Positions 1-64,000 of a stretch of DNA of 64,000 nt are shown here, piece after piece; positions within the stretch are counted from its first letter, which is position 1, and every line of letters begins with the position of its first letter. The notes beneath the pieces were generated by a model that had not been told where the DNA came from, did not search any database, and saw nothing but the letters and a program-made list of their open reading frames with translations. The position numbers were made by a program, and so were the translations under genes. The stretch lies in contig NZ_SAUN01000001.1 in NCBI RefSeq assembly GCF_004011505.1, positions 7,219,501-7,283,500 on the forward strand, read 5' to 3'. Origin of the DNA: Nonomuraea polychroma (GTDB lineage: Bacteria > Actinomycetota > Actinomycetes > Streptosporangiales > Streptosporangiaceae).

Positions 1-630
1 GTCGACGGCAACTCCGTCGACGACACGGTGGCCGTTGCCAAGCGGCTGCGGCCCAACGTGAAGATCGTCACGCAGACGGGCAAGGGCAAGGGCGACGCCC
101 TGGCCGCCGGTTTCGCCGCGTGCACGAGCGACATCATCGTCATGATCGACGCCGACGGCTCCACCGACGGCCGCGAGATCATCAACTTCGTGGGCGCGCT
201 GGTGACGGGCGCCGACTTCGTCAAGGGGTCGCGCTACGCCTCCGGGGGCGGCAGCGACGACCTGACGCTGAACCGGCGCCTGGGCAACAAGGTCCTCACC
301 GGCATCGTCAACATCATGTACAACACCAAGTACACCGACCTGTGCTACGGCTACAACGCTTTCTGGGCCCGCCACCTGGACGTGCTCAACCTCGACTGCG
401 ACGGCTTCGAGGTGGAGACGCTGATGAACGTGCGGGCCGCCAAGGCCGGGCTGAAGGTGCACGAGGTGCCGAGCCACGAGCGCAACCGCATTCACGGCGA
501 GAGCAACCTGCGCGCCGTACGAGATGGCTTCCGCGTGCTCAAGACCATCCTGAAGGAGTGGCGTCGCCAGCCCGCTCCCGCTCAGCCTGAGCCGACCGCC
601 ACCCCTGCCGCTGACCGAGGCGTCGCTTAA
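1..630 (+). CDS. Family 2 glycosyltransferase (5' end outside window)
   Basis: The frame is already open at base 1 (V-D-G-N-S-V-D-D-T before the first GTG at 28), so the N-terminus lies outside the window; 209 residues are visible. A GT-A nucleotide-sugar transferase is indicated by the metal-binding DADGS motif near visible residue 50, the preceding KGKGDAL, and a C-terminal RNRIHGESNL motif of the kind found in polyprenyl-phosphate-type GT2 enzymes. The last 20 residues are a Pro/Ala-rich cytoplasmic tail. It is followed after 11 bp by a second GT2 gene, so it is probably part of a surface-polysaccharide operon, transferring a sugar to a lipid carrier or growing glycan at the inner membrane face. 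Donor and acceptor cannot be read from the sequence. Confidence 0.88.
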   Translation, partial: VDGNSVDDTVAVAKRLRPNVKIVTQTGKGKGDALAAGFAACTSDIIVMIDADGSTDGREIINFVGALVTGADFVKGSRYASGGGSDDLTLNRRLGNKVLTGIVNIMYNTKYTDLCYGYNAFWARHLDVLNLDCDGFEVETLMNVRAAKAGLKVHEVPSHERNRIHGESNLRAVRDGFRVLKTILKEWRRQPAPAQPEPTATPAADRGVA

Positions 631-641
631 GAAGGATCGTT

Positions 642-1583
642 GTGAACACGTCTGTTGTCATCTGCGTCTACACCGAGGACCGGTGGGAGGACATCAGGCA
701 GGCAGTCGAGTCGGTCGAGAACCAGACACGCCCGGCACACGAGCTGATCCTGGTGGTCGACCACAACCCCGACCTGCACCTCAAGCTCAAGCTTGAATAC
801 CCGCAGGCCATCGTGGTGGAGAACAGCCACGAGCAGGGGCTGTCCGGCGGCAAGAACACCGGTGTGGCCACGGCCAACGGTGAGATCGTCGCCTTCCTCG
901 ACGACGACGCCGTCGCCGACCCCGGGTGGCTGGAGGCTTTGGAGGAGGGCTTCCAGGAACCGGATGTGGTGGGCGTCGGCGGCCGTACCGATCCCGTATG
1001 GGCGTCGGGGGTGCGGCCGCGGTGGTTCCCGTACGAGTTCGACTGGACGGTCGGGTGCACGTACCGCGGCATGCCGTCGGTGCGCGCGCCCATCCGCAAC
1101 GTGATGGGCGGCAACGCGGCGTTCCTGCGTGACGTGGTCGCCGAGGTGGGCGGGTTCCACAGCGGCATCGGGCGCAGTGTGCAGGGACGCAAGTCGCGCC
1201 CGCTGGGCTGCGAGGAGACGGAGTTCTGCATCCGGCTGAGCCAGCGCAAGCCGGGCTCGGTCATGTTGTTCGAGCCGCGTGCGGTGATCGGGCACAAGGT
1301 GTCCAGGCAGCGCGAGCGGTTCGCGTACTTCAGGTCGAGGTGCTACGCGGAGGGGCTGTCTAAGGCCCTGGTGACGCAGGAGGTGGGCACCCAGGACGGG
1401 CTGGCCAGCGAGCGGGCGCACGCGCTCAAGACACTGCCGCTGGGCGCGCTGCGCGGGGTCGGCGAGGCATTCCGCGGCGACCTGGGCGGGCTCGGCCGGG
1501 CGGCCGCGATCGTCATCGGGCTGGCCTGGACGACCTGGGGTTATGTGGTGGGTTCCGTACGGCTTAAGGTGGCGCGATCATGA
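642..1583 (+). CDS. Family 2 glycosyltransferase
   Basis: This is a 313-residue GT2 protein. It opens with VVICVYTEDRWEDI, the first beta strand of the GT-A fold, has the metal-binding DDDAVADPGW near residue 88, an acceptor-site segment NVMGGNAAFLR near residue 152 and EETEFCIRL near residue 191. The C-terminal 40 residues are hydrophobic or amphipathic and may hold it on the membrane. The GTG start has an upstream AAGAAGGA ribosome site. Its stop overlaps the next start by four bases (ATGA), so it is translationally coupled to the deacetylase. It probably adds one residue of the repeat unit assembled with the neighbouring glycosyltransferase. Confidence 0.88.
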   Translation: MNTSVVICVYTEDRWEDIRQAVESVENQTRPAHELILVVDHNPDLHLKLKLEYPQAIVVENSHEQGLSGGKNTGVATANGEIVAFLDDDAVADPGWLEALEEGFQEPDVVGVGGRTDPVWASGVRPRWFPYEFDWTVGCTYRGMPSVRAPIRNVMGGNAAFLRDVVAEVGGFHSGIGRSVQGRKSRPLGCEETEFCIRLSQRKPGSVMLFEPRAVIGHKVSRQRERFAYFRSRCYAEGLSKALVTQEVGTQDGLASERAHALKTLPLGALRGVGEAFRGDLGGLGRAAAIVIGLAWTTWGYVVGSVRLKVARS

Positions 1584-2383
1584 TCCGCGTTCCGATCCTG
1601 ATGTACCACTCCGTCACGGACAGCCCCAATGACGAGACCCGCCCGCATGCGGTGCGGCCCTCGGACCTGGACGAGCAGCTCGCCTACCTGAAGGAGAGCG
1701 GTTTCACCCCGCTCACGCTGGGCGACCTGGTGGCGGCGCTCAACAAGATCGACGGCCACGCCGTGCCGGAGAAGCCGGTCGTGGTCACCTTCGACGACGG
1801 CTACGCCGACTTCCACAGCAAGGCGCTGCCGCTGCTCGACAAGCACAGCTTCCCCGCCACGGTCTTCCTGACCAGCGGCTGGGTCTCCGACGCGGGCAAG
1901 GACGCCGCGGGCCGGCCACTGGACGACATGTTGTCCTGGGGCCAGGCCCGCGAGGCCGCGCAGACCGGCATCGAGATCGGCGGCCACAGCCACAGCCACC
2001 CCCAGCTCGACCAGCTCCGCACCGAGGACCTGCGGCAGGAGCTGCGCAGGAACAAGGGCCTGCTGGAGGAGAAGATCGGCGCGCCGGTCGCCACCATGGC
2101 GTATCCCTATGGTTACTCCAGCGCCCGTGTCCGGAGAGAAGTGCGCAAGGCCGGATATTTCGCTGCTTGCGCCGTGAGTAACACGATCGCCGCGGACCGG
2201 CACGACATGCTCGCCATCCCCCGGTTGACGGTCGGCAAGGGCACGACCATCAACATGTTCAAGCGCGCCGTCGAAGGCACCGCCGTACCTCTCATCTACC
2301 TGCGCGAGCGCATCCTCACCAAGGGGTACGCGGTCGTGCGGCGCACGAGGTACGGGCTGCAGCGGGTGCGCGGAAATGTCTAG
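1580..2383 (+). CDS. Polysaccharide deacetylase (CE4/NodB family)
   Basis: This 267-residue NodB-fold metalloenzyme shows the family motifs in order: TFDDGYADF (catalytic base and metal Asp) near residue 72, the metal-binding GGHSHSHPQL near residue 133, and the MAYPYGYSS active-site groove near residue 174. CE4 enzymes remove N- or O-acetyl groups from polysaccharides. No cleavable signal peptide is evident, only a short hydrophobic start (VPILMYHS), so it may act on lipid-linked precursors inside the cell or leave by an unseen route. It is coupled to the preceding glycosyltransferase by ATGA and overlaps the flippase start by 8 bp, which argues that glycan deacetylation belongs to this assembly pathway. 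Confidence 0.87.
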   Translation: MIRVPILMYHSVTDSPNDETRPHAVRPSDLDEQLAYLKESGFTPLTLGDLVAALNKIDGHAVPEKPVVVTFDDGYADFHSKALPLLDKHSFPATVFLTSGWVSDAGKDAAGRPLDDMLSWGQAREAAQTGIEIGGHSHSHPQLDQLRTEDLRQELRRNKGLLEEKIGAPVATMAYPYGYSSARVRREVRKAGYFAACAVSNTIAADRHDMLAIPRLTVGKGTTINMFKRAVEGTAVPLIYLRERILTKGYAVVRRTRYGLQRVRGNV

Positions 2384-3692
2384 CGTCTGGGGAAAGATCC
2401 TTCACGACCTCCGCAACCCCCTCTTCCGGCAGGGCTATGCCCTCATGGCCAACACCGTCGTCACCGGCGTGCTCGGCATGGGCTACTGGCTGCTGGCCGC
2501 CCACTACTACTCGCCCGAGGAGTTCGGCCGCGGGCAGGCCGTGATCACCGCGATGCGGTTGTTCGCCTCGCTGACCGCGCTCGGGTTCGTGGGGGCGCTC
2601 GCCCGTTACCTCCCGGTGGCGGGCCGCCGCACGCCCGAGCTGATCCTGCGCGGATACGGCCTGGCCGCCGCCACGGGCGGGGTCGCGGCGCTCGGCTTCC
2701 TGCTGACGCTGCCGATGTGGGGTCAGACCTACCAGGTGCTGGGTGGCTTCGGGCCGGGGCTGTTCTTCCTGGCGTCCGTGGTGGTGTGGGCCGTGTTCAC
2801 GCTGCAGGACGTGGTGCTGACCGGGCTGCGCAGGGCGACGTTCGTGCCCATGAACAACCTCGTCTTCGGCCTGGTCAAGATGGGGCTGCTGGTGGCGCTG
2901 GCGGGCGCGCTGCCCGAAGGCGGGATCTTCGTCTCGTGGGTGATACCGACGGCGCTCGCGCTGATCCCGGTCAACTGGCTGATCTTCGGTGTGGTCGTGC
3001 CCCGGCACGTGCGGCAGGCCGACGCCGAGCAGGAGCCGCCGCGGCTGCGGGAGGTCGGCAGGTTCCTGGCCGGGGACTTCCCCGGGACGTTGTCGATCCT
3101 GGCGATCGTCTACCTGGTGCCGGTCGTCATCGCCACGCAGGTGGGCGAGGCCACGTTCGGGCGGTTCTCGATGGCGCACACGCTGGCCAGCATGATCGAG
3201 CTGCTGGCCATGAACATGGCGGTGTCGCTGACCGTCGAGGGCTCTTTCGAGCCTGCTCAGCTGGCCGCCAACTGCCGAAGGGCGTTGCGGCGGGCGTTCA
3301 TGATCGTCACTCCGATCATCGCGGTGGCGATCCTCGGGGCGCCGCTGATCCTGACGATCTTCGGGTCGGAGTTCGCCGAAGAGGGCACGCTGCTGCTGCG
3401 GCTGATGGCGCTCGCCGTGTTGCCGCGGGTGCTGATCGAGGTGTACCTGAGCGCGCTGCGCGCGCAGAGCAAGGCACGTGCGCTGGCGGTCGTGCAGATC
3501 GGGCTGGCCGTGCTCGTGCTGGTGTCCACCATCGCCTTGTTCCCGTTCGCGGGAGTGAACGCGGTGGGGTACGGGTTGCTCTTCAGCGAGCTGCTCGTGG
3601 CGGTGTTGATCTTCGGGAATCTTCGTAGAATTCTCAAGTTCGGTGAATCTGGGAAGGCGACTGTCATCCAGGGGTCGTCCGGGGCCGCATGA
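2376..3692 (+). CDS. Wzx-like oligosaccharide flippase
   Basis: The protein has 438 residues and about twelve hydrophobic segments, starting at LMANTVVTGVLGMGYWLLAA. The pattern matches the MOP/polysaccharide-transporter superfamily, including the YYSPEEFGRGQAV segment near residue 47 that follows the first helix in many Wzx/RfbX proteins. The family moves undecaprenyl-linked oligosaccharides from the inner to the outer face of the cytoplasmic membrane. It overlaps the deacetylase upstream by 8 bp and the next gene by ATGA, so it is translated within one operon with the glycosyltransferases. The exact sugar is unknown. Confidence 0.83.
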   Translation: MSSVWGKILHDLRNPLFRQGYALMANTVVTGVLGMGYWLLAAHYYSPEEFGRGQAVITAMRLFASLTALGFVGALARYLPVAGRRTPELILRGYGLAAATGGVAALGFLLTLPMWGQTYQVLGGFGPGLFFLASVVVWAVFTLQDVVLTGLRRATFVPMNNLVFGLVKMGLLVALAGALPEGGIFVSWVIPTALALIPVNWLIFGVVVPRHVRQADAEQEPPRLREVGRFLAGDFPGTLSILAIVYLVPVVIATQVGEATFGRFSMAHTLASMIELLAMNMAVSLTVEGSFEPAQLAANCRRALRRAFMIVTPIIAVAILGAPLILTIFGSEFAEEGTLLLRLMALAVLPRVLIEVYLSALRAQSKARALAVVQIGLAVLVLVSTIALFPFAGVNAVGYGLLFSELLVAVLIFGNLRRILKFGESGKATVIQGSSGAA

Positions 3693-6600
3693 TGGTCAAC
3701 GTGAGGCAACGGGACGGCGATGGCATGACAACGGGGATCACCGGCTCCTCGGACGTGCGTGGGGACAAGGAGGAGTCAGACGTGCCCTTCGATCCGGAGG
3801 CTACCGGGGTGATCCCGAAGCTGACGTTCGACAAGGAGACGGCCCCGACGGAGGCGGCCGACGGCACGGCTGAAAGCTCTGCCACCGAATCTGCTCCGGA
3901 CTCTGCCACCGAACCTGCCGCGGAGTCTGCTCCGGACTCTGCTCCGCCCGAGGCCGAGTCCGCCGCGGACCAGACCACGACATTCCGGATTCCCGGGCCG
4001 TCCCTCCACATCGGCCGGCCGCCGGCCGTGGAGGAAGCCGACCCGGCAGCCGCCGGGACCGTCTCCATGCCCGTCCAACCGCCTGACGACGAACCGCCGG
4101 GCACGGGAACGGATGGCGCTGAGGGCGCCGAGCGTGCTGGTGACGAGGCCGACACGCCTACCAGCCCGGGCGGCCTGCGCACGCAACCGGCCAGCGGGCC
4201 GCAGCCCACCGGTTCGCAGGAGGCTGCGGGCGCCAAGACCAGCGCGTCCAAGGAGGCGTCGTCCGGCGGCTCGCCCACGAAGGGGACATCCCCCGCCAAG
4301 GGGACGCAGAGCAGCGAGGCGACGCCTGCCACCACGAGCTCACCCGCAGACAAGGGCACGCCCGACGCGAACGGCACGCCTGACACCAAGGGCACGCCCG
4401 ACGCGAAGGGCGCACCCGTTGGGAAGGGCGCAGCGAGCGGAGGCGCGTCCGGCCCGAGCACACCCGCCGGAGCTCCCACCGCGAAGTCGCCTGCCGTCGG
4501 ACCTGCGGCCAAGGGACCGGCCGGCGGCGACTCGCCGGCGGGGAGCCCAGCGCCTGGCACTCCGAGCGCCGGTGGACCAGCCGCCGGCGCACCGTCCGGG
4601 AGGCCGACCCCTGGAGGCTCCGCCGGTGGCGGACCCGCCGGTGGTAGACCGGCCGGTGGTAGACCGGCCGGAGCGGCGAAGAGCGGGCTGGCCGGTTTGG
4701 TGCAGCCTGTCGGGGTGCCGCCGCAGGGTCCGGGCGGGCCAGGGGTGCCTCCAGGCGCCCCTGCGACCACGCCGTCGCGCCAAGCGCTCCCCCACCAGGC
4801 AATGCCCCAGCAGGCCGTGCCCCAGCAGGCCATGCCGCAGCAGGCGGCCCCCAAGCCGCGCCCGGCCGGAGGCCGGATCGGCGCGCTGATCGCCAGCGCG
4901 CCCACGTGGCTGCCCGTCCTGCTGGTCCTCGAGGGCCTGCTCATGTACGTCCTCGCCCTCAAGGTCTCCCCAGGACCCCTGCGCGGCGTGGATCCCAACG
5001 ACATCGACGGCCTGGGCCTCATCTCGGCGCTCCCGGCGACGGCGTTCATCGCGATCCTCATCATGATCGTGTCGTTCTTCGTCACGGTCGCCCAGAGCAC
5101 CGACCGCAAGTTCCTGCTGCTGTTCCAGATCGCCGCCATCACGTTCGCCCTGCACGGCGCGGGCGCCTTGGTGGCGACCGAACCGCGCTTCCCCACCGCG
5201 TACATCCATGCCGGTTTCGTCGAGTTCATCGGCAGAACCGGCGAGACCGCCATCAGCATCGACGCCCGCATGGGCTGGCCGGGCTTCTTCGCGTTGTTCG
5301 CCTTCGTGACGAAGGCCGCGGGCATCACCGACCTGACGCCGATCCTGATGTGGACGCCACTCCTGTCCAACCTGCTCTACCTGCTGCCGTTCGTGCTGAT
5401 CCTGCGCCAGGTCGTGGCGACCACGCGGGCGCGGTGGTTCGCGGCGCTGCTGTTCGTGCTGGTGCAGTGGATCGGTCAGGACTACTTCTCGCCGCAGGGC
5501 TTCACGTTCGCCCTGTATCTGGCGTTCGTGGCGATCCTGCTGCGCTGGTTCGGGCGGGTGGAGCCGCGGACGAAGCCGATCGCGCCCAAGGGTCTGCGCA
5601 AGCTGCTGGGCAAGCTGGACGCGATGACGCCCGGCGAGCTGGCCAACACCGGCACCTACCGCGCCGACAAGCTGCTCATGCTCATGATGCTGCTGGCGTT
5701 GTTCTTCGCGTCGGTGGCCTCGCACCAGATCACGCCGTTCATGATGCTCGGCGTCGTGACCGCGTTGCTGATCTTCAAGCGGACCTCGCTCACGTGGGCG
5801 CTGCCGTTCGCCCTCGGGCTGGTGGTGCTGGCCTGGATCAGTTACATGACGGTCGGTTTCTGGGCGAGCCAGATCGACGCGATCTTCGGCGGCCTGGGCC
5901 GCATCCTGCAGAACATCCGCACCAACACCGGCGACCGGATCGAGGGCAGCGACCCGGCGCACGCGCTGGTGCTCCAGGCACGCCTCGGCATCCTCGTGGT
6001 GATCCTCAGCCTGGCCGCGACGGGCCTGTTCCGGCGGCTGCGGCGTGGCGTGTTCGACCGGTCGGCGCTCATCCTGCTGTGCGTGCCGGTGCTGGCGCTC
6101 GGCCTGCAGAGCTACGGCGGCGAGATCGGGCTGCGCATCTACATGTTCGCGCTGCCCGGCGCCTGCCTACTGGCCGCGTACGCGTTCTTCCCGAACCTGC
6201 CGGCCGACAGCTCGGACGTGCGCGAGGAGACCGTGCCGCTGCGCAAGCGGAACGTGCGCTTCAATCCGCAGCTCACCAGGAAGATCTCGGTCGTGCTCGC
6301 GGCCTGCTTCGCGGTGTTCTTCGCGTTCGCGTTCCTGCTGGCCAGGTACGGCAACGAGAAGTTCGAGCGGGTCACCGCCGGCGAGGTCGGCGCCATGCAC
6401 TACGTCTACGAGCACGACAAGCCCAGCGCGCGGGTGATCTATCTGGTCCCGAAGCTCGGTCGCGAGGTCACGCCCATCATGCCGTGGGGCGAGCGGGACG
6501 TGGAGATCGTCAGCTTCAACATGCAGGCCCGCGTGTACAAGGACCCGACGAAGATCGCGGACGCGGTCAAGACTCTGCAGGAATCGCCACGGAACTCGTA

Positions 6601-7012
6601 CCTCATGGTGAGCCGCGGCCAGGTGAGCTACCTGCAGCTCAACGAGGGGTTCCCGGCGGACTGGGGCGAGCGGTTCCGCGCGGCGCTCGACGCCTCGCCC
6701 GACCTGAAGCGGGTCTACTCGAACAAGGACGCGGCGCTCTACACGTGGAAGAAGTTCGTCCGCGGCACGGAGATCCCCGAGCCGAACCCGTACGCGGGCC
6801 GCGGCGACCCGACGTCTCCCTGGACGCCGGTGGGCATCGGCGCGCTGGGTGTGACATGGGTCGCATTCTTCGGGTACGAGATCATCCGGCTCAACGGCCC
6901 CAACCGGGCCAGGAAGGCCCGCAGGCGGCTGCTGTACCTGGCGATTCCGGCCTTCGTGGTGGCCTTCGCGGTGATCGTCGAGCGGTTCCTCTATATCGCA
7001 CAAAATAACTGA
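3689..7012 (+). CDS. Large polytopic membrane protein with disordered N-terminus (polymerase/GT-C-like)
   Basis: This 1107-residue protein has two unlike halves. Residues 1-390 are almost free of hydrophobic residues and rich in Pro, Ala, Gly, Thr, Ser and charged residues, with short internal repeats (KGTPDxxGTPD, then MPQQAxPQQA). From about residue 405 (TWLPVLLVLEGLLMYVLALK) there are roughly 14 membrane helices, a soluble outer segment at about 870-1045, and two more helices at the end. I do not recognise a named family. Position in the operon, topology and the outer C-terminal part suggest a Wzy-type polymerase, ligase or GT-C sugar transferase. The start overlaps the flippase stop; ATGs at 3692 and 3725 are alternatives. 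The low-complexity half makes length and start less certain than the membrane half. Confidence 0.72.
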   Translation: MMVNVRQRDGDGMTTGITGSSDVRGDKEESDVPFDPEATGVIPKLTFDKETAPTEAADGTAESSATESAPDSATEPAAESAPDSAPPEAESAADQTTTFRIPGPSLHIGRPPAVEEADPAAAGTVSMPVQPPDDEPPGTGTDGAEGAERAGDEADTPTSPGGLRTQPASGPQPTGSQEAAGAKTSASKEASSGGSPTKGTSPAKGTQSSEATPATTSSPADKGTPDANGTPDTKGTPDAKGAPVGKGAASGGASGPSTPAGAPTAKSPAVGPAAKGPAGGDSPAGSPAPGTPSAGGPAAGAPSGRPTPGGSAGGGPAGGRPAGGRPAGAAKSGLAGLVQPVGVPPQGPGGPGVPPGAPATTPSRQALPHQAMPQQAVPQQAMPQQAAPKPRPAGGRIGALIASAPTWLPVLLVLEGLLMYVLALKVSPGPLRGVDPNDIDGLGLISALPATAFIAILIMIVSFFVTVAQSTDRKFLLLFQIAAITFALHGAGALVATEPRFPTAYIHAGFVEFIGRTGETAISIDARMGWPGFFALFAFVTKAAGITDLTPILMWTPLLSNLLYLLPFVLILRQVVATTRARWFAALLFVLVQWIGQDYFSPQGFTFALYLAFVAILLRWFGRVEPRTKPIAPKGLRKLLGKLDAMTPGELANTGTYRADKLLMLMMLLALFFASVASHQITPFMMLGVVTALLIFKRTSLTWALPFALGLVVLAWISYMTVGFWASQIDAIFGGLGRILQNIRTNTGDRIEGSDPAHALVLQARLGILVVILSLAATGLFRRLRRGVFDRSALILLCVPVLALGLQSYGGEIGLRIYMFALPGACLLAAYAFFPNLPADSSDVREETVPLRKRNVRFNPQLTRKISVVLAACFAVFFAFAFLLARYGNEKFERVTAGEVGAMHYVYEHDKPSARVIYLVPKLGREVTPIMPWGERDVEIVSFNMQARVYKDPTKIADAVKTLQESPRNSYLMVSRGQVSYLQLNEGFPADWGERFRAALDASPDLKRVYSNKDAALYTWKKFVRGTEIPEPNPYAGRGDPTSPWTPVGIGALGVTWVAFFGYEIIRLNGPNRARKARRRLLYLAIPAFVVAFAVIVERFLYIAQNN

Positions 7013-7054
7013 GTTCACAGGAAACACTCAGCATGTGCGGAATGATGTCACTCG

Positions 7055-8257
7055 ATGAGGACACAGAGGACACTTTCCGCAACCCCGGACGCACGACCCC
7101 CATCCGCGGCCGCGAGGATCGCTTCTGTGGACGCTCTGAGAGGCTTCTCACTCCTGGGCATCCTCGTGGTCAACATCGCCTTCCTGGCCTCCGGCTACCG
7201 GATGGCCGGGCTGGCGGAGCCCGCGTTCGACTCGCCGCTGGACTGGGGCGTGCGGTGGACCGTGACGCTGCTGCTGGAGAACAAGTTCTACCTGCTGTTC
7301 TCCTTCCTGTTCGGCTACAGCTTCACGCTTCAGCTCGACTCGGCCGCCCGGCTGGACCGGCCGTTCGTCCCGATGTTCCTGCGCCGGCTGGCCGGGTTGT
7401 TCCTGCTCGGGCTGGCGCACGCCGTGTTGTTGTTCCCCGGGGACATCCTGACGACGTACGCGGCCGTGGGCGTGGCGCTGCTGGTGCTGCGCCGGATCAC
7501 GCCCCGTGCCGCGATCCTGCTGGCCGCCGGCCTGACCGCCCTCCTGGCCCTCGGCTTCGTGCTGCTGGCCCTGATGGCCATGGCGGGACACGACATGTCG
7601 GGCACGGTCGCGGGCGGGGCCGCTGAGGCCACCCGATCGGACGCGGCCCTCGGCAGCGGCTTCTGGGAGATCGTCGCCGAACACGTCCGCAAACTGTCCT
7701 CGATCATCATGCTCCGCGTGCTCTTCCAGGGTCCGGCGGTGCTGGCCGCCTGCCTGGTCGGTCTCGCCATCGGCAAGCTGGGCGCACTTCGCGACCTGTC
7801 CGCCCACACGAGGACGCTCCGCAGGCTCCAGTGGACGGGCTTCACGGTCGGGCTGGCGGGCGCGTGCTTCTATACCCTGGCGGCCTGGAACGGCACCGTC
7901 CACAAGTTCTGGGGCGAGGCGGTGGACCTGGTGACGGCTCCTTTGCTGGCGGCCGCGTACGGGGCCACGTTCCTGCGGCTACTGCCTCATGTGCCGCGGC
8001 TCGGGCGCGCCCTGGCCGCGCCCGGCCGGATGGCGTTGTCCAACTACTTGGCGCAGTCGCTCATCTGCGCGTTGATCTTCACGGGGTACGGGCTGGCGTT
8101 GGTGGACCGGGTCAGCCCGCCGGTGGAGGTCGTGATCGCTCTCGGCATCTTCACGGCCCAGGTGCTCTACAGCCGGTGGTGGCTCAAGGGGCATCGGTAC
8201 GGGCCGGTGGAGTGGTTGCTGCGATACCTCACGTACTGTCGCAGACCGGGTGCCTGA
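7055..8257 (+). CDS. DUF418 family membrane protein
   Basis: This 400-residue protein has about ten membrane helices. The first follows DALRGFSLLGILVVNIAF; the C-terminus carries the DUF418 signature APGRMALSNYLAQSL followed by YGPVEWLLRYLTY. The family resembles acyltransferase-3-type membrane proteins (DALRG near the N-terminus is shared), but its reaction is not established. It lies 42 bp after the polysaccharide operon on the same strand and could modify the glycan or simply be adjacent. No good ribosome site precedes the ATG at 7055, so the exact start is uncertain; the first 25 residues before SVDALRG are not conserved-looking. Confidence 0.85.
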   Translation: MRTQRTLSATPDARPPSAAARIASVDALRGFSLLGILVVNIAFLASGYRMAGLAEPAFDSPLDWGVRWTVTLLLENKFYLLFSFLFGYSFTLQLDSAARLDRPFVPMFLRRLAGLFLLGLAHAVLLFPGDILTTYAAVGVALLVLRRITPRAAILLAAGLTALLALGFVLLALMAMAGHDMSGTVAGGAAEATRSDAALGSGFWEIVAEHVRKLSSIIMLRVLFQGPAVLAACLVGLAIGKLGALRDLSAHTRTLRRLQWTGFTVGLAGACFYTLAAWNGTVHKFWGEAVDLVTAPLLAAAYGATFLRLLPHVPRLGRALAAPGRMALSNYLAQSLICALIFTGYGLALVDRVSPPVEVVIALGIFTAQVLYSRWWLKGHRYGPVEWLLRYLTYCRRPGA

Positions 8258-8331
8258 CGTGCTGACGCAGACCAGGCCGTCGCGCGTAATTGAGGTGACC
8301 TTGTCGGCGTGGCCCTGAACAATAGGCCGAC

Positions 8332-8985
8332 ATGCGCCACTGGCCTCTCTTTAACCTGCGCCTGACCACACCCCACCTCGAACTGCGGATCCCCTCCCTG
8401 GACGACCTCGACGAGCTCGCCGACCGGGCGCTGGAAGGAGTGCACGATCCCGGCCGCATGCCGTTCGGGGCGCCGTGGACCGATGCCCCCGCCGCCCAGC
8501 TCCCGGGCAACGTCATCCGCTTCCATCTCGGAGTCATGGCGCGCTGCCAGCCCGACAACTGGTTCTGCAACTTCGTCGTCGTCCATGAAGGCCGCGTGAT
8601 CGGCGCCCAGGACCTGGCCGCCACCGACTTCTCCGTCACGCGGGAGGTGCGCACGGGCTCGTGGCTGGGCCGTGCTCACCAGGGCAAGGGGCTCGGCACC
8701 GAGATGCGCGCCGCCGTACTCCACCTGGCCTTCGCCGGGCTCGGCGCCCAGACGGCGGTCTCCAGCGCCTTCCTGGACAACCCAGCGTCACTCGCCGTCT
8801 CCCGCAAGCTCGGCTACCAGCCAGATGGGATGATCGTCCAGCAGATACGGGGGCAGCGAGCGGTCCAGCAGCGCCTGCGCCTGGACCGGGACGATTTCAC
8901 CAGCCCGGTGCCGGTGAAGATCCACGGTTTGGAGGCCTGCCTGCCGCATTTCGGCCTGCCGACGACACAGCCACTGCCGTCATGA
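8332..8985 (+). CDS. GNAT N-acetyltransferase (RimJ/RimL type)
   Basis: A 217-residue single-domain protein. LRLTTPHLELRIPSLDDL at the start is typical of RimJ/RimL-type GNATs, and the acetyl-CoA pyrophosphate loop is visible as HQGKGLGTEM near residue 120, followed by FLDNPASLAVSRKLGY near residue 145. Such enzymes acetylate protein N-termini or small amines with acetyl-CoA in the cytoplasm; the substrate here is unknown. It is a monocistronic gene between DUF418 and the convergent toxin-antitoxin pair. Confidence 0.86.
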   Translation: MRHWPLFNLRLTTPHLELRIPSLDDLDELADRALEGVHDPGRMPFGAPWTDAPAAQLPGNVIRFHLGVMARCQPDNWFCNFVVVHEGRVIGAQDLAATDFSVTREVRTGSWLGRAHQGKGLGTEMRAAVLHLAFAGLGAQTAVSSAFLDNPASLAVSRKLGYQPDGMIVQQIRGQRAVQQRLRLDRDDFTSPVPVKIHGLEACLPHFGLPTTQPLPS

Positions 8986-9133
8986 GCACATGACACCAAG
9001 CCCTCGACAAGCTGGAACAGGACCAATCATCGTGGAGCGAGTCCAGCGCCGCGCGCGAAAGGCACCGGGGGGGTGGCCGCCAATGCCGCCATCATCGCCC
9101 CCGCTCTGGCGCAGCCAGCAGAGGACCGATGGA

Positions 9134-9148
9134 CCCCATCGATTGGGG
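9134..9148. terminator. Weak bidirectional hairpin between convergent genes
   Basis: CCCCA-TCGAT-TGGGG forms a 5-bp stem between the GNAT gene (+) and the antitoxin gene (-), which converge here. There is no T run on either side, so it could only be a Rho-assisted or GC-stem-only terminator. I see no gene in the surrounding 205 bp. Confidence 0.25.
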
Positions 9149-9190
9149 CCACCCGGGGCCTCGATTCGCTCCGCGACCGCCCGAGCCAGA

Positions 9191-9517
9191 CTAGGCGGCA
9201 GCGTGCGGGGTGAACGAGAAGCTTGAGCGATCGTCGTCCAAGGCGATGTTCAGCGACGCATCAAGCGCCCTGGTGAGCCGCGCGAGCAGGGCGAGAGTAG
9301 GCACCGTCCCACCGCTCTCAATGTTGGAGATCTGCGGCTGAGTCATGCCCGCACGCCGCGCAAGCTCCGCCTGCGAGAGGCCCAAAGCGGTCCGCCGGTC
9401 GTAGACGGCCTGTCCGAGCGCGAACGCATACCCTGCTTCCACGTACGCCTCGGACACCTCGACCTCCTCGCCGAGCAAAGCACGAGTACGCCGCGTCTTC
9501 CACTGTGAATGGTTCAA
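9191..9517 (-). CDS. XRE-family antitoxin of a type II toxin-antitoxin pair
   Basis: The protein is 108 residues if translation begins at the TTG at 9517, whose last two bases overlap the toxin stop in the repaired frame (TTGA). GGAGG and AGAAGG lie just upstream of that TTG. Residues 20-35 (EVSEAYVEAGYAFALG) match the region before the helix-turn-helix in this antitoxin family. The Cro/C1-type helix-turn-helix follows: LGLSQAELARRAGMTQPQIS, then GGTVPTLALLARL. It should bind and neutralise the RelE/HigB-like toxin encoded upstream and repress their shared promoter. The TTG start and the overlap imply translational coupling to the toxin. A longer frame from an ATG at 9574 is possible but has no ribosome site and adds unconserved residues. 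Confidence 0.82.
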   Translation of the reverse strand: MNHSQWKTRRTRALLGEEVEVSEAYVEAGYAFALGQAVYDRRTALGLSQAELARRAGMTQPQISNIESGGTVPTLALLARLTRALDASLNIALDDDRSSFSFTPHAAA

Positions 9518-9886
9518 CCTTCTGTCACCTCCCGGACATAGGTGTGACCCGCCACCGCATGCTCGGCTTCGCACACTTTCTGAACTTGCTTTGCCCGCTC
9601 GATCTCAGTACCTTCTCGCATGCGTGTCTTACGAAAAAACCGTTAAGAACACGATTCGTCTCCCGGACGCGAGCCAGTACGTGAGTCGTACCGCACTGCC
9701 CTCCAAGTTGCACCGCAACTCCCGTACCTTGCCGCCCAGGTGCCTGGAGTAGGGCTCGCCCAGAGTGGTCGGCTGCTCTGCGAGCATGTCAGCGGCGCGC
9801 TCAACCTTGTCATAGTGAGCATCCGACAACAGCTCCAACCACTGGCGCACCTCCGGCTCAACCTCGATGGACCATGGCTCGCTCAC
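9514..9886 (-). pseudogene. RelE/HigB-type toxin with a one-base frameshift
   Basis: As read, the frame from the GTG at 9886 gives 85 residues (VSEPWSIEVEPEVRQW through RIVFLTVFS) and stops at a TAA. Removing one base from the run of six T (positions 9634-9639 on the complementary strand) restores TVFRKTRMREGTEIERAKQV and a natural end at 9514, giving 123 residues of the usual length for this RelE/ParE-like family. The restored stop overlaps the antitoxin TTG exactly as expected for an intact pair. So the gene is either freshly mutated, a sequencing error at a homopolymer, or expressed through slippage. The family cleaves mRNA on the ribosome; the missing tail normally contributes to the fold, so the 85-residue form is probably inactive. 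The GTG was chosen because a TATATT -10 box sits 6 nt upstream. Confidence 0.75.
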
Positions 9887-9892
9887 GGCACC

Positions 9893-9911
9893 AATATACA
9901 AAAATCTGTAT
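9893..9911 (-). promoter_or_regulatory. Toxin-antitoxin promoter with inverted-repeat operator
   Basis: On the minus strand TATATT (9893-9898) lies 6 nt before the toxin GTG, so the transcript would start at or beside the start codon and be leaderless. The inverted repeat ATACA-N6-TGTAT (9896-9911) overlaps this -10 box and is a natural site for autorepression by the antitoxin's helix-turn-helix. The patch is AT-rich compared with its surroundings. No convincing -35 is visible. Confidence 0.5.
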
Positions 9912-10301
9912 GCCCAAGCCATGAGCTGCAGGCCGCTCGCTCCACCATCGACTACAGGCCCCTTGGGACAGGACCGCCCTCAACCAATGACCTTCACCAA
10001 GAATGGGCTTCAGCTCCTTCCTCGTCCACGAGTGTCGATAGAACTGCAGAGGAGCTGCGGTTCCTTCCGAGCATGATCCCCGGTAGACCACCTAATACAG
10101 CTCGGCGGCCAGTGAATCGGAATGCGCGAGAGGCCGAGCGAAGCGAGGCCCCTTCGGGGTGGGCTCCAGCCAGCCCACTTGGTAATCGGGCAACGGGTGG
10201 GTGCTTTTAGAAAGGACGCCCGAGCGATTGGCGAGGACCTTTGGGGTGGGCCCCCGTCAGGCAACCACGTAATCGGGCAAGGGGTGGGTGCGGGCGGGGG
10301 C
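9912..10301. other. Gene-free stretch with a direct repeat
   Basis: I find no supported gene here; the frames present lack ribosome sites and family features. The right half contains two imperfect copies of a 54-bp sequence and GAGGCCGAGCGAAGCGAGG just before the first copy, a type of short self-complementary repeat seen between actinomycete genes. The glycosidase stop is at 10302, so part of this may be its 3' untranslated region. Confidence 0.5.
10151..10291. repeat. Imperfect 54-bp direct repeat (two copies)
   Basis: Copy 1 is at 10151-10204 and copy 2 at 10238-10291. By my hand alignment 44 of 54 positions match. Both start CCTTYGGGGTGGGC and end GTAATCGGGCAASGGGTGGGTGC-type sequence, with the middle diverged. 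The copies are separated by 33 bp. They lie just past the glycosidase stop. Origin is unknown; a duplication or a dispersed intergenic repeat are both possible. Confidence 0.6.
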
Positions 10302-11693
10302 CTACGCGCCGCCCCTGCCCGTCCACCTGATCTCGTAGGGCGCCAGGGTGACCTGTTTGCCGTCCACCGTCGCCGTCACTTCCTCGTCCGCGGTGTTCAC
10401 CATCACGATCTGGCGTTCCTGGCCGAGGACCCTCACCCGCTTGTCCGACGACTGTACGTCGGCCAGCTGCACGCCCGTCGGGAACCACTTCGTGAAGCCG
10501 CTCAGCAGGCCGGCCATGGGCATTTCACCGCCGACCTTCGGGGCCCACAGGCAGCCGGCGCACTCGCCCTTGTCCTTCTGCTGCGGGTTCCAGTACAGGG
10601 CCGTGGTCACGCCGCTCTTGGCGAACTCGATCAGCGCCGTCGCCTGGACCGCCGTCCGCTTCTCCTCCGACCAGCCCGCGTTCTCCGGCTCCACGTACCA
10701 CTCGGCCCACCACACCGGCAGGTCGCCGCTCTTGCCGCGGAGCCAGTTGGTGATCGCGCTGAACTTGGCCTGGGCGGCGAAGTCGTCGGGGACGTTTCCC
10801 TTGTCGTTGGTCATGGAGGCGCCGTCGACGACGATGAAGTCCGCGCCCTTCTTGTGGTCGATCCAGTATTCGATCGCGTCCAGGGCGCGCTGGTCGATCG
10901 TGCCCCAGGGGCCGCTCAGCTCGGAGGACTGCGGGGAGCGGGCGTTGCTCTCGATCGGGATGTACGGGCCCCCGACCTGGATGTCCTTGTTGACCTTCTT
11001 CAGCGCCGTGTAGACCTTGTTGTAGAGCTCGGTGTAGCCCCTGGCGTCCCACCGGTTGGTGGCCGGGTCCCAGAAGCCCTTGAACTCGTTCCACACCATG
11101 TAGTGCTTGACGGTCGGATACTGCTTGGCCACCCGCACGGCCAGCTTGGCGAAGTCGTCGAAGTGCTCGGGCTCGGGCGCGACCGTGTGGTTCTTGCTCC
11201 AGTCCGTACGCCCGGCCTGCCCGCCCTTCATCCAGTCGGGCGCGCAGCACAGCGTGATCACCGGCACCGCCCGCGAGGACGCCATGAACTTCAGCCGCCG
11301 GTCGAGATCACGGAAGTTGAACTGCCCCGGGCTCGGCTCGGGATTGCCGACGCCCCAGCCCATGATGTGCTGGTTCTGCAACATCGGGACCCGGCCGAGC
11401 ACACCCCTGGCCTCTTCCACGATCCCCTGCGGCTCGTTGTCCGCGCTGTACTGGGTGTGCGTGATGCCCCAGCGCGGCCAGGTCTCCAGCGCCGGCGGCT
11501 GGTCGAGCTCCGGCGGGGCCGAGGTGGGCACCTTCGTGGCGACCTCGGCGCCGGCGAACCCGGTGCGGGGCTTGGATCGGGTGGCCGCGTAGACCATGAT
11601 GCCCGCCACTAGGACGACCGCCAGGATTCCTGCTCCCAGGGCGATCGGCCATGGCGATCGTCGGCGCGCGTGTCGGCCGTCGGTCGGAATCAC
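10302..11693 (-). CDS. Membrane-anchored clan GH-A glycoside hydrolase (GH39-like)
   Basis: The protein has 463 residues from the GTG at 11693, which follows GAGGAG by 7 nt; a GTG at 11708 would leave that site inside the gene. RHARRRSPWPIALG leads into one hydrophobic segment (about residues 13-36), an uncleaved signal or N-terminal anchor. The outer part is a TIM barrel with the clan GH-A acid/base in YMVWNEFKGFW (near residue 200) and the nucleophile Glu in PVWWAEWYVEP (near residue 335). A C-terminal beta domain ends with LAPYEIRW. The family hydrolyses beta-linked polysaccharides; PslG-like members trim the polysaccharide made by neighbouring genes. It lies near the polysaccharide operon but on the other strand, so such a role is inference. 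Confidence 0.75.
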   Translation of the reverse strand: MIPTDGRHARRRSPWPIALGAGILAVVLVAGIMVYAATRSKPRTGFAGAEVATKVPTSAPPELDQPPALETWPRWGITHTQYSADNEPQGIVEEARGVLGRVPMLQNQHIMGWGVGNPEPSPGQFNFRDLDRRLKFMASSRAVPVITLCCAPDWMKGGQAGRTDWSKNHTVAPEPEHFDDFAKLAVRVAKQYPTVKHYMVWNEFKGFWDPATNRWDARGYTELYNKVYTALKKVNKDIQVGGPYIPIESNARSPQSSELSGPWGTIDQRALDAIEYWIDHKKGADFIVVDGASMTNDKGNVPDDFAAQAKFSAITNWLRGKSGDLPVWWAEWYVEPENAGWSEEKRTAVQATALIEFAKSGVTTALYWNPQQKDKGECAGCLWAPKVGGEMPMAGLLSGFTKWFPTGVQLADVQSSDKRVRVLGQERQIVMVNTADEEVTATVDGKQVTLAPYEIRWTGRGGA

Positions 11694-11823
11694 TGAAACG
11701 CTCCTCACAGGTCGCGGACGTCATCAGGGCAGAGCACACAGCATGGCCCAGCCCTGATTACGGTAATCGTCCTACTTGCAAGAGAGTTACGGTTGGCTGC
11801 GCCCGTCCGCGTCTCTCCCTCCG

Positions 11824-12576
11824 CTAATCGCCGCGTGGTGGGCGCTGCCCGCCGGCCGGACCGGGGACCCCGGCATAGCGGTACGGGACCGGCTGCCTGC
11901 CGGGCTGGACGATCAGAAGCGTGCCAGGAACGTCGGTGTAGAAGGCGGACTCGACCGCGGCGGCCACGTTCTCGGCCGTGAGCAGCGGGAACCCGGCGTT
12001 CACGAACATCTCTCGCGCCTCGGCCACCAGCGGCGTGTCCGTGAAGCCCGGGCAGACGGCGCTGATGCGGATGTTCTGCGCCGCCAGCGGCTCGGCCAGC
12101 GCCCTGACCAGGCCGACGACGGCGTGCTTGGTCATGGTGTAGATCGGGTCGCCGACGTAGCCCACGAGACCGGCCAGCGACGAGGTGACCACGATGGCGC
12201 CGCCGCCGGAGCGCAGCAGGAGCGGCACGGCGGCGCGTACGCCGAAGACCACGCCGTCGACGTTGACCCCCATCACCTGGCGGTAGCGCTCCACGTCGAA
12301 CGCCGTCACGTCCACCCTGCCGGAGATCCCGGCGTTGAGGTGCACCAGGTCCAGCCGCCCGAACCGCTGCTCGGCCAGCGCCACCGCCTCGAGTGAGGCC
12401 TCCTCGCGGCTGACGTCGGCGGCCAGCCACGTGCCGTCCAGCTCTTTGGCCAGCCGCTCGACGCCCGCGCCGTCGAGGTCGACGAGGACGCACCTGACGC
12501 CGCCCGCCGACAGGCGCCGCGCCGTGGCGGCCCCGATGCCGCTCGCCGCTCCGGTGATCAGTGCAACTGTGCTCAT
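11824..12576 (-). CDS. SDR-family oxidoreductase
   Basis: A 250-residue classical short-chain dehydrogenase. The start is the ATG at 12576, preceded by GAGGAG and followed directly by VALITGAASGIG, the NAD(P)-binding TGxxxGIG loop; longer forms from 12660 add 28 unrelated residues. NAG appears as LNAGISG, the catalytic Ser in TSSLAGLVG and the YxxxK pair in YTMTKHAV. VDLDG after the second strand suggests NAD(H) preference. It lies 80 bp downstream of the phosphotransferase gene on the same strand and probably shares its transcript. Substrate unknown. Confidence 0.85.
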   Translation of the reverse strand: MSTVALITGAASGIGAATARRLSAGGVRCVLVDLDGAGVERLAKELDGTWLAADVSREEASLEAVALAEQRFGRLDLVHLNAGISGRVDVTAFDVERYRQVMGVNVDGVVFGVRAAVPLLLRSGGGAIVVTSSLAGLVGYVGDPIYTMTKHAVVGLVRALAEPLAAQNIRISAVCPGFTDTPLVAEAREMFVNAGFPLLTAENVAAAVESAFYTDVPGTLLIVQPGRQPVPYRYAGVPGPAGGQRPPRGD

Positions 12577-12656
12577 GGCGCTCGCTCCTCGTGGGGTGCG
12601 GTCAGCGATCTCAGGGCTTCCTCTGCGGCGTTCCGCCGCGGCAGAGCCTGTCCGGG

Positions 12657-13691
12657 TCAAGCGTGGTCGAGCATGCGGTGTGCGCGGGAGATCAGCGTCG
12701 GCACGGCGGAGCCGATCGCGTCGAATCCCTCTCCCACGGTCTTACCTTGCCGGAACCGCGCGTGGATACCCTCCACGATGACCGCCAGCTTGAAGTTACC
12801 GAAGGCCACATAGAACCCGAGATCTGAAATGTCGCGTCCGGACGCCTTCGCGTAGTGGCCGGCGAACTCGGCGGCGTTCATGAAGCCGGGCGCCACCGTC
12901 ACGTCCCCCGCCACGGGGATCCTGGCCCGCTCCTCGTCCCCGCGATCGTGCCAGTACGTCAACGTCAGCCCCAGATCGGCCAGCGGGTCCCCGAGCGTCG
13001 ACATCTCCCAGTCGACCACGGCCATGATCTCCAGATCGCCCGGCCGGATCAGCGTGTTGTCCAGCCGGTAGTCGCCGTGCACGAGCGTGCCGGAGCTCGC
13101 GGCCGACTCGGCGGGCAGCCGCTTGCGCAGCCGGTCCACCAGCCGGTCGTACTCCGGCAGGTCGGCTGTCTTCGACCGCTCCCACTGCTGGCACCACCGG
13201 TCGAGCTGCCGGACCATGTACCCCTCCGGCCTGCCGAAGTCGCCCAGCCCCACCTCGCGGTAGTCCACGGCGTGAATGGCGGCCAGCACGTCGGCCAGCC
13301 GCTCCGACAGCTGCCTCGCCCGGGAGGGCGCCGGGTCGCCGAGCTGCTCCCTGGTCCGTACGGCGGTGCCGTCCACGTACCCCATGAGATAGAACGGCGC
13401 CCCGATCACGTCCTCGTCGGCGCAGAACGCGACCGGCTCGGGCACCGGCACAGGGGTCGGCGCGAGCGCGGAGATGACGCGCCACTCGCGCCGCATGTCG
13501 TGGGCGGTGGGCAGCACGTGACCGAGCGGCGGCCGGCGCAGCACCAGCGTGCGCTCGCGGGCCTCGACCAAATAGGTCAGGTTCGACCGGCCGCCGGAGA
13601 TCAGGGAGACGGCCAGGGGCTCGCCCGCGTCGGGCACGTTCCGGCCCATCCACTGGACCAGGCGGGGCCGGTCGATGCCAGGTACGGTCAT
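12657..13691 (-). CDS. APH-type phosphotransferase family protein
   Basis: The protein has 344 residues and the aminoglycoside-phosphotransferase fold: a nucleotide loop region SGGRSNLTYLV near residue 32, the Lys/Arg-rich strand TLVLRRPP, the catalytic loop LVHGDYRLDNTLI (HGDxxxxN) near residue 205 and the metal-binding VVDWEMSTLGDPLADLG. This subgroup is usually encoded with acyl-CoA dehydrogenases and short-chain dehydrogenases (the so-called FadE36 type) and is thought to phosphorylate a hydroxylated lipid or alcohol. It fits with the SDR gene downstream. A GTG two codons earlier is possible, but the ATG at 13691 has TAATGT 6 nt upstream and suits a leaderless start. Confidence 0.8.
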   Translation of the reverse strand: MTVPGIDRPRLVQWMGRNVPDAGEPLAVSLISGGRSNLTYLVEARERTLVLRRPPLGHVLPTAHDMRREWRVISALAPTPVPVPEPVAFCADEDVIGAPFYLMGYVDGTAVRTREQLGDPAPSRARQLSERLADVLAAIHAVDYREVGLGDFGRPEGYMVRQLDRWCQQWERSKTADLPEYDRLVDRLRKRLPAESAASSGTLVHGDYRLDNTLIRPGDLEIMAVVDWEMSTLGDPLADLGLTLTYWHDRGDEERARIPVAGDVTVAPGFMNAAEFAGHYAKASGRDISDLGFYVAFGNFKLAVIVEGIHARFRQGKTVGEGFDAIGSAVPTLISRAHRMLDHA

Positions 13692-13697
13692 GGACAC

Positions 13698-13703
13698 ACA
13701 TTA
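13698..13703 (-). promoter_or_regulatory. -10 box of a leaderless promoter
   Basis: TAATGT on the minus strand is separated by 6 nt (GTGTCC) from the ATG of the phosphotransferase gene, which has no ribosome site. Upstream, GAATTC-TGTAA-GAATTC at 13735-13751 is an inverted repeat that could serve either divergent gene. Confidence 0.4.
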
Positions 13704-13843
13704 GAACGCCACTCGGCTTCTGGACGCCAGCTGAGAATTCTGTAAGAATTCGCAGCCACGTCGTTGAGCACCAGAAACACCCCTTAGGCTGGCCATACAT
13801 GCCTGCCCCAGTGATGAACGAGGCATGTCGTCAGTAGGAGCTC

Positions 13844-14926
13844 ATGCGCGTCACCGTTGCCCTCCCCCGCGAACTGGGGAATACAGAGCTGAGTCGTTGG
13901 CGGGCTCTTCAGGAGTCCGACCCCGCCTTCGACAACCCGTTCCTGTCCCCGGAATTCACTGTCACCGTGGGCGAACTACGAGATGTGGTCCGCGTCGCCG
14001 TGCTTTACGACGGTCCGGAAATCGTGGGATTCTTCCCCTTTGAACGGCATCCACTGGGCATCGGCAAACCGGTCGCCGCGGGGCTGACCGACGCCCAGGG
14101 CCTGGTCCACGCCAAGGACCTCGAGATCGACGTGCGTCGGCTGATCAAGGATTGCGGGCTGGCGGTCTACGAGTTCGACCACCTGGTGTCCGGACAGCCG
14201 CTGCTGAACGATCGGCATGAGCGCTACCCGTCGCCGATCATCGACTTGCGCGACGGGTACGAGCGGTACACCGCGACGCTGAAGGAACATTCCGGCAAGA
14301 CATACAAGACCACCCTGGCCAAGTCCCGCAAGCTCCAGCGGGACGCCGGCACGTTGCGCCACGACTTCGCGATCACCGATGTGGGGCCGCTCCGCACGTT
14401 GCTCGGCTGGAAGACCGACCAATACCGGCGCACCGGACGTACCGACAGGTTCGCGCACCGCTGGATCGTCGAGCTCGTCGAGAGGCTGCTCGCGACCCGA
14501 TCGGAGAGCTTCGCCGGGGTGCTCGACATGATCTACGTGGACGACCAGCCCGTGGCCGGGCATTTCGGGGTGCGCACCCGGACGACCCTCGCCGGCTGGT
14601 TCCCCGCCTACGACACGCAATTCGCCAAATACTCCCCCGGCCTCATCCACCACCTGGCGATGGCCGAGCAGGCCGCCGCGGACGGGATCCAGATGATCGA
14701 CATGGGCCGCGGCGACAAGGAGTACAAGGACAAGCTCAAGAACGGCGAGCTGGAGGTGGCCGAGGGACGGGTGGCCACGGCGAGCCCGGCGGCGGGCGTG
14801 CACTGGATGATGCGGGTGCCGGTGCGCAAGACCCGGGCCACCGTGATGGCCAACCCGATTCTGCTCAAGACCGCGGACAAGGCGTTGAAAACCTACGGGC
14901 GCTTGCGTACTGTCGTACAGCGGTGA
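13844..14926 (+). CDS. CelD/BcsL-type GNAT acetyltransferase (FemAB fold)
   Basis: This 360-residue protein belongs to the double-GNAT/FemAB-like group called CelD/BcsL. Visible landmarks are FDNPFLSPEFT near residue 29, KTYKTTLAKSRKLQRD near residue 152 and, in the second GNAT lobe, the acyl-transfer region YVDDQPVAGHFGVR near residue 230, SPGLIHHLAMAEQAA near residue 264 and IDMGRGDKEYKDKLKNG near residue 286. Members are found in exopolysaccharide and cellulose clusters and are thought to acylate the glycan or its precursors. AGGAG precedes the ATG. GTGA at its end couples it to the DegT-like gene. Confidence 0.8.
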   Translation: MRVTVALPRELGNTELSRWRALQESDPAFDNPFLSPEFTVTVGELRDVVRVAVLYDGPEIVGFFPFERHPLGIGKPVAAGLTDAQGLVHAKDLEIDVRRLIKDCGLAVYEFDHLVSGQPLLNDRHERYPSPIIDLRDGYERYTATLKEHSGKTYKTTLAKSRKLQRDAGTLRHDFAITDVGPLRTLLGWKTDQYRRTGRTDRFAHRWIVELVERLLATRSESFAGVLDMIYVDDQPVAGHFGVRTRTTLAGWFPAYDTQFAKYSPGLIHHLAMAEQAAADGIQMIDMGRGDKEYKDKLKNGELEVAEGRVATASPAAGVHWMMRVPVRKTRATVMANPILLKTADKALKTYGRLRTVVQR

Positions 14927-16041
14927 AACTTATCTCAGAGCGCACGGCCCGTCACTGCCTGCCACTGCCCTCCAACCGCCTCGGCCTCTACCTGGCACTA
15001 CGCCACTGGTGCACGCCAGGGCAGCGGCTGCTCATGTCACCCATCTCGGCCGACGAGATCCTCTTCCTCGTGCTCGCGGCCGGCCTGCGGCCGGTGATCG
15101 CGCCGCTGTCGCCGCGGGACGGCAACATCGACGCCGACCGGGTCGATCTCGCCGCGGTGGACGCCGTGCTCACGACCAATCTCTACGGACTGCCCGACCG
15201 CGCCGAGGCCTTCGCCGGGAAGATTCTCATCGAGGACGTGGCGCACGCCATGGAGACGACCATCGGCGGGCGACCGCTGGGGACGTTCGGCCAGGCGGGG
15301 GTCTTCAGCCTCTCCAAACACCCGGCCGCGGGCTCGGGCGGCGTGCTCGCCGTGGAGCGGGAGTCCGACCTGCGGGCACTCGAACGCGCCCGCGACGAGC
15401 TGCTCGCCCCGGGGTCGTGGCGAGCGGACCTGATCGGCGTGGCCACCTCCATGGCCCGCCAGGCGGCGCTCAAGCTGGATCTGGTACGCCCGGCGCTCAC
15501 GCTCATGCGCCTGCTCGGCATGCAGGAGGAACGCGAGGGCTACCGCATCGCGCTCGACCCTGACGGGCTGGAGCTGGCGCTCAAGGAAGCCCCTTCGCTG
15601 CCGCCCTTCGACCCCTGGGTCCGCGCCGATCTGCACCACTACCGGGCGCGCCGGGGCCGCCTGGCCCGCTGGTACCAGTCCCGGCGCCTGGCCAAGGTCC
15701 CGGCCGATCGGGGACGGCGGCTGGCGGGCGTGGCCCGGCTGGCCGAGCTGCCCACCGTGGCACCGGCCGTGCGCGACAACCTCGATCAGCCGCTGTTCCG
15801 GGTCCCGCTGCTGGTTCGCGACAGGGACGCGGCCATCGCCGAGCTGGAGCGGCACGGGGTCGCCACGGGTTACCTGTACGACCCGCCGTATGACGACTAC
15901 GCCCCGGGCTTCACCGAGCCGTCACCGGACCCGGTCCCCGCCCGCTGGTGGGCCCGGCACGTGCTGCCCGTCGACCCGGTGTACGCCACCCGTGCCCTGC
16001 CCGTCCTCCGCCGTCTGGAGCCGCCTCCGCCGCTTCCCTGA
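14923..16041 (+). CDS. DegT/DnrJ/EryC1-fold PLP enzyme
   Basis: The protein has 372 residues and begins at a GTG that overlaps the previous stop. It looks like a short sugar aminotransferase: the PLP-ring Asp in LIEDVAHAMET near residue 105, the Schiff-base Lys in FSLSKHPAAGSGG near residue 132, and a C-terminal ELERHGVATGYLYDP like the domain that closes the active site. The family usually aminates keto-sugars bound to a nucleotide carrier. The stretch around residue 175-250 is shorter and less typical than in well-known members. Coupling to the CelD-type acetyltransferase suggests a pair making and acylating an amino sugar; this is inference. Confidence 0.72.
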   Translation: MKLISERTARHCLPLPSNRLGLYLALRHWCTPGQRLLMSPISADEILFLVLAAGLRPVIAPLSPRDGNIDADRVDLAAVDAVLTTNLYGLPDRAEAFAGKILIEDVAHAMETTIGGRPLGTFGQAGVFSLSKHPAAGSGGVLAVERESDLRALERARDELLAPGSWRADLIGVATSMARQAALKLDLVRPALTLMRLLGMQEEREGYRIALDPDGLELALKEAPSLPPFDPWVRADLHHYRARRGRLARWYQSRRLAKVPADRGRRLAGVARLAELPTVAPAVRDNLDQPLFRVPLLVRDRDAAIAELERHGVATGYLYDPPYDDYAPGFTEPSPDPVPARWWARHVLPVDPVYATRALPVLRRLEPPPPLP

Positions 16042-16073
16042 CCCGCCCAGCGCCGCGCTCCCGGGCGGCGGGA

Positions 16074-17453
16074 TCAGCCGGAGGCGTTCTTGATCAGGTC
16101 GGCCAGGATGCGGCAGGCTCGGCGGACGTCGGCGAGCGACGCGGAGCCGTAGCCGATCACCAGGCCGTGCAGCCGCTCCCGCCCGTGGTGGTGGCGTTCG
16201 GTGGAGTCGAGCAGCACGCCGCGTTCCCTGGCCCGCTCGACCACGGTGGGCACCACCTCCGCGGGAAGCTCCGCCAGCACGTGCATCCCGGCCGTGTCGC
16301 CGTGCAGCCGGCAGACGGGGGCGAGGAGCTCGACGACCACGGCGCGGCGGCGGGCGTACTCCAGGCGCATGCGCCGCAGGTGCCTGTCGAGGTCGCCGCG
16401 CTCCAGCAGGGTGGCCACGGCCTGCTGGACGGGTCCGCTGGTGCGGTCGGCCACGGCGCGGCGCAGGTCGGCGATCCTGGTGACCAGCTCGGGGTCGCCG
16501 ACCAGCCAGCCGACGCCGACGTCGGGCGCGAGGGTCTTGGACAGCGTGCCCAGCAGCACCACCCGCGAGGGGTCGAGGCCGTAGAGCGCGGGCAGCGGGG
16601 CGACGTCGTAGCGGAACTCGGCGTCGTAGTCGTCCTCGACGATCGTCGCACCCGTGCTCCTTGCCCACGCCAGCAGACGTTCCCTGCGCGGGATCGGCAG
16701 CCGCCCGCCCAGCGGGTATTGGTGGGCCGGCGTCGTGTAGAGCACCCGCAGGTCGCCGGGCAGCCCGTCCACGATCACACCGTCCTCGTCCACCGGGCAG
16801 GGGACGACCTCGGCCCCGCGGGCCGCGAACACGGTCCGCGCCACGTGATAGCCCGGGTCCTCCACGCCGGCACGGGCGCCGGCCCCGAGCAGGGCGAGCG
16901 CGCACAGGTCGAGGCCGTTGCCGGTGCCTCTGGTGACCAGGATGTTCTCCGGGCCGACGGCGATGCCCCTGGCCCGGCGCAGGTGGTCGGCGAGCAGCTC
17001 TCTGAGGCGCGGCAGGCCGTGCGGGTCGGGCGCGGCACGGGGCGGCAGGTCGGCGGCCTTGCGCCAGGCCCGCTTCCACGCCGCCCGGTCGTAGTCGCGC
17101 ACCCAGGGCTCGCCGGCCGTGAGGATGATCTGCGCGGCCGGGGGCGCGGGCGGCGGCGTGGGCACGTATGCCCTCTCACGAGGCCGCGTGGGCGCCTCCA
17201 TGTCCGCCACGAAGGTGCCCGAGCCGTGCCGCCCGTCCAGCCAGCCCTCGGCGTACAGCTGCTGGTACGCCTCCGTGACCACGGTCCTGCTCACCTCCAG
17301 CTGGGCCGCCAGGGCCCGGGTGGACGGCAGCCGCTCACCGGGCGCCAGCGCGCCGTCCAGCATGGCGCGCCGCAGCCAGTCGGCCAGCTGCGCAGTCAGC
17401 GGCTCGGCCGCGTCTCGCGACAGGGAAACGGGCAGGTCAACAGAGGTACGCAC
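16074..17453 (-). CDS. MocR-type regulator (GntR wHTH + aminotransferase fold)
   Basis: The 459-residue protein has a GntR winged helix at residues 10-75 (LTAQLADWLRRAMLDG, LPSTRALAAQLEVSRTVV, AYQQLYAEGWL, GSGTFV) fused to a fold-type I aminotransferase domain with the PLP Asp/Tyr region VEDDYDAEFRYD and the Lys in LLGTLSKTLAPDVGVGW. MocR/PdxR proteins sense PLP or related compounds and do not act as aminotransferases. It is divergent from a PNPOx-like gene, the arrangement of a regulator with its target. I chose the GTG at 17453; a GTG at 17504 would add 17 residues that lie across the operator. Confidence 0.85.
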   Translation of the reverse strand: MRTSVDLPVSLSRDAAEPLTAQLADWLRRAMLDGALAPGERLPSTRALAAQLEVSRTVVTEAYQQLYAEGWLDGRHGSGTFVADMEAPTRPRERAYVPTPPPAPPAAQIILTAGEPWVRDYDRAAWKRAWRKAADLPPRAAPDPHGLPRLRELLADHLRRARGIAVGPENILVTRGTGNGLDLCALALLGAGARAGVEDPGYHVARTVFAARGAEVVPCPVDEDGVIVDGLPGDLRVLYTTPAHQYPLGGRLPIPRRERLLAWARSTGATIVEDDYDAEFRYDVAPLPALYGLDPSRVVLLGTLSKTLAPDVGVGWLVGDPELVTRIADLRRAVADRTSGPVQQAVATLLERGDLDRHLRRMRLEYARRRAVVVELLAPVCRLHGDTAGMHVLAELPAEVVPTVVERARERGVLLDSTERHHHGRERLHGLVIGYGSASLADVRRACRILADLIKNASG

Positions 17454-17456
17454 GGA

Positions 17457-17518
17457 AGTGGTCCCTATGAAGGGGTCGATAGTGGCCCTACAGGATAGGT
17501 CCACTTCGCGGCTACGGT
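17457..17518. promoter_or_regulatory. MocR operator and divergent promoter
   Basis: AGTGGCCCTA (17481-17490), five bases, then TAGGTCCACT (17496-17505) form an inverted repeat with one mismatch in ten. A third half-site AGTGGTCCCTA lies at 17457-17467 in the same orientation as the first, 24 bp away. On the plus strand TACGGT (17513-17518) is 6 nt before the ATG at 17525, so the palindrome covers the -35 region of that gene. Inverted plus direct half-sites of this kind are typical of MocR-family operators. Confidence 0.65.
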
Positions 17519-17524
17519 CGAATC

Positions 17525-18163
17525 ATGCTCTCCACCACTCCTCGCACCATGCTGGGCCGCTCCAAGGAGCGCGGCAGCACCGACAGGAACGACCTGTACG
17601 AGATCCTCGACACCGGCCTGATCTGCCACCTGGGCGTCGTCGTGAACGGCCACCCGATGGTCGTGCCCACAGGCTACGGCCGTGTCGGCGAGACCCTCTA
17701 CCTGCACGGCTCCACGGGCGCCACGACGCTGCGCGCGGCCGGCGACGGCGAGGTGTGCGTCACGGTCACGCATCTGGACGGCATCGTGCTGGCGCGCTCG
17801 GTCTTCCACCACTCCGTCAACTACCGCTCGGCGGTCATCTACGGCCGGCCCAGGCTGGTGACGGACCCGGAGGAGCGGCTGACCGGGCTGCGGGCGCTGA
17901 CCGAGCAGCTCGCGCCGGGCCAGTGGGACTACGCCAGGCCGCCGTCGCGCAAGGAGCTGGCCGCCACGGCCGTGCTGGCGCTGTCCCTGGAGGAGGCGTC
18001 GGTCAAGATCCGGCGTGGCGCGCCGGTCGACGAGGAGGAGGACCACGCCCTTCCGGTATGGGCCGGCGTGCTGCCGCTGGTCACGTCGTGGGGCGAGCCC
18101 GAGCCAGATCCGTTGCTCCCAGAAGGTATCGATGCTCCTGTTCACATCCTCCATCGGGAGTAG
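17525..18163 (+). CDS. PNPOx-like flavin-binding protein
   Basis: A 212-residue split-barrel protein of the Pyridox_ox_2/NimA-like group. GSTDRNDLYEILDTGLICHL near residue 18 and HPMVVPTGYGRVGETLYLHG near residue 47 are the FMN-barrel strands, followed by VCVTVTHLDGIVLARSVFHH and YRSAVIYGRPRLV. Members bind FMN or PLP-like ligands and act as reductases or oxidases in the cytoplasm. It is divergent from a MocR regulator that should control it in response to a B6-type ligand. The ATG has a TACGGT box 6 nt upstream and no ribosome site, so the mRNA is probably leaderless. Confidence 0.84.
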   Translation: MLSTTPRTMLGRSKERGSTDRNDLYEILDTGLICHLGVVVNGHPMVVPTGYGRVGETLYLHGSTGATTLRAAGDGEVCVTVTHLDGIVLARSVFHHSVNYRSAVIYGRPRLVTDPEERLTGLRALTEQLAPGQWDYARPPSRKELAATAVLALSLEEASVKIRRGAPVDEEEDHALPVWAGVLPLVTSWGEPEPDPLLPEGIDAPVHILHRE

Positions 18164-18248
18164 TTCCATAAATCCGGTACCACCTGGCAAACCCGACTCC
18201 TTGATCGCACGTCTCATTAGGTGGGCCGGCTCCTGATGGGAGAGGCAT

Positions 18249-20573
18249 ATGGAGTGGAGCGCTCCCGGATACACGGAAGTCAGACAACTCGGCACGGGCG
18301 CCAGCGGGCGGGTCGTGCTGGCCGTGCACGACGAGACCGGCGTCAAGGTCGCGATCAAGTATCTGGCCGCGGACCTGCTGGGCGATCCTGCCGCGCTGGC
18401 CAGGTTCCAGTCGGAGGCGCGGCTGCTGACCACGCTCCGCGACCCCCACATCGCCACGATGTGGGAGTACATCCAGGACGCCGGCGGGGCCTGCATCGTG
18501 ATGGAGCTGGTCAACGGGGTCTCGTTGCGGGCGTTGCTGCGCGAGCACGGCGCGACCGAGCCCGAGGCGGCGCTGGTCGTGCTGAAGGGCTCGCTGCTCG
18601 GCCTGGCCAGGGCGCACACGCTGGGGCTCGTGCACCGGGACTACAAGCCCGAGAACGTCATCGTCAGGGACGACGGGATCAGCAAGCTCGTCGACTTCGG
18701 CATCGCCGTGCGGCGGGGCACGGTCGCCCGCCCGGAGGGCACGCCGCCGTACATGGCGCCCGAGCTGTGGGAGGGGCGGCCGGCCTCGCCCTCGACCGAC
18801 GTGTACGCGGCCACCGCGGTCTTCTTCGAATGCCTGACCGGGCATCGGCCGTACCGCTCGACCGAGCCGAGCGTGCTCGGCTACCAGCACGTCCACGCCC
18901 CTGTACCGTTCCACGACACGCCCGAGCCGGTGCACAGGCTGATCAGGCGCGGTCTGGCCAAGGATCCGGGGCAGCGGCCGGAGAGCGCGCTGGACTTCGT
19001 GGCCGAGCTGGATGCGGTGGCCAGGGCGGCGTACGGCGAGGACTGGGAGGAGCGGGGCAAACGGCGGCTGGCCGCGCTGGTGGCCCTGCTCGCCCTGCTG
19101 CTGCCCACACCGCCGCCGGCGGCGACGCCGGAGGTGTCCACGTCGCTGGCGAGGACGGTCTTCCGCGGGCTGCGCTCGAACGCGAGCTCTGTCGCGCGGG
19201 TGGCGATAGGCGGTGCGCTGGCGGCCGCCGTGGCGGTGGCGGTCGTGGTCGTGGTGGCCAACAGGGAGCCCACGCCCGCGGGCCCGATCGGCGCGGCGGC
19301 GGCCGTGCCGCCGACCGAGCTCACCCCCGAGCCGGCCTCGGCCCCTCCGACGACACCGGAGCCGACGCCGGAGGAGACGCCTGAGAGCAGCCCGGAGAGC
19401 ACGCCCGGGACCGACTCCGAGAACACACCGGCGGCGGTCCTGCCCGAGGAGAGCCCGAGTGTGTCGCCTCCGGCGTCCACCAGACCCGCGACCACGCCCA
19501 CGCGGACCCGGACGCCCACCCCGACCCCGACCCCGACCACCACACCCACCTCGATTCCGACCGCGACGGCCACCCTGACCCCGACGCCGACGGTGATCAC
19601 GCCGTCGCCGGCCACGTCGGTGCTCGCGATCGGCCTCGGTGACCTCATCGTCACCGAGAACGGGGTCGCCACCACGATCAACGTGCGTGCCAGCGGCACG
19701 GCGGCCGTCACCGCCACCGCGACCTGGGCGGCCTCCGGCACGGACGGCCGCACCGAGCGCGTGCGCCTGGCCGGTTCCACGACCTACACGCGCACGCTCA
19801 CCTGGTCCATGGGAGGGCGCCCGTGCGGCAAGACGATCACGCTGACCGTCAGCACCTCCCCCGCGGCCCCCGGCGGCGACAGGACAGCCTCGGTGACCGT
19901 GCCGCCCTGTCCCACGAGGGTGACCGGGTTGCGTGTCGGCCTCGTCATCCCCGCCGCGCCCTCCCGCGTCGCCCAGGCCAGGATCAGGGTCACGGCGAGC
20001 GGCACCGCCGAGATCCCGGTCCAGGCCGAGTTCGCGCTGAACGGCGACCCGATCGGCACCCGCACGGCGAACCTGTCCGGCCAGACCTCCTACTCCCGCA
20101 CGCTCACCCACACCTTCAGGTCCCGCCCCTGCGGCGCGACGTTGTCGGTGAAGGTGACCGCGGGCGGCCGGACGGCCACCGCGCAGACCTCGGTCCCGTG
20201 CCCACCGAAACCCGCAGAGGTGCGGCGGGTGTCGATCCTGCGGGCCGGTCCCGGCGACGGCCTCACGGCCACCGTCCAGGTGCTCACCTCGAACACCCAG
20301 CCGGTACGCCTCACCGTGGCGTTCTCGGCGGGCGAACTCGGCGACACGAGATCGGAGACGCTGTCCGGCGAGACGTCCTACACCAGGACCTTCACGCTCC
20401 CGGTCAAAGAGCTCCCCTGCGGGACGAAGTGGTCCGTGACGGCCTCGACGGACCCGGCGGCGGCCAACGGCAGCGACACGGCCTCCGGCGTCACGCCCGA
20501 GTGCCCGTCCGAGGATGGGCCCACCAAGGAGCCGCGGCCCGAGACGTCCGACACTCCCGGCAAGGTTGACTAG
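18249..20573 (+). CDS. Membrane Ser/Thr protein kinase with three outer repeat domains
   Basis: The 774-residue protein has a complete Hanks-type kinase domain (residues 1-270): glycine loop LGTGASGRV, Lys37 in VAIK, Glu56, catalytic HRDYKPEN (Asp131), DFG Asp149 and GTPPYMAPE. One membrane helix follows at about 317-338 (VARVAIGGALAAAVAVAVVV). Outside is a Pro/Thr/Glu-rich spacer (about 345-455) and then three tandem domains of about 95 residues (roughly 457-555, 557-655, 657-755). Each has ASGTA-like and TxYxRTLT strands and a Cys pair in the form RPCG...PC, suggesting an Ig-like sandwich closed by a disulfide. It should sense something in the wall or outside and phosphorylate cytoplasmic targets. 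It heads a kinase array with the next three genes. Confidence 0.9.
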   Translation: MEWSAPGYTEVRQLGTGASGRVVLAVHDETGVKVAIKYLAADLLGDPAALARFQSEARLLTTLRDPHIATMWEYIQDAGGACIVMELVNGVSLRALLREHGATEPEAALVVLKGSLLGLARAHTLGLVHRDYKPENVIVRDDGISKLVDFGIAVRRGTVARPEGTPPYMAPELWEGRPASPSTDVYAATAVFFECLTGHRPYRSTEPSVLGYQHVHAPVPFHDTPEPVHRLIRRGLAKDPGQRPESALDFVAELDAVARAAYGEDWEERGKRRLAALVALLALLLPTPPPAATPEVSTSLARTVFRGLRSNASSVARVAIGGALAAAVAVAVVVVVANREPTPAGPIGAAAAVPPTELTPEPASAPPTTPEPTPEETPESSPESTPGTDSENTPAAVLPEESPSVSPPASTRPATTPTRTRTPTPTPTPTTTPTSIPTATATLTPTPTVITPSPATSVLAIGLGDLIVTENGVATTINVRASGTAAVTATATWAASGTDGRTERVRLAGSTTYTRTLTWSMGGRPCGKTITLTVSTSPAAPGGDRTASVTVPPCPTRVTGLRVGLVIPAAPSRVAQARIRVTASGTAEIPVQAEFALNGDPIGTRTANLSGQTSYSRTLTHTFRSRPCGATLSVKVTAGGRTATAQTSVPCPPKPAEVRRVSILRAGPGDGLTATVQVLTSNTQPVRLTVAFSAGELGDTRSETLSGETSYTRTFTLPVKELPCGTKWSVTASTDPAAANGSDTASGVTPECPSEDGPTKEPRPETSDTPGKVD

Positions 20574-20685
20574 GAGTCGTAATCCAGACTTTTCAGGATA
20601 TTGGTAGCGGGAAAGCGGTTCCTTCTGGTTAAGCTACGCCCGGTTGGTGCGGGTGGGGGCCCAGACAAGTCCAGAGGAGGCCGTT

Positions 20686-22317
20686 ATGTACGGCGAAGGG
20701 CAATGGGGGGTCCCCGGCTATACCGGGGTTCGCGAACTGGGCTCGGGAGCCGCCGGTCGAGTCGTGCTGGCCAGGCGCGACTACGACGGTGTAGAGGTTG
20801 CCATCAAGTTTCTCAGCGACGAGCTGAGATCCGACATGGGCTTCGTCGCCCGCTTCCGTCACGAGGCGAGGCTGCTGGCCACGTTGCAGAGCGCGCACCA
20901 CGCCCGCCTGATCGACTACGTCGAGTCCGGCCAGGGCGCGGCGATCATCATGGAGCTGATCAACGGGGTCTCGCTCCGCGAGCTCCTCAGGTCCGAGGGC
21001 CCCACGGGGCCTGAGGCCGCGCTGACGGTGCTCAAGGGCTCGCTCCAGGGCCTGGCCTCGGCGCACGCCATCGGCGTCGTCCACCGCGACTTCAAGCCCG
21101 AGAACGTCATGGTGCAGGGCGACGGCACCAGCAAGCTCGTGGACTTCGGCATCGCGGTCCGGGCGGGCGAGGAGGCCAGCGCGGCGGGCACCCCGCCGTA
21201 CATGGCGCCCGAGCAGTGGACGGGCACGCCCGCCGGACCCACGACCGACGTGTACGCGGCCACCGTGGTGTTCTTCGAGTGTCTGACCGGCACCCGCCCC
21301 TACCGAGCAACGAACCTGGTCGCGCTGGCCCATCAGCACCAGAGCGCCCCTCCCCCGACCGAGGAGGTGCCCGCGGCGCTGCGCGGCCTGGTCGAGCGCG
21401 GCCTGGCCAAGGATCCCGCCGAGCGCCCGCCCTCGGCGGAGGCGTTCCTGACCGAGCTGGAGGCCGTCGCGGCCGAGGGGTACGGCCCGGACTGGGAGGA
21501 ACGCGGGCGGCGCCGCCTGGCCGCCCTCGCCGGCCTGCTGGTCCTGCTCTTCCCCAGCCCGCTCGAGGACCCCCCGGAGACTCAGACCTCGCTCGCCGAG
21601 ACACGCTTTCGCGACCCGTCCGGCGTGCTGGGCAGGCTTCCCGCGAAGATCGGCATCGGCGCGGTCGCGGCCGGCGTGCTGATCGGCGCCATTGTGATCA
21701 TCAGCACGTCCTCCGCCGACGAGCCGGTGCTCCAGGCGCAGACCACCAGGACCACGCCGAGCGCCGCGTCGCCGTACACAGGCGAACCGGCCGAGACCGA
21801 AGAGGCGTCGCCCACGCCGGAGGAGACCACACCCGAGCCGACGGCCACGACGAGCGACACTCCGGCGCCCGCCCCGACGACGAGCGCCGCCGCCGCCCCC
21901 ACCACGACGGCCACCGCCACACCCACGCCGGTCAGGACCAAGACCAAGAAGCCCACCAAGACCAAGAAGCCGGCCCCCACCCCGACCGAGACGGCCGGGC
22001 CCGAGGTGAGCGGCACGGCGACTGTGCCGGACGGCACCCGCCCGCCGGCCTCCGCCACACCCACTCCGACGCAGACACAGCCCACCATCCGGCCGACCCC
22101 GTCCACGCAATCGCCGACATCGTCGGATACCGCGTCGCCCACGGGCACGAACACGGACGGCCCAGGAGACGAGGTGCCGACCGAAGTGCCCAGGATCGAG
22201 GCCGTCGGCGTGGCGCAGTCCGCGTTCGTCGCGTTCGGCCTGATGACGTCCGGCGCGGTTCCGGTCACACTTGCGGTGGGACGCCGTGTGGCGGGACGCC
22301 AGAGAAGGAAGCGCTAG
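20686..22317 (+). CDS. Membrane Ser/Thr protein kinase
   Basis: This 543-residue kinase is a near paralogue of the one upstream: PGYTGVRELGSGAAGRVVLA mirrors PGYTEVRQLGTGASGRVVLA, with Lys41 in VAIK, HRDFKPENVM, KLVDFGIAV and GTPPYMAPEQW. A membrane helix at about 323-342 (IGIGAVAAGVLIGAIVII) is followed by a long Thr/Pro/Ala spacer with KKPTKTKKP and, unlike its neighbour, no Cys-paired domain. The last 30 residues are again hydrophobic (VAFGLMTSGAVPVTLAVG) and end RRVAGRQRRKR, like a second helix with an inner basic tail. The ATG at 20686 has AGAGGAGG upstream; an earlier GTG at 20644 has none. The pseudokinase gene starts 21 bp downstream. Confidence 0.9.
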   Translation: MYGEGQWGVPGYTGVRELGSGAAGRVVLARRDYDGVEVAIKFLSDELRSDMGFVARFRHEARLLATLQSAHHARLIDYVESGQGAAIIMELINGVSLRELLRSEGPTGPEAALTVLKGSLQGLASAHAIGVVHRDFKPENVMVQGDGTSKLVDFGIAVRAGEEASAAGTPPYMAPEQWTGTPAGPTTDVYAATVVFFECLTGTRPYRATNLVALAHQHQSAPPPTEEVPAALRGLVERGLAKDPAERPPSAEAFLTELEAVAAEGYGPDWEERGRRRLAALAGLLVLLFPSPLEDPPETQTSLAETRFRDPSGVLGRLPAKIGIGAVAAGVLIGAIVIISTSSADEPVLQAQTTRTTPSAASPYTGEPAETEEASPTPEETTPEPTATTSDTPAPAPTTSAAAAPTTTATATPTPVRTKTKKPTKTKKPAPTPTETAGPEVSGTATVPDGTRPPASATPTPTQTQPTIRPTPSTQSPTSSDTASPTGTNTDGPGDEVPTEVPRIEAVGVAQSAFVAFGLMTSGAVPVTLAVGRRVAGRQRRKR

Positions 22318-22338
22318 CAGCGCCGGGGGGCGACGGCG

Positions 22339-23760
22339 ATGAACAACCCTACGAACGATATCGCTGGATTCCGGCTCACCGAGCACACCTGGATGACCGA
22401 ACTGGGCAACTGGATCGACGCGATCTCGCCCGACGGTCGCAGGGCCGGGGCCTTGCTCTTCGATCCGAGGATCATCGGCCTGCCCGGCGTACGCGACCGC
22501 GTGGTCCAGGCGGTCATGACCGACCAGCGACTGGTGCTGGGCGGGATGACCGGCCTGATCCCGGTGGCGGACGTGGTGGCGGCAGGCGACCAGGTGTGGT
22601 TGCTGACGGCACAAGCGGTCAGCCCGACCGTGGGCGACCTCCTCGCCGGCGGTCCCATCGACCCGGCGGGCGCGGTGTCCGTCCTGGTGGAGACCGCCCA
22701 GACGCTGATCGCGCTGCACACGGCGGGAGTCACGCACGGCTCCGTGCACCCGGGCACCGTGGTGATCACCGCGGAGGGCGCCGCGTTGTTGTCCGAGCGC
22801 GGCCTGTCCGACGCGATCCGCGGCCAGGTGTCCCCGCCCGAGCGGGACGTGGCCGGCTGGGCGGCCCTCGCCCGCGGGCTGGCCGCCTCCTCGAGCTCCG
22901 TCGGGCCGGGCACGCCACACGTCGGCGCCGGCTCGCCGCAGGTCGGCCCTTCCCCGCCGGCCGCGGCGCAGGTCGCTCAGCTGTTAGAACGTGTCGCGGC
23001 CATGGCCGGCACACTCGGCCTGGCGGCCGCGCGCAGCACGCTGATCAGCGAGCAGTCGGCGCTGCCCGGCGGCGCGATCAGCCGGGAAGGGCTGGCGCAG
23101 GCGGCACGCGGCAGGTCGGTGTTCGCGCAGCCGCGGACGTACGCGCAGCCGCCCGCCCCGCCCAGGGACGAAGGCGACATCGTCACGCTGCTGCACGTGC
23201 CCAAGGGGGCGTCGGCGGCACGGCCGCTGCAGTTCGGGCCGGGGATCGGCACGCAGGAGCAGCGGCCGGAGACGACGGCGGAGCGGATCTGGCGGGCAGG
23301 ACGGGACGAGGCGCGCACCGTGCACCGCCCGGACGGCAAGCGGCCCAGGGCCTCGCGGGCACGCCGGTGGCGGACGATCTGGGCCACGGCCGTTTTCGCC
23401 GTGATCATGGCCGGGGCGATCCTGGCCTGGTTGAAGGCGGGCAGCGCGCCGGAGCTGGCGGTCCAGTCGATCGACGTGGTGGCGCCGAAGAAGACGCAAG
23501 GCTGCGACAGCAAGGTCCTGATCACAGGAAAGGTCGTCACCAACGGGGCGCCCGGCGAGATCACCTTCGAATGGCGCAAGAACCTGGACAAGACAGTCGT
23601 CAAGGGAACATTGCGTACGAGGTCCGACGAGACGTCCTACGAGCTGCCGCTGAGGTGGTCGCTGTCGGGCAAGAGCAACGTCAAGGCCACCGCCACGCTG
23701 CGGATCCTGACGCCGGGCCCGGTGCGTACGGACAAGGCCACCTTCACCTACAAGTGTTGA
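22339..23760 (+). CDS. Membrane pseudokinase with outer Ig-like domain
   Basis: The 473-residue protein retains a kinase-like layout but has lost the chemistry. LIALHTAGVTHGSVHPGTVVI (split by me at residues 124-144) aligns with the catalytic loop, where Asp and Asn of HRDxKPEN are replaced by Ser and Thr, and ALLSERGLSD stands where DFG should be. No glycine loop or VAIK Lys is seen at the N-terminus. After a Pro/Ala-rich stretch and a basic patch (RPRASRARRWR) there is one helix (about 348-370, TIWATAVFAVIMAGAILAWL). A single outer domain follows with Cys residues at each end (QGCDSKV and the last residue) and TSYELPLRWSL, resembling the repeats of the first kinase. It probably acts as a scaffold or regulator for the kinases. 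Mycobacterial MviN/MurJ has an analogous pseudokinase, but in a different architecture. Confidence 0.72.
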   Translation: MNNPTNDIAGFRLTEHTWMTELGNWIDAISPDGRRAGALLFDPRIIGLPGVRDRVVQAVMTDQRLVLGGMTGLIPVADVVAAGDQVWLLTAQAVSPTVGDLLAGGPIDPAGAVSVLVETAQTLIALHTAGVTHGSVHPGTVVITAEGAALLSERGLSDAIRGQVSPPERDVAGWAALARGLAASSSSVGPGTPHVGAGSPQVGPSPPAAAQVAQLLERVAAMAGTLGLAAARSTLISEQSALPGGAISREGLAQAARGRSVFAQPRTYAQPPAPPRDEGDIVTLLHVPKGASAARPLQFGPGIGTQEQRPETTAERIWRAGRDEARTVHRPDGKRPRASRARRWRTIWATAVFAVIMAGAILAWLKAGSAPELAVQSIDVVAPKKTQGCDSKVLITGKVVTNGAPGEITFEWRKNLDKTVVKGTLRTRSDETSYELPLRWSLSGKSNVKATATLRILTPGPVRTDKATFTYKC

Positions 23761-23796
23761 TGCCTTCGCAGCAATGCATATCAAGGGAGTTCTTAC

Positions 23797-23802
23797 TAAT
23801 CT
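23797..23802 (+). promoter_or_regulatory. -10 box of a leaderless promoter
   Basis: TAATCT lies 7 nt before the ATG at 23810; there is no ribosome site at that distance. AAGGGAG at about 23784 is too far (about 20 nt) to serve this start. The gene may therefore be transcribed separately from the kinases. Confidence 0.35.
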
Positions 23803-23809
23803 GGCGAAC

Positions 23810-24886
23810 ATGACCTCGCAGACCCCCGCGGGCTGGTATCCGGACCCGTACGGCGAGCCCAAGTTGCGCTGGTGGGACGGCAACCAGTGGACCGACGCCA
23901 CACATGCGCAGGAGCCGGCGCAACAGCCCGCCTCCGGGCCGCAGCACCCCCAGCCGCAGGCCGCCTCCGGACCGCAGCAGCAGTCACGGCCGGACTGGTC
24001 GGCGACGCCGGCGAACCCCACGCTCCAGTACGGACAGCCCACCTTCGGGCAATCCGCCTACGGGCAGCCCACGCCGCCCGCCCAGCAGTGGAGCGGCGCG
24101 CAGCTGCCCGGCCCCGGCTACGGCCCGCCGCCCAAGCAGAGCAATCCGCTGCCCTGGGTGTTCGGCGGGCTGGCGGCGCTGGTGGTGGTCGCGCTCATCG
24201 TGGTAGCGGGGATCTTCTTCGTCAACAGGAGCAGCCCCGAGGTCGCGCTGCCGTCGCCGACGGAGCAGTCGGAGTCCCAGGAGCCGCCCGGCAATGAACC
24301 GCCGTCCAACGAGCCGCCCAGCCAGGGCACCGGCGAGCCGCCGCCCCAGCCGGTCGACGGCCGGATCACCGACTCGCGGGCCGGGATCTCGTACCCGGTG
24401 CCGCAGGGCTGGACGGTGCCCGCGCAGCTCAATCCCGCGACCCCGAGCCCGACGCAGCAGCTGTGGTCGGCCGGGGTGCAGGCCGTCTCGCAGGAGGACT
24501 TCGTCGAGGACGACGACTGGATCGGCAACGTCTACTCGGGGCTGCTCAACGAGCTCTACCCCTATAGCGGCGCCGCCGGCATGGGAGACACGGCGAAGGC
24601 CGTCTTCGTGGACTTCGCCAGGTTCTACTCGCCGCCGCACGAGAGCAAGATCGTGGCGGACAAGGCCATGAAGATCGGCGATCGCGACGCGTGGCTGCTG
24701 CAGTTCGAGCTCGACTTCACCAAGGTGTCGGAGGAGAAGGGCTACAAGTGGAAGAAGGAGAACGGGGCGATCGTGCTCATGGATCGCGGCTCCGGTGAGC
24801 GCCCTGCCCTCCTCTACATCTCCGTACCGGACAATCTGGGCACCGATGTGGTGAGCAAGGTTTTGAGCTCGCTCAAGCCCGCGTGA
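23810..24886 (+). CDS. DUF2510 membrane protein
   Basis: A 358-residue protein starting MTSQTPAGWYPDP. The N-terminal DUF2510 domain is clear from WYPDPYG and RWWDGNQWT (residues 9-28). A Gln/Pro/Gly-rich cytoplasmic spacer runs to about 110, a helix follows (LPWVFGGLAALVVVALIVVAG, about 115-138), then a Pro/Glu-rich spacer and an outer alpha/beta domain (about 185-358) of the kind found in actinobacterial lipoproteins and membrane proteins. DUF2510 is a small cytoplasmic module of unknown function. Its layout (cytoplasmic module, single helix, disordered spacer, outer domain) parallels the three kinase-type genes just upstream, so it may be a partner or substrate. An ATG at 23774 is possible but adds 12 unconserved residues. 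Confidence 0.8.
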   Translation: MTSQTPAGWYPDPYGEPKLRWWDGNQWTDATHAQEPAQQPASGPQHPQPQAASGPQQQSRPDWSATPANPTLQYGQPTFGQSAYGQPTPPAQQWSGAQLPGPGYGPPPKQSNPLPWVFGGLAALVVVALIVVAGIFFVNRSSPEVALPSPTEQSESQEPPGNEPPSNEPPSQGTGEPPPQPVDGRITDSRAGISYPVPQGWTVPAQLNPATPSPTQQLWSAGVQAVSQEDFVEDDDWIGNVYSGLLNELYPYSGAAGMGDTAKAVFVDFARFYSPPHESKIVADKAMKIGDRDAWLLQFELDFTKVSEEKGYKWKKENGAIVLMDRGSGERPALLYISVPDNLGTDVVSKVLSSLKPA

Positions 24887-24954
24887 GCAGTGGCACTAGT
24901 CTGGTGGGGTAACAAGCGGGCGGATTGCTCCGAGCCGCTGGGCGAGGAGATCTC

Positions 24955-25548
24955 ATGAGTGACTTGCTGGTCTGGATCGACTGCGAGATGACCGGGCTCG
25001 ACCTCGGGCGTGACGCGCTGGTGGAGGTGGCGTGCGTCATCACCGACAGCGAGCTCAATCAGCTCGACGAGGGCGTGGACGTGGTCATCAAACCGCCGCC
25101 CGAGTCGCTGGAGCAGATGTCGGAAGTGGTGCGCGAGATGCACACCGCCTCCGGGCTGCTGCCCGCGCTGGGGAGCGGGGTGACGTTGTCGGAGGCGGAG
25201 TCGCTCGTGCTCGACTACATCCGCCGCCATGTGCCGGAGCCGAAGAAGGCGCCGCTGTGCGGCAACTCGATCGGCACCGACCGCACGTTCCTCGCCAGGG
25301 ACATGCCGGCGGTGGACGCCTATCTGCACTATCGGATGATCGACGTTTCGTCGATCAAGGAGCTGGTCCGCCGCTGGTACCCACGGGTCTACTTCGCCGC
25401 GCCCGAGAAGCAGGGCGGGCACCGCGCGCTGGCCGACATCACGGAGAGCATCAGGGAGCTGCGTTACTACCGTGCGGCGATCTTCGTGGACCAGCCGGGA
25501 CCCGACTCGGCGACCGCGAGATCGCTGGCAGAGCATGTCAGCGGCTAA
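24955..25548 (+). CDS. orn: Oligoribonuclease
   Basis: The 197-residue protein is a DEDDh 3'-5' exonuclease. Asp and Glu are in [12 protein letters not shown] at the start, the second Asp region in [12 protein letters not shown] near residue 112, and His/Asp in GGHRALADI near residue 158. Orn degrades di- to penta-ribonucleotides, including pGpG from c-di-GMP turnover, in the cytoplasm. Length is normal. GAGGAG precedes the ATG. The tRNA-His gene follows 68 bp later, an order common in actinomycetes. Confidence 0.97.
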
Positions 25549-25616
25549 AGGAGTGGCGTAAAGACTCCCGAACCCCGCTACACTTTTCCTGTGCCGCCAC
25601 GCAACGGGTGGCCGTG

Positions 25617-25692
25617 GTGGGTGTAGCTCAGTTGGCAGAGCGCCAGGTTGTGGTCCTGGATGTCGAGGGTTCAAGTCCCTTCACTCACCCCA
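25617..25692 (+). tRNA. tRNA-His (anticodon GUG)
   Basis: The acceptor stem GTGGGTG (25617-25623) pairs with CACTCAC (25682-25688) with one G-T pair. C73 is followed by an encoded CCA (25690-25692). The D arm is GCTCAGTTGGCAGAGC, the anticodon arm CCAGGTTGTGGTCCTGG has GTG centred in the loop, and the T arm contains GGTTCAAGTCC. G at 25616 provides the G-1 that marks tRNA-His. TACACT at 25579-25584 may be its -10 box. Confidence 0.97.
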
Positions 25693-25696
25693 GAGC

Positions 25697-25735
25697 ACGA
25701 CGGCCGGTCCGAAGAGGACCGGCCGTCGTCGTTTT
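25697..25735 (+). terminator. Rho-independent terminator of tRNA-His
   Basis: A perfect 14-bp stem (ACGACGGCCGGTCC, 25697-25710, with GGACCGGCCGTCGT, 25716-25729) around the loop GAAGA is followed by CGTTTTC. It begins four bases after the CCA end. Confidence 0.9.
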
Positions 25736-25849
25736 CTCCCGACAACGCCCCCAAATCCTGACTTTGCGAGTTATGCTCGCTGTCTACCGCTAACGCCGGA
25801 AGCACGGGGGCCCTCGGCGATCTGACCGTCTTCGCGCCCCGGAGGCCGG

Positions 25850-26074
25850 ATGAGAGTCGACGACACAGCGTTCGATAGCGTGTTCACGTCCCTGAGCAAA
25901 CGCGAGGCCGAGGTCATGGACCTCATCGCCACTGGCCAGTCCAACGGCCAGATCGCACAACTCCTGTTCCTCAGCGAGAAGACCGTCAAGAACCACGTCA
26001 ATCGCATCTACGCCAAACTGGGTGTGGACTCCCGCGTCACGGCCATCGGCCTCTGGTTGTCCCGTCGGCAATAG
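25850..26074 (+). CDS. Stand-alone LuxR-type helix-turn-helix protein
   Basis: Only 74 residues long, the protein is a bare LuxR/GerE DNA-binding domain: [20 protein letters not shown], then [20 protein letters not shown] and [10 protein letters not shown]. There is no receiver or ligand domain and no room for one upstream, but GGAGG is correctly placed before the ATG, so it may be a true small regulator rather than a fragment. It sits next to a decayed gene region, which leaves open that it is the end of a truncated regulator. Confidence 0.8.
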
Positions 26075-26560
26075 CCGGTGCCCGGGACCGAGTCGATCGC
26101 GGCGTGGACTGCCGTGCCCGCCAGGATCACGTTGCCGCCCTGGCCGGGCACGGTCGTGCGGCGTGGGCCCGCTCGTGGCGAGTTCTCTACGATGTAGGTG
26201 TGCCGTGTGCCCGCAGCAGGCCGCGCACCTCCGCCGCTCGGTGGCCGAACGTGCCGATCTGCTCCCTGAGCGACGCGGCGACCCTGTAGCGGCGATCGCA
26301 GCACTACCTGGAGGACCCGGCCACTGGCCCCCAGACGAGCGTGAGCGTCTTTAATCAGCTTGGCGATCCCATGTCAGTCGCAGCGTCTGGCATGAGATGT
26401 GCCCACCGTGGCGGGGTGGCGTGAGCGTGCAGGTGGAAGCCCGCTCCTAACACGGCCCCGCGTGTATGGTGCCGTCTGGTGGGTGTGCTGATCGTCGTCA
26501 CGTTCTGGTGCCGGTGGGCTGCACCAACCGGTCCCGGCCCGGTGGTGCGTGCCCCTCCGG
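26075..26560. other. Gene-poor stretch, probably decayed coding DNA
   Basis: No frame here has a ribosome site together with a recognisable family. A frame ending at 26354 (LRRSVAERADLLPERRGD and PDERERL near its end) has coding-like composition but no recognisable start or domain. The following sequence leads into the oxidoreductase remnant at 26561, so I read the whole interval as degenerate. Confidence 0.4.
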
Positions 26561-26784
26561 ACGCTGGCCGACTGGGGGTTGCCGCAGGGCAAGGGCGGCA
26601 GGATCACGACCACGGAAGAGCTGCGTGTCTCCGGCCATCCCGAGATCTTCGTGGCCGGCGACCTGGCCGGGCCGCCTGAGCCGCTGCCCCAGCTCGCCCA
26701 GCCGGCGATCCCGTGACCGTACTGATCAACTTCTTCTGGCGGTACTTCGGGCCGCGCCGCACCGCGACCAGCGTCACCCAGTAA
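26561..26784 (+). pseudogene. Remnant of an NDH-2-like FAD/NAD(P) oxidoreductase
   Basis: The frame at 26561-26715 reads TLADWGLPQGKGGRITTTEE and HPEIFVAGDLAGPPEPLPQL ending AQPAIP-stop, which matches the C-terminal FAD-binding part of type II NADH dehydrogenase-like proteins (the AGD that holds FAD, then the P-L-A-Q-x-A segment). A second piece in another frame (26713-26784) reads VLINFFWRYFGPRRTATSVTQ-stop, like the membrane-binding tail of the same proteins. The helical region normally between them, and the whole N-terminal two thirds, are missing. It ends inside the convergent lysine aminotransferase gene. Confidence 0.6.
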
Positions 26785-28054
26785 GAGCCTCCGACAGGGC
26801 GCTCAAGCCATGGTCGAGGTCGGGCTCAGGGATGTTGAGGGCCGGCCGCAGGCGTACCGAGCGGGGGCCGCAGGGCAGCACGAGCACGCCGTGCTCCTCC
26901 CTGAGCCGGGTCACCAGAGCGTCGCGCGCGGCCTGATCGGGCAGGTCGAAGGCGCACATCAGGCCGCGCCCGCGCACGCCCGACACCGCTTCAGGGCGTT
27001 CGGCCTCCAGCTTGGTGAGGCGTTCGAGCAGCACGTTGCCCAGCGCGGCGGCGCGCTGGACGAGGCCGTCACGTTCGATGATCTCGAGGATGCCCCGGCT
27101 GCGGACCATGTCCACCAGCCCGCCTCCCCACGTCGAGTTGATCCGGCCGCTCAGCTGGAACACGTTGTCGGTGACCTGGTCGGCCCTCCGGCCCGCCATG
27201 ATTCCGCCCACCTGGACCTTCTTGGCGAACGCCACCACGTCGGGGGCCAGCCCCAGCTGCTGGTACGCCCACGGCGTCCCGGTCGTCCCGCCGCCCGTCT
27301 GGACCTCGTCGAGCACGAACAACGCGTCGTACTCATGGCACATGTGCTGCATGGCCTGCAGGAACTCCGGACGCATGTGGTTGTCGCCGCCCTCGCCCTG
27401 GATCGGCTCGGCGATGAAGCAGGCGATGTCGTGCGGATGGCGTTCGAACGCCTCCCGCGCCTGTGCCAGCGCGCGCTCCTCGGCCGCCTCGACGTCGCCG
27501 AAGTGGATGGCGGGGACGTCGATGCGCGGCCAGTCGAACCTGGGGAAACGGTCGGTTTTGCCGGGCTCGGTGTTGGTGAGGCTCATGGTGTAGCCGCTGC
27601 GGCCGTGGAAGGCCCGCGTCAGATGCAGGACCTTGGTCCCCAGCTCGCGCGGGCGGCCCGCCGCCTCGTTGTGGCGGCTCTTCCAGTCGAAGGCGGTCTT
27701 GAGCGCGTTCTCGACGGCCAGGGCGCCGCCCTCGACGAAGAAGAGGTGCGGCAGCTCAGGGTCGCCCAGCACGCGGACGAAGGTGTCGACGAAGTCGGCC
27801 AGATGCTCGGTGTACATGTCCGGGTTGGCGGGCTTGTTCCGCGCCACCTGGCCGAGCAGCTGGACGAAGTCGGGGTCGAACGGCGGGTTCACGCCGAGCG
27901 GGGCGGAGGCGAAGAACGTGTAGAAGTCGAGGTAGCGGCGGCCGTTGCGGGCGTCGACGAGCCAGGAGCCCCGGCTCAGCTCCAGGTCGAGCACCAGGCG
28001 GTAGCCGTCGACGAGCAGGTGGCGGGCAAGGCGGGTGTGTACGTCCATGTCCAC
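26774..28054 (-). CDS. lat: L-lysine 6-aminotransferase
   Basis: The 426-residue class III aminotransferase matches L-lysine epsilon-aminotransferase. Diagnostic stretches are YLDFYTFFASAPLGVNPPF near residue 41, FFVEGGALAVENALK near residue 104, IAEPIQGEGGDNHM near residue 214, FVLDEVQTGGGTTG near residue 243 and the PLP Lys in VAFAKKVQVGG near residue 276. It transfers the epsilon-amino group of lysine to 2-oxoglutarate, giving piperideine-6-carboxylate. In actinomycetes this serves lysine breakdown and, in some strains, cephamycin precursor supply; no beta-lactam synthesis genes are visible here. GGAG precedes the ATG; a second ATG two codons later is possible. Its 3' end overlaps the oxidoreductase remnant by 11 bp. 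Confidence 0.93.
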   Translation of the reverse strand: MDMDVHTRLARHLLVDGYRLVLDLELSRGSWLVDARNGRRYLDFYTFFASAPLGVNPPFDPDFVQLLGQVARNKPANPDMYTEHLADFVDTFVRVLGDPELPHLFFVEGGALAVENALKTAFDWKSRHNEAAGRPRELGTKVLHLTRAFHGRSGYTMSLTNTEPGKTDRFPRFDWPRIDVPAIHFGDVEAAEERALAQAREAFERHPHDIACFIAEPIQGEGGDNHMRPEFLQAMQHMCHEYDALFVLDEVQTGGGTTGTPWAYQQLGLAPDVVAFAKKVQVGGIMAGRRADQVTDNVFQLSGRINSTWGGGLVDMVRSRGILEIIERDGLVQRAAALGNVLLERLTKLEAERPEAVSGVRGRGLMCAFDLPDQAARDALVTRLREEHGVLVLPCGPRSVRLRPALNIPEPDLDHGLSALSEALTG

Positions 28055-28106
28055 TCCACTGTGGGCAGATCGGCCGTACGTTCCTCCGGCGGAACGCCGA
28101 CACGTG

Positions 28107-28119
28107 CGTAAAATTTACG
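28107..28119 (-). promoter_or_regulatory. AT-rich palindrome upstream of lat
   Basis: CGTAAA-A-TTTACG is a perfect 6-bp inverted repeat about the central A, located 53 bp before the lat start. Lrp/AsnC-type proteins bind such short AT-rich palindromes and often regulate lat, but no Lrp gene is in the window. Confidence 0.3.
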
Positions 28120-28146
28120 GTACATCTACCCACAAAGTGGAGTTCT

Positions 28147-28794
28147 TTATGCATGGGAGTAGACCACAATCGACACCGCGATGTACTGGACCAGGTAAGC
28201 GGCGATGGTGAACGCGTGGAACACCTCGTGGAAGCCGAACCAGCGTGGTGACGGGTCGGGGCGGCGCAGCCCGTAGACCACGGCCCCGGCCGAGTAGAAC
28301 ACGCCCCCGAGGGCCACCAGCACGACCGCGGCCACGCCCGCCCCCTCGAGCAACTGCGGCATGACGAAGATCGCGGTCCAGCCGAGCACCAGATAGAGCA
28401 CGGTGTAGAGCCAGCGCGGCGCACCTAGCCAGAACACCCGGAACAACACGCCCGCCAGCGCGCCGCCCCAGATGACGCTCAACACCGCCAGCCGGGGGAC
28501 CCCGTCCAGAGCCAGCAGGGCGAACGGCGTATACGTGCCAGCAATGATCAAATAGATGTTGGCATGATCGAACCTGCGTAGTAACTCCGCCAGCTTCGGG
28601 CCGAGCGTGCTGCGGTGATAGGTGGCCGAAATGCCGAACAACAACGCCGACGTGACGGCGTAGACAGCGGAGGCCACACGGGCCTGCAAGGTCGGGCCGA
28701 GCGCCACGAGCACGAACCCGGCGATCAGCGTCACGGGCAGCGCTCCAGTGTGCAACCAGCCTCGCAGCCTAGGCTTAACGGTGATGGTCGTCAT
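28147..28794 (-). CDS. trhA: PAQR/hemolysin III-type membrane protein (TrhA)
   Basis: A 215-residue protein with seven predicted helices. The family metal site is visible: SATYHRST near residue 55 (first His) and GFHEVFHAFTIAA near residue 190 (two His), with the Asp in RRFDHANIYLIIAGTYTPF near residue 74. TrhA proteins affect membrane fluidity homeostasis; they were first named after haemolysis in clones. A perfect 20-bp palindrome covers the promoter, so the gene is probably repressed by a TetR-type protein encoded elsewhere. Confidence 0.9.
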   Translation of the reverse strand: MTTITVKPRLRGWLHTGALPVTLIAGFVLVALGPTLQARVASAVYAVTSALLFGISATYHRSTLGPKLAELLRRFDHANIYLIIAGTYTPFALLALDGVPRLAVLSVIWGGALAGVLFRVFWLGAPRWLYTVLYLVLGWTAIFVMPQLLEGAGVAAVVLVALGGVFYSAGAVVYGLRRPDPSPRWFGFHEVFHAFTIAAYLVQYIAVSIVVYSHA

Positions 28795-28796
28795 GA

Positions 28797-28816
28797 AACC
28801 TACGGTACCGTAGGTT
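28797..28816 (-). promoter_or_regulatory. 20-bp perfect palindrome over the trhA promoter
   Basis: AACCTACGGTACCGTAGGTT is its own reverse complement. On the minus strand it contains TACCGT (28802-28807), a plausible -10 box 7 nt before the ATG, so the gene would be leaderless and the operator would block RNA polymerase. Size and symmetry fit a TetR-family dimer. It also overlaps the last bases of the penicillin-binding protein gene. Confidence 0.65.
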
Positions 28817-30347
28817 AGAGCCCATTAAGGAAACGGGCGGCTATAGGAGCGGCGACCGCGCCGCCGCTGCCGCCGTGCCGGACGAACACACAGAACGCCA
28901 GGTCGTCGCGGTAACCGATGAACCAGGCATGGGCCTCCCCGTCGACCACCTCCGCGGTGCCGGTCTTGCCCGCCACGCCGTCCGGCAGCCCGGCGTCGGC
29001 CGCCGTGCCGTAGTCGACCACGGCGGTCATCATGTCCCTCAGCGCCGTCACGACGCCTTCGTCCATGGGCGCCGGCTTGGGCGGCGTGCCCTCGATGCGG
29101 CTCACCTGTTCCTCTGACAGCAGCCTGGGCGAGCGCCAGGTGCCGCTCTGCACGGCCGCGGCGAGCGCCGCCATGCAGAGCGGGGTGGTGACGACCTCGC
29201 CCTGGCCGATCACGTCCTCGGCGAACGTGTCCATGTCGCCGCTCTGCCCGACGGTGCCGCAGCTTCCGCGGATGCCTGTCATGATCGGCCGGCCGAACCC
29301 CCACTCGTTCGCCGTCTCCACCAGGTCCTCCCAGCTCAGCCTGGTCGTGGCCTGCTCGACGAAGGCCGTGTTGCACGAATGGGCGAACGCGTCGGTGAAG
29401 CTGATGAGGCCGCGATCCACCTCCCCGTCGTTGACGATGGTCCGATGGCCGGGGACGGTGTAGCTGCCCGGGCATGGGACCTCCGCGAACGGCTCGAGGC
29501 CGTTCGCGAGCAGCGCCGCCGCCGTGATCGTCTTGAAGACGGAGCCCGGCGGGAAAAGGTCCTGCACGGCGCTGTAGTTCTCTTCGAGGCGGTCGGCCAG
29601 CCCCAGGATCTCGCCGGTGCTCGGGCGGATGGCGACGATCGCGGAGTCCTTCACGCCGTCCAGCGCCCGGGCGGCCGCCGCCTGGACGGGCCGCGACAGT
29701 GTCGTGCGCTCGACGTTCGCCTCGGGCTGCTTGCTGAGCAGCGGCCGGTCCGGCTGCCCAGGCACCTTCAGCACCAGCTCCCAGCCCTGGTTGGCCTCGG
29801 CGAACTCGGGTTTGAGCGGGTCGAGGTACGCCTCGGCGTAGCTGTCGTTGGGGATCGGCTCGCCCTCGCTGGTGACCAGCTCGGCCGTCGTCAGGTCGAT
29901 CTCGCCCAGCTCCAGCCGCCCGCCGTCCTTGAGCAGCGGGTGGAGCGTCTCGGGCGCCCATAACACCTTCCACGCCCGGTCCCGAACGGCCAGCCGCAGC
30001 GTGCTGTCGAACGGCCACGCCCCGAACTCGGCCAACTGCCGCACCCCCGCGAACGGCACCTCGGCGGCCCCCTCCCCCAGGCTCTTCAACGGCCCTGGGG
30101 TCAGCTGGATGGACTCGACGTGCAGCTCGTCCGACAACGCCCGATGCCGGGCCACGAAGTCGGGCGGCGGCTCGTGCACCAACCGCTCCATGCCCGTGAT
30201 GTCCCCCTTGCGCCACGCGGCGAAGTACGCGGCCGCCGTCTTCGACGCACTCCCCTTGACCCGGCTGGACGCCAAGACCGCGAACGCGCTCGCCCCGACT
30301 ATCGCGACAACCGCGATAACGAGCACAATCAGCCTTCGTCGTCGCAT
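28815..30347 (-). CDS. Penicillin-binding protein (transpeptidase with MecA-type N domain)
   Basis: The 510-residue protein has an N-terminal anchor (LIVLVIAVVAIVGASAFAVL), an NTF2-like MecA_N domain (about 33-140, starting SKTAAAYFAAWRKGD), a linker domain and a class B transpeptidase domain. The three penicillin-binding motifs are intact: SVFK in PPGSVFKTI near residue 270, SCN in HSCNTAF near residue 328 and KTG in AGKTGTAEV near residue 465. It cross-links peptidoglycan outside the membrane; MecA_N-containing proteins often have low beta-lactam affinity. It shares a 25-bp intergenic region with the divergent spermidine-synthase-like gene. Confidence 0.92.
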   Translation of the reverse strand: MRRRRLIVLVIAVVAIVGASAFAVLASSRVKGSASKTAAAYFAAWRKGDITGMERLVHEPPPDFVARHRALSDELHVESIQLTPGPLKSLGEGAAEVPFAGVRQLAEFGAWPFDSTLRLAVRDRAWKVLWAPETLHPLLKDGGRLELGEIDLTTAELVTSEGEPIPNDSYAEAYLDPLKPEFAEANQGWELVLKVPGQPDRPLLSKQPEANVERTTLSRPVQAAAARALDGVKDSAIVAIRPSTGEILGLADRLEENYSAVQDLFPPGSVFKTITAAALLANGLEPFAEVPCPGSYTVPGHRTIVNDGEVDRGLISFTDAFAHSCNTAFVEQATTRLSWEDLVETANEWGFGRPIMTGIRGSCGTVGQSGDMDTFAEDVIGQGEVVTTPLCMAALAAAVQSGTWRSPRLLSEEQVSRIEGTPPKPAPMDEGVVTALRDMMTAVVDYGTAADAGLPDGVAGKTGTAEVVDGEAHAWFIGYRDDLAFCVFVRHGGSGGAVAAPIAARFLNGL

Positions 30348-30354
30348 ACGGTTT

Positions 30355-30364
30355 CTCCCGGGAG
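30355..30364. promoter_or_regulatory. Shared palindromic ribosome-binding site
   Basis: CTCCCGGGAG is a perfect palindrome whose two strands give GGGAG upstream of both divergent start codons (ATG at 30347 on minus, GTG at 30373 on plus). Since only 25 bp separate the genes, each promoter must lie inside the other gene, giving overlapping antisense leaders. Confidence 0.55.
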
Positions 30365-30372
30365 GGATCAGC

Positions 30373-31218
30373 GTGACACGTGGACAGCGGGAACCGATGC
30401 CCGGCCTTTATCCGGTGACGTTCGGAGAGGTCGAACTCCTCCGGGATCTGGACAGGCAGGACGGCTGGGTGCTGTCCAAGGATGGCGTACCTCAGTCGTA
30501 TGTGGATCTGAAAGACCCCACATTCCTCGAATTCGAGTACGTCCGTCTCATGGCGGACGTTATCGACCTTCTCCAGGACGGACCGCTCAGCTGCGTCCAC
30601 GTGGGCGGCGGCGCCTGCACGATCCCCCGCTACGTCGCCGCCACCCGCCCCGGCTCCAGGCACATCGTGATCGAGCCCGACGGCCTGCTGGTCAATCTGG
30701 TACGCGAGCAGCTGGAGCTGCGATCCGTGCCCCGGCTGAAGGTCATCGTGGAAGGCGGCCGTGAGGGCACCGCCAAGGTGTGGGACGGCTCGGCGGACCT
30801 GGTGGTGCTGGACGCGTTCACCGGGGCGACGATGCCGGTGGAGCTGGCCACGGCCGAGTACATGGGCGACATCGCCCGGGTGTTGCGCCCGGACGGCACC
30901 CTGTTGATCAACCTGGCGGACGGCAAGGGGCTGGCCTTCGCCAGGCGCCTGCTGGCCACCGTGACCGGCACGTTCCGCCATGTGGCGTTGCTGGCCGAGC
31001 CGGGCGTCATGCGGGGCCGCCGTTTCGGCAACCTCATCGTGGCGGCCTCGCGTACGGGTCTGCCGGTGGACCTGCTCGCGAGGCGCGCGGCAGGCGGGCT
31101 GACCCAGGCCAGGTGCGTGCACGGAGAGGCGCTGACGAACTTCATCGCGGGCGCGTACCCCATCAAGGACGGCGACTCCGTCCTGGCCCCGGTGCCCCCG
31201 CCCGCCGTCTTCGGGTAG
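30373..31218 (+). CDS. Spermidine-synthase-like (aminopropyltransferase fold) protein
   Basis: The 281-residue protein starts at the GTG at 30373, 6 nt after GGAGGG. It has the Rossmann fold of spermidine synthases: VHVGGGACTIPRYVA near residue 75 (motif I), IVIEPD near residue 98, DLVVLDAFTGATMP near residue 141 and RPDGTLLINLADG near residue 174. Actinomycetes carry many stand-alone proteins of this kind without proof of polyamine synthesis; the acidic DA pair is present, but the usual gatekeeper loop is short. Decarboxylated SAM- or SAM-dependent transfer is likely, substrate unknown. Confidence 0.75.
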   Translation: MTRGQREPMPGLYPVTFGEVELLRDLDRQDGWVLSKDGVPQSYVDLKDPTFLEFEYVRLMADVIDLLQDGPLSCVHVGGGACTIPRYVAATRPGSRHIVIEPDGLLVNLVREQLELRSVPRLKVIVEGGREGTAKVWDGSADLVVLDAFTGATMPVELATAEYMGDIARVLRPDGTLLINLADGKGLAFARRLLATVTGTFRHVALLAEPGVMRGRRFGNLIVAASRTGLPVDLLARRAAGGLTQARCVHGEALTNFIAGAYPIKDGDSVLAPVPPPAVFG

Positions 31219-31261
31219 GGCGCTTCCCGCGGGCCCCCGGGCCGTGTGGTGCAATCTGTCC

Positions 31262-32452
31262 ATGCTTCCCCGCAGCAGCCTCTTCGTCTTTCCCTCCGAC
31301 CTGGTGGACGAGGGTGTGGACGAGGTGCTGGCGCGGGTGCGCGAGCGGGGCGTCGCGGCGGTGACCGTCGCCGTCGCCTACCATCAGGCGCGCGACGTGG
31401 TGCCGCGGGGAAAGGCCGGGCGGGTGGTGCACCGGCGTGACGGCGTGTTCCTGCCGCTGCCTCCGGAGGTCTGGAAGGGAGTGCGGCTGCGCCCGCCCGG
31501 GCAGCCGCTCGTGGAGCAGGAGGCCGTGGCGCGGCTGCGGGAGCGGGCGGGCGACGTGCTCGCCTGGACGGTGTTCCTGCACAACACCACGCTGGGCAGC
31601 GCGTTTCCCGAGGTGTGCGCCGAGACCTGCTTCGGCGACCGGCTGATCGCCGACCTGTGCCCGGCGAACCCGGACGTGGCCGATTACGCGGTGGCGCTGG
31701 CCCGCACGGCGGCGGCGGTGGGGCCGGTGGTGGCCGAGGCGCTCTCGTACGGGACCTTCGACCACGGACACCACCACGAGCGCTCCTTCGTCCCGCTGGG
31801 CCCGGGTGAGCGGCTGCTGATGGGGTTGTGCTTCTGCGTCGATTGCCGGAACGCGGCGCAGGCTGCGGGGGTGGACGCCGAGCGGCTGCGCGCGGCCGTG
31901 GCCGGCCATCTCGACCGGGCGCTGGAGGGCGGCGCCCCGGCCACGCCCGCCGACCTGCCGGCGCTACGTGCCGCGGTGGGTGACGAGCTCGACGACTTTC
32001 TCGCCGTACGGCAGGGTGTGGTGACCGCGTTGACCCGGAATGTGGCGGCCGCCGTGCACGAGGACGGTGGCGAGCTGGTGTATCTGGACTTGACCGGCGC
32101 GCTGCTCGGCTACGGCGACGGAGCCCCTGAGGGTCCGCCCGCGGCCGAGCAGGGCTGGCGGCTCGGGGTGGACGTGCCCGCGCTGACGGCCGTGGCCGAC
32201 GGCTATGCGTGCCTGGGCTACGTGCGGGACGTGGCACGGGTCCGTGCCGACGTGGCCTCGGTCGCGGCGGCGGCCGGCGGCAGGTGCCCGGTGCGGGTGG
32301 TGTTGCGGCCGGGTCACCCGGACACCCTCGACGCCGCGCATCTGGCCGCCAAAGTGGCCGCCTGCGCCTCCGCCGGCGCGGCGGCCGTCGACTTCTACAA
32401 CTACGGGATGTACCCGGCGCCGGTGCTGGACAGGATCGCCGCCTGTTGGTGA
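31262..32452 (+). CDS. Protein of unknown function with CxC-x2-C motif
   Basis: A 396-residue cytoplasmic protein I cannot assign firmly. It reads like a TIM-barrel enzyme: SSLFVFPSDLVDEGVDEVL at the start, AVTVAVAYHQARDVV near residue 40, LAWTVFLHNTTLG near residue 102, then a cysteine group LCFCVDCRNAA near residue 192 followed by GVDAERLR, and at the end AAAVDFYNYGMYP near residue 378. CFC-x-x-C followed by GVD is also seen in some uncharacterised glycosidase-like proteins and may bind a metal. Start ATG at 31262 has no clear ribosome site. It converges with the amidohydrolase with 5 bp between stops. Confidence 0.6.
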   Translation: MLPRSSLFVFPSDLVDEGVDEVLARVRERGVAAVTVAVAYHQARDVVPRGKAGRVVHRRDGVFLPLPPEVWKGVRLRPPGQPLVEQEAVARLRERAGDVLAWTVFLHNTTLGSAFPEVCAETCFGDRLIADLCPANPDVADYAVALARTAAAVGPVVAEALSYGTFDHGHHHERSFVPLGPGERLLMGLCFCVDCRNAAQAAGVDAERLRAAVAGHLDRALEGGAPATPADLPALRAAVGDELDDFLAVRQGVVTALTRNVAAAVHEDGGELVYLDLTGALLGYGDGAPEGPPAAEQGWRLGVDVPALTAVADGYACLGYVRDVARVRADVASVAAAAGGRCPVRVVLRPGHPDTLDAAHLAAKVAACASAGAAAVDFYNYGMYPAPVLDRIAACW

Positions 32453-32457
32453 ACCCC

Positions 32458-33723
32458 TCAGGGTGTCCGGGGGAACTGCTCGGCCAGCCCGTCCGCGCCG
32501 ACCAGGGGAGCGGAGAGCAGCGCGCGGACCCGGCCGGACCGCCGGCGCAACGCCTCGTGCTGGGCGTCCGTGAGCGGGATCCAGGGCTTGGGGTGCGGCG
32601 GCAGCCGGGGAGGCAGGGGGCGGCCGGCGACATAGGTGAGCTCGTTGACCAGCCGCCGGTCCGAGACCCGGAGCTGCCGGTGCGAGTCGACCAGCTCGAA
32701 CGCGCCTTCCTCCAGCGCGAACACCGCGAGGTCGGCCCGGGCGCCGACGGCCAGCGTGCCCGCGCCGCCGGGCAGGCCGAGCGCCTGGGCGGGACGCACC
32801 GTGGCCGCGGCGACCACCTCCTCCAGCGGCAGGCCGACGGCGAGCAGCTTCGTCATCGTCGTCGGCAGGTCGAACACGGGCCCGTACAGGCACCGCGCGT
32901 GCAGGTCGGAGGAGATCGTGTGGGGGGTCATGCCGGCCTTGAGCTGTGCGTCGAGCACGTCGAACGCGAACCCTCCGGACCCGTGCCCGATGTCGAACAG
33001 CACGCCGGCGGCGTACGCCTCGACCACGGCGGGTGCGATGCCGTCTCCTTCGACCATGCCGCTGGCCAGCCCGCTGGCGCAGTGGGTGACGATGTCGCCG
33101 GGCCGCAGCAGGCGCAGCACCTCGTCCACGGACGGTGGCGCGACGCCGATGTGCACCATGACCGGGACCTCGCCCGCTTCGGCCACCTTGATCGCCCGGC
33201 GCAGCGGCTCCAGCCCGTTGGCGCCCACGGTCTTGCCGTCCATGCGGACCTTCACGCCGAAGAGCAGGTCGCGATTGCCCGCCAGGGTCGCCGCGGCGAG
33301 GTCGACGTCGCAGTTGGCCAGCTCGCGGCTCTCCCCGTCCGGCGCGGTCAGACCGACGGCCGAGACGTTGAGCAGGGCCGCGACCCGCACCTGGTAGTCG
33401 GTGACGGCGGCACGCAGGGACTCGATGGCGTACGCGCCGGCCGAGCCGGCGTCGACCCAGGTGGTCACCCCGGTGTACCAGGCGACGGGGTCGGGGTCGA
33501 TCCCCCAGTAGGTGGCGCCGGGGTGGACGTGCGTGTGCAGGTCGATCAGGCCGGGCGTGATCAGTTTGCCGCGGGCGTCGACGACCTCGCGGGCCTCGTG
33601 CCGGGGCAGGGCGGGGGCGACCGCGGCGATCCGGCCGCCCCGCACGCCGACGTCGTAGCGGCCGACATGCCCGCCGCCGACGTCGATGACCTCGCCGCCG
33701 GCCAGCAGCAGATCGTAGGACAT
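32458..33723 (-). CDS. Amidohydrolase/deacetylase-family metallohydrolase
   Basis: The 421-residue protein has the amidohydrolase metal set: DLHTHVHPGATYWG near residue 67 (HxH), LLFGVKVRM near residue 160 (bridging carboxylated Lys), VPVMVHIGVAP near residue 190, DIVTHCASG near residue 215 and ISSDLHARC near residue 275 (Asp). It belongs with the EF_0837-type deacetylases and D-aminoacylase-like enzymes, which open cyclic amides or remove acyl groups from amino acids or sugars. AGGAG precedes the ATG at 33723. It starts 7 bp after the regulator gene and is surely co-transcribed with it, next to the importer and D-amino-acid-type enzyme genes. Confidence 0.83.
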   Translation of the reverse strand: MSYDLLLAGGEVIDVGGGHVGRYDVGVRGGRIAAVAPALPRHEAREVVDARGKLITPGLIDLHTHVHPGATYWGIDPDPVAWYTGVTTWVDAGSAGAYAIESLRAAVTDYQVRVAALLNVSAVGLTAPDGESRELANCDVDLAAATLAGNRDLLFGVKVRMDGKTVGANGLEPLRRAIKVAEAGEVPVMVHIGVAPPSVDEVLRLLRPGDIVTHCASGLASGMVEGDGIAPAVVEAYAAGVLFDIGHGSGGFAFDVLDAQLKAGMTPHTISSDLHARCLYGPVFDLPTTMTKLLAVGLPLEEVVAAATVRPAQALGLPGGAGTLAVGARADLAVFALEEGAFELVDSHRQLRVSDRRLVNELTYVAGRPLPPRLPPHPKPWIPLTDAQHEALRRRSGRVRALLSAPLVGADGLAEQFPRTP

Positions 33724-33730
33724 CCTGCTC

Positions 33731-35224
33731 CTATCCCTGTCGGGAGGCGGTCTGGCCCGCACGGGCGCCGCCCAGTCGTGGGTCGGCGCCGCCCGCGCGG
33801 GCGCCGCCCGGTCCGGCGCCGAGCTCGCTCGCGGGAGCGTCACCCTGCCGGAGGGCGGGGCCGGTCGCGAGGGTGTCGCCCTGCCGGGAGGCGGGGGCGA
33901 GGGTGTCGCCCTGCCGGGAGGCGGGGGCGAGGGCGCTGCTGATGCCGAGGCGATAGAGGCGGGTCGGGCGGCCCTTGCGGTGCATCTGCTCGCTGCCCTC
34001 CTCGGTGACCAGGCCGGACTCGCTGAGCTTGCGGATCAGCCGGCGCCCGCTCGGGTTGGTGATGCCGAGCTGTCCCGCGAGGTCGCTCGGCGAGATCAAG
34101 CGCCCGGCGAGGCTGCGCTCGACCGCGGCGAGCCGGGACAGGGTCGCGGGGCTGAGCCCGGCGCGCCGCGCCAGCTCCTCCAGATCGCCGCCGTGGTCAC
34201 GATAGGTGAAGGCCAGCGGCGAGCCGGACCCGCTCATGGGGCCGATGATGACGCCGCTGTCCTCCACGAGGTAGGCCGAGGGCGCGGTCTCCTGCTCGGC
34301 GCGGGAGGCCGCCCACTCGGCGAGCTGGACGCAGGTGCGGGCCGACGCGCCGATGCCGAATCCGGCGGCGAGCCGCACGCCCAGGGTCTCCTGGGCCAGG
34401 CCGAGGATGGGCAGGGACACCCAGTTGTGGGTGACCTCCTCGAACAGCGCCTTGTGCGCGAAGACGACGACGCCGCGACGGTCGCGGTTCTCGATCCACG
34501 CCTCGCCGAACTCCGGCGTGTTGACCAGCAGGTTCATCAGCCCGATGCGGGCACGGTCGAGATCGGCCTGGGCGTCCTGGGCCCCCACGAGGAAGACCCC
34601 CGCGGCGAACCGCGACGCGCTGGCCTGCCGCGACTGGATGCGCAGGGCGAGCTCGTGGAGGTCGGCCCGGATGGTGGCGGGCCCTTGCAGGGCGTTCACC
34701 ACGGGGACCGAGCCCGCGGTCAGCCGGGCGGTGACGGCGGTGCGCAGGCTGATGGCGTAGGCGGCGCCGGTCCGCTCGGCGAAGCGGCAGTGGAAGCCGA
34801 CGATCTCGTCGACGGTCTGCTCGGGGTCGTACGGCAGGCAGGCCACCCGGTCGTGGTCGAGCCCGAGCGCCTGGACGACCTCGCCGACCGTCTCGGGGTC
34901 GAACGTGTCGATGCTGACCGGCACCGCGGGCCGGCCGCCCGCCAGCGCGCGGAAGAAGGCGAAGGACAGGTCGAGGGCGGCGGACCTGGTGACCGCGACG
35001 GACAGGCCGGCCGGGAGCAGGTCGCGTGACTTGGCATAGGGCACCTGGCCGAGCAGCAGGCCGTGCACCTGCTCGCGCTCGAGGAGCTCCTGGACCCGCG
35101 GCCGGATCTCCTCCTCGTCCTCGTAGATCACCCACTCCAGCCGCACGCCCGACAGTGTGCGGGCCGCCTCCTCAAAGACGGCTCGGTGGCTCGCGTGGAT
35201 GACGAGCCCGATCACGATCGTCAT
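33731..35224 (-). CDS. Unusual transcriptional regulator with sensor domains and winged helix
   Basis: This 497-residue protein starts with an alpha/beta domain (MTIVIGLVIHASHRAVFEEA, then EWVIYEDEEE and VHGLLLGQVPY) resembling the PrpR_N-type sensor fold. A second region (about 225-320) has GVVVFAHKALFEEVTHNW and LAAGFGIGASARTCVQLAEW, reminiscent of a degenerate GGDEF-like palm. A winged helix lies at about 355-440 (LSPATLSRLAAVERSLAG, LAGQLGITNPSGRRLIRKL). The last 60 residues are low-complexity and contain ASRQGDTLAP-type repeats. I know no named family with this full layout. It probably controls the divergent importer operon in response to its substrate, and repeats of TACGAAC in the intergenic region are candidate sites. 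Confidence 0.65.
   Translation of the reverse strand: MTIVIGLVIHASHRAVFEEAARTLSGVRLEWVIYEDEEEIRPRVQELLEREQVHGLLLGQVPYAKSRDLLPAGLSVAVTRSAALDLSFAFFRALAGGRPAVPVSIDTFDPETVGEVVQALGLDHDRVACLPYDPEQTVDEIVGFHCRFAERTGAAYAISLRTAVTARLTAGSVPVVNALQGPATIRADLHELALRIQSRQASASRFAAGVFLVGAQDAQADLDRARIGLMNLLVNTPEFGEAWIENRDRRGVVVFAHKALFEEVTHNWVSLPILGLAQETLGVRLAAGFGIGASARTCVQLAEWAASRAEQETAPSAYLVEDSGVIIGPMSGSGSPLAFTYRDHGGDLEELARRAGLSPATLSRLAAVERSLAGRLISPSDLAGQLGITNPSGRRLIRKLSESGLVTEEGSEQMHRKGRPTRLYRLGISSALAPASRQGDTLAPASRQGDTLATGPALRQGDAPASELGAGPGGARAGGADPRLGGARAGQTASRQG
33871..33930. repeat. Two perfect 30-bp tandem repeats inside the regulator gene
   Basis: The 30-bp unit starting GGGTGTCGCCCTGCCGGGAG occurs at 33871-33900 and 33901-33930 without change, with a diverged third copy just before (33841-33870). 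The length is a multiple of three and encodes ten-residue repeats (PASRQGDTLA) in the tail of the regulator. Copy number could vary between strains. Confidence 0.85.
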
Positions 35225-35244
35225 GATCCCCCTATACGACCGAT

Positions 35245-35370
35245 GTTCATAAGTAGCTCACAATAAACCGTGCCCCAGCGCCGGACACACCGTTTTAACG
35301 CACTCACTGTTGACCGAAACATCTCCTTAGGAGCATCCTGATCCCACCATACTACGAACCACTTACGAAC
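35245..35370. promoter_or_regulatory. Candidate operators between regulator and importer operon
   Basis: TACGAAC occurs twice, 11 bp apart, at 35353-35359 and 35364-35370, just before the importer operon. GTTCATAAGT at 35245-35254, next to the regulator start, matches the inverse of ACTTACGAAC with one mismatch. ACCAC-N8-GTGGT (35358-35375) overlaps the second copy. These are the only repeated elements in this 169-bp region and suit a regulator acting on both directions. Confidence 0.45.
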
Positions 35371-35393
35371 GTGGTCCGTTAGAGGAGGGCTTC

Positions 35394-36467
35394 ATGACGA
35401 GGATGACGCGACGCGCCCTGATCGCCTCGGCGGCACTCGGCGCACTTCTGGGGACCGCGGCGTGCAACGTCGACCAGGGAAATACCACGGCCTCCCCCGC
35501 CGGGGCGACCGGCGGCGCGTCCAGCGCCCCGCCCAAGGCGCTCAAGGTCGGCTGGTCCACCATCTACCTCGCCCCCTCGTGGATGCAGCAGACGCTGCGG
35601 ATGCTCGAGGAGGACGTGGCCAAGCTCAAGGCCGAGGGCAAGGTCGCGAGCTACGAGACCTTCAACGCCAACGGCGACACCTCCCAGCAGATCGCCCAGA
35701 TCCAGGCCATGATCACCCAGAAGTACGACGTCATCCTCGTCGACGCCGGCTCCTCCACCGCGCTCAACCCGGTGATGGAGAAGGCCGTGGCCGCGGGCAT
35801 CGTGGTCGCGAACTTCGACAGCCTCGTCACCAGCGAGAAGGTCATCAGGGTCGGCACCGACCAGGTCGAGTGGGGCAGGATGACGGCCCAGTGGCTGGCC
35901 GACAAGCTCGGCGGCAAGGGCGAGATCATCGCGATGAACGGCCCGGCAGGCGTGTCCGTCAGCGAGGAACGCTGGAAGGGCGCGGAAGAGGTGTTCAAGA
36001 AGTATCCCGACATCAAGATCGCGGCGAACGTCCACAGCGAGTACAACCTGGCCCCGGCCGCGCAGGCGTTCGCCTCGGCCTATTCGGCGCACCCGTCCAT
36101 CACCGGCGTCTTCTCCCAGGGCGGCGCGCTGTCCGCCGCGGCCCTGCAGACCCTGGTCAAGCAGGACAAGAAGCTCGTCCCGATCACCGGCGAGAACTAC
36201 AACGGCTTCCTCAAGCTGTGGGCCGACAAGCGCAAGGACGGTTTCTCCTCCATCGCCACGGCGCAGCCCAACTACCTCTCGGTGATCGCGTTGCGGGCCG
36301 CGGTGGCCAAGGCCGCCGGCACCGCCGTCCCGTCCACCATCACCGTCCCCCTCCCCAAGATCACCGATGAGAACCTCGACCAGTACGTCAAGCCGGACCA
36401 GCCCGACGACTCCTACCCCATCCAGCCGATCCCGCAGAGCGAGATCGACAAGCTGCTCGGCGCGTAG
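35394..36467 (+). CDS. Ribose-type ABC transporter substrate-binding lipoprotein
   Basis: A 357-residue periplasmic-binding protein of the type I (RbsB-like) fold. The N-terminus TRRALIASAALGALLGTAAC is a lipoprotein signal with Cys near residue 23, followed by a Ser/Gly/Ala linker. The body shows LKVGWSTIYLAPSWMQQTL near residue 49, DVILVDAGSSTALNPVM near residue 111, GIVVANFDSLV near residue 131 and the hinge region KLVPITGENYNGFL near residue 260. It delivers the substrate to the two permeases encoded downstream. Although the family is named for sugars, the enzymes encoded in this operon suggest an amino-acid-derived ligand. AGAGGAGG precedes the ATG. Confidence 0.88.
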   Translation: MTRMTRRALIASAALGALLGTAACNVDQGNTTASPAGATGGASSAPPKALKVGWSTIYLAPSWMQQTLRMLEEDVAKLKAEGKVASYETFNANGDTSQQIAQIQAMITQKYDVILVDAGSSTALNPVMEKAVAAGIVVANFDSLVTSEKVIRVGTDQVEWGRMTAQWLADKLGGKGEIIAMNGPAGVSVSEERWKGAEEVFKKYPDIKIAANVHSEYNLAPAAQAFASAYSAHPSITGVFSQGGALSAAALQTLVKQDKKLVPITGENYNGFLKLWADKRKDGFSSIATAQPNYLSVIALRAAVAKAAGTAVPSTITVPLPKITDENLDQYVKPDQPDDSYPIQPIPQSEIDKLLGA

Positions 36468-36480
36468 CGGAGGGACCCGG

Positions 36481-37998
36481 ATGACGCTGCTGAACGTCGA
36501 GCGGGTGTCGAAGTCCTTCGCCGGCGTCACCGTCCTGCGCGAGGTCGGCTTCGACGTCCGCGCCGGAGAGGTGCTCGCCCTGGTGGGCGAGAACGGCGCC
36601 GGCAAGAGCACCGTGCTCTCACTGATCACCGGCCTGCTCACCCCGGACTCCGGCACCATCCGGTACGACGGCGAAGCCGTCCGCGCGTGGTCACCGCACC
36701 GCGCGCGGGCCGCCGGCATCGCCTCGGTGCACCAGGAGCTGAGCCTGAACCCGCATCAGAGCATCGCGGAGAACGTGTTCCTCGGGGCCTGGCCCAGCCG
36801 CCGCGGCCTGGTACGGCACCGCGACCTGGCGGCCCGCGCCCGTCCGCTGCTGGAGCGGGTCGGCCTGGACGTCGACCCGCGCACGCCTGCCGGGCGGCTG
36901 CCGCTCGGCGCGCAGCAGCTCGTGGAGCTGGCCAAGGCGCTCACCGCGGACCCGCGTCTGCTGATACTCGACGAGGCCACGTCGGCGCTCGACGACGACC
37001 AGGTGGGCGCGGTCTTCCGGGTGATCGACGACCTGCGCGAGCGCGGTCGCTCCGTCGTGATCGTCAGCCACCGCATGGGTGAGCTGCTCGCGGTCGCCGA
37101 CCGGCTGACCGTGCTCAAGGACGGCGAGGTCATGGCCACCCGCGAGCGCGCGCAGACCGATCACGACGACCTCGTCCGGCTGATGGTGGGCCGCGAGCTC
37201 TCGGACATGTTCCCGCCCAAGGCGGACATTCCGCCGCCTGACGAGGGGCCGGTTCTGACCGCCTCAGGTCTGTTCACCGGAGCTCGGGGCGCGGACCTGG
37301 AGCTGACGCCGGGGCGAATCGTCGGCCTGGGCGGGCTGCAGGGCCAGGGCCAGCGGGAGGTGCTGCGCGCCCTGTTCGGCCTGCGTCCCCACAGCGGCCG
37401 GATCACGGTGGACGGGCGGCCCTGCCGCCTCGCCTCCCCTCGTGAGGCGATCCGCCGCGGCATCGGCTACGTGCCGGAGGACCGCAAGACCGAAGGGCTG
37501 CACGTGGTCCGGAGCGTTCGCGCCAACCTCGCGCTGACCAGCCTGCGCACCCTCGCCCCCGCCCGCACGCTGACCACCGTCTCCAGGCGGCGGGAGGACC
37601 GGCTCGTGAACGACCTGATCGCACGCATGCGGATCAAGACCACCTCACCCGCTCAGGAGGCCCGCCGCCTGTCCGGCGGCAACCAGCAGAAGGTCGCGCT
37701 GGCCAAGTGGTTGCCGAACCGGCCCCGCGTCCTCCTGCTCGCCGAGCCGACCCGCGGCATCGACGTCGGCACCAAGCGCGAGATCTACCACCTGCTGCGC
37801 GAACTGGCCGGCGACGGCCTGGCCGTGCTCGTCACCTCCGGCGACACCATGGAGCTGGTGGGCCTGTGCGACGAAGTCCTGGTCATGTACGAGGGCGCGG
37901 TCGTGGACCGGCTGACCGGCGCCGAGCTGACCGAGGAACGCCTGGTCCAGGCATCCGTGGCGGGCAGGAGCACGGCCGCGGAGGTGTCCGGTGCGTAA
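36481..37998 (+). CDS. Ribose-type ABC transporter ATPase (two nucleotide-binding domains)
   Basis: The 505-residue protein has two fused ATPase domains like RbsA/MglA. The first has an intact Walker A (GENGAGKST, near residue 36), Walker B LLILDEATSALDD near residue 160 and a degenerate signature LPLGAQQ. The second has a degenerate Walker A (GLQGQGQREV near residue 285) but a good signature LSGGNQQKV near residue 398 and LLLAEPTRGIDVG. This complementary decay is normal for the family, whose two composite sites are unequal. It overlaps the first permease gene by 8 bp. Confidence 0.93.
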   Translation: MTLLNVERVSKSFAGVTVLREVGFDVRAGEVLALVGENGAGKSTVLSLITGLLTPDSGTIRYDGEAVRAWSPHRARAAGIASVHQELSLNPHQSIAENVFLGAWPSRRGLVRHRDLAARARPLLERVGLDVDPRTPAGRLPLGAQQLVELAKALTADPRLLILDEATSALDDDQVGAVFRVIDDLRERGRSVVIVSHRMGELLAVADRLTVLKDGEVMATRERAQTDHDDLVRLMVGRELSDMFPPKADIPPPDEGPVLTASGLFTGARGADLELTPGRIVGLGGLQGQGQREVLRALFGLRPHSGRITVDGRPCRLASPREAIRRGIGYVPEDRKTEGLHVVRSVRANLALTSLRTLAPARTLTTVSRRREDRLVNDLIARMRIKTTSPAQEARRLSGGNQQKVALAKWLPNRPRVLLLAEPTRGIDVGTKREIYHLLRELAGDGLAVLVTSGDTMELVGLCDEVLVMYEGAVVDRLTGAELTEERLVQASVAGRSTAAEVSGA

Positions 37999-38920
37999 TC
38001 GCCTCGACCTGCTGGGACTGTGCGCGCTGCTGGCCGTGGTGCTCATCGCCTACCAGCGGCTCGACCCGACCCTGCTCCACCCGTCGACGATCACCATCCT
38101 GTCCGCGCAGTTCCTGCCGCTGATCCTGGCCGCCGCCGGGCAGACCATCGTCATGCTGACCGGCGGCATCGACCTGTCGCTCGGCGCCGTGTTGTCGCTG
38201 GGCATGGCGGTGTTCGTCATCTATCCTCCCGATGCCCCCGGAGGCGTGGTGGCCGCCATGGCGCTCGCGCTCGCGGTCACCATGCTGGCGGGCGCGGCCA
38301 ACGGGGTGCTGGTCGCGTACGCCGGCCTGCCGCCGATCATCGTCACGCTGGCGGCGTCGTTCCTGTGGGGCGGGGTCACGCTGATCGTGCTCCCCCAGCC
38401 GGGCGGGCACGTGCCTGAGGGGCTGGTGCGGGCCTACAACTTCGGCTGGTACGGCCTGGCACTGCCCGCCGTGGCCATCGGCGTGGCCTTGGGCCTGTGG
38501 AAACTGATCAAGACGACCCACTTCGGGCTGGCGCTCTACGCCGTCGGCGGCAACGAGCACGGCGCCTACGCCAACGGCATCGACACGCGCCGCGTCAAGA
38601 TCTACGCGTACGGCTTCGCCGGCCTCTTCACCGGGCTGGCCGGGATCGGCCTGGCGATCCAGACCGGGTCGGGCGATCCGACGATCGGCGTGCCGTACAC
38701 GCTGAACTCCATCGCGGTGGCCGTGCTCGGCGGGATCAGCTTCTTCGGCGGGGTGGGGCAGATGCGCGGCACGCTGCTCGGCGCGCTGCTGCTCGGGCTG
38801 CTGACCAACCTGCTGCTGTTCACCGGGATCTCGACCTTCTACCAGATGATCCTGCAGGGTGTCGTGCTGATCGTGGCGGTCGCGGTGAAGACGCTGGCGA
38901 CCAGGAAGGCGGTGGCCTGA
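37991..38920 (+). CDS. Ribose-type ABC transporter permease 1
   Basis: A 309-residue permease of the RbsC (BPD_transp_2) family with about nine helices. The family signatures QTIVMLTGGIDLSLGAVLSL near residue 51 and YAVGGNEHGAYANGI near residue 185 (the cytoplasmic coupling loop) are clear, as is VLGGISFFGGVGQMRGTLLG near residue 245. It starts at a GTG inside the ATPase gene and its stop shares a base with the next start (TGATG). It forms a heterodimeric channel with the second permease. Confidence 0.92.
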   Translation: MRNRLDLLGLCALLAVVLIAYQRLDPTLLHPSTITILSAQFLPLILAAAGQTIVMLTGGIDLSLGAVLSLGMAVFVIYPPDAPGGVVAAMALALAVTMLAGAANGVLVAYAGLPPIIVTLAASFLWGGVTLIVLPQPGGHVPEGLVRAYNFGWYGLALPAVAIGVALGLWKLIKTTHFGLALYAVGGNEHGAYANGIDTRRVKIYAYGFAGLFTGLAGIGLAIQTGSGDPTIGVPYTLNSIAVAVLGGISFFGGVGQMRGTLLGALLLGLLTNLLLFTGISTFYQMILQGVVLIVAVAVKTLATRKAVA

Positions 38921-39909
38921 TGACGCAGGCCGTCCAGGACTCGGACGTGCGGGCGGACAACGCGGGGCCGCGGCGCTCCTTCGACGGGCTGCGCGGCAAC
39001 CGGGCCCTGTGGGCGTTCGGGGTGCTGGCGCTGACATGGGTCGCGGCGATCCTGTTCGCGCGTGGGTTCGACAGTCTCGCGAGCGTGCGTTACCTGGTGC
39101 AGACCGCCTCGTTCCTCGGCATCGTCGCCGTCGGGCAGACGCTCGTGGTGATGATGAGCGGCATCGACCTGTCGGTCTCCGCGGTGGTGGCGCTGTCGGC
39201 GGTCGTCTGCGCTCAGGTGGCCGCGGGGTCGGGCAGCACGGTGGCCGTCCTCGTCGCGCTGGCGGTCAGCGCGCTGGTCGGGGTGGTGAACGCCGCCGGC
39301 ATCGTGTGGCTGCGCCTGCCGCCCATGGTCATGACGCTCGCGAGCGCCACGGTCATCTCCGGCGCGCTGCTCATCTACACCAACGGCTCACCCAAGTCGG
39401 CGAGCATCCCGCTGCTCGACGCACTCGCCAACGGCAGCGTGGCCGGGATCCCGCTGGCCACCGTCCTGTGGCTCGGCATCGCGGCCGTCGCCGTCTGGCT
39501 GCTGCACCTGTCGCGGCTCGGCGGTTACGCCTTCGCGCTCGGCACCAGCGAGCCGGCCTCGCGGGCGTCCGGCGTGCCCGTGCCGGTCACCACCCTCGTG
39601 ATGTACGCGGCCTGCGCGTTGCTCGCCGGGGTCGCCGGGCTGGTGTTGCTCGGGTTCACCGGGACCAGCTCGCTCACCATGGGCAACCCGTACCAGCTGC
39701 TGTCGATCGCGGCCGTCGTCCTCGGCGGCACGTCGATCCTGGGCGGACGCGGGCACCTGCTCGGCACGGTCGCCGGCGCGTTGTTGCTGACCCTGCTGAC
39801 CGCGCTGCTGGTGGCCTGGAACCTCGGCGAAGGGCTGCGCCAGGTGACGCTCGGGCTGCTCATCATCGTGCTGCTGCTCGTCTACGCCCGCGAACGGCGC
39901 ACGTCATGA
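38920..39909 (+). CDS. Ribose-type ABC transporter permease 2
   Basis: The 329-residue RbsC-family protein starts at the ATG whose A is the last base of the previous stop. Landmarks are GQTLVVMMSGIDLSVSAVVA near residue 78, FALGTSEPASRASGV near residue 206 (coupling loop) and VLGGTSILGGRGHLLGTVAG near residue 266. The first 30 residues are a hydrophilic cytoplasmic extension. It pairs with permease 1. ATGA at its end couples it to the peptidase gene, linking import to degradation. Confidence 0.92.
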   Translation: MTQAVQDSDVRADNAGPRRSFDGLRGNRALWAFGVLALTWVAAILFARGFDSLASVRYLVQTASFLGIVAVGQTLVVMMSGIDLSVSAVVALSAVVCAQVAAGSGSTVAVLVALAVSALVGVVNAAGIVWLRLPPMVMTLASATVISGALLIYTNGSPKSASIPLLDALANGSVAGIPLATVLWLGIAAVAVWLLHLSRLGGYAFALGTSEPASRASGVPVPVTTLVMYAACALLAGVAGLVLLGFTGTSSLTMGNPYQLLSIAAVVLGGTSILGGRGHLLGTVAGALLLTLLTALLVAWNLGEGLRQVTLGLLIIVLLLVYARERRTS

Positions 39910-41033
39910 GCGGCTCCGAGGCGCTGCTGCGCGAGCTGGTACGCGTGCCCAGCGTCAACCCGCGCGACCGATCGGGGGCGGGCGAGGCCGCGCTGGCCAT
40001 CGCCGTCCGCGACTGGCTGGCCGGGCACGGCGTCGCGGCCTCGATCCGCGAGGTGTTGCCCGGGCGGCCCAACGTCGTGGCCGTGGTGCCCGGGCGCGAC
40101 CCGCGGGCTCTCCTGCTGGTGTCGCACCTGGACACGGTCGAGGTCGAGGGCATGACCGTGGACCCGTACGCGGGCGAGGTCCGCGACGGCCGGATGTACG
40201 GACGGGGCGCCTGCGACGCCAAGGGCTCCCTGGCGGCGTTCATGCTGGCCGCAGCCGAGCTGGCCGGCGGTCCTGAGCCGCCGTGCACCGTGGTGCTCGC
40301 CGGGGTGATCGACGAGGAGCACCGCTACCGGGGTGTGCTCGGGCTCCTGGAGGACCTGCCCGTGCCCGAGGTGGCCGCGGCGGTGGTCGGCGAGCCGACC
40401 GGGCTCGCGGCGGGCATCGCGCACAAGGGCGTGGTGCGCTACACGGTGCGTACGCTGGGCGAGGCCGGCCACGCCTCCCGCCCGGACGATGCGGTCAACG
40501 CCGTGACCTTGATGATCCGCGTCCTCGCCCATCTGGACGCCACCGCGCCCGGCGTGCCTCGCCATCCGCTGCTCGGACAGGCCACCCGGTGCGTCACCCG
40601 GATCCGCGGCGGCACCGGCCCGAACATCGTGCCCGGGCGGTGCGAGATCGACGTGGACCGGCGCACGTTGCCCGGCGAGGATCCGCTGGAGGTGTGGGAG
40701 CACGACCGGGAGGAGTTGACGCGCCTGTTGCCCGGGCGGATCGAGCTCGACCCGCCGTTCACCGTGGACCACGCACTCGGCACCCCGGCCGACAGCCCGG
40801 TCGTCACCGGCCTGTGCCGGGTGCTCGCCGCCCGCGGCCTGGACGCGAGCGTGCACGGCATGCCGTTCTGCACGGACGCCAGCAAGATCGCGCGGGCGGG
40901 CATCCCCGCGGTGGTCTTCGGGCCCGGCTCGATCCTCGACGCGCACTCGGTGGACGAGTCGATCGCCCTCGCCGACGTGCGCCTCGCCGCCGGCCTCGTC
41001 GTCGATCTGGTCCGGGCGGGCACGTGCGGCTGA
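39906..41033 (+). CDS. M20-family metallopeptidase (ArgE/DapE-like deacylase)
   Basis: A 375-residue dizinc hydrolase. The M20 metal ligands are in LLLVSHLDTVEV near residue 77 (H-x-D), MYGRGACDAKGSLAAF near residue 98 (bridging Asp), GVIDEEHRYRG near residue 137 (catalytic Glu pair) and AAVVGEPTGL near residue 160, with FGPGSILDAHSVDESI near residue 340 supplying the last His. The dimerisation lid sits in the middle. ArgE/DapE relatives cleave N-acyl or amide bonds of amino acids. It is translated from within the transporter operon, so it probably acts on the imported compound. Confidence 0.88.
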   Translation: MSGSEALLRELVRVPSVNPRDRSGAGEAALAIAVRDWLAGHGVAASIREVLPGRPNVVAVVPGRDPRALLLVSHLDTVEVEGMTVDPYAGEVRDGRMYGRGACDAKGSLAAFMLAAAELAGGPEPPCTVVLAGVIDEEHRYRGVLGLLEDLPVPEVAAAVVGEPTGLAAGIAHKGVVRYTVRTLGEAGHASRPDDAVNAVTLMIRVLAHLDATAPGVPRHPLLGQATRCVTRIRGGTGPNIVPGRCEIDVDRRTLPGEDPLEVWEHDREELTRLLPGRIELDPPFTVDHALGTPADSPVVTGLCRVLAARGLDASVHGMPFCTDASKIARAGIPAVVFGPGSILDAHSVDESIALADVRLAAGLVVDLVRAGTCG

Positions 41034-41752
41034 ACGATCACGTGGACCTCGTCGGCAGCGGCGCCGCGGGTTTCGATCTCACCGATTCCCTGGACTGCCA
41101 CGTCTACCTCGTCCGAGGCGAGCGGGCGTGCGCGCTGATCGACGCCGGAGCGGGGCGGGACGTGGCGGCCATCATGGGCAACCTCGCCGGTGGCGTCCCC
41201 GCGTACCTGCTGCTCACCCATGCCCACGCCGACCACGCGGGCGGGGCGGCCGCGCTGGCGCGGCGGATACCGGGCCTGCGGGTGCTCGCCGGCCCGCCGG
41301 CGGACCGGTGGATCGCGACCGGCGACGAGCGGATGATCAGCCTCGACCGGGCTCGGGCGGGAGGCACGTACCCGGGGGACTACACGTTCGCGGCCTGTCC
41401 GGGCGTCGATCCCATCGCCGACGGCGCGCTGATCGACCTGGGCGGCGTGACGCTCCGCGCGGTGGCGACGCCCGGCCACGCCGACGGCCACACCTGTTAC
41501 CTGCTGGAGGCGCCCGGGCACCGCGCCCTGTTCTCCGGCGACTGCGTCTTCACCGGCGGCCGGGTGTCGCTGCAGAACCTGCACGACTGCCGGATCCCCG
41601 CGTACGCCGCCAGCCTGGCCCGCCTGGCCGAGCTGGAGGTGGACGCGCTCTTCCCCGGGCATCGCGAGATCTCGCTGCGCCGGGCCCACCGGCACCTGAC
41701 CACCGCCCGCGACGTCCTCGCTTGCGGGCTCCTACCGGAGAGCACCACGTGA
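41024..41752 (+). CDS. MBL-fold metallohydrolase
   Basis: The 242-residue protein starts at a GTG 10 bp inside the peptidase gene. It has the metallo-beta-lactamase fold with the dimetal motif LLLTHAHADHAGG near residue 60, a further His in VATPGHADGHTC near residue 145 and Asp in LFSGDCVFTGG near residue 166, and a last His in ALFPGHREISL near residue 210. The family hydrolyses thioesters, lactones or amides, or acts as a lactonase. In this operon a ring-opening or thioester step is conceivable. Confidence 0.87.
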   Translation: MRLNDHVDLVGSGAAGFDLTDSLDCHVYLVRGERACALIDAGAGRDVAAIMGNLAGGVPAYLLLTHAHADHAGGAAALARRIPGLRVLAGPPADRWIATGDERMISLDRARAGGTYPGDYTFAACPGVDPIADGALIDLGGVTLRAVATPGHADGHTCYLLEAPGHRALFSGDCVFTGGRVSLQNLHDCRIPAYAASLARLAELEVDALFPGHREISLRRAHRHLTTARDVLACGLLPESTT

Positions 41753-42996
41753 CGATCAAGCTGTCCATCCCCGCGGAGCGCATCGACTGGCGGACCAAGG
41801 GCCTGTGGTGGCCGGGGCCCGCGGTGTCGCTCGACGAGTTCGCTGCCCAGCGGCACCACCTCTTCGGCGGGGCCTTCACCTGGCCCGTCATGGTGGCCGG
41901 CCGCGCGGCCCTCCTGCACAACATCGACACCCTGGCCCGCTTCTGCGCCCGGCACGGCCTGGAGTTCGCCCCGCACGGCAAGACCACCATGGCGCCCTCG
42001 CTCTTCGCGGCCCAGCTCGCCGCGGGAGCGACGGCGATCACGGTGGCCACGGCGGGCCAGGCGCTGGCGTGCCGGGCGTTCGGCGTGCCGAGCGTGCTGC
42101 TCGCCAACGAGCTTCTCGACCCGGGTCCGCTGCGCTGGGCGGCCGAGCAGGTCCAGCAGGGCTTCGACTTCCTGTGCTGCGCCGACTCGGTGAGCGGCGT
42201 GCGCACCATGGCGGCCGCCGTCGCCTCCGTGCCGGGCCGGCGGCCGCTCCGGGTGCTCGCCGAGCTGGGTCATCCAGGCGGTCGGACGGGATGCCGTACG
42301 GTCGCGGAGCTGTGCGACGTGGCGCGGGCCGTCGCGGAGGCCCCCGGGCTGGAGCTGGCCGGGGTGGCGGCCTACGAGGGCGGCCTGCCCGACGCGGAGG
42401 CGGCCGGGCGTTACCTGGCGGGGGTGCGGGCGGCCGTGCACCGGCTGTCGGTGGAGCGCCTGCTGGGTGACGAGGTCGTCGTCACCGCGGGCGGCAGCAA
42501 GTATTTCGACGTGGTCGCCGATCGGCTGGCCGGTACGTGGTTGCCGGGGCACCGGCTGCGGGTGGTGCTCCGCAGCGGCGCCTACATCTCCCACGATGAC
42601 GGGATTTATCAGGACTGGACGCCGTTCCGGCGCATACCCGAGGAAGGCTCGCTGGAGCCGGCGCTGCACGTGTGGGCCCAGGTGCTCTCGACGCCGGAGG
42701 ACGGCCTCGCCATCGTGGGCATGGGCAAGCGCGAGGTGGCCTATGACGAGGGCCTGCCCATGCCGCAGCAGGTCCGCGCCCTCGACGGCACGCTGCGCCC
42801 GGCCGGCGGGCTCCGCGTGAGAGCGGTGAACGACCACCACGCGTACGTCGAGGTGACCGCGCCCGCCGCGGTGGCGCCGGGCGAGCTGATCCGCTTCGGG
42901 GTCTCCCATCCCTGCACGGCGTTCGACAAGTGGCAGGTGATCCCGGTGATCGACGAGGCCCACACCGTGGTGGATCTGATCCGCACGTACTTCTGA
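41749..42996 (+). CDS. D-serine dehydratase/D-threonine aldolase-type PLP enzyme
   Basis: The 415-residue protein is a fold-type III (alanine-racemase-like) PLP enzyme. The Schiff-base Lys is in EFAPHGKTTMAPSLF near residue 80, the PLP phosphate region in VVVTAGGSKYFDV near residue 245, and the metal pair His/Cys of this family in FGVSHPCTAFDKW near residue 388. It also has the N-terminal WPVMVAGRAALLHNI typical of the amino-acid deaminase subgroup. Members eliminate or cleave D-serine, D-threonine and 3-hydroxy-D-aspartate. GTGA couples it to the MBL gene. This gene gives the strongest hint that the locus handles a D-amino-acid derivative. Confidence 0.84.
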   Translation: MTIKLSIPAERIDWRTKGLWWPGPAVSLDEFAAQRHHLFGGAFTWPVMVAGRAALLHNIDTLARFCARHGLEFAPHGKTTMAPSLFAAQLAAGATAITVATAGQALACRAFGVPSVLLANELLDPGPLRWAAEQVQQGFDFLCCADSVSGVRTMAAAVASVPGRRPLRVLAELGHPGGRTGCRTVAELCDVARAVAEAPGLELAGVAAYEGGLPDAEAAGRYLAGVRAAVHRLSVERLLGDEVVVTAGGSKYFDVVADRLAGTWLPGHRLRVVLRSGAYISHDDGIYQDWTPFRRIPEEGSLEPALHVWAQVLSTPEDGLAIVGMGKREVAYDEGLPMPQQVRALDGTLRPAGGLRVRAVNDHHAYVEVTAPAAVAPGELIRFGVSHPCTAFDKWQVIPVIDEAHTVVDLIRTYF

Positions 42997-42997
42997 A

Positions 42998-43678
42998 TCA
43001 GGACGAATCTGGACCGAGGTATGCGAGGACGGCGGCCACCCGGCGATGGACGTCGCCGCTGTTCTCCAGCCCGAGCTTGGTGAAGATGGCGTTGACGTTC
43101 TTCTCCACCGAGGAGATCGACAGGTGCAGGGCCCTGGCGATGGCCGAGTTGGAGCGGCCGTGCGCCATCTCGCGCAGCACGTCGCGCTCCCGCGCCGTCA
43201 GCGCCTCCCGCTGGCCGCGTACGTCCCGCCTGGCCAGCAGGCCCTCCACCACCTTGGGGTCGATGACCGAGCCGCCCGAGGCGACGGCCTTGATCGCGCC
43301 CAGTAACTCCTCCAGGTCCCCCACACGGTCCTTGAGCAGGTACGCGTATCCCTCCGTGCCGTGCTTGAACAGCTCGAACGCGTACAACGCGTCCGAGAAC
43401 TGCGACAGCACCACGACTCCGGGATGCCGAGCTCCGGCGGCCCGGATGCGGTGGGCGGCGTCGATGCCCTCGAACCCCGGCCGCCAGTCCCCTCCCGGCA
43501 TCCGGATGTCCGTGATCACGACGTCGGGGCCGAGTCTGCGGACGGCGTCCATGAGCTCGTCGGCGGTACCGACCGCGCCCTCGACCGTCACCTCGCCCGA
43601 CATCTCGAGCAGCCGCCGGGTGCCTTCGCGTACGAGGTAGTGGTCGTCGGCCACCACCGTGCGGATCCGCTCACCCAT
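42998..43678 (-). CDS. NarL/LuxR-type response regulator
   Basis: A 226-residue protein with a receiver domain (acidic pair in VVADDHYLVREGTRRLLEM, phosphoacceptor Asp in VVITDIRMPGG near residue 58, Lys in YLLKDRVGDL near residue 112) and a LuxR helix-turn-helix (LTARERDVLREMAHGRSN, IARALHLSISSVEKNVNAIF). The loop after the phosphoacceptor is a few residues longer (GGDWRPGFEG) than usual, as in a known NarL subgroup. It overlaps the histidine kinase gene by 8 bp and converges with the PLP-enzyme gene with one base between stops. Confidence 0.92.
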   Translation of the reverse strand: MGERIRTVVADDHYLVREGTRRLLEMSGEVTVEGAVGTADELMDAVRRLGPDVVITDIRMPGGDWRPGFEGIDAAHRIRAAGARHPGVVVLSQFSDALYAFELFKHGTEGYAYLLKDRVGDLEELLGAIKAVASGGSVIDPKVVEGLLARRDVRGQREALTARERDVLREMAHGRSNSAIARALHLSISSVEKNVNAIFTKLGLENSGDVHRRVAAVLAYLGPDSS

Positions 43679-45398
43679 CGACCGGCACCCATGCGTTCAT
43701 CCGTGTTCCCCTTCCCGGCCGGCTGTCGAGTTCCAGGCTGCCGCCGAGGGCGTCCAGCCGGTCGGCCAGGGTCGCCAGCCCGCGCTGGAGTGCGGCGCCC
43801 GGGTCGAAGCCCTTCCCGTCGTCGGCGACCATGGCACGCAGGCGGCCGTCGGCCTGCGACAGGCGTACCTCTATGGTGGTGGCTTCCGCGTGCTTGAGCG
43901 CGTTGGCCACGGCCTCGCTCACCGTGAAGTACATCGCGCCCTCGATCTCGTCGGCGAAACGCCGGGAGCGCAGGCCCGGAGCCGACGTGACGGTCGTGTG
44001 CACGGGAAGCCCGGCGCAGCGCTCCTCGACGGCCTCCACCAGGCCGCCCTGGCTGAGGACCGGCGGGTGGATGCCGGCCGCCAGGGAGCGCAGGTCGGCG
44101 AGCGTCTGGCGGGCCTGCTCGCGCAGCTGGGCGAGCAGGTCGGGGCCGCCGCCCGTGGCGCGGGCCAGCTCGAGCCCGGCGATGAGCGCGACGAGCTGTT
44201 GTTGCACGCCGTCGTGGATGTTGCGTTCGATGCGCCTGCGCTCGGCCTCCTGGGCGTTGACCAGGCGGGTGACCAGGGCAGCGCTCTGGATGGCCAGCCC
44301 TGCGGGCACCGCCAGCGCGTCCAGGAACCTGCGGTCATCGCGGGTCAGCCGGCCCGCCTCCCTGGGACCGCACTCGATCCGCCCGAGTCCGCCGCGTACC
44401 GGCACCGTCAGCGCGGCGGGGCCGCTCTCGTGGCCCGAGACCACGCGGGTCCCGTCCGCGAGCGTCACGGCCGCCCACGTGACCTCCAGCCCGGTACGCA
44501 CCGCCGCGGCCAGCCGGCCCACCTGCTCCACCGGCTCGGGCGTGTCGTCGAGCGCCGTGCCGAGGTCGGACAGCACCTCGTCCACCGTGGGGCGCATGTC
44601 GAACACCAGGTGCAGGCGCGATCCCCGGATGCCGAGCCGGAGGTCGAGCAGCCGGTGCCGCACGACGGCCACGCCGATGGCGGCCGGCAGCGCCCCGAGC
44701 ACCACCACGACGCCGAGCAGCGCGGCCTCCCAGACGCCGCCGAAGATGGCGAGCCCGAGCAGCACGCCGCCCGCCAGGCTGGCGGCCATGCCCCCGACCA
44801 TCCAGGCGTACTGCCCGCGCTCGTCCCGGCCGCTGCGCCGCCAGCGGACCACGAGCCCGCAGAACACGACCACCGCCATGATCCAGGTCACCAACTGCGC
44901 CACCCCGGCCACCAGCGCGGCGGCCAGCGACGGCGGCGCCGTCGACATGTCGTACGGGTCGGCGCCCATCAGCACCGCACCGGCGGCGTGCACGGCGATC
45001 GCGGCGCCGGAGATCCACGCGACGGGCCGCCACCGGCGCGTGGGCAGCCGTCCGTCGGGGAACAGCAGTGGGACGAAGATCCAGGTGAGGCCGTAGAACC
45101 CGGCGAACGCGGCGTTGAGCGAGGACACGAGGAGGTCCGGATACCCGCCGCGGGCCGACAACCCCACGCCCAGCGTGCCGAGACCGAGGCACAGCCCGTC
45201 GGCCAGGAGCAGCCAGCCGTAGCGGACCTCGGGACGCCTGGCGGCCAGCAGCCATCCGAGCGCGGGCAGGATCACGCCGATGACGATGTACGCCCACTGC
45301 GTCGCCGGGGCGGGCAGGCCGGTCTCCAACAGCGCCCCGGCCACGATGCCGCCGGCTGCCGTAAGCGCCAGCAGCCCGGCCACGAGCCTGGAACCCAT
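43671..45398 (-). CDS. Membrane sensor histidine kinase (HisKA_3 type)
   Basis: A 575-residue protein. Residues 1-255 hold about eight membrane helices (AGLLALTAAGGIVAGAL to LGALPAAIGVAVVRHRLL). After a GAF-like region (about 275-375) comes the HisKA_3 dimerisation helix with the phosphorylated His in RRRIERNIHDGVQQQLVALI near residue 395, and the HATPase domain with VSEAVANALKHAEAT near residue 485 and VADDGKGFDPG near residue 517. It phosphorylates the coupled response regulator. With no large outer domain, it probably senses the membrane or a lipophilic cue. Confidence 0.9.
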   Translation of the reverse strand: MGSRLVAGLLALTAAGGIVAGALLETGLPAPATQWAYIVIGVILPALGWLLAARRPEVRYGWLLLADGLCLGLGTLGVGLSARGGYPDLLVSSLNAAFAGFYGLTWIFVPLLFPDGRLPTRRWRPVAWISGAAIAVHAAGAVLMGADPYDMSTAPPSLAAALVAGVAQLVTWIMAVVVFCGLVVRWRRSGRDERGQYAWMVGGMAASLAGGVLLGLAIFGGVWEAALLGVVVVLGALPAAIGVAVVRHRLLDLRLGIRGSRLHLVFDMRPTVDEVLSDLGTALDDTPEPVEQVGRLAAAVRTGLEVTWAAVTLADGTRVVSGHESGPAALTVPVRGGLGRIECGPREAGRLTRDDRRFLDALAVPAGLAIQSAALVTRLVNAQEAERRRIERNIHDGVQQQLVALIAGLELARATGGGPDLLAQLREQARQTLADLRSLAAGIHPPVLSQGGLVEAVEERCAGLPVHTTVTSAPGLRSRRFADEIEGAMYFTVSEAVANALKHAEATTIEVRLSQADGRLRAMVADDGKGFDPGAALQRGLATLADRLDALGGSLELDSRPGRGTRMNAWVPVDG

Positions 45399-45556
45399 AG
45401 GCCCCCATCGTCATCAGTGGTCAGGCGAACGTCTATGAGGTTAACCGCACAATTGTCGCGGTCATCCGCACCTGCGGGAACGGTGGCCCCCTTGGTGGCC
45501 TCGCCCTCCCGGCTGCGATTGCCTGGAAAGGACACTCCTTATGAACGGAGCACTCC

Positions 45557-46900
45557 ATGAACACTCCGTCGAAGCCCGTCCGGATCCTGGCGGCGGCCGT
45601 GACGGCGGTCGCGATGACGGCCTGCGCGGGCCAGGCCGTACCTGCCCAGGCCACCATGGCGCCGGCGACCGCCACTGTCACCGCGCCCGAGATCCCTAGC
45701 ACTCCGGCGGGGAACCAGTTGCGCTGGCTGCTCGACGCGGCAGCCCGCCCGCCGATCTCAGAGAGCGAGCTCGCGCAGCACTTCAGCGCCGGCTTCCTCA
45801 AGAGCATCCCGCCCGCCCAGATCAACCAGGTCCTGGCGAACTTCACCGGCATGCGGCTGGAGCGGCTCACCAAGTCGCAGGACAGGGCGCTGATCGCCCG
45901 CGTGGCGGCAGGCGGCACGTCGTACGAGGTCATCCTGTCGGTCGACGCCGCGGGCCTGATCGACGGCCTGCAGTTCCGCCCGCCCGCACCCACGAGTTGG
46001 GCCGAACTGGACGAGCGGCTGAGCAAGGTCGCACCGGAGACCGGCTTCCTGGCGGCCGAGCTGACCAAGCGGGGCGACTGCCGCCCCGCACACGCCGTCG
46101 CCCGCGACACGGCGCGCCCGCTCGGCTCCATGTTCAAGCTGTACGTGCTGGGCACGGTGGCCGAGCGCATCAAGAGCGGCGCGTTCGGCTGGAACACCCG
46201 GCTCACGATCACACCCGAGCTGAAGAGCCTGCCGAGCGGTGAACTCCAGAACCGGCCCGACTACAGCAAGGTGTCCGTGCTGGAGGCCGCCAAGCTGATG
46301 ATCTCCATCAGTGACAACACCGCCACGGACCTGCTGATCCACAAAGTGGGCCGCAAGGCGGTCGAGCGCACGATGCGGGCGTGGGGCGCCCACGACAAGC
46401 GCAACGTGCCCCTGCTCACGACGAGGGAGCTGTTCGTGCTCAAGGGCGCCGACTACCCGCGTCACGCCAAGCGTTACCTGTCGCTGGGGACGGCGCAGCG
46501 GCGCGCGTACCTGGACAAGGTCGTCGCCAAGACACCGCTGTCCACCGTCCGGCCGTGGACCACCCCGCGAGAGCTGGACACGCTCGAGTGGTACGCCTCC
46601 CCCGCCGACCTCTGCCGGGCCTACGCGCAGCTGGTGAAGCTCGGCGACCAGCGCATCGGCGAAGTGATGTCGATCAACGACGCCGGGCTGGGCCTGGACC
46701 GGGGTGAGTGGCGGACGGTGTGGTACAAGGGCGGTTCGGAGCCGGGCGTGCTCGACCTGAGCTTCCTGGCCCGGACCTCCGGCGGCACGTCGTACGTCGT
46801 GACGGCCATGGCGACCAACCCTGACGCGCCGTTCGGCGAGCAGGTGGGACTGGACCTGCTCGCCCTGGTCCGGGGCGCGTTCGCGCTGGTCGAGGAATGA
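45557..46900 (+). CDS. Cpe-like serine hydrolase lipoprotein (class A beta-lactamase fold)
   Basis: The 447-residue protein begins with a lipoprotein signal (VRILAAAVTAVAMTACAGQ, Cys near residue 23). A small N-terminal domain (about 50-140, with FSAGFLKSIPPAQINQVLAN) resembles the steroid-isomerase-like domain of ORF12/Cpe from clavulanate clusters. The C-terminal domain has the class A motifs: SMFK in PLGSMFKLYVLG near residue 192, SDN in ISISDNTATDLL near residue 253 and KGG in WYKGGSEPGV near residue 390. A glutamate equivalent to class A Glu166 is not obvious to me. It is probably a surface esterase or beta-lactamase-related enzyme; actual beta-lactam hydrolysis is uncertain. Confidence 0.83.
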   Translation: MNTPSKPVRILAAAVTAVAMTACAGQAVPAQATMAPATATVTAPEIPSTPAGNQLRWLLDAAARPPISESELAQHFSAGFLKSIPPAQINQVLANFTGMRLERLTKSQDRALIARVAAGGTSYEVILSVDAAGLIDGLQFRPPAPTSWAELDERLSKVAPETGFLAAELTKRGDCRPAHAVARDTARPLGSMFKLYVLGTVAERIKSGAFGWNTRLTITPELKSLPSGELQNRPDYSKVSVLEAAKLMISISDNTATDLLIHKVGRKAVERTMRAWGAHDKRNVPLLTTRELFVLKGADYPRHAKRYLSLGTAQRRAYLDKVVAKTPLSTVRPWTTPRELDTLEWYASPADLCRAYAQLVKLGDQRIGEVMSINDAGLGLDRGEWRTVWYKGGSEPGVLDLSFLARTSGGTSYVVTAMATNPDAPFGEQVGLDLLALVRGAFALVEE

Positions 46901-47230
46901 TCAGGTGACCGGGAGCGCGGCGGCCGTCTGGCGCCAGACCCTGCCGTCCCTGACCACCAGGGTGCCGTAGGTGGTGACGCGGTTGCCGCCGATCGTCATC
47001 ACCGCGTTGTAGAAGATCACGTCATCCGTCACCTGCAGCGAGACGATCTCGTCGACCTGGGGCTTCGCCGACAGATACGCCGTGAACAACTCCCTGATCT
47101 CGGCGGGCCCCCTGGCGACGCGGTCGAAGCGGACCACCGTGGCGTCGTCGTGGTATTGAGCCAGAAGAGCCTCGAGGTCCTGGCCGGCGATGGCGGCAAG
47201 CTGGCGGTCGAACAGGTCCCTGGTGGTCAT
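46901..47230 (-). CDS. SnoaL/NTF2-like protein
   Basis: A 109-residue single NTF2-like domain: TRDLFDRQLAAIAGQDLEAL, then YHDDATVVRFDRVARGPAEI (typical of SnoaL-like proteins), VDEIVSLQVTDDVI and RDGRVWRQTAA. The fold makes a small pocket used by many isomerases and hydrolases as well as by carrier proteins; no catalytic pair is diagnostic. ATGA couples it to the LtrA gene, and its stop is adjacent to the stop of the convergent serine hydrolase. Confidence 0.82.
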   Translation of the reverse strand: MTTRDLFDRQLAAIAGQDLEALLAQYHDDATVVRFDRVARGPAEIRELFTAYLSAKPQVDEIVSLQVTDDVIFYNAVMTIGGNRVTTYGTLVVRDGRVWRQTAAALPVT

Positions 47231-48327
47231 GCGGCGCCTTCCGGTCGTGGGCGGAGCAGGTCGTGGGCCACCTGCGCGGCCGCGTACACAAGAATGAGGG
47301 GGAGCGCCGCCGCGGTGGGCAGCGCGGACGTGGCGAGGGCGAGCACGGCCGCGGCCAGGCGGATGGCGGCGGCGCGGCGGTCGAGCGAGCACAGGTGCTG
47401 CACCCCGAGGGTCGCGAACACCAGCGCGGCAGGCAGCCCGATGGCCCAGCTCGTGCTGGACGGGTGGGCTATGGCGTGCTCGATGCCGATCCCGAACGCC
47501 ACCAGGCCGAGCGACAGCGGCAGGTGCGAGTAGACCCACACCTGACCGGCCAGCCGGGTGCGCAGGACGACGGATTCGTCGAGGTGGCCGAAGTAGAGCC
47601 ACCAGAAGCCCATCGCGATGGCCACGCCGGCCAGCGCGATCAGCAACGTGCCCGGCGTGACGTCGTGGCCCTTGAGCCCGATCACGACCGCGGCGACGAC
47701 CTCACCGAGCACGATCACGACGAAGAGGCCGAAACGCTCGGGCAGGTGCTCGGTTTGCGGAGGCAGTTTGCCCTGATAGCGGCGGGCCAGCAGGGGCGTG
47801 GCCAGGTCGATGACGATGGCGACGGCCCAGAACCAGTAACGCGTGGGCGGCTCGACGGCGAGCGAGGCCAGCCAGATGACCACGGCCACGGCGAAGCCGG
47901 ACACGTAGCGCACGGTCAGCGGCCGGGCCTCGGGCACGTGGCGGCCGGCGCGGGCGTAGGCCACGATGAGCAGCACCCTGGCCACCGCGTACGCGATCGC
48001 GAAGAGCCCGGAACGCTGCTCGATGTCGCCCACGCTGGCGGCCATGGTGGCGACGGCCAGGATCTGGGGCAGCGCGAGCAGCCGGTGACTGACGTCGTCG
48101 GTGTCGAACCTGTTGGCGTAGAAGACGTATCCCGCCCACGCCCACCAGACAGGGACGAACAGCCCTACGAACGCGCCGACGTTGTCGCCTTCGGCGAGAA
48201 CCGCGGCCAGCTCCGCCACCGCCACGACGAAGACGAGGTCGTAGAGTAACTCGAGCCAGGTGGCCCGGCGGTGGGCGTCCTCGAAGAGCCTTAATCGGGG
48301 TGGCTGCCATTGGCGGCTGCTGGTCAC
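47227..48327 (-). CDS. LtrA-type membrane protein
   Basis: A 366-residue protein with about ten helices and the N-terminal signature of low-temperature-requirement protein A: LFEDAHRRATWLELLYDLVF followed by VVAVAELAAVL. Further family marks are WWAWAGYVFYANRFDTDD near residue 61 and ERFGLFVVIVLGEVV near residue 197. The biochemical function is not established. GGAGG precedes the GTG start. It ends within the start of the SnoaL-like gene, so they share a transcript. Confidence 0.88.
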   Translation of the reverse strand: MTSSRQWQPPRLRLFEDAHRRATWLELLYDLVFVVAVAELAAVLAEGDNVGAFVGLFVPVWWAWAGYVFYANRFDTDDVSHRLLALPQILAVATMAASVGDIEQRSGLFAIAYAVARVLLIVAYARAGRHVPEARPLTVRYVSGFAVAVVIWLASLAVEPPTRYWFWAVAIVIDLATPLLARRYQGKLPPQTEHLPERFGLFVVIVLGEVVAAVVIGLKGHDVTPGTLLIALAGVAIAMGFWWLYFGHLDESVVLRTRLAGQVWVYSHLPLSLGLVAFGIGIEHAIAHPSSTSWAIGLPAALVFATLGVQHLCSLDRRAAAIRLAAAVLALATSALPTAAALPLILVYAAAQVAHDLLRPRPEGAA

Positions 48328-48374
48328 TCTTACCTCCGCTATGTAATTGTGTAATTATGCCCTCTCTGCGAGGC

Positions 48375-48935
48375 TCAGCGTAGCGTGAGGCAGGCGACGC
48401 GGTCGCCTGCCTGGCCGACCTGCGGGCCGCTGGTGATGGTGGGCTTGGCGTGGATCACGAGCGAGCGGGGCAGGCGGTCGGGGTCGAACGACCAGGGGTT
48501 GCGGGAGGACGCGCGGCCCGCGCCCTCGCCGTCGGTGGTGAAGCCCAGCCAGACCTCGCTGACCGGGTCGATCTTGCCCTGCTGGTGCTGGTAGTGCGGC
48601 CCCGATTCGTCGGGTTTCTTGCCGCACGCGTTGGCGTGCAGGTGAGCGCCGTAGGCGCGGTTGGGCAGGAAACCCTCGACGACGAGTGACGTGCGGGTCT
48701 GCCCGCCGGAGGACTCGGCGGTGACGCTGGCCCGGGCGCCCTTCGGGGCCAGCTTGCGGTCGTAGACGATGGCGTCGGCGTTGTTGCGTGTGAAGTCGCC
48801 GGATGCGGACAGCGTGACCCGGCTGTGCGGGGACGCGCCGTGCACGGACGCGTTCTGCAGCGGGGCCGATGGGCCCGCACAGGCCACGGCGCCGGCTGCG
48901 GCGAGCGGGATGAGCAGGTAGGCGGGCATACGCAT
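48375..48935 (-). CDS. SodC-like lipoprotein with altered metal sites
   Basis: A 186-residue secreted protein with a lipobox (LIPLAAAGAVACAG, Cys near residue 19). It keeps the Cu,Zn superoxide dismutase shape: VVEGFLPNRAYGAHLHANAC (the GxHxH pair), GPHYQH near residue 115, and LVIHAKPT near residue 160. The zinc loop with its His-x8-His-x2-Asp pattern is not visible, and the usual GxLP segment is replaced by VWLGFTTDGEG. Proteins like this are common in actinomycetes, and whether they dismutate superoxide is doubtful. GGGGAG lies before the ATG. Confidence 0.72.
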   Translation of the reverse strand: MRMPAYLLIPLAAAGAVACAGPSAPLQNASVHGASPHSRVTLSASGDFTRNNADAIVYDRKLAPKGARASVTAESSGGQTRTSLVVEGFLPNRAYGAHLHANACGKKPDESGPHYQHQQGKIDPVSEVWLGFTTDGEGAGRASSRNPWSFDPDRLPRSLVIHAKPTITSGPQVGQAGDRVACLTLR

Positions 48936-49039
48936 GAGAACTCCCCATAGTCAGAGCCCCACGGCTGACGGAGCTCCGAGACGCCACCCACTCTAACGAG
49001 TGATCGACCAACTACGGTGAGTATTCGACGCGGAGTCTT

Positions 49040-49315
49040 TCAAGCGCCGTGTTTCGCCGCGATGTCATCGATCACGGCGGCCAGGGTGAAGTCGAGGTCG
49101 GTGAGTCCGCCCTGGTCGTGCGTGGTGAGCGCCAGATGGAGGGTGCGCCACCGGATGTCGATGTCGGGATGGTGGTTGAGCTCCTCGGCCTTGACCGCGA
49201 TCTCGTCGACGATGCGGATGGCGGTGGGGAAGTCGGGCGCGGTGACCGTGCGCCGGATCTCGTCGCCCTCGCGCCGCCACTCCGGCAGGGTTTTGAGCTT
49301 GCTCTCGACGTCCAT
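49040..49315 (-). CDS. phhB: 4a-hydroxytetrahydrobiopterin dehydratase
   Basis: The 91-residue protein is a complete pterin-4a-carbinolamine dehydratase with the family signature EELNHHPDIDIRW near residue 44 and LALTTHDQGGLTDLDF near residue 61, which holds the catalytic His pair and the dimer face. It recycles the pterin used by aromatic amino acid hydroxylases. It starts 9 bp after the permease gene with AAGGTG as ribosome site, so it may be the last gene of the importer operon; no hydroxylase gene is in the window. Confidence 0.92.
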   Translation of the reverse strand: MDVESKLKTLPEWRREGDEIRRTVTAPDFPTAIRIVDEIAVKAEELNHHPDIDIRWRTLHLALTTHDQGGLTDLDFTLAAVIDDIAAKHGA

Positions 49316-49324
49316 GACAGCACC

Positions 49325-50179
49325 TTATTTCAGCGCGCCCGTGCCGAGCCCGGACTGGATCTGACGCTGGAAGATGATGTAGACGATCATTACCGGCAGG
49401 ATCGTCATGCTCAGGGCGGCGAACAGGGCCGGCCAGTCGGCCTCGTACCCGGCCAAGGTGGAGATCGCGGCGATGCCCTGCGTGAGCACCCATTTGTCCG
49501 GGTCGCCGGCGAGGAGGACGAGGGGCAGCAGATACTGGTTCCACTGGCCGAGCACGTTGAAGATGGTGATGCTGATCAGGCCGGGCTTGGCCATGGGAAC
49601 CATGATCTGGAAGAACGTGCGGGTGTGCGAGGCGCCGTCGATAAGGGCCGCTTCGGCGACAGCATCCGGCAACGTCCGGAAAAATGCCGCCAAAAAGAAC
49701 ACCGTGAACGGCAGGGAATACGCGATGTACACCAGGACCAGCCCGATGTGCGAATTCAGCAGGCCGAACTGCTTGACGACGAAGAAGAGCGGCCCCAGCG
49801 CCAGGAAGACCGGGAACGCGAGACCCGCCACGAAGTAGTAATAAATCAGCTTGTTGCCGATGAACCGGTAGCGCGCCAGCACGTACGCCGCCATCGACCC
49901 GAACAGCATCGTCCCGGCCGTCCCGAAGAACACGACGACAACCGTGTTGAGCATGTACTGCCCGATATGCGCCTTGTCCCAGGCCCGGCCCCACGAATCG
50001 AGCCGCAACGCGCCGGGCAACTGCAGCGGGTCGCCGAAGATCTCGGTGTTGGTCTTGAACGACGCCAGGAACGTCCACGCCAGCGGCGCGATGATCAGCA
50101 ACGCCCAGACCGCCAGCGCCACGTGCGACAGCGCGTTGAGCACGCCGAGCCGCGGCCCGCCCATCCCCCTCGCGGTCAC
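49325..50179 (-). CDS. ngcG: MalG-type sugar ABC permease (NgcG-like)
   Basis: A 284-residue permease with six helices. The cytoplasmic EAA loop is EAALIDGASHTRTFFQIMVP near residue 178. The N-terminus LSHVALAVWALLIIAPLAWT and the end VYIIFQRQIQSGLGTGALK are typical of MalG-like proteins in CUT1 importers. It begins at a GTG one base into the previous stop (TAGTG). With the preceding permease it forms the channel for the GlcNAc/chitobiose-type importer. Confidence 0.85.
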   Translation of the reverse strand: MTARGMGGPRLGVLNALSHVALAVWALLIIAPLAWTFLASFKTNTEIFGDPLQLPGALRLDSWGRAWDKAHIGQYMLNTVVVVFFGTAGTMLFGSMAAYVLARYRFIGNKLIYYYFVAGLAFPVFLALGPLFFVVKQFGLLNSHIGLVLVYIAYSLPFTVFFLAAFFRTLPDAVAEAALIDGASHTRTFFQIMVPMAKPGLISITIFNVLGQWNQYLLPLVLLAGDPDKWVLTQGIAAISTLAGYEADWPALFAALSMTILPVMIVYIIFQRQIQSGLGTGALK

Positions 50180-51093
50180 TACAGCTCAACCCTCTCGCGC
50201 CTGGTCGTACGCAACGTCAGCACGGCGAACGTCACGGTCAGGAAGAACAGCGCCACGCCCATCGCGCTGGCGTACCCGACCTTGTTGAAGGCGAAGGCCG
50301 TTTTGTAGATGGTGATCGGCAGGATGGTCGTGGCCCCGTCGGGCTCGCCCTTGTCCCCCGCCAGCACCAGGATCAGCGCGAACCCGTCGAAGGCGGCGAT
50401 GCCGAGGTAGATCCAGCCGACCTGGACCGTGTCGCGCAGCAGCGGCAGCGTGATCGAGAAGAACAGCCGCACGCGTCCGGCGCCGTCGAGCGCAGCGGCC
50501 TCGAAGTAGTCCCGGGAAATGGCGGCCATTCCCGCGGAGAAGAGCACGACGTAGAACCCGACGGCCTGCCAGACCATCACCGCGATGATCGACCAGAGGG
50601 CCAGCCCGGGCTCGGTGAGCCAGCCGACCGGATCGACGCCGACCCTGGCGAGCACGCCATTGAGCACGCCGTCCGCGTCCGGCCGGTAGACGGCCTGGAA
50701 CAACACCCCGACCACGGCCACGGCGAGCACCTGGGGAAAGAAGTACACCACCCGGTAGAACTTCGACCCCCAGACGCCTTTCATGCCCGCGCCCCGGGTG
50801 CCGCCGCCCAGGTTGAGCAGGAACGACAGGAAGAGCGCGATGACGATGGTGACGATCGGCAAGACGAGCAGCAGGATTCCGTGATTGCGCAGGGCCCGCC
50901 AGAACACCTCGTCCTCGAACAACCGGCCGAAGTTGCCCAAGCCCACATAACGGACGACCGACGAGATTCCGTTCCAGCTCGTCAGCGAGAGCTGGAACGC
51001 CTGGATGTAGGGGCTGATGACGAAGACCGAATAGAGGGCGACGGGGACGACGAGGAATCCGGCGACGAACCCGTACCTGCGCAACCGCTCCAT
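50179..51093 (-). CDS. ngcF: MalF-type sugar ABC permease (NgcF-like)
   Basis: A 304-residue six-helix permease with the EAA loop FEAAALDGAGRVRLFFSITL near residue 198. It lies 4 bp after the binding-protein gene and overlaps its partner permease by one base. No ATPase is encoded here, which is usual for NgcEFG-type importers because they share the MsiK ATPase encoded elsewhere. Confidence 0.85.
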   Translation of the reverse strand: MERLRRYGFVAGFLVVPVALYSVFVISPYIQAFQLSLTSWNGISSVVRYVGLGNFGRLFEDEVFWRALRNHGILLLVLPIVTIVIALFLSFLLNLGGGTRGAGMKGVWGSKFYRVVYFFPQVLAVAVVGVLFQAVYRPDADGVLNGVLARVGVDPVGWLTEPGLALWSIIAVMVWQAVGFYVVLFSAGMAAISRDYFEAAALDGAGRVRLFFSITLPLLRDTVQVGWIYLGIAAFDGFALILVLAGDKGEPDGATTILPITIYKTAFAFNKVGYASAMGVALFFLTVTFAVLTLRTTRRERVEL

Positions 51094-51097
51094 CGGG

Positions 51098-52543
51098 CTA
51101 TTGGCTCCGCGTCTGCTTGGCGACGGCGTCGTCCTGCTTGATGGCGTCGGCCTTCTTCTGCATGTTGGCGCAGAACTTCTCCGGCGTGATCCGCCCGGCC
51201 ATGACCACGTTGATCTGCTCGGTGCCGTAGTCGAAAAGCTCCTTGTACCAGCCTTCGAACCGGGCGTCGGTGATGATGTTCTCGCCGGCCGCGTCCTGGG
51301 CCTTGGCCGCGCTCTTCAGACCGGCGGGCAGGTCCACGCCCTCGGCGGCGCCGTTGACCACCGTGAGGTTCTTGGTCTTCTCGGTGAAGCCCTTCGCGCC
51401 TTCCTTGGAGAGCATGACGCGCAGGTATTCGAGCCCTCCCTGCGGGTTCTTGCCCTTGGCGGCGACGACGAAGTTCTCGCCGACGCCGACTTGGATGGCG
51501 CCGTACGGCATCTTGTCGGCGGCGGTGACGTCGGGAATGGGGGCGATGGCGTACTGGAAGTCCAGCGGGATCTCCTTGGTCATCTCGTTCTCGATCCACG
51601 ACCCGACCGGATAGAACAGCACCTTGTTCTGCAGGTGCTTGATCTGGGTCTGCGTGTGGTCGAGCCCGAAGTATGCCTTGTCGCCATATTTCGCCTGGAT
51701 GTCGGCCCACGCCGTGACCGCCTGCTTCATGGGCTCGGCGTTCCAGGCGTTGTCCACCAGGTTGTCGATGTCGATGATGACCTGGTTGCCGCCGATCTTG
51801 GCAGCGGTGTAAAGCACGTTCCAGAGCTGGTAGTACGGGCCCTTCTGACCCGGGTACGCGAAGAGCAGGATGCCGTCCTTCTTCGCGGTCTCCCCCAGCG
51901 CCGTGAACTCGGCCCACGTCTTCGGAACCGCCCATCCCCTGGACTCGAACAGCTTGGCGTTGTACCAGAGCGCACGATGGGACACGGTGTAGTTCAGCAC
52001 CAGGTCCTTGCCGTCGATCTTGGCGTTGTCGAGCACGGCGGGCGTGATGGTGTCGCGCACCTTCTTGCCCGGCTCGTCCACCGACGGCGCGTCGAACAGC
52101 GGGGCCAGGTCCGCCAGATGACCCTCTGCGGCCAGCGCGGCCAGGTCCAGCGCCTCGGGGCCGGAGTTGTTGAGCACGTCAGGCACGTCGCCGCCGACGA
52201 AGCGGGGGCGGAGCTGGGTGCCGATCTGCTGCGTGGCGGTGTGCTTGATCGACACCCCGGGGAACGCCTTCTTGTAGAGCTCCTCGTGCAGGTCCTTGGC
52301 GTACGCGTCACCGTACCCGCCGCTGAAGATGACCACTTCGAGCGGTTTCTTGGCGTCGACCCCGAACGGGTTCTTCGGGTCGGCGGAGGCGGCGATCGAG
52401 GTCGCCGGGGCGGCCGTGGGATCGCCGCCTCCGCCGGCGGTGGCGCAGGCGCTCAGCAGGCCCGCGCCGGGGCCGGCCACGAACGCGGTCATGCCGATAC
52501 GGCGAAGCAGTTGGCGTCGTGTGATCTCACCCGGGTGGGTCAT
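51098..52543 (-). CDS. ngcE: GlcNAc/chitobiose ABC substrate-binding lipoprotein (NgcE-like)
   Basis: The 481-residue CUT1 binding protein has a Tat-type N-terminus (TRRQLLRRIG) and a lipobox (GLLSAC, Cys near residue 33). The body starts LEVVIFSGGYGDAYAKDLHE near residue 67, and GDVPDVLNNSGPEALDL near residue 116, YTVSHRALWYNAKLFESRGW near residue 190 and IENEMTKEIPLDFQYAIAP near residue 315 agree with N-acetylglucosamine/diacetylchitobiose-binding NgcE proteins. It captures chitin oligosaccharides outside the membrane. The ligand is assigned by overall similarity, not by identified binding residues. A palindromic operator lies 14 bp upstream of the ATG. Confidence 0.82.
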   Translation of the reverse strand: MTHPGEITRRQLLRRIGMTAFVAGPGAGLLSACATAGGGGDPTAAPATSIAASADPKNPFGVDAKKPLEVVIFSGGYGDAYAKDLHEELYKKAFPGVSIKHTATQQIGTQLRPRFVGGDVPDVLNNSGPEALDLAALAAEGHLADLAPLFDAPSVDEPGKKVRDTITPAVLDNAKIDGKDLVLNYTVSHRALWYNAKLFESRGWAVPKTWAEFTALGETAKKDGILLFAYPGQKGPYYQLWNVLYTAAKIGGNQVIIDIDNLVDNAWNAEPMKQAVTAWADIQAKYGDKAYFGLDHTQTQIKHLQNKVLFYPVGSWIENEMTKEIPLDFQYAIAPIPDVTAADKMPYGAIQVGVGENFVVAAKGKNPQGGLEYLRVMLSKEGAKGFTEKTKNLTVVNGAAEGVDLPAGLKSAAKAQDAAGENIITDARFEGWYKELFDYGTEQINVVMAGRITPEKFCANMQKKADAIKQDDAVAKQTRSQ

Positions 52544-52556
52544 GGAGGCTCCCGAA

Positions 52557-52573
52557 TTAGGAAAGTTTCCTAA
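52557..52573 (-). promoter_or_regulatory. ROK-type operator of the NgcEFG operon
   Basis: TTAGGAAAGTTTCCTAA is a perfect inverted repeat (TTAGGAAA / TTTCCTAA) about the central G. It lies between the promoter region and the start of the binding-protein gene. Sites of the form TTAG-AAA-TTT-CTAA are typical of ROK-family sugar repressors in actinomycetes. No ROK gene is in the window, so the repressor acts in trans. Confidence 0.7.
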
Positions 52574-52754
52574 CGTTTGCCCGAAGGTACGAACGGCCGC
52601 CGACCTGCGTCAAGGGCCGCAATCGACCCGTGACCTGGCCGTGACCGCGTGCACCGCACCCGTGACCTGAGAGCAGACGACAGCATCGTCCACCTGCGCG
52701 AAGAGAGCAAGAGCAGCCCGGACATCCACCCATGGGGCCCGCCGCCGGTGAGCG

Positions 52755-53651
52755 TCAATCCTCCCACCAGGCGCGCGGTTCCGGCGCCGCGGACTTGGGC
52801 AGCGAGTCGAGCGGCACGTCCGGGCCGACCTCGACGGTCACCTCGGCGGCGTCGGACGCCGTCTTGAAGACCGCCCCGACGAGCCAGTCGTCCTTGATGT
52901 GCTCGCCATCGACCTTGTAGCCCGAGCCGGTGCCGTCGGGGTGCGACCACATCACTACATACGTGACCTTCAGTCCGCGCTTCTCCATGTCGGCCCTGAC
53001 CTCGGCGACCGGCTTGCCTCGCGGGTTGTGGTCGTCGCCGTTGACCGGATGGATCTGGACGCGCTGGGCATAGGGCTCGCCGGGCGCGGCCGGCCGGCCG
53101 ATGCCGAAGATGATCCTGCCCTTGTAGTCGATCGGCATGGAGATCTTGCCGCAGTAGGCGGACGCGCAGTTCTCCCGGCGCCAGGAGCGCGTCATGCCCA
53201 TCCCCTCCGGGAAGTCGCCCGGCGTGACGGGTCCCACCAACGTGCCCACCTCCTCCGGGGCCACCGGGGCGCTCTTCACCTCGGCATCCAGCCCGACGGC
53301 GCGGAAGGCCTCGGTGAAGGCCGCGACGTCGGCCTCGGGGTCCGTGATCGTGACGTGGAGGTAGCCGTCGCGGGTCTCGACAGAGACCGCCGCGTTGGCG
53401 TACTCGGTGACGGGGTCGCCGAAGGGCAGCCCGACGACGAGCGCGGCGGCCAGCCCGGTCACCAGCACTCCCAGCGCCAGGCCGCGTCGCAGGCGCGACC
53501 CGAGGGCCGGCGTGGGCTTCCCGGACACGGGAGCTCGCTCATCCGACATGATCGACTGCATCAGTGCCCGCGCCCCCGCGCCGGACGCCTGTCCCACCGG
53601 CTCCTTGAGCAGGTCCTCGTCGCGCACGCGGGCGAGATCGGCGATGTTCAC
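52755..53651 (-). CDS. Membrane protein coupled to an ECF sigma factor
   Basis: The 298-residue protein has a cytoplasmic N-terminus (about 1-53, NIADLARVRDEDLLKEPVGQ), one helix (about 57-76, LALGVLVTGLAAALVVGL) and an outer domain with one Cys pair (ENCASAYCGKIS near residue 165). It overlaps the sigma gene by GTGA, as anti-sigma factors do, but lacks the HxxxCxxC zinc motif. The N-terminal region resembles the cytoplasmic part of actinobacterial proteins encoded with SigE/RpoE-like sigma factors. Function as anti-sigma factor or signal receptor is inference. Confidence 0.65.
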   Translation of the reverse strand: MNIADLARVRDEDLLKEPVGQASGAGARALMQSIMSDERAPVSGKPTPALGSRLRRGLALGVLVTGLAAALVVGLPFGDPVTEYANAAVSVETRDGYLHVTITDPEADVAAFTEAFRAVGLDAEVKSAPVAPEEVGTLVGPVTPGDFPEGMGMTRSWRRENCASAYCGKISMPIDYKGRIIFGIGRPAAPGEPYAQRVQIHPVNGDDHNPRGKPVAEVRADMEKRGLKVTYVVMWSHPDGTGSGYKVDGEHIKDDWLVGAVFKTASDAAEVTVEVGPDVPLDSLPKSAAPEPRAWWED

Positions 53652-54193
53652 AGGACACTCCCTTCGACTGCGACGGCACGTGGGGCATCGATTCCGGCCT
53701 CGGCCAGGGCACGGGCGAAGCGCCTGCGGGCGCGATAGAGCCTCACCCTGGCGGCGTTGCGCGAGATGCCGAGCGTCTTGGCGATCTGGCCGGGGTCGAG
53801 GCGCTCCCAGGCGACCAGGGACAGCAGCTCCCTGTCGTCGTCGGACAGCGCGCGGAAGACCCGGCCGAGCTGCGACAGGTCAGCGGCGGGCGGGCCCTGC
53901 GCGACCAGCGGCGTGGCGGCCAGCTGGGCACGCAGGGCGGCGGTGCGCTGCTCGTGGCGGCGCTCGCCGCGCCGGTGGTTGGCCAGCACCTTCCTGGCCA
54001 CGCCGAACAACCACAACTTCGCCTCGTCGCCCGCGGGGACTTCGGCTATCCGGCGCCAGGCGATCATGAAGGTCTCGGCCACCACGTCGGCCGCGTCATC
54101 GGGGTCCGCGCAACGGCGTAACGCGTACCCCAGCAGCGGTCCGTACGAGGATCCGTAGATCTCCTCGAACCGGCTCGCGGGATCGGCTCCCAT
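53648..54193 (-). CDS. ECF-type RNA polymerase sigma factor
   Basis: A 181-residue sigma-70 family protein with only regions 2 and 4: FEEIYGSSYGPLLGYALRRC and DAADVVAETFMIAWRRI (region 2), and ELLSLVAWERLDPGQIAKTL then GISRNAARVRLYRARRRFAR (region 4, DNA-binding helix). Spacing and length are normal for an ECF factor. GAGGAG precedes the ATG. It directs RNA polymerase to specific promoters when released by its partner, presumably the coupled membrane protein. Confidence 0.93.
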   Translation of the reverse strand: MGADPASRFEEIYGSSYGPLLGYALRRCADPDDAADVVAETFMIAWRRIAEVPAGDEAKLWLFGVARKVLANHRRGERRHEQRTAALRAQLAATPLVAQGPPAADLSQLGRVFRALSDDDRELLSLVAWERLDPGQIAKTLGISRNAARVRLYRARRRFARALAEAGIDAPRAVAVEGSVL

Positions 54194-54231
54194 CCGGTCT
54201 CCTCACTTGGGGTCATTGACATCAACCCCAT

Positions 54232-54247
54232 GTCCGGAATCCCGGAC
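54232..54247 (-). terminator. Short GC hairpin after the aminotransferase gene
   Basis: GTCCGG-AATC-CCGGAC forms a 6-bp stem 18 bp after the aminotransferase stop and before the sigma gene. There is no T run, so it would be a weak or Rho-assisted terminator. The nearby GGGGT-N11-ACCCC could instead be an operator for the sigma gene. Confidence 0.35.
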
Positions 54248-54264
54248 GCATTACCGAGGAGATG

Positions 54265-55479
54265 TCAGCCGAAGTGGGCCCGGGTTTCGGCGAAGGCCCG
54301 GTCGGTGCCCTCCAGTGCCTTGGCGACGTCGTCTTCCGTGTGCGCGGCCGACATGAACCAGTTGTGCCACGGGTGCAGATACACCCCGTGCCGCAGGCAG
54401 GCGTCGCTCCAGTACATGGCGACGGACAGGTCGGCGTCGCCGTCGAAGCTGAGCCACGGGATCGTGACCGGCCCCGTCTGGTTCACCACGAAGCCGTGGG
54501 ACTTGGCCTGGTCGTTCAGGCCCTCGCGCAGGAGCGTGCCGGCGCGTTCCATGGCGGCGATGCCGTCCGTGTCACGCAGGGTCTCGATGGTGGCCTTGGC
54601 CGCCGCCATGGCGACCGCCGAGAACCAGAACGAGCCCGTCGAGTACAACGTCTGCGCGGGTCCGCGCAGCGCGTCGGTGCCGGTGACGGCGGCGATCGGG
54701 TAGCCGTTGGCCATGGCCTTGGACCAGGCCGTCAGATCCGGCCGCACCCCATAGGGCTCCCACGAGCCTCGCAGGTCGATGCGGAAACCGGCCCGCACGT
54801 CGTCGATCACCAGCGCCGCCCCCAGCCGGTCGGCCAGGGCGCGGGCGCCGCGGGCGAAGGCCGGCTCGACCAGCTCCTGGTCCTCGAACGAGTCGTGCTT
54901 GAACGGCGTCACGATGATCGCCGCCACGTCCCCTTCCACGGTGGCCGCCGCGGCCTCCAGCGACTCCAGCGAATTGTACGTGAACTCGACCAGGTCGGCC
55001 CGCTCGTTCGGCGTCGTGCCCGCCAGGGAGGGCGTGCACCACGGGTCGGCCCCGTGGTAAGCGCCGTGGGCCATCAGGACCTTGGTGCGGCCGGTGGCGG
55101 CTCTGGCGACCATCAACGCCTGGGTGGTGGCGTCGGTGCCGTTCTTGGAGAACATCGCCCAGTCGGCGCTCGGGATGGTGTCCACGAGCAGCTCGGCCAG
55201 CTCCACCATGATCGCGCCGGGACCGTTGAGGCAGTCGCCGAGCGCGGCCTGGCGGGCGGCGGCCTCCTCCACGCGCGGATGCCGGTGCCCCAGCACGATG
55301 GGACCCCAGCTGCACATGAAGTCGATGTACTCGCGCCCGTCCACGTCCCACTGCCGGCACCCTTCGCCGCGCTCGAAGAACTGCGGGTAGCCGGGGGCGA
55401 AGATGGCGGCGTTGAGGTGCCCGTACATGCCGCCGGGGACGACCTTCGCGGCGCGCAGGCGGAGTTCGGCGTCGTTCAC
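54265..55479 (-). CDS. Class III aminotransferase (glutamate-1-semialdehyde-mutase-like)
   Basis: The 404-residue protein begins at a GTG overlapping the sugar-kinase stop (GTGA). It has fold-type I features: VVPGGMYGHLN near residue 13 and YIDFMCSWGPIVLGHRHP near residue 50 like glutamate-1-semialdehyde aminomutases, FSKNGTDATTQALMVARAAT near residue 112, MAHGAYHGADP near residue 137, PLP Asp in LVIDDVRAGFR near residue 226 and Lys in DLTAWSKAMANGYP near residue 252. Such enzymes act on amino- and keto-compounds outside haem synthesis. Coupling to a PfkB-type kinase suggests a role in sugar or amino-sugar metabolism; the reaction is unknown. Confidence 0.82.
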   Translation of the reverse strand: MNDAELRLRAAKVVPGGMYGHLNAAIFAPGYPQFFERGEGCRQWDVDGREYIDFMCSWGPIVLGHRHPRVEEAAARQAALGDCLNGPGAIMVELAELLVDTIPSADWAMFSKNGTDATTQALMVARAATGRTKVLMAHGAYHGADPWCTPSLAGTTPNERADLVEFTYNSLESLEAAAATVEGDVAAIIVTPFKHDSFEDQELVEPAFARGARALADRLGAALVIDDVRAGFRIDLRGSWEPYGVRPDLTAWSKAMANGYPIAAVTGTDALRGPAQTLYSTGSFWFSAVAMAAAKATIETLRDTDGIAAMERAGTLLREGLNDQAKSHGFVVNQTGPVTIPWLSFDGDADLSVAMYWSDACLRHGVYLHPWHNWFMSAAHTEDDVAKALEGTDRAFAETRAHFG

Positions 55480-56393
55480 GTGAGCATCCTTAGGGTCGAG
55501 TCGAGGTCGGTGAGCCCGGCGTCCGAGCCGAGGCCGGTGGCGACCCGGGCGGCGGCGGCCGTGCCCCATCGCGCGGCCGTCAGGACGTCCTGATCGTGGA
55601 GGAGGCCGGTGAGGAAACCCGCGCAGTACGCGTCGCCGCAGCCGGTCGTGTCCACCACGTCCGTCTTGAGCGCGGGCACGTGTTCGGAGCCGGCGTCGGT
55701 GACGACGAGGCTGCCTTCCGAGCCCATCGTGATCAGCACGCCGCGCGGGCCGTCGCCGAGCAGAGCGGCCGCGGCCTCGGGGATGTCCGTGCAGCCGGTC
55801 ATGAGGAGGGCCTGGGATTCGTTCGGCAGCACGTAGTCGACGTGGGGGAGGAAGGCGCGGGCCATGCCTAGTAAGTCGGGCATCTCCGACAGGAGGTCCA
55901 TGGTGACGATGGTCCCCGCCGCCCGTACCTCGTCCAGAAGGGCGAAGAAGGCCGGATCCCCCAGGCCGAACGTGACGTCCATGCCGCCCAGATGGATCGC
56001 CCGCACGCCGCGCAGCGCGGCGACGTCCAGGTCGGCGTAGGTCACGGACAGGTTCGCGCCGGGCACGTGGAAGCTGGGCCGCCCGCCGTCCGGCCGGATC
56101 GGCAGGATCGAGGCGGCCGTCTGCTCCCCCGTCCTGCGGACCAGGAACGAGGTGTCCACTCCCCGCTTGGCCAGCACCATCAGCAGGAAGTCGCCGAGCT
56201 CGTCGTCGCCGATGGCGCCCATCGTGACCACGGCGTTGCCCAGCTTGACCAGATCGACCGCCGTCCCCGCGGCGGAGCCCGCGGCGGTGAGGCGGAGCTG
56301 GTCGACCAGCACGGTGTCCTGGCCCTCGGGAATGTGGTCGATGGGCCTGGCGAGGATGTCGACGATGTGGACGCCGACGGTGGCGACGGTCAT
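55476..56393 (-). CDS. PfkB-family carbohydrate kinase
   Basis: A 305-residue ribokinase-like protein. The first PfkB signature is seen in LTAAGSAAGTAVDLVKLG near residue 32 with GAIGDDELGDFLL, and the second in VDTTGCGDAYCAGFLTGL near residue 247, which holds the anion hole and catalytic Asp. It phosphorylates a sugar or a related alcohol with ATP. It is divergent from a TetR gene and starts 6 nt after a strong -10 box, with no leader. Confidence 0.88.
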   Translation of the reverse strand: MTVATVGVHIVDILARPIDHIPEGQDTVLVDQLRLTAAGSAAGTAVDLVKLGNAVVTMGAIGDDELGDFLLMVLAKRGVDTSFLVRRTGEQTAASILPIRPDGGRPSFHVPGANLSVTYADLDVAALRGVRAIHLGGMDVTFGLGDPAFFALLDEVRAAGTIVTMDLLSEMPDLLGMARAFLPHVDYVLPNESQALLMTGCTDIPEAAAALLGDGPRGVLITMGSEGSLVVTDAGSEHVPALKTDVVDTTGCGDAYCAGFLTGLLHDQDVLTAARWGTAAAARVATGLGSDAGLTDLDSTLRMLT

Positions 56394-56394
56394 A

Positions 56395-56428
56395 GTCTAA
56401 ATAGACAGACGTCCGAATAAAAAGTCAA
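56395..56428 (-). promoter_or_regulatory. Promoter and operator of the sugar-kinase operon
   Basis: On the minus strand TTGACT (56423-56428), a 17-bp spacer and TCTATT (56400-56405) form a good sigma-70 promoter ending 6 nt before the kinase ATG (leaderless). GTCTA-AA-TAGAC (56395-56406) is an inverted repeat covering the -10 box and transcription start, the expected place for the adjacent TetR-type repressor. Confidence 0.65.
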
Positions 56429-56440
56429 TGGAGGCGACCG

Positions 56441-57025
56441 ATGCCGAAGATCGTCGATCACGACGAGCGCAGGCGCGAGGTGTTGTCGGCGGCCCGCCGG
56501 GTGATCGTCAGGGACGGCATCGACGCCGCCACCACCAGGGCCATCGCCAAGGAGGCCGGGTACTCCAACGGGGTGCTCGCGCACTACTTCGCCGACAAGG
56601 ACGAGATCCTGCTGTCGGCGCTGCGGCAGTCGCACCAGCGCATCAGGGCGCGGCTGACCCGCAAGGTGGAGGGCGTGACGGGGCTCGCGGCCCTGCGCGA
56701 GCTGCTGCTCGACAACTTGCCGCTGGACGCGGAGCGTACTCAGGAGACGCGGCTGGAGGTCAGCTTCTGGAGTCGCAGCCTGGCCTCGGAGCGGCTGGCG
56801 GAGGTGCAGCGGACGGAGGCGGAGGAGCTGCGGGCCGCCGTACGCGATCTGCTGGGCGAGGCGCGCTCGGCCGGCGAGCTGCGCGCGGACGACAACCTCG
56901 ACGACCTGACCGAGCACCTGCTCGCTTTGGTCGACGGCCTCAGCCTGCACCTGCTGCTCTATCCCGGCCGGCTGACCCGCGTCGACCTGGAGCGGATCAT
57001 GCTGCAGGCACTCGACCGCCTGTGA
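56441..57025 (+). CDS. TetR-family regulator
   Basis: A 194-residue protein with an N-terminal helix-turn-helix: RREVLSAARRVIVRDGIDAA then TTRAIAKEAGYSNGVLAHYF and DKDEILLSAL. The C-terminal ligand domain begins near residue 60 (THE HQRIRARLTRK segment) and contains FWSRSLASERLAEVQ. GGAGG precedes the ATG. It is divergent from the kinase/aminotransferase operon and upstream of the aldolase gene, so it probably controls both with a metabolite as inducer. Confidence 0.9.
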   Translation: MPKIVDHDERRREVLSAARRVIVRDGIDAATTRAIAKEAGYSNGVLAHYFADKDEILLSALRQSHQRIRARLTRKVEGVTGLAALRELLLDNLPLDAERTQETRLEVSFWSRSLASERLAEVQRTEAEELRAAVRDLLGEARSAGELRADDNLDDLTEHLLALVDGLSLHLLLYPGRLTRVDLERIMLQALDRL

Positions 57026-57134
57026 GGGAGTGCCGTCGCCTGGAGGAGCGGCGGGAGCGCAGCGACCAGAGCGGGGGAAGGCGGCGGCGTCCGGCGACCG
57101 ACCTGCCGAACGGAGTGAGGCCATGGGCAGGGCT

Positions 57135-57163
57135 TTGCTGTATATCGGACGACCGACTACATT
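57135..57163 (+). promoter_or_regulatory. Promoter of the class II aldolase gene
   Basis: TTGCTG (57135-57140), 17 bp, TACATT (57158-57163), then 8 nt to the ATG at 57172. There is no ribosome site, so the mRNA is probably leaderless. The region 57026-57134 holds no gene. Confidence 0.6.
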
Positions 57164-57171
57164 GCCAGCGT

Positions 57172-57804
57172 ATGAGCCTCCGCGAGCAGCTGTGCGAGTA
57201 CGGCCGGCGCGCCGTCGAGCTCGGCCTGGTCATCGGCACCTCGGGCAACCTGAGCGTGCGCCAGGGCGACCTGGTCGCGGTGACCCCGTCGGGCGCCGCG
57301 CTGGACCGGCTCACCCCGGAGATGTGCCCCATCGTGGACGTGGAGGGCTATCTGGTGGAAGGCGAGCTGCAGCCGTCGAGCGAGACGCCCATGCATCTGG
57401 CCGTCTACGAGACCACCGACGCGCAGGCCATCGTGCACACCCACTCGGTGTTCGGGACCGTCGTGGCGACCACGATGACCGAGCTGCCGCCGGTCCACTA
57501 CAACGCGCTGCTTCTCGGCGGCGTGATCAGGGTCGCCGAGTACGCCACGTACGGCACTCCGGAGCTGGCCGCCAACGTGCGGGCGGCGCTGGAGGGCAAG
57601 CGCGCCGCCCTGATGGCCAACCACGGCGGGGTGACCATCGGGGCGACGCTTGAGCAGGCGTTCGAGGCCACCCGGCTGCTCGAGTGGCTCTGCGAGGTCT
57701 ACGTCCGCGGCCTGGGCGTGGGCAAGCCGACCATCCTGACGGAAGAGCAGCTCGCCGCCGTGGTCGAGCGCGCGCTCAACCCGCCCGAGTTCCCCCGGCG
57801 TTAG
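57172..57804 (+). CDS. Class II aldolase/adducin-family protein
   Basis: A 210-residue zinc enzyme of the fuculose-phosphate-aldolase type. GTSGNLSVRQGD near residue 22 is the phosphate-binding loop, TPSGAALDRL follows, HTHSVFGTVVA near residue 88 gives two zinc His, and MANHGGVTIG near residue 148 the third. It could cleave a phosphorylated sugar made by the nearby PfkB kinase. Substrate is not determined by what I can see. Its stop overlaps that of the convergent DUF885 gene. Confidence 0.88.
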   Translation: MSLREQLCEYGRRAVELGLVIGTSGNLSVRQGDLVAVTPSGAALDRLTPEMCPIVDVEGYLVEGELQPSSETPMHLAVYETTDAQAIVHTHSVFGTVVATTMTELPPVHYNALLLGGVIRVAEYATYGTPELAANVRAALEGKRAALMANHGGVTIGATLEQAFEATRLLEWLCEVYVRGLGVGKPTILTEEQLAAVVERALNPPEFPRR

Positions 57805-59369
57805 GCCAGGGCCACCTTCTCCGCCAGGCCGAGCGGCAGTCCCCCGGACCCGGCGATCGTGTCGTGGAACTCCTTCAGCGAGCCCTGGAACGACCCGCGG
57901 ATGCGGTCGATCTCGATGGCGCCGGTGAGGTAGGACGGCGCCTGCGTGGGCCAGGCGCAGTAGCGGTTCACCTCGCCCTGGGCGGTGCCGGGCGAGAGCG
58001 ACGCCTTCGTGGCCATGAACGTCTCGGCCTCCTCGATCGACATGTCCTCGCAGTGCAGCGCCGTGTCGACGACGATCCTGGCGGCACGGAAGATCCGGCA
58101 GTCCAGGTGGGCCAGCTCGGTGGCCGGGGTGTCGAAGTAACCCTGCTCGTGCAGCAGCTTCTCGACATACAGGGCCCAGCCCTCGGTGAAGTACGAGGTG
58201 CGGAAGACCTTCCTGACCGTGCGCGGGTTGCCCGCCATGTACGACAGGTGCCAGTGGTGCCCCGGGTACGCCTCGTGGACAGAGATCGAGGGCATCTGGG
58301 CCCGCGAATTCGTCCGCAGGCGCTGGCGCACCTGCTCGGGCGTGAAGTCGTCAGGCGTGTACGGCACGAAGAAGACGCCGGTCCGCGAACTGGCCAGCGG
58401 CGGCGGCGCGAGATAGTGGGCGACGGACAAGATCGGCCGGGTGTACTCCGCAGACGGCAGCACGTGGCACTCCTCGCCGTCGGCGAACGTCACCAGGTCA
58501 CGCTCCCTGACGAACTCCCGTGCCCGCCGGGTCTCCGCCTCGTACTCGGCCCGCATGTCCGCCAAGGTCGGCGGATGGTCGTCCATGAGGAACTCCATCG
58601 CGGCCCGCCAGTCCTCGGTTCCGTTGACCCGGACCGCGACCTCCCGCATCCTGGCGTCCAGCTCGGCCCACGCGTTCTTGCCCTTCTCGTGCAGCTCGGC
58701 GGCGCCGTACCCGAGGAGCTCGCGCTCGCGCAGCAGCGTGGAGTAGAGCCGCTCCCCCATCCGCCAGGTGCCGCCGCACTGGAACTCCTCGAGGAAGGTG
58801 ACAAGCTGGTCGAACGCCTCGCCGGCCGGCTCGGCGGCGGCCGCCAGCTTGGCACGCAGCTCGGGGTCCTCGACCATGCCGGGGATCGTCCGGGTGAGGA
58901 AGTTGCGGCCGGTGCGGGCCTGGCCGAGCCCTCGCTGGACGAGCAGCGGCGCCGCCAGGTCGGGGTCGAGGTTCGCCCGGCAGGCCGCCAGCACGGCGGG
59001 AACCTCCGCTAACCGGGAGATCGCGGCCGACACCAGCTCGGGCTCAGGCTTCAGTCGCCGCTGGAACGGCGTGTACATGGCGCCGAAGATCGGCGAGAGG
59101 TAGGCCGCGGGGTCGCGGCGCCACTCGGGCCAGGACGCCAGCGCGATGGACCCTCTCAGCTGCGAGAGGACAAGGTCTCTGTCGATCGCGTCGTCGAGGG
59201 ACGCGGCCTCGGTCGCCGACAGGCGATCCAGCCAGCGAGCCTCTTCCTGCTCGCGGGCGGTCCAGGCGGAGGCGGTGAAATCGCCGAGGGTGTGATCGTA
59301 GCCGTCGGCTCCCAGGAGGCTGGCGACGACGGGACGGTCAGAAAAGTACCACTTGAGAAACTCGTCCAC
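57801..59369 (-). CDS. DUF885 family protein (putative metallopeptidase)
   Basis: A 522-residue protein of the DUF885 family, with the conserved SVHEAYPGHHWHLSYM near residue 350, which includes the HExxxGHH metal-site pattern, and TEGWALYVEKLLHEQGYFDT near residue 393. These proteins resemble M3/M2-type zinc peptidases in fold but few have known substrates. No signal peptide is seen. The GTG start at 59369 is 6 nt after TAAGGT, so it is probably leaderless, and it is divergent from DUF4032 with only 22 bp between. Confidence 0.85.
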   Translation of the reverse strand: MDEFLKWYFSDRPVVASLLGADGYDHTLGDFTASAWTAREQEEARWLDRLSATEAASLDDAIDRDLVLSQLRGSIALASWPEWRRDPAAYLSPIFGAMYTPFQRRLKPEPELVSAAISRLAEVPAVLAACRANLDPDLAAPLLVQRGLGQARTGRNFLTRTIPGMVEDPELRAKLAAAAEPAGEAFDQLVTFLEEFQCGGTWRMGERLYSTLLRERELLGYGAAELHEKGKNAWAELDARMREVAVRVNGTEDWRAAMEFLMDDHPPTLADMRAEYEAETRRAREFVRERDLVTFADGEECHVLPSAEYTRPILSVAHYLAPPPLASSRTGVFFVPYTPDDFTPEQVRQRLRTNSRAQMPSISVHEAYPGHHWHLSYMAGNPRTVRKVFRTSYFTEGWALYVEKLLHEQGYFDTPATELAHLDCRIFRAARIVVDTALHCEDMSIEEAETFMATKASLSPGTAQGEVNRYCAWPTQAPSYLTGAIEIDRIRGSFQGSLKEFHDTIAGSGGLPLGLAEKVALA

Positions 59370-59375
59370 CGGTGC

Positions 59376-59385
59376 ACCTTATCCT
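59376..59385. promoter_or_regulatory. Interlocked divergent -10 boxes
   Basis: ACCTTATCCT contains TATCCT for the plus strand (59380-59385, 6 nt before ATG 59392) and TAAGGT for the minus strand (59376-59381, 6 nt before GTG 59369). The two boxes share two bases, so only one polymerase can bind at a time. Confidence 0.5.
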
Positions 59386-59391
59386 GAGCAA

Positions 59392-60600
59392 ATGCCCCTG
59401 CAGATGACCGGCGCGCTCGGCGACCCCGACCTCATTCGCCTCCCCTGGGACGTCCCTCTGGCCGACTGGCCGCAACACCATCTGGTCGATCTCCCGCGCG
59501 GCATCTCGCGGCACGTGGTGCGCTTCGCCCGGCTCTCGGGCAAGGTGTACGCGATCAAGGAGATCAGCGAGCGCTACGCCAAGCGCGAATACCAGTTGTT
59601 GTGGGACCTGGCCCGGCTCGACGCACCGGCCGTGGAGCCGGTCGCGTACGTCACCGGCCGCGAGCACGGGCTGGACGCGGCCCTGATCACCAGGCACCTG
59701 CAGTTCTCGCTGCCCTACCGGGCCGTCATGTCCGGCACGCTACGCCCGGACACGCTCACCCGGCTGCTCGACGCCCTGGCCGTGCTGCTGGTGCGGCTGC
59801 ATCTCAACGGCTTCTACTGGGGCGACTGCTCGCTGTCCAACACGTTGTTCCGCAGGGATGCCGGGGCGTTCGCGGCGTACCTGGTGGACGCCGAGACCGG
59901 CGAGATGCACCCGATGATCAGCAACGGCCAGCGGCTGGCCGACATCGACGCGGCGCACACCAACATCTTCGGCGAGATGCTCGACCTGGAGGCCGGCGGC
60001 CTGCTGCATCCGTCCATCGACCCCATGGAGACCGCCGAGGACGTCGTCGCCCGCTACCACCGCCTGTGGGACGAGATCAACGAGAGCGAGATCATCGAGG
60101 AGGTGGACTGGCACCGCGTGGAGCAGCGGATCAGGCGGCTCAACCTGCTGGGCTTCGACGTGGCCGAGATGATGGTGCGGCGCAAGGTCGGCACCGGGCG
60201 GCTCATCGTCCGGCCCAAGGTCGTCGACGCCGGGCACCACCAGCGACGGCTGCTCCGGCTGACCGGACTCGACGTGGAGGAGAACCAGGCGCGGCGGCTG
60301 CTCAACGACCTCGACGGGTTCCGGGTGGCCAAGGGACTGCGGCACGAGGACGAGGCCATCGTGGCGCACAAGTGGCTGGCGGAGGTGTTCCAGCCGACGG
60401 TCGAGGCCATCCCCGCGGAGCTGCGCGGCAAGCTGGAGCCCGCGCAGCTGTTCCACGAGATACTCGACCACCGCTGGTACCTGTCCGAGCAGGCGGGCGC
60501 CGACGTCGGGCTGGAGGCGGCCGTGAAGTCGTACGTGGACAACGTGCTCGTCCACAAGCCCGACGAGAAGGCGCTGCTGCCGGAGGACGCCGCTCAGTAG
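59392..60600 (+). CDS. DUF4032 kinase-like protein
   Basis: The 402-residue protein carries a kinase-like fold seen in DUF4032: SGKVYAIKEISERYAKREY near residue 51 (VAIK-type Lys), LVRLHLNGFYWGDCSLSNTL near residue 138 (a WGDCSLSN loop in place of HRDLKPEN, as in RIO/Bud32-like kinases) and AAYLVDAETGEMH near residue 164 (metal Asp). The DUF4032 C-terminal domain follows, with GFDVAEMMVRRKVGTGRL. Its function is unknown, but phosphotransfer is plausible. It starts at the ATG at 59392; an earlier frame opening lacks support. Confidence 0.82.
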   Translation: MPLQMTGALGDPDLIRLPWDVPLADWPQHHLVDLPRGISRHVVRFARLSGKVYAIKEISERYAKREYQLLWDLARLDAPAVEPVAYVTGREHGLDAALITRHLQFSLPYRAVMSGTLRPDTLTRLLDALAVLLVRLHLNGFYWGDCSLSNTLFRRDAGAFAAYLVDAETGEMHPMISNGQRLADIDAAHTNIFGEMLDLEAGGLLHPSIDPMETAEDVVARYHRLWDEINESEIIEEVDWHRVEQRIRRLNLLGFDVAEMMVRRKVGTGRLIVRPKVVDAGHHQRRLLRLTGLDVEENQARRLLNDLDGFRVAKGLRHEDEAIVAHKWLAEVFQPTVEAIPAELRGKLEPAQLFHEILDHRWYLSEQAGADVGLEAAVKSYVDNVLVHKPDEKALLPEDAAQ

Positions 60601-61199
60601 GCCACCGTGATGCGCCGGCGCGGGTGAGCGCCGTTGTCCAGCTCGTCCGCGACGGCGACCGCGTAGTCCTCGGCGCTGATGAAGCTGCGCCCCTCGGCGT
60701 CGGCCAGCAGGTAGTCGTGGCCGATCCGGTAGACCCCGGTACGCTCGCCCGGCGCGACCTCGGCGGCCGGCGAGATGTAGGTCCAGTCCAGGTCCTCGAC
60801 CGGGAAGAAGAGGCCGAGCGCCGAGCGCTGGGCCAGTGCTTCCTTTTTGTAGATGTCCGGGAACTCGGGCGTGTCGACCAGGTCGAGGTCGGGCGCGACC
60901 TTGAGGCCGCCGGCGCCGCCGACCACGATCAGCCGACGCACCCCGGCCTCGCGCACGCCCTCGATCAGGGCCCGGTTGGCGTCGAGGAACGGCCCCTCCG
61001 GCTCGGTGCCGTCCCGCGGCGGGGAGATGGCGCTGACCACGGCGTCGTGCCCCTTGGCCAGCGTGGCGGCGTCGTGGACGTCGCCCTTGACCGGGCCCCC
61101 TGAGCGGCTGACGCCGGTCACTTCGTGCCCGCGACGGGTGAGCTCTGCGACGATGCGCTGGCCGATCATGCCGGTCGCGCCAAAGACAAGAATCTTCAT
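60594..61199 (-). CDS. NAD(P)-binding epimerase-like protein (SDR a5/NmrA type)
   Basis: A 201-residue Rossmann protein: MKILVFGATGMIGQRIVAEL (GxxGxxG), VTGVSRSGG, DAVVSAISPPRDG and RRLIVVGGAGGL, then LDWTYISPAAEV and a C-terminal FISAEDYAVAVADEL. It resembles the atypical SDRs called YwnB or BVR-B-like, which reduce quinones, flavins or unknown substrates. It is divergent from a HxlR regulator whose palindrome overlaps its -10 box, so it is the probable target of that regulator. Its stop overlaps the DUF4032 gene by 7 bp. Confidence 0.85.
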   Translation of the reverse strand: MKILVFGATGMIGQRIVAELTRRGHEVTGVSRSGGPVKGDVHDAATLAKGHDAVVSAISPPRDGTEPEGPFLDANRALIEGVREAGVRRLIVVGGAGGLKVAPDLDLVDTPEFPDIYKKEALAQRSALGLFFPVEDLDWTYISPAAEVAPGERTGVYRIGHDYLLADAEGRSFISAEDYAVAVADELDNGAHPRRRITVAY

Positions 61200-61206
61200 A
61201 CCGGCA

Positions 61207-61247
61207 AGAGTATCCGTCGGATACTGGTTACTTCATCGTGCTATAAG
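61207..61247. promoter_or_regulatory. HxlR operator and divergent leaderless promoters
   Basis: AGTATCCG-T-CGGATACT (61209-61225) is a perfect inverted repeat with 8-bp arms. On the minus strand TACTCT (61207-61212, 7 nt before ATG 61199) overlaps it. On the plus strand TATAAG (61242-61247) is 6 nt before the HxlR ATG, and its -35 position falls in the palindrome. One dimer could repress both genes. Confidence 0.65.
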
Positions 61248-61253
61248 TACCTT

Positions 61254-61604
61254 ATGGATACCGGTGATGTCTTCGACCCCAACTGCCCGACGAGGGTGGT
61301 TCTGGATCGGATTGGGGACAAGTGGTCGGTGCTGGTGTTGCTCAGCCTCATCGGCGGGCCGATGCGGTTCACGCAGTTGCGGGCCCGGATGGGTGGGGTC
61401 ACGCCCAAGGTGCTGACGCAGACGTTGCGGGCCATGGAGCAGGACGGGCTGGTCACGCGGGAGGTGTTCGCCGAGGTGCCGCCGCGGGTGGAGTACACGC
61501 TGACGGATCTCGGGCGTTCGCTGCACGAACCGATCTCGGCGGTGGCCGCGTGGGCGGAGCGGAACGTGGCCGAGATTCTCCGGTACCGCGAGAAATCCGC
61601 CTGA
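61254..61604 (+). CDS. HxlR-family winged-helix regulator
   Basis: The 116-residue protein has the family pattern: CPTRVVLDRIGDKWSVLVLL, then GPMRFTQLRARMGGVTPKVL and TLRAMEQDGLVTREVF with the wing PPRVEYTLTDLGRSL. HxlR proteins sense electrophiles, aldehydes or redox state and usually regulate a divergent oxidoreductase, here the NAD(P)-binding protein. I chose the ATG at 61254 because it begins just before the conserved Cys (NCPT) and 6 nt after a -10 box. Longer starts run into the operator. Confidence 0.9.
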   Translation: MDTGDVFDPNCPTRVVLDRIGDKWSVLVLLSLIGGPMRFTQLRARMGGVTPKVLTQTLRAMEQDGLVTREVFAEVPPRVEYTLTDLGRSLHEPISAVAAWAERNVAEILRYREKSA

Positions 61605-61641
61605 GCGGCCCGCATCCGGGCACGGGCCGCTGCCGAGGCTT

Positions 61642-62481
61642 TCAGGCGCTCGTGAGCTTGGTGATCTCGGTGGCGATGTCGGGCCAGAGCGCACGCGGCA
61701 GGTCGTGGCCCATGCCGGGATAGGTGACCAGCCTGGCGCCGGGAACGGCCGCCGCCGTGGCCTGGCCTCCCGCCACGGGGACGAGCGGGTCCGCCTCCCC
61801 GTGCAGGACGAGCGTGGGCGCCTTCACCTGCGTGAGCGACTCCGTGCGGCTGCCCGAGGCCATGATGGCGGCCAGCTGCCTGGCCGTGCCCGCAGGGTCG
61901 AAGCACCGGTCGTAGGCCGTCCCGGCCAAGGTGGTGATCCACTCGCGGTCCAGCTCGTAGCCTGGCGAACCGATGACGGACCAGGTCCGCAGCGCCTGCT
62001 CCAGCACGCCGTCCCGATCGGCCGGCGGCGTGGCCATGAGCACCGCGAGCGCCTCCGCGGTCGGCGGGGCTACCTCGGTGCCCGGTGTCGACATGATCGA
62101 GGTCAGGGTGAGCACCCGTTCGGGATGCCGGATGGCCAGGGTCTGGGCGATCATCCCGCCCATCGACGCCCCGACCACGTGGGCGGCGGGCCAGGCAAGC
62201 GCGTCCATGAGGCAGGCGGCGTCGTCCGCCAGGTCGTCGAGCAGGTACGGCGCGGGCGCCCCCGCCTCGGGGACGCCCTTGTCGTGGAAGTGCGTGGACA
62301 GGCCCGCGTCGCGGTTGTCGAACCGCACGACGTGGTGGCCCTGCTCCGCCAGCAGCCGGCAGAACTCCTCGTTCCAGTGGATGAGCTGAGCACCGAGCCC
62401 CATGATGAGGAGCAGGGGTCGTCCTGCCGGCGAGCCGAAGGTCTCGTAGGCGATGTCAATGCCGTTGGCGGTTGCGCGCAT
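61642..62481 (-). CDS. Alpha/beta hydrolase
   Basis: A 279-residue alpha/beta hydrolase: oxyanion-region GRPLLLIMGLGAQLIHW near residue 20, nucleophile Ser in HVVGASMGGMIAQTLA near residue 107, acid Asp in LVLHGEADPLVPV near residue 227 and His in YPGMGHDLPRAL near residue 257. It hydrolyses an ester, lactone or similar small molecule in the cytoplasm. The ATG at 62481 is chosen over a GTG at 62487, because the GTG lies inside a perfect palindrome. That palindrome suggests tight control by an outside repressor. Confidence 0.86.
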   Translation of the reverse strand: MRATANGIDIAYETFGSPAGRPLLLIMGLGAQLIHWNEEFCRLLAEQGHHVVRFDNRDAGLSTHFHDKGVPEAGAPAPYLLDDLADDAACLMDALAWPAAHVVGASMGGMIAQTLAIRHPERVLTLTSIMSTPGTEVAPPTAEALAVLMATPPADRDGVLEQALRTWSVIGSPGYELDREWITTLAGTAYDRCFDPAGTARQLAAIMASGSRTESLTQVKAPTLVLHGEADPLVPVAGGQATAAAVPGARLVTYPGMGHDLPRALWPDIATEITKLTSA

Positions 62482-62485
62482 GGTC

Positions 62486-62516
62486 ACGGAGACCAGAATG
62501 ACATTCTGGTCTCCGT
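62486..62516 (-). promoter_or_regulatory. 31-bp perfect palindrome before the hydrolase gene
   Basis: Arms ACGGAGACCAGAATG and CATTCTGGTCTCCGT (15 bp each) flank a single A at 62501 with no mismatch. It lies 5 bp before the hydrolase ATG. It may be an operator for a TetR/MarR-type dimer (or two dimers), or a hairpin in the 5' end of the mRNA that hides the start. No such regulator is adjacent. Confidence 0.6.
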
Positions 62517-62553
62517 ACGTAAAGTCAGCGCTTGACGAGCCTGCGGCGCGTAG

Positions 62554-63345
62554 TCAGCTCTTGAGGAGCCTTCGGCCGAGCACCGCGCCACCGCCGGCCA
62601 GGGCCAGGATGCCCGTGGCGAGAACGGCGCCGCTCACCGGACTGGACGCCCCGACCTCGGCCTCGGTGTCCTCTGCGCTCGCGGGAGCGGAGACACGCTC
62701 AGGAGCGGCGACGGCCTTCCCGCCCGCCGGCTCCTCGGTGGGCTCAGCGGCCTTTCCGGCCGCCGGCTTCTCGGTGGGCTCCTCTTCGGCCACGACCTTG
62801 GGGGGCTCGGCCGGGTTGGTGTCCTTCCTGGCCCAGGCGCCGGTGGAGAAGGGGACCGGCTGGTTCTTCTTGCCGACACCGGGACCCCACTTGGTGATGA
62901 CGTAGTCGATGTCGATGTGGCCCTGGCCGCCGACGCCGTCCACGTGGAGCGTGTCGGGGTTGAACGTGCCGCCGGTCAGCTCGGCGAAGGTCTTGGCGTC
63001 CAGGTCGAGCATGATGCCGCGGTTGGACGGCGTGCCCGGGCCGCGGTCGCCGACGAAGAAGGGCAGCTTCTTGCCCTTGTAGATGACGTATCCCTCGGTC
63101 AGCAGCGGCCAGCTCGGGCTGGCGGCGAGCCCCTTCTGCATGGGCTTGCCACTGGCCGGCATGCCGGTGTCACCGGCGCGGCCGGAGCCGTCGTCCCAGA
63201 AATAGGACGCTGTGGTCGAGCCCTTGAGCAGGACCTTCTGTTCGTTGTCGGAGTCGGCCTGGGCGGCTGTACAGGCGATGGTCAGCGTGGTGGCGGCGGA
63301 GGCGGCGAGCAGGGCGCAGGAACGCAGGCCAAAACGTGCAGACAT
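62554..63345 (-). CDS. Secreted double-psi beta-barrel (RlpA-like) wall protein with C-terminal anchor
   Basis: The 263-residue protein has a signal peptide (FGLRSCALLAASAATTLTIA, cleavage probably after AQA near residue 31), then an RlpA/3D-like double-psi barrel (about 40-150): ASYFWDDGSG, ASGKPMQKG, FFVGDRGPGTP and RGIMLDLDAKTFAEL. A Pro/Glu/Ala-rich spacer with EEEPTEKPAAGKAAEPTEE follows, and the end has one helix (VLATGILALAGGGAVLG) and RRLLKS. The tail looks like a sortase signal, but the motif is SPVSG instead of LPxTG. Barrels of this type bind or cut peptidoglycan glycan strands. A c-di-AMP riboswitch lies upstream, linking expression to wall and osmotic state. Confidence 0.72.
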   Translation of the reverse strand: MSARFGLRSCALLAASAATTLTIACTAAQADSDNEQKVLLKGSTTASYFWDDGSGRAGDTGMPASGKPMQKGLAASPSWPLLTEGYVIYKGKKLPFFVGDRGPGTPSNRGIMLDLDAKTFAELTGGTFNPDTLHVDGVGGQGHIDIDYVITKWGPGVGKKNQPVPFSTGAWARKDTNPAEPPKVVAEEEPTEKPAAGKAAEPTEEPAGGKAVAAPERVSAPASAEDTEAEVGASSPVSGAVLATGILALAGGGAVLGRRLLKS

Positions 63346-63521
63346 AGAGCAGTGAGGTCCTTTGCGAGGGGTCAGGGACACGCGCTCCTGAAAAAGGGCG
63401 TAGCAAAGCAGAAAGCCGAGCGGGGGTTACTACGCGGAGCGCGGAAAGAGCCTGGGAAAAGGGCCGATCAGCCGGTGGCCGGCACGACGCTGTCTGGGGG
63501 TACGACGCGGTGATACATCAA

Positions 63522-63650
63522 TGAGGTGTCCTCTCCATCACGCCTACCGGGTTAGCTGACGGGTTCGGGCTTGGAGGATGCCCTACCGGCCAGGTGGCCG
63601 GATTCACCCCTGAGGGATGGGTCCCCGGTTCCCGATCGCTCGGGATTCGG
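63522..63650 (-). promoter_or_regulatory. c-di-AMP riboswitch (ydaO-yuaA type)
   Basis: Read on the minus strand, the sequence has the conserved blocks of the ydaO motif in order: an initial stem region with CGAATCCCGAGCGATCGGGA, then ACCGGGGACCC, GGGGTGAATCCGGCC, a TAGGGCA block, CCGAACCCGTCAGCTAACC and CCGGTAGGCG near the 3' end. The GGGGTGAAT and CCGTCAGCTAACC blocks are specific to this class. It ends about 175 bp before the wall-protein ATG, in the same direction. In actinomycetes these riboswitches control Rpf, NlpC/P60 and other wall proteins, turning them off when c-di-AMP is high. Confidence 0.88.
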
Positions 63651-63666
63651 CTATGTAATGGCCCAC

Positions 63667-63714
63667 ACTGTAACCACGTATTCCGGACATACGCAAACGA
63701 TTCATCATGAATCG
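63667..63714 (-). promoter_or_regulatory. Promoter of the riboswitch transcript with flanking palindrome
   Basis: On the minus strand TTGCGT (63691-63696), 18 bp, TACAGT (63667-63672) give a sigma-70-like promoter about 15 bp upstream of the riboswitch. Directly upstream, CGATTCAT-C-ATGAATCG (63698-63714) is a perfect inverted repeat with 8-bp arms, positioned as an activator or repressor site. Confidence 0.5.
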
Positions 63715-63749
63715 GACAAAAGATCTACCTTCATATGAAGGCATAGAAA

Positions 63750-63777
63750 GAGGGGGCACGGCATGCCGTACCCCCTC
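63750..63777 (-). terminator. Terminator of the DUF5302 gene
   Basis: GAGGGGG-C-ACGGC and GCCGT-A-CCCCCTC form a 28-bp nearly perfect hairpin (one C-A mismatch) 12 bp after the DUF5302 stop. On the minus strand it is followed by TTTCT. Beside it CCTTCATATGAAGG (63728-63741) is a perfect 14-bp palindrome of unknown role. Confidence 0.7.
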
Positions 63778-63789
63778 GAAATTCGAGCC

Positions 63790-63990
63790 TCAGCCGCCGC
63801 TCTTGCGCCTGAACGATCTTTTACTCGCAGCCGGGCCGTGCGCCCCGTGGATCTTCGATGGGTCGCCACCCCTGCCACCCGCGCCCGACCCCGCGTGCTG
63901 GTTGCGCTTGCGCTCCAGCGCCTCACGGAACTTGCGCTTCATCTCGTCCTCGGAAGTTTCGCTGGTTTCCGGCTCCGGTGTATCCGCCAT
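63790..63990 (-). CDS. DUF5302 protein
   Basis: The 66-residue, highly charged protein fits DUF5302: an acidic start (PEPETSETSEDEMKRKFREA) with one amphipathic helix (EDEMKRKFREALERKRNQHA), then a Gly-rich spacer and DPSKIHGAHGPAASKRSFRR with a basic end. It is a small actinobacterial protein of unknown function. GGAGG precedes the ATG, at the edge of the window. Confidence 0.85.
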   Translation of the reverse strand: MADTPEPETSETSEDEMKRKFREALERKRNQHAGSGAGGRGGDPSKIHGAHGPAASKRSFRRKSGG

Positions 63991-64000
63991 GAGGACCTCC

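Follow-up and report, generated by a model that had tools for sequence, protein, structure and literature searches.

A conserved transmembrane pseudokinase directly behind a receptor Ser/Thr kinase in Nonomuraea polychroma, and its probable partnership with that kinase

Bacterial pseudokinases are largely unexplored experimentally, according to a 2025 review (PMC12599244). The same review describes a pseudokinase domain in MviN/MurJ of M. tuberculosis (ActPs3) that resembles the protein examined in this study, designated PK, in that it is actinobacterial, has lost all catalytic motifs, has a shortened activation segment, is linked to the membrane and lies near a kinase signalling route. PknB phosphorylates the MviN pseudokinase, which recruits FhaA. 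However, the MviN pseudokinase is part of a peptidoglycan synthesis protein, whereas PK is linked to a kinase, spans the membrane once and carries an Ig-like domain outside. ActPs1, ActPs2 and GLW are also bacterial pseudokinases, several with a transmembrane region C-terminal to the head, as in PK, and the β3 lysine of ActPs2 is replaced by arginine, as in 17 of 53 PKs. As the review has it, ActPs2 differs from PK in an Asp to Asn change in HRD and a long activation-loop insert, ActPs1 often has a PQQ domain, and GLW has a GLW motif and is proteobacterial; by these descriptions, PK is set apart from all three by its HG[S/A] and ERG motifs and its Ig-like outer domain. EssB/YukC, in the same source, is likewise a membrane pseudokinase with degraded motifs and a scaffold role, but belongs to the type VII secretion of Firmicutes, while PK adjoins a receptor kinase.

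The window, the whole stretch of 64,000 nucleotides of N. polychroma DNA that was analysed, contains four consecutive genes on the same strand (K1, K2, PK and D), as an earlier sequence-only reading had reported. The features of the locus are as follows.

17525..18163, + strand: PPOX, pyridoxamine-5'-phosphate-oxidase-like (Pfam PF12900), bounding the PPOX-D-orn block on the left
18249..20573, + strand: K1, transmembrane Ser/Thr kinase, 774 aa (ORF list, Pfam), optional member
about 18270-18983, + strand: K1 kinase domain
about 19200-19256, + strand: K1 transmembrane helix
about 19614-20507, + strand: three outer repeats of K1, Ig-like by appearance
20686..22317, + strand: K2, transmembrane Ser/Thr kinase, 543 aa (ORF list, Pfam)
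about 21649-21705, + strand: K2 transmembrane helix 1
about 22222-22278, + strand: K2 transmembrane helix 2 (aa 513-531), followed by a basic tail
22339..23760, + strand: PK, single-pass transmembrane pseudokinase, 473 aa (alignment, AlphaFold2 model)
22360..23124, + strand: PK pseudokinase head, aa 8-262 (alignment, model, profile comparison)
23173..23193, + strand: PK linker motif G-D-I-V-T283-L-L with a candidate phospho-threonine (motif chosen after viewing the sequences)
23233..23301, + strand: PK juxtamembrane FGPG...ERIWRAG motif, common to most partners with a dead, a live or no head
23377..23433, + strand: PK transmembrane helix, aa 347-365
23452..23757, + strand: PK outer beta-sandwich (Ig-like) domain (alignment, model)
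23774..24886, + strand: D, DUF2510 membrane protein, member of the PPOX-D-orn block (Pfam)
23828-23926, + strand: D DUF2510 domain (PF10708)
24167-24223, + strand: D transmembrane helix
24359-24883, + strand: D outer Mog1/PsbP-fold domain
24925..25548, + strand: orn, oligoribonuclease, bounding the PPOX-D-orn block on the right
25617-25692: tRNA-His, upstream of a strong terminator-like hairpin
25697..25729, + strand: strong terminator-like hairpin, directly after tRNA-His

Terminator-like sites were sought between the genes and none was seen there, and a strong one stands after tRNA-His; a search of the locus for sigma-70-like promoters found none. PADLOC gave general kinase matches to K1 and K2 (mostly PD-T4-6 models), two weak matches to PK and none to D, from which no defence role was drawn.

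PK had no match in Pfam. Its AlphaFold2 model (mean pLDDT 82.8, and 85-98 per ten-residue block over aa 11-190) had the two-lobed layout of a kinase, and comparison of the model with solved kinases by Foldseek gave a best E of 3.4e-9 with a probability of 1.00, and 3.0e-8 for M. tuberculosis PknA. Profile matches to PknA and PAK4 had E values of 4.5e-5 to 5.6e-5. The head has no glycine loop and no β3 lysine, HGSVHPGT replaces HRDxKPEN, SERG replaces DFG, and the activation segment is short, with ERG (to 155) and helix F (from 167) about 11 residues apart. Among 53 aligned PKs, the position aligned with the β3 lysine was occupied by L (35), R (17) or G (1), the catalytic loop read HG[S/A][V/L] followed by H (45), Q (4), R (3) or D (1) and then P in 52, and DFG had become ERG (E153 in 52, R154 in 51, G155 in all 53). 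None of the 53 keeps any member of the catalytic triad (Lys, Asp of HRD, Asp of DFG) at the aligned positions. On the alignment and the model, the PK head is a conserved pseudokinase that has the fold of a kinase and is predicted to be non-catalytic. The sequence-only reading had taken the third protein for a pseudokinase that keeps the kinase layout, and the two-lobed model agrees with it, where a model devoid of a kinase fold would have spoken against it.

The dN/dS values of the head core (aa 8-184) were 0.139, 0.138, 0.090 and 0.156, set beside 0.148, 0.171, 0.171 and 0.145 for the live kinase domain of K2; the core is as constrained as the live domain. Constraint is loose in the last part of the head, aa 208-262 (0.48-0.70). 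Of 58 columns invariant among 51 PK sequences, 34 are within the head. PK has the activation-loop deletion and C-terminal transmembrane helix (aa 347-365) of the ActPs3 type. Membership of MviN/ActPs3 was not supported by an HHalign probability of 0.47% (E 0.13), a weak test with one MviN-type sequence; against K2, that PK profile gave 97%. PK was assigned to no known pseudokinase family. In the kinase tree, the stem leading to the PK heads measures 3.94 changes per column; because so long a stem carries the risk of long-branch joining, no origin is claimed for the dead head. The live kinases that scored best against the head profile were of the GGMGxVY/VW type (57.8 bits for L126, 52.1 for L134), compared with at most 31.1 bits for kinases of the clade that contains K1 and K2, but this comparison is not even-handed since those loci had been fetched as head matches.

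K1 and K2 are near paralogues with full catalytic sets, as had been read from the sequence. Both matched Pfam Pkinase (2.5e-41 and 3.1e-43), their kinase domains are 61% identical, and VAIK, HRDxKPEN and DFG are all present together with a transmembrane helix, the attributes of receptor Ser/Thr kinases. Among their relatives, a strict catalytic pattern was passed by 25 of 36 K1 rows (ten others read HKD in place of HRD, and L127 fails DFG) and by 61 of 64 K2 rows, those not passing being L116 and L133 (DFG pattern, uninspected) and the degraded second kinase of L138; L073, with a short K2 ORF, was excluded from the count. The PknB_PASTA_kin model matched the kinase domains of K1 (178.5 bits) and K2 (203.6 bits), a likeness to PknB/Stk1-type receptor kinases. 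However, both scores are far below the cut-off of 450, no PASTA repeats matched in either protein, K1 has three Ig-like repeats and K2 a stalk and a second transmembrane helix, and neither was classed as a PASTA kinase (PknB/Stk1 equivalog).

A hydrophobic stretch of K1 (aa 274-292) lies directly C-terminal to its kinase domain. The three outer repeats of K1 match one another with HHalign probabilities of 98.9-99.4%. Their homology to the PK outer domain was rejected, the HHalign probabilities being only 1.5, 4.2 and 2.5%; in 20 column shuffles the observed score was never attained for repeats 1 and 2, and for repeat 3 one shuffle was above it and one nearly equal. Both look Ig-like, and nothing further is claimed. 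The likely start of K2 is ATG 20686, which matches its relatives. Between its two transmembrane helices K2 has a low-complexity Pro/Thr stalk, in which a folded ectodomain was looked for and none detected. The second hydrophobic segment (aa 513-531) and its basic tail are kept in relatives, so the earlier suggestion of perhaps two helices in K2 was right.

The neighbourhood of PK was compared at 54 named loci. At all 48 loci that could be tested (the other 6 of 54 are at contig edges), the gene directly upstream of PK is a kinase, with a gap of 3-34 bp in 42. For K1, 44 loci were testable: it is linked at 34, missing at 10, and 0.7-2.1 kb away at three more. These counts are not independent samples because the 54 loci were found with PK as the query. 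When all partner types are included, a kinase of the K2 clade is upstream in 69 of 78, and the remaining nine are at contig edges. Searches of 197 genomes of the class, in which part of each genome's first-look candidates was scored, found the module (at least 75 bits) in 15, eight of them from the window's own family, and a K2-type kinase (E<=1e-75) in 16, which include all 15 module genomes. In the other two families, kinase and partner genes were neighbours at all 8 loci. Membership of the kinase clade does not in itself call for a module, since K1 and K3, of the same clade as K2, are not followed by a module gene of their own. Four loci (L126, L134, L135 and L136) were dropped as ordinary kinases matching the head only. 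L165 and L166 (35 and 31 bits; 39 and 32 in a second search), which are without the FGPG motif, were dropped as well. The kinase of L161 was missed by the pattern and is absent from the kinase tree.

What the partners share is a transmembrane helix and an outer Ig-like domain, to which the FGPG juxtamembrane motif is usually added. The inner head is a dead kinase in the Nonomuraea group, a live kinase at four loci, or absent, head-less partners being found in other genera and the two other families. The FGPG anchor string was present in 20 of 24 diverse partners and absent in L121 (edge-cut), L124, L133 and L137 (live-headed). The PK outer domain has invariant C389 and C473, and also TNGxxG, W412 and W440. 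Beside a dead-headed partner, K2 was without an Ig-like domain in 48 of 50 cases, whereas beside a head-less one the domain was present in 10 of 16 and not detected in 6; this correlation is confounded by ancestry, its exceptions are L138 and L158, live heads stand at 1 of 3, and L115 and L117, edge-cut copies of PK, were entered as "none".

The core unit is K2 and its partner, and K1 is an optional paralogue. Since PK is a conserved pseudokinase that is preceded by a kinase from a single clade in every case where the upstream sequence is present, a kinase-pseudokinase partnership is likely, and because PK sits directly behind K2 and the core of its dead head is as unchanged as the live domain, K2 and PK probably work together. 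The preferred explanation, to which we assign a probability of roughly 0.57, is that PK is a dedicated non-catalytic co-receptor of K2 that tunes K2 through its dead head. It draws on the fold, the loss of catalytic residues, the constraint on the head core, linkage, co-occurrence and the variation of the heads. K2 and PK would then form a physical complex, in which the shared module would engage K2 by its Ig-like domain on the outer side of the membrane and by the FGPG-IWR segment on the inner side. Because K2 of the Nonomuraea group is without a folded ectodomain of its own, PK is proposed to supply the outer sensing part there. Control would run from PK to K2, the dead head contacting the K2 kinase domain and holding or triggering it without ATP, and T283 in the PK linker is a plausible site of phosphorylation by K2.

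A broader version is more tentative, and we would sooner bet against it than for it: the partners may represent an FGPG-TM-Ig co-receptor family of an actinobacterial receptor-kinase clade, with exchangeable heads (live kinase, pseudokinase or none), in which, within the Nonomuraea group, K2 keeps catalysis without an outer domain and the dead-headed PK senses and allosterically switches K2. Such an arrangement would parallel, in bacteria, the receptor pairing of the HER2/HER3 type, the analogue for the work-sharing of K2 and PK, with natural head-swap variants for testing what the pseudokinase contributes. PK is a conserved pseudokinase with a probable live partner adjoining and a head core constrained as strongly as a live kinase, and the relatives in which that membrane module bears a live kinase or none are a natural series for the dead-kinase question in soil bacteria.

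Several other roles for PK were weighed. PK may instead be mainly a substrate of K2 and a phospho-scaffold, its linker phospho-threonines recruiting a further protein and its head serving as a docking platform and not as a regulator of K2, an unlikely but serious possibility for which the MviN-PknB-FhaA route is a precedent in the review (PMC12599244). T283 is invariant in 51 aligned PKs, and, among the scored sequences, 46 of 50 PKs have [D/E]..T[V/L/R/M][L/I] no more than 60 aa ahead of FGPG (1.3 in shuffles) and 11 of 20 other partners have it ahead of FGPG (1.1 in shuffles), although the motif was picked after viewing the very sequences scored; the PKs L072, L086 and L118 (3 of 53), which lack the anchor string, were unscored, as were the four diverse partners without it. 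The common function may not need the head, since head-less partners keep the linker-membrane part. However, constraint within PK is strongest in the head core, beyond what a passive platform would seem to need. The same constraint, with dN/dS of 0.09-0.16, contradicts decay of the core, and together with the invariant columns in the head and the confident kinase fold makes it scarcely credible that the head is a decaying relic with no present role, despite the loss of all catalytic residues and the relaxed aa 208-262. Conserved polar residues around the old active site (E153, R154, D170, H127 and H133) could point to another chemistry, as in SelO or SidJ, which the review gives as precedents (PMC12599244). 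This is very improbable; the head has no β3 lysine or glycine loop for ATP, and the common function does not call for a separate enzyme, because head-less partners adjoin the same kinase clade.

The sequence-only reading had placed all four products in one outside-sensing complex, with PK bridging K1 and K2 and with D as substrate or partner. Linkage within one genus suggested such a complex. In its favour, K1 precedes K2-PK-D in the 34 loci above, D directly follows PK in 51 of 51 testable loci, and K1, PK and D all have outer domains. orn, too, lies downstream in 51 of 51 testable loci. The wider comparison does not support it. In ten related genomes D adjoins orn with no kinase alongside and the kinase pair is elsewhere, 1.1 Mb away in the single-contig genome G153, and PPOX directly precedes D, again without kinases, in 7 of the 10 loci. 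Unlinked genes in related genomes were what the sequence-only reading had named as evidence against itself, and two of the four genes proved separable in this way, D in these ten genomes and K1 in the 10 of 44 loci that lack it. The kinase-PK order was kept in all 48 testable loci. The survey of D covered 24 genomes, made up of the ten counted, four with PK loci, seven without a match, G184 and G240, whose D relative showed neither orn nor PPOX in its flanks, and G321, with a weak match.

Mirror-tree partial correlations from two runs were 0.33 and 0.38 for K2 and the PK head, 0.51 and 0.34 for K2 and D, and 0.29 and 0.17 for the PK head and D, the last being lowest or next to lowest, which counts against the four-component complex. 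The value for the PK head and K1 (0.56) was the strongest between-protein pair in the 30-taxon run, and that for K2 and D (0.51) was level with the two halves of PK (0.52) in the 39-taxon run, each favouring the larger complex in one run. No pair, K2-PK included, was singled out as either reading expects. These runs left out L101 (its K1 is filed as K2) and the K2 rows of two further loci, L073 (short ORF) and L077 (chimera). A four-component complex is highly improbable; of the original proposal, the kinase-pseudokinase partnership stands, and D as a substrate or partner has its adjacency and one of two K2-D values in its favour.

Compared with the K2-PK pair, the favoured kinase and co-receptor, K1 and D are looser company. 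D and orn form a separate neighbouring unit, and the kinase cassette at the locus sits between these and PPOX; it was presumably inserted there, as opposed to having been lost elsewhere. D matched PF10708 with 49.5 bits (E 3.5e-13), above the gathering score of 24. Its outer domain matched Apa, MTC28 (Rv0040c) and LpqN of M. tuberculosis in Foldseek (E 1.2e-5, 8.2e-4 and 1.1e-2), outer proteins with which it has the Mog1/PsbP fold in common, but D, unlike them, is a DUF2510 membrane protein, and its identity to the three is 10-15%.

Open reading frames confirmed four same-strand genes where the sequence-only reading had placed them. They encode two transmembrane Ser/Thr kinases (K1 and K2), a single-pass transmembrane pseudokinase (PK) and a DUF2510 membrane protein (D), and are flanked by a pyridoxamine-5'-phosphate-oxidase-like gene (PPOX) and the oligoribonuclease gene, orn.

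Features of the locus in order; K1, K2, PK and D lie on the same strand.
PPOX-family gene, before the K1-K2-PK-D set
K1, 774 aa, kinase domain by Pfam
K2, 543 aa, start ATG at 20686, kinase domain by Pfam
PK, 473 aa, no Pfam domain
D, 370 aa, DUF2510 by Pfam
orn and tRNA-His, after the set
25697-25729, strong terminator-like hairpin, after orn and tRNA-His

A genus search (E<=1e-15) gave a PK match in 53 of 54 genomes. Linkage was counted over 54 named loci, with contig-edge cases excluded for each gene. The gene directly upstream of PK was a kinase in all 48 testable loci, PK was followed by D in 51/51, orn was downstream in 51/51 and PPOX was upstream in 41/44. K1 was at the locus in only 34/44; the ten loci lacking it belonged to Herbidospora (seven), Streptosporangium (two) and N. 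longispora, and in three further loci K1 was 0.7-2.1 kb off. A search with the outer domain of D covered 24 genomes. In ten of these, the best D relative was 27-34% identical (L200-L209) and the kinase-partner pair was located elsewhere; in G153, a single contig, D was at 7.88 Mb and the pair at 9.02 Mb. The D relative was followed by orn in 10/10, within ~150 bp in nine and ~0.9 kb away in L202, and directly preceded by PPOX in 7/10 (the L209 PPOX is a short fragment, and only ~0.3 kb of upstream sequence was covered in L208). Neither orn nor PPOX was near the D relative in G184 and G240, within the flanks examined. PPOX-D-orn is therefore a block in its own right, and in the window a kinase cassette lies between PPOX and D; we infer insertion there, not excision elsewhere. 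The four genes had been read as one outside-sensing complex, with PK bridging the kinases and D as substrate or partner, but they do not form one unit: K1 was missing in 10/44 loci, and D lay with orn apart from the kinases in ten genomes. The outer domain of D has a Mog1/PsbP fold (matches to PsbP, 3.1e-6; M. tuberculosis Apa, 1.2e-5; MTC28, 8.2e-4; LpqN, 1.1e-2), and D is linked to the kinases only through adjacency, seen in this group alone.

The assignment of the third gene as a pseudokinase was upheld by the replaced catalytic motifs of 53 PKs and by the kinase fold of its model. In the alignment (n=53), L, R or G occupied the position of the beta3 lysine, HG[S/A][V/L]xP formed the catalytic loop, with P in 52/53, and ERG replaced DFG. 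The AlphaFold2 model (51 input sequences, mean pLDDT 82.8) showed a two-lobed inner head, a disordered linker, a long membrane-crossing helix and an outer beta-sandwich; its Foldseek matches were solved kinases with a probability of 1.00, and PAK4 and PknA were matched by the PK profile at the sequence level. Against four Nonomuraea relatives, dN/dS was 0.139, 0.138, 0.090 and 0.156 for aa 8-184 of the head and 0.148, 0.171, 0.171 and 0.145 for the K2 kinase domain; the K1 kinase domain gave 0.255, 0.263 and 0.229 (three relatives). Decay is absent from the head core, aa 8-184; constraint is weaker at aa 208-262, the closing segment of the head (0.48-0.70).

The final 180 residues of PK constitute a module of FGPG...IWR, a basic patch, a TM and an Ig-like domain with two invariant cysteines. 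In other genera, the module was found on the gene, termed the partner, behind a kinase of the K clade, in which K1 and K2 group with K3, which is unlinked, and with four kinases sampled from two other families (100/100 support). The partner's head was absent in, for example, L122, L127, L128 and L130-L132, was an apparently intact kinase in L119, L120, L125 and L137 (motifs judged by eye), and was dead, as in the window, also in L138 and L158. The FGPG string was absent from 4 of 24 diverse partners. A K-clade kinase was upstream of 69/78 partners; the other nine were at contig edges by their coordinates, and two of these, L120 and L121, had such a kinase on their other side. The module scored at least 75 bits in 15 of 197 class genomes, eight of them from the window's family, and two weaker matches lacked the FGPG motif. 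A K2-type kinase (E<=1e-75) was present in 16 genomes: all of these 15 and G342. K3 (G000:C1:3219658-3220446, L190), the third kinase of this clade in the window genome, is 62% identical to K2, and no partner module was detected within the surrounding 20 kb.

Beside a dead-headed partner, K2 showed no Ig-like domain in 48/50 cases, the exceptions being L158 and one of the two L138 pairs, and in 42 of these 48 the stalk ended in a second TM and a basic tail (strict pattern). The adjoining kinase carried an Ig-like domain in 10/16 cases beside head-less partners and in 1/3 beside live-headed ones. This pattern, uncorrected for ancestry, fits a split receptor whose outer domain is supplied by PK.

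In L138:7459-14477 (G077), PPOX and D-orn enclose two kinase-pseudokinase pairs in tandem, and the second "kinase" looks degraded itself (VVVR, DTG). L158:6047-9965 (G347, another family) combines a kinase with a dead-headed partner, and the same genome carries a head-less pair, L161; the pair may have been transferred between families. In L077:8477-11332 (N. longispora), PK stands next to a chimeric kinase: the catalytic domain and TM1 are K3-type (215/262 identical to K3, 162/262 to K2), the TM2 tail is K2-like (20/36 to K2, 11/36 to K3), and the flanks match the K3 locus upstream and the window downstream. The chimera is either a rearrangement or an assembly join within the low-complexity stalk.

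PK is somewhat favored (probability roughly 0.57) to be the dedicated dead-headed membrane partner of K2, regulating that kinase. The shared module would dock the partner onto the kinase and the dead head would regulate K2 via contact. T283, invariant in 51 PKs, is a candidate site for phosphorylation by K2 and might also serve in recruitment; its motif, chosen by eye from the same sequences, was present in 46/50 scored PKs vs 1.3 in shuffles and in 11/20 other scored partners vs 1.1. MviN, PknB and FhaA offer a precedent for such phosphorylation and recruitment (PMC12599244). Confidence is lowered because strong constraint is limited to aa 8-184, not every partner has the FGPG motif, and the best correlate of the PK head is K1. 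The mirror-tree partial correlation between the last two was 0.56, so PK may serve K1 too. The values were 0.33 and 0.38 for K2-PK head, 0.51 and 0.34 for K2-D, and 0.29 and 0.17 for PK head-D, and thus did not single out the K2-PK pair.

Among the families of bacterial pseudokinases, a 2025 review (PMC12599244) lists ActPs1-3, GLW, CP1, DYD and DLHK; of these, ActPs3, as described there, has general traits in common with PK. No significant profile similarity was found between PK and the single MviN-type domain compared. Searches for actinobacterial or Streptosporangi pseudokinases, DUF2510 and Nonomuraea Ser/Thr kinases found no paper, most subscription literature lying outside them, and this gene set was absent among the matches listed in a wider literature search. 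We classify the set as a membrane pseudokinase whose head is exchangeable and which probably has a kinase dedicated to it. Near murJ, L189:4071-5000 and L188:2054-3640 are separate genes resembling pseudokinases (HGRLRPSC, HLRLTPDN); they may represent the MviN pseudokinase domain split off as a gene of its own.

A short hydrophobic stretch directly follows the kinase domain at 19068-19124 of the window and at the K2 equivalent; it approximates YGxDWEERGxxxLAxLxxLLxLLxP and recurs in K1, K2, K3 and relatives. K1 has HKD for HRD in ten Nonomuraea loci (L076, L079, L080, L084-L086, L088, L091, L100 and L116), which retain the Asp, the KPEN after it and DFG.
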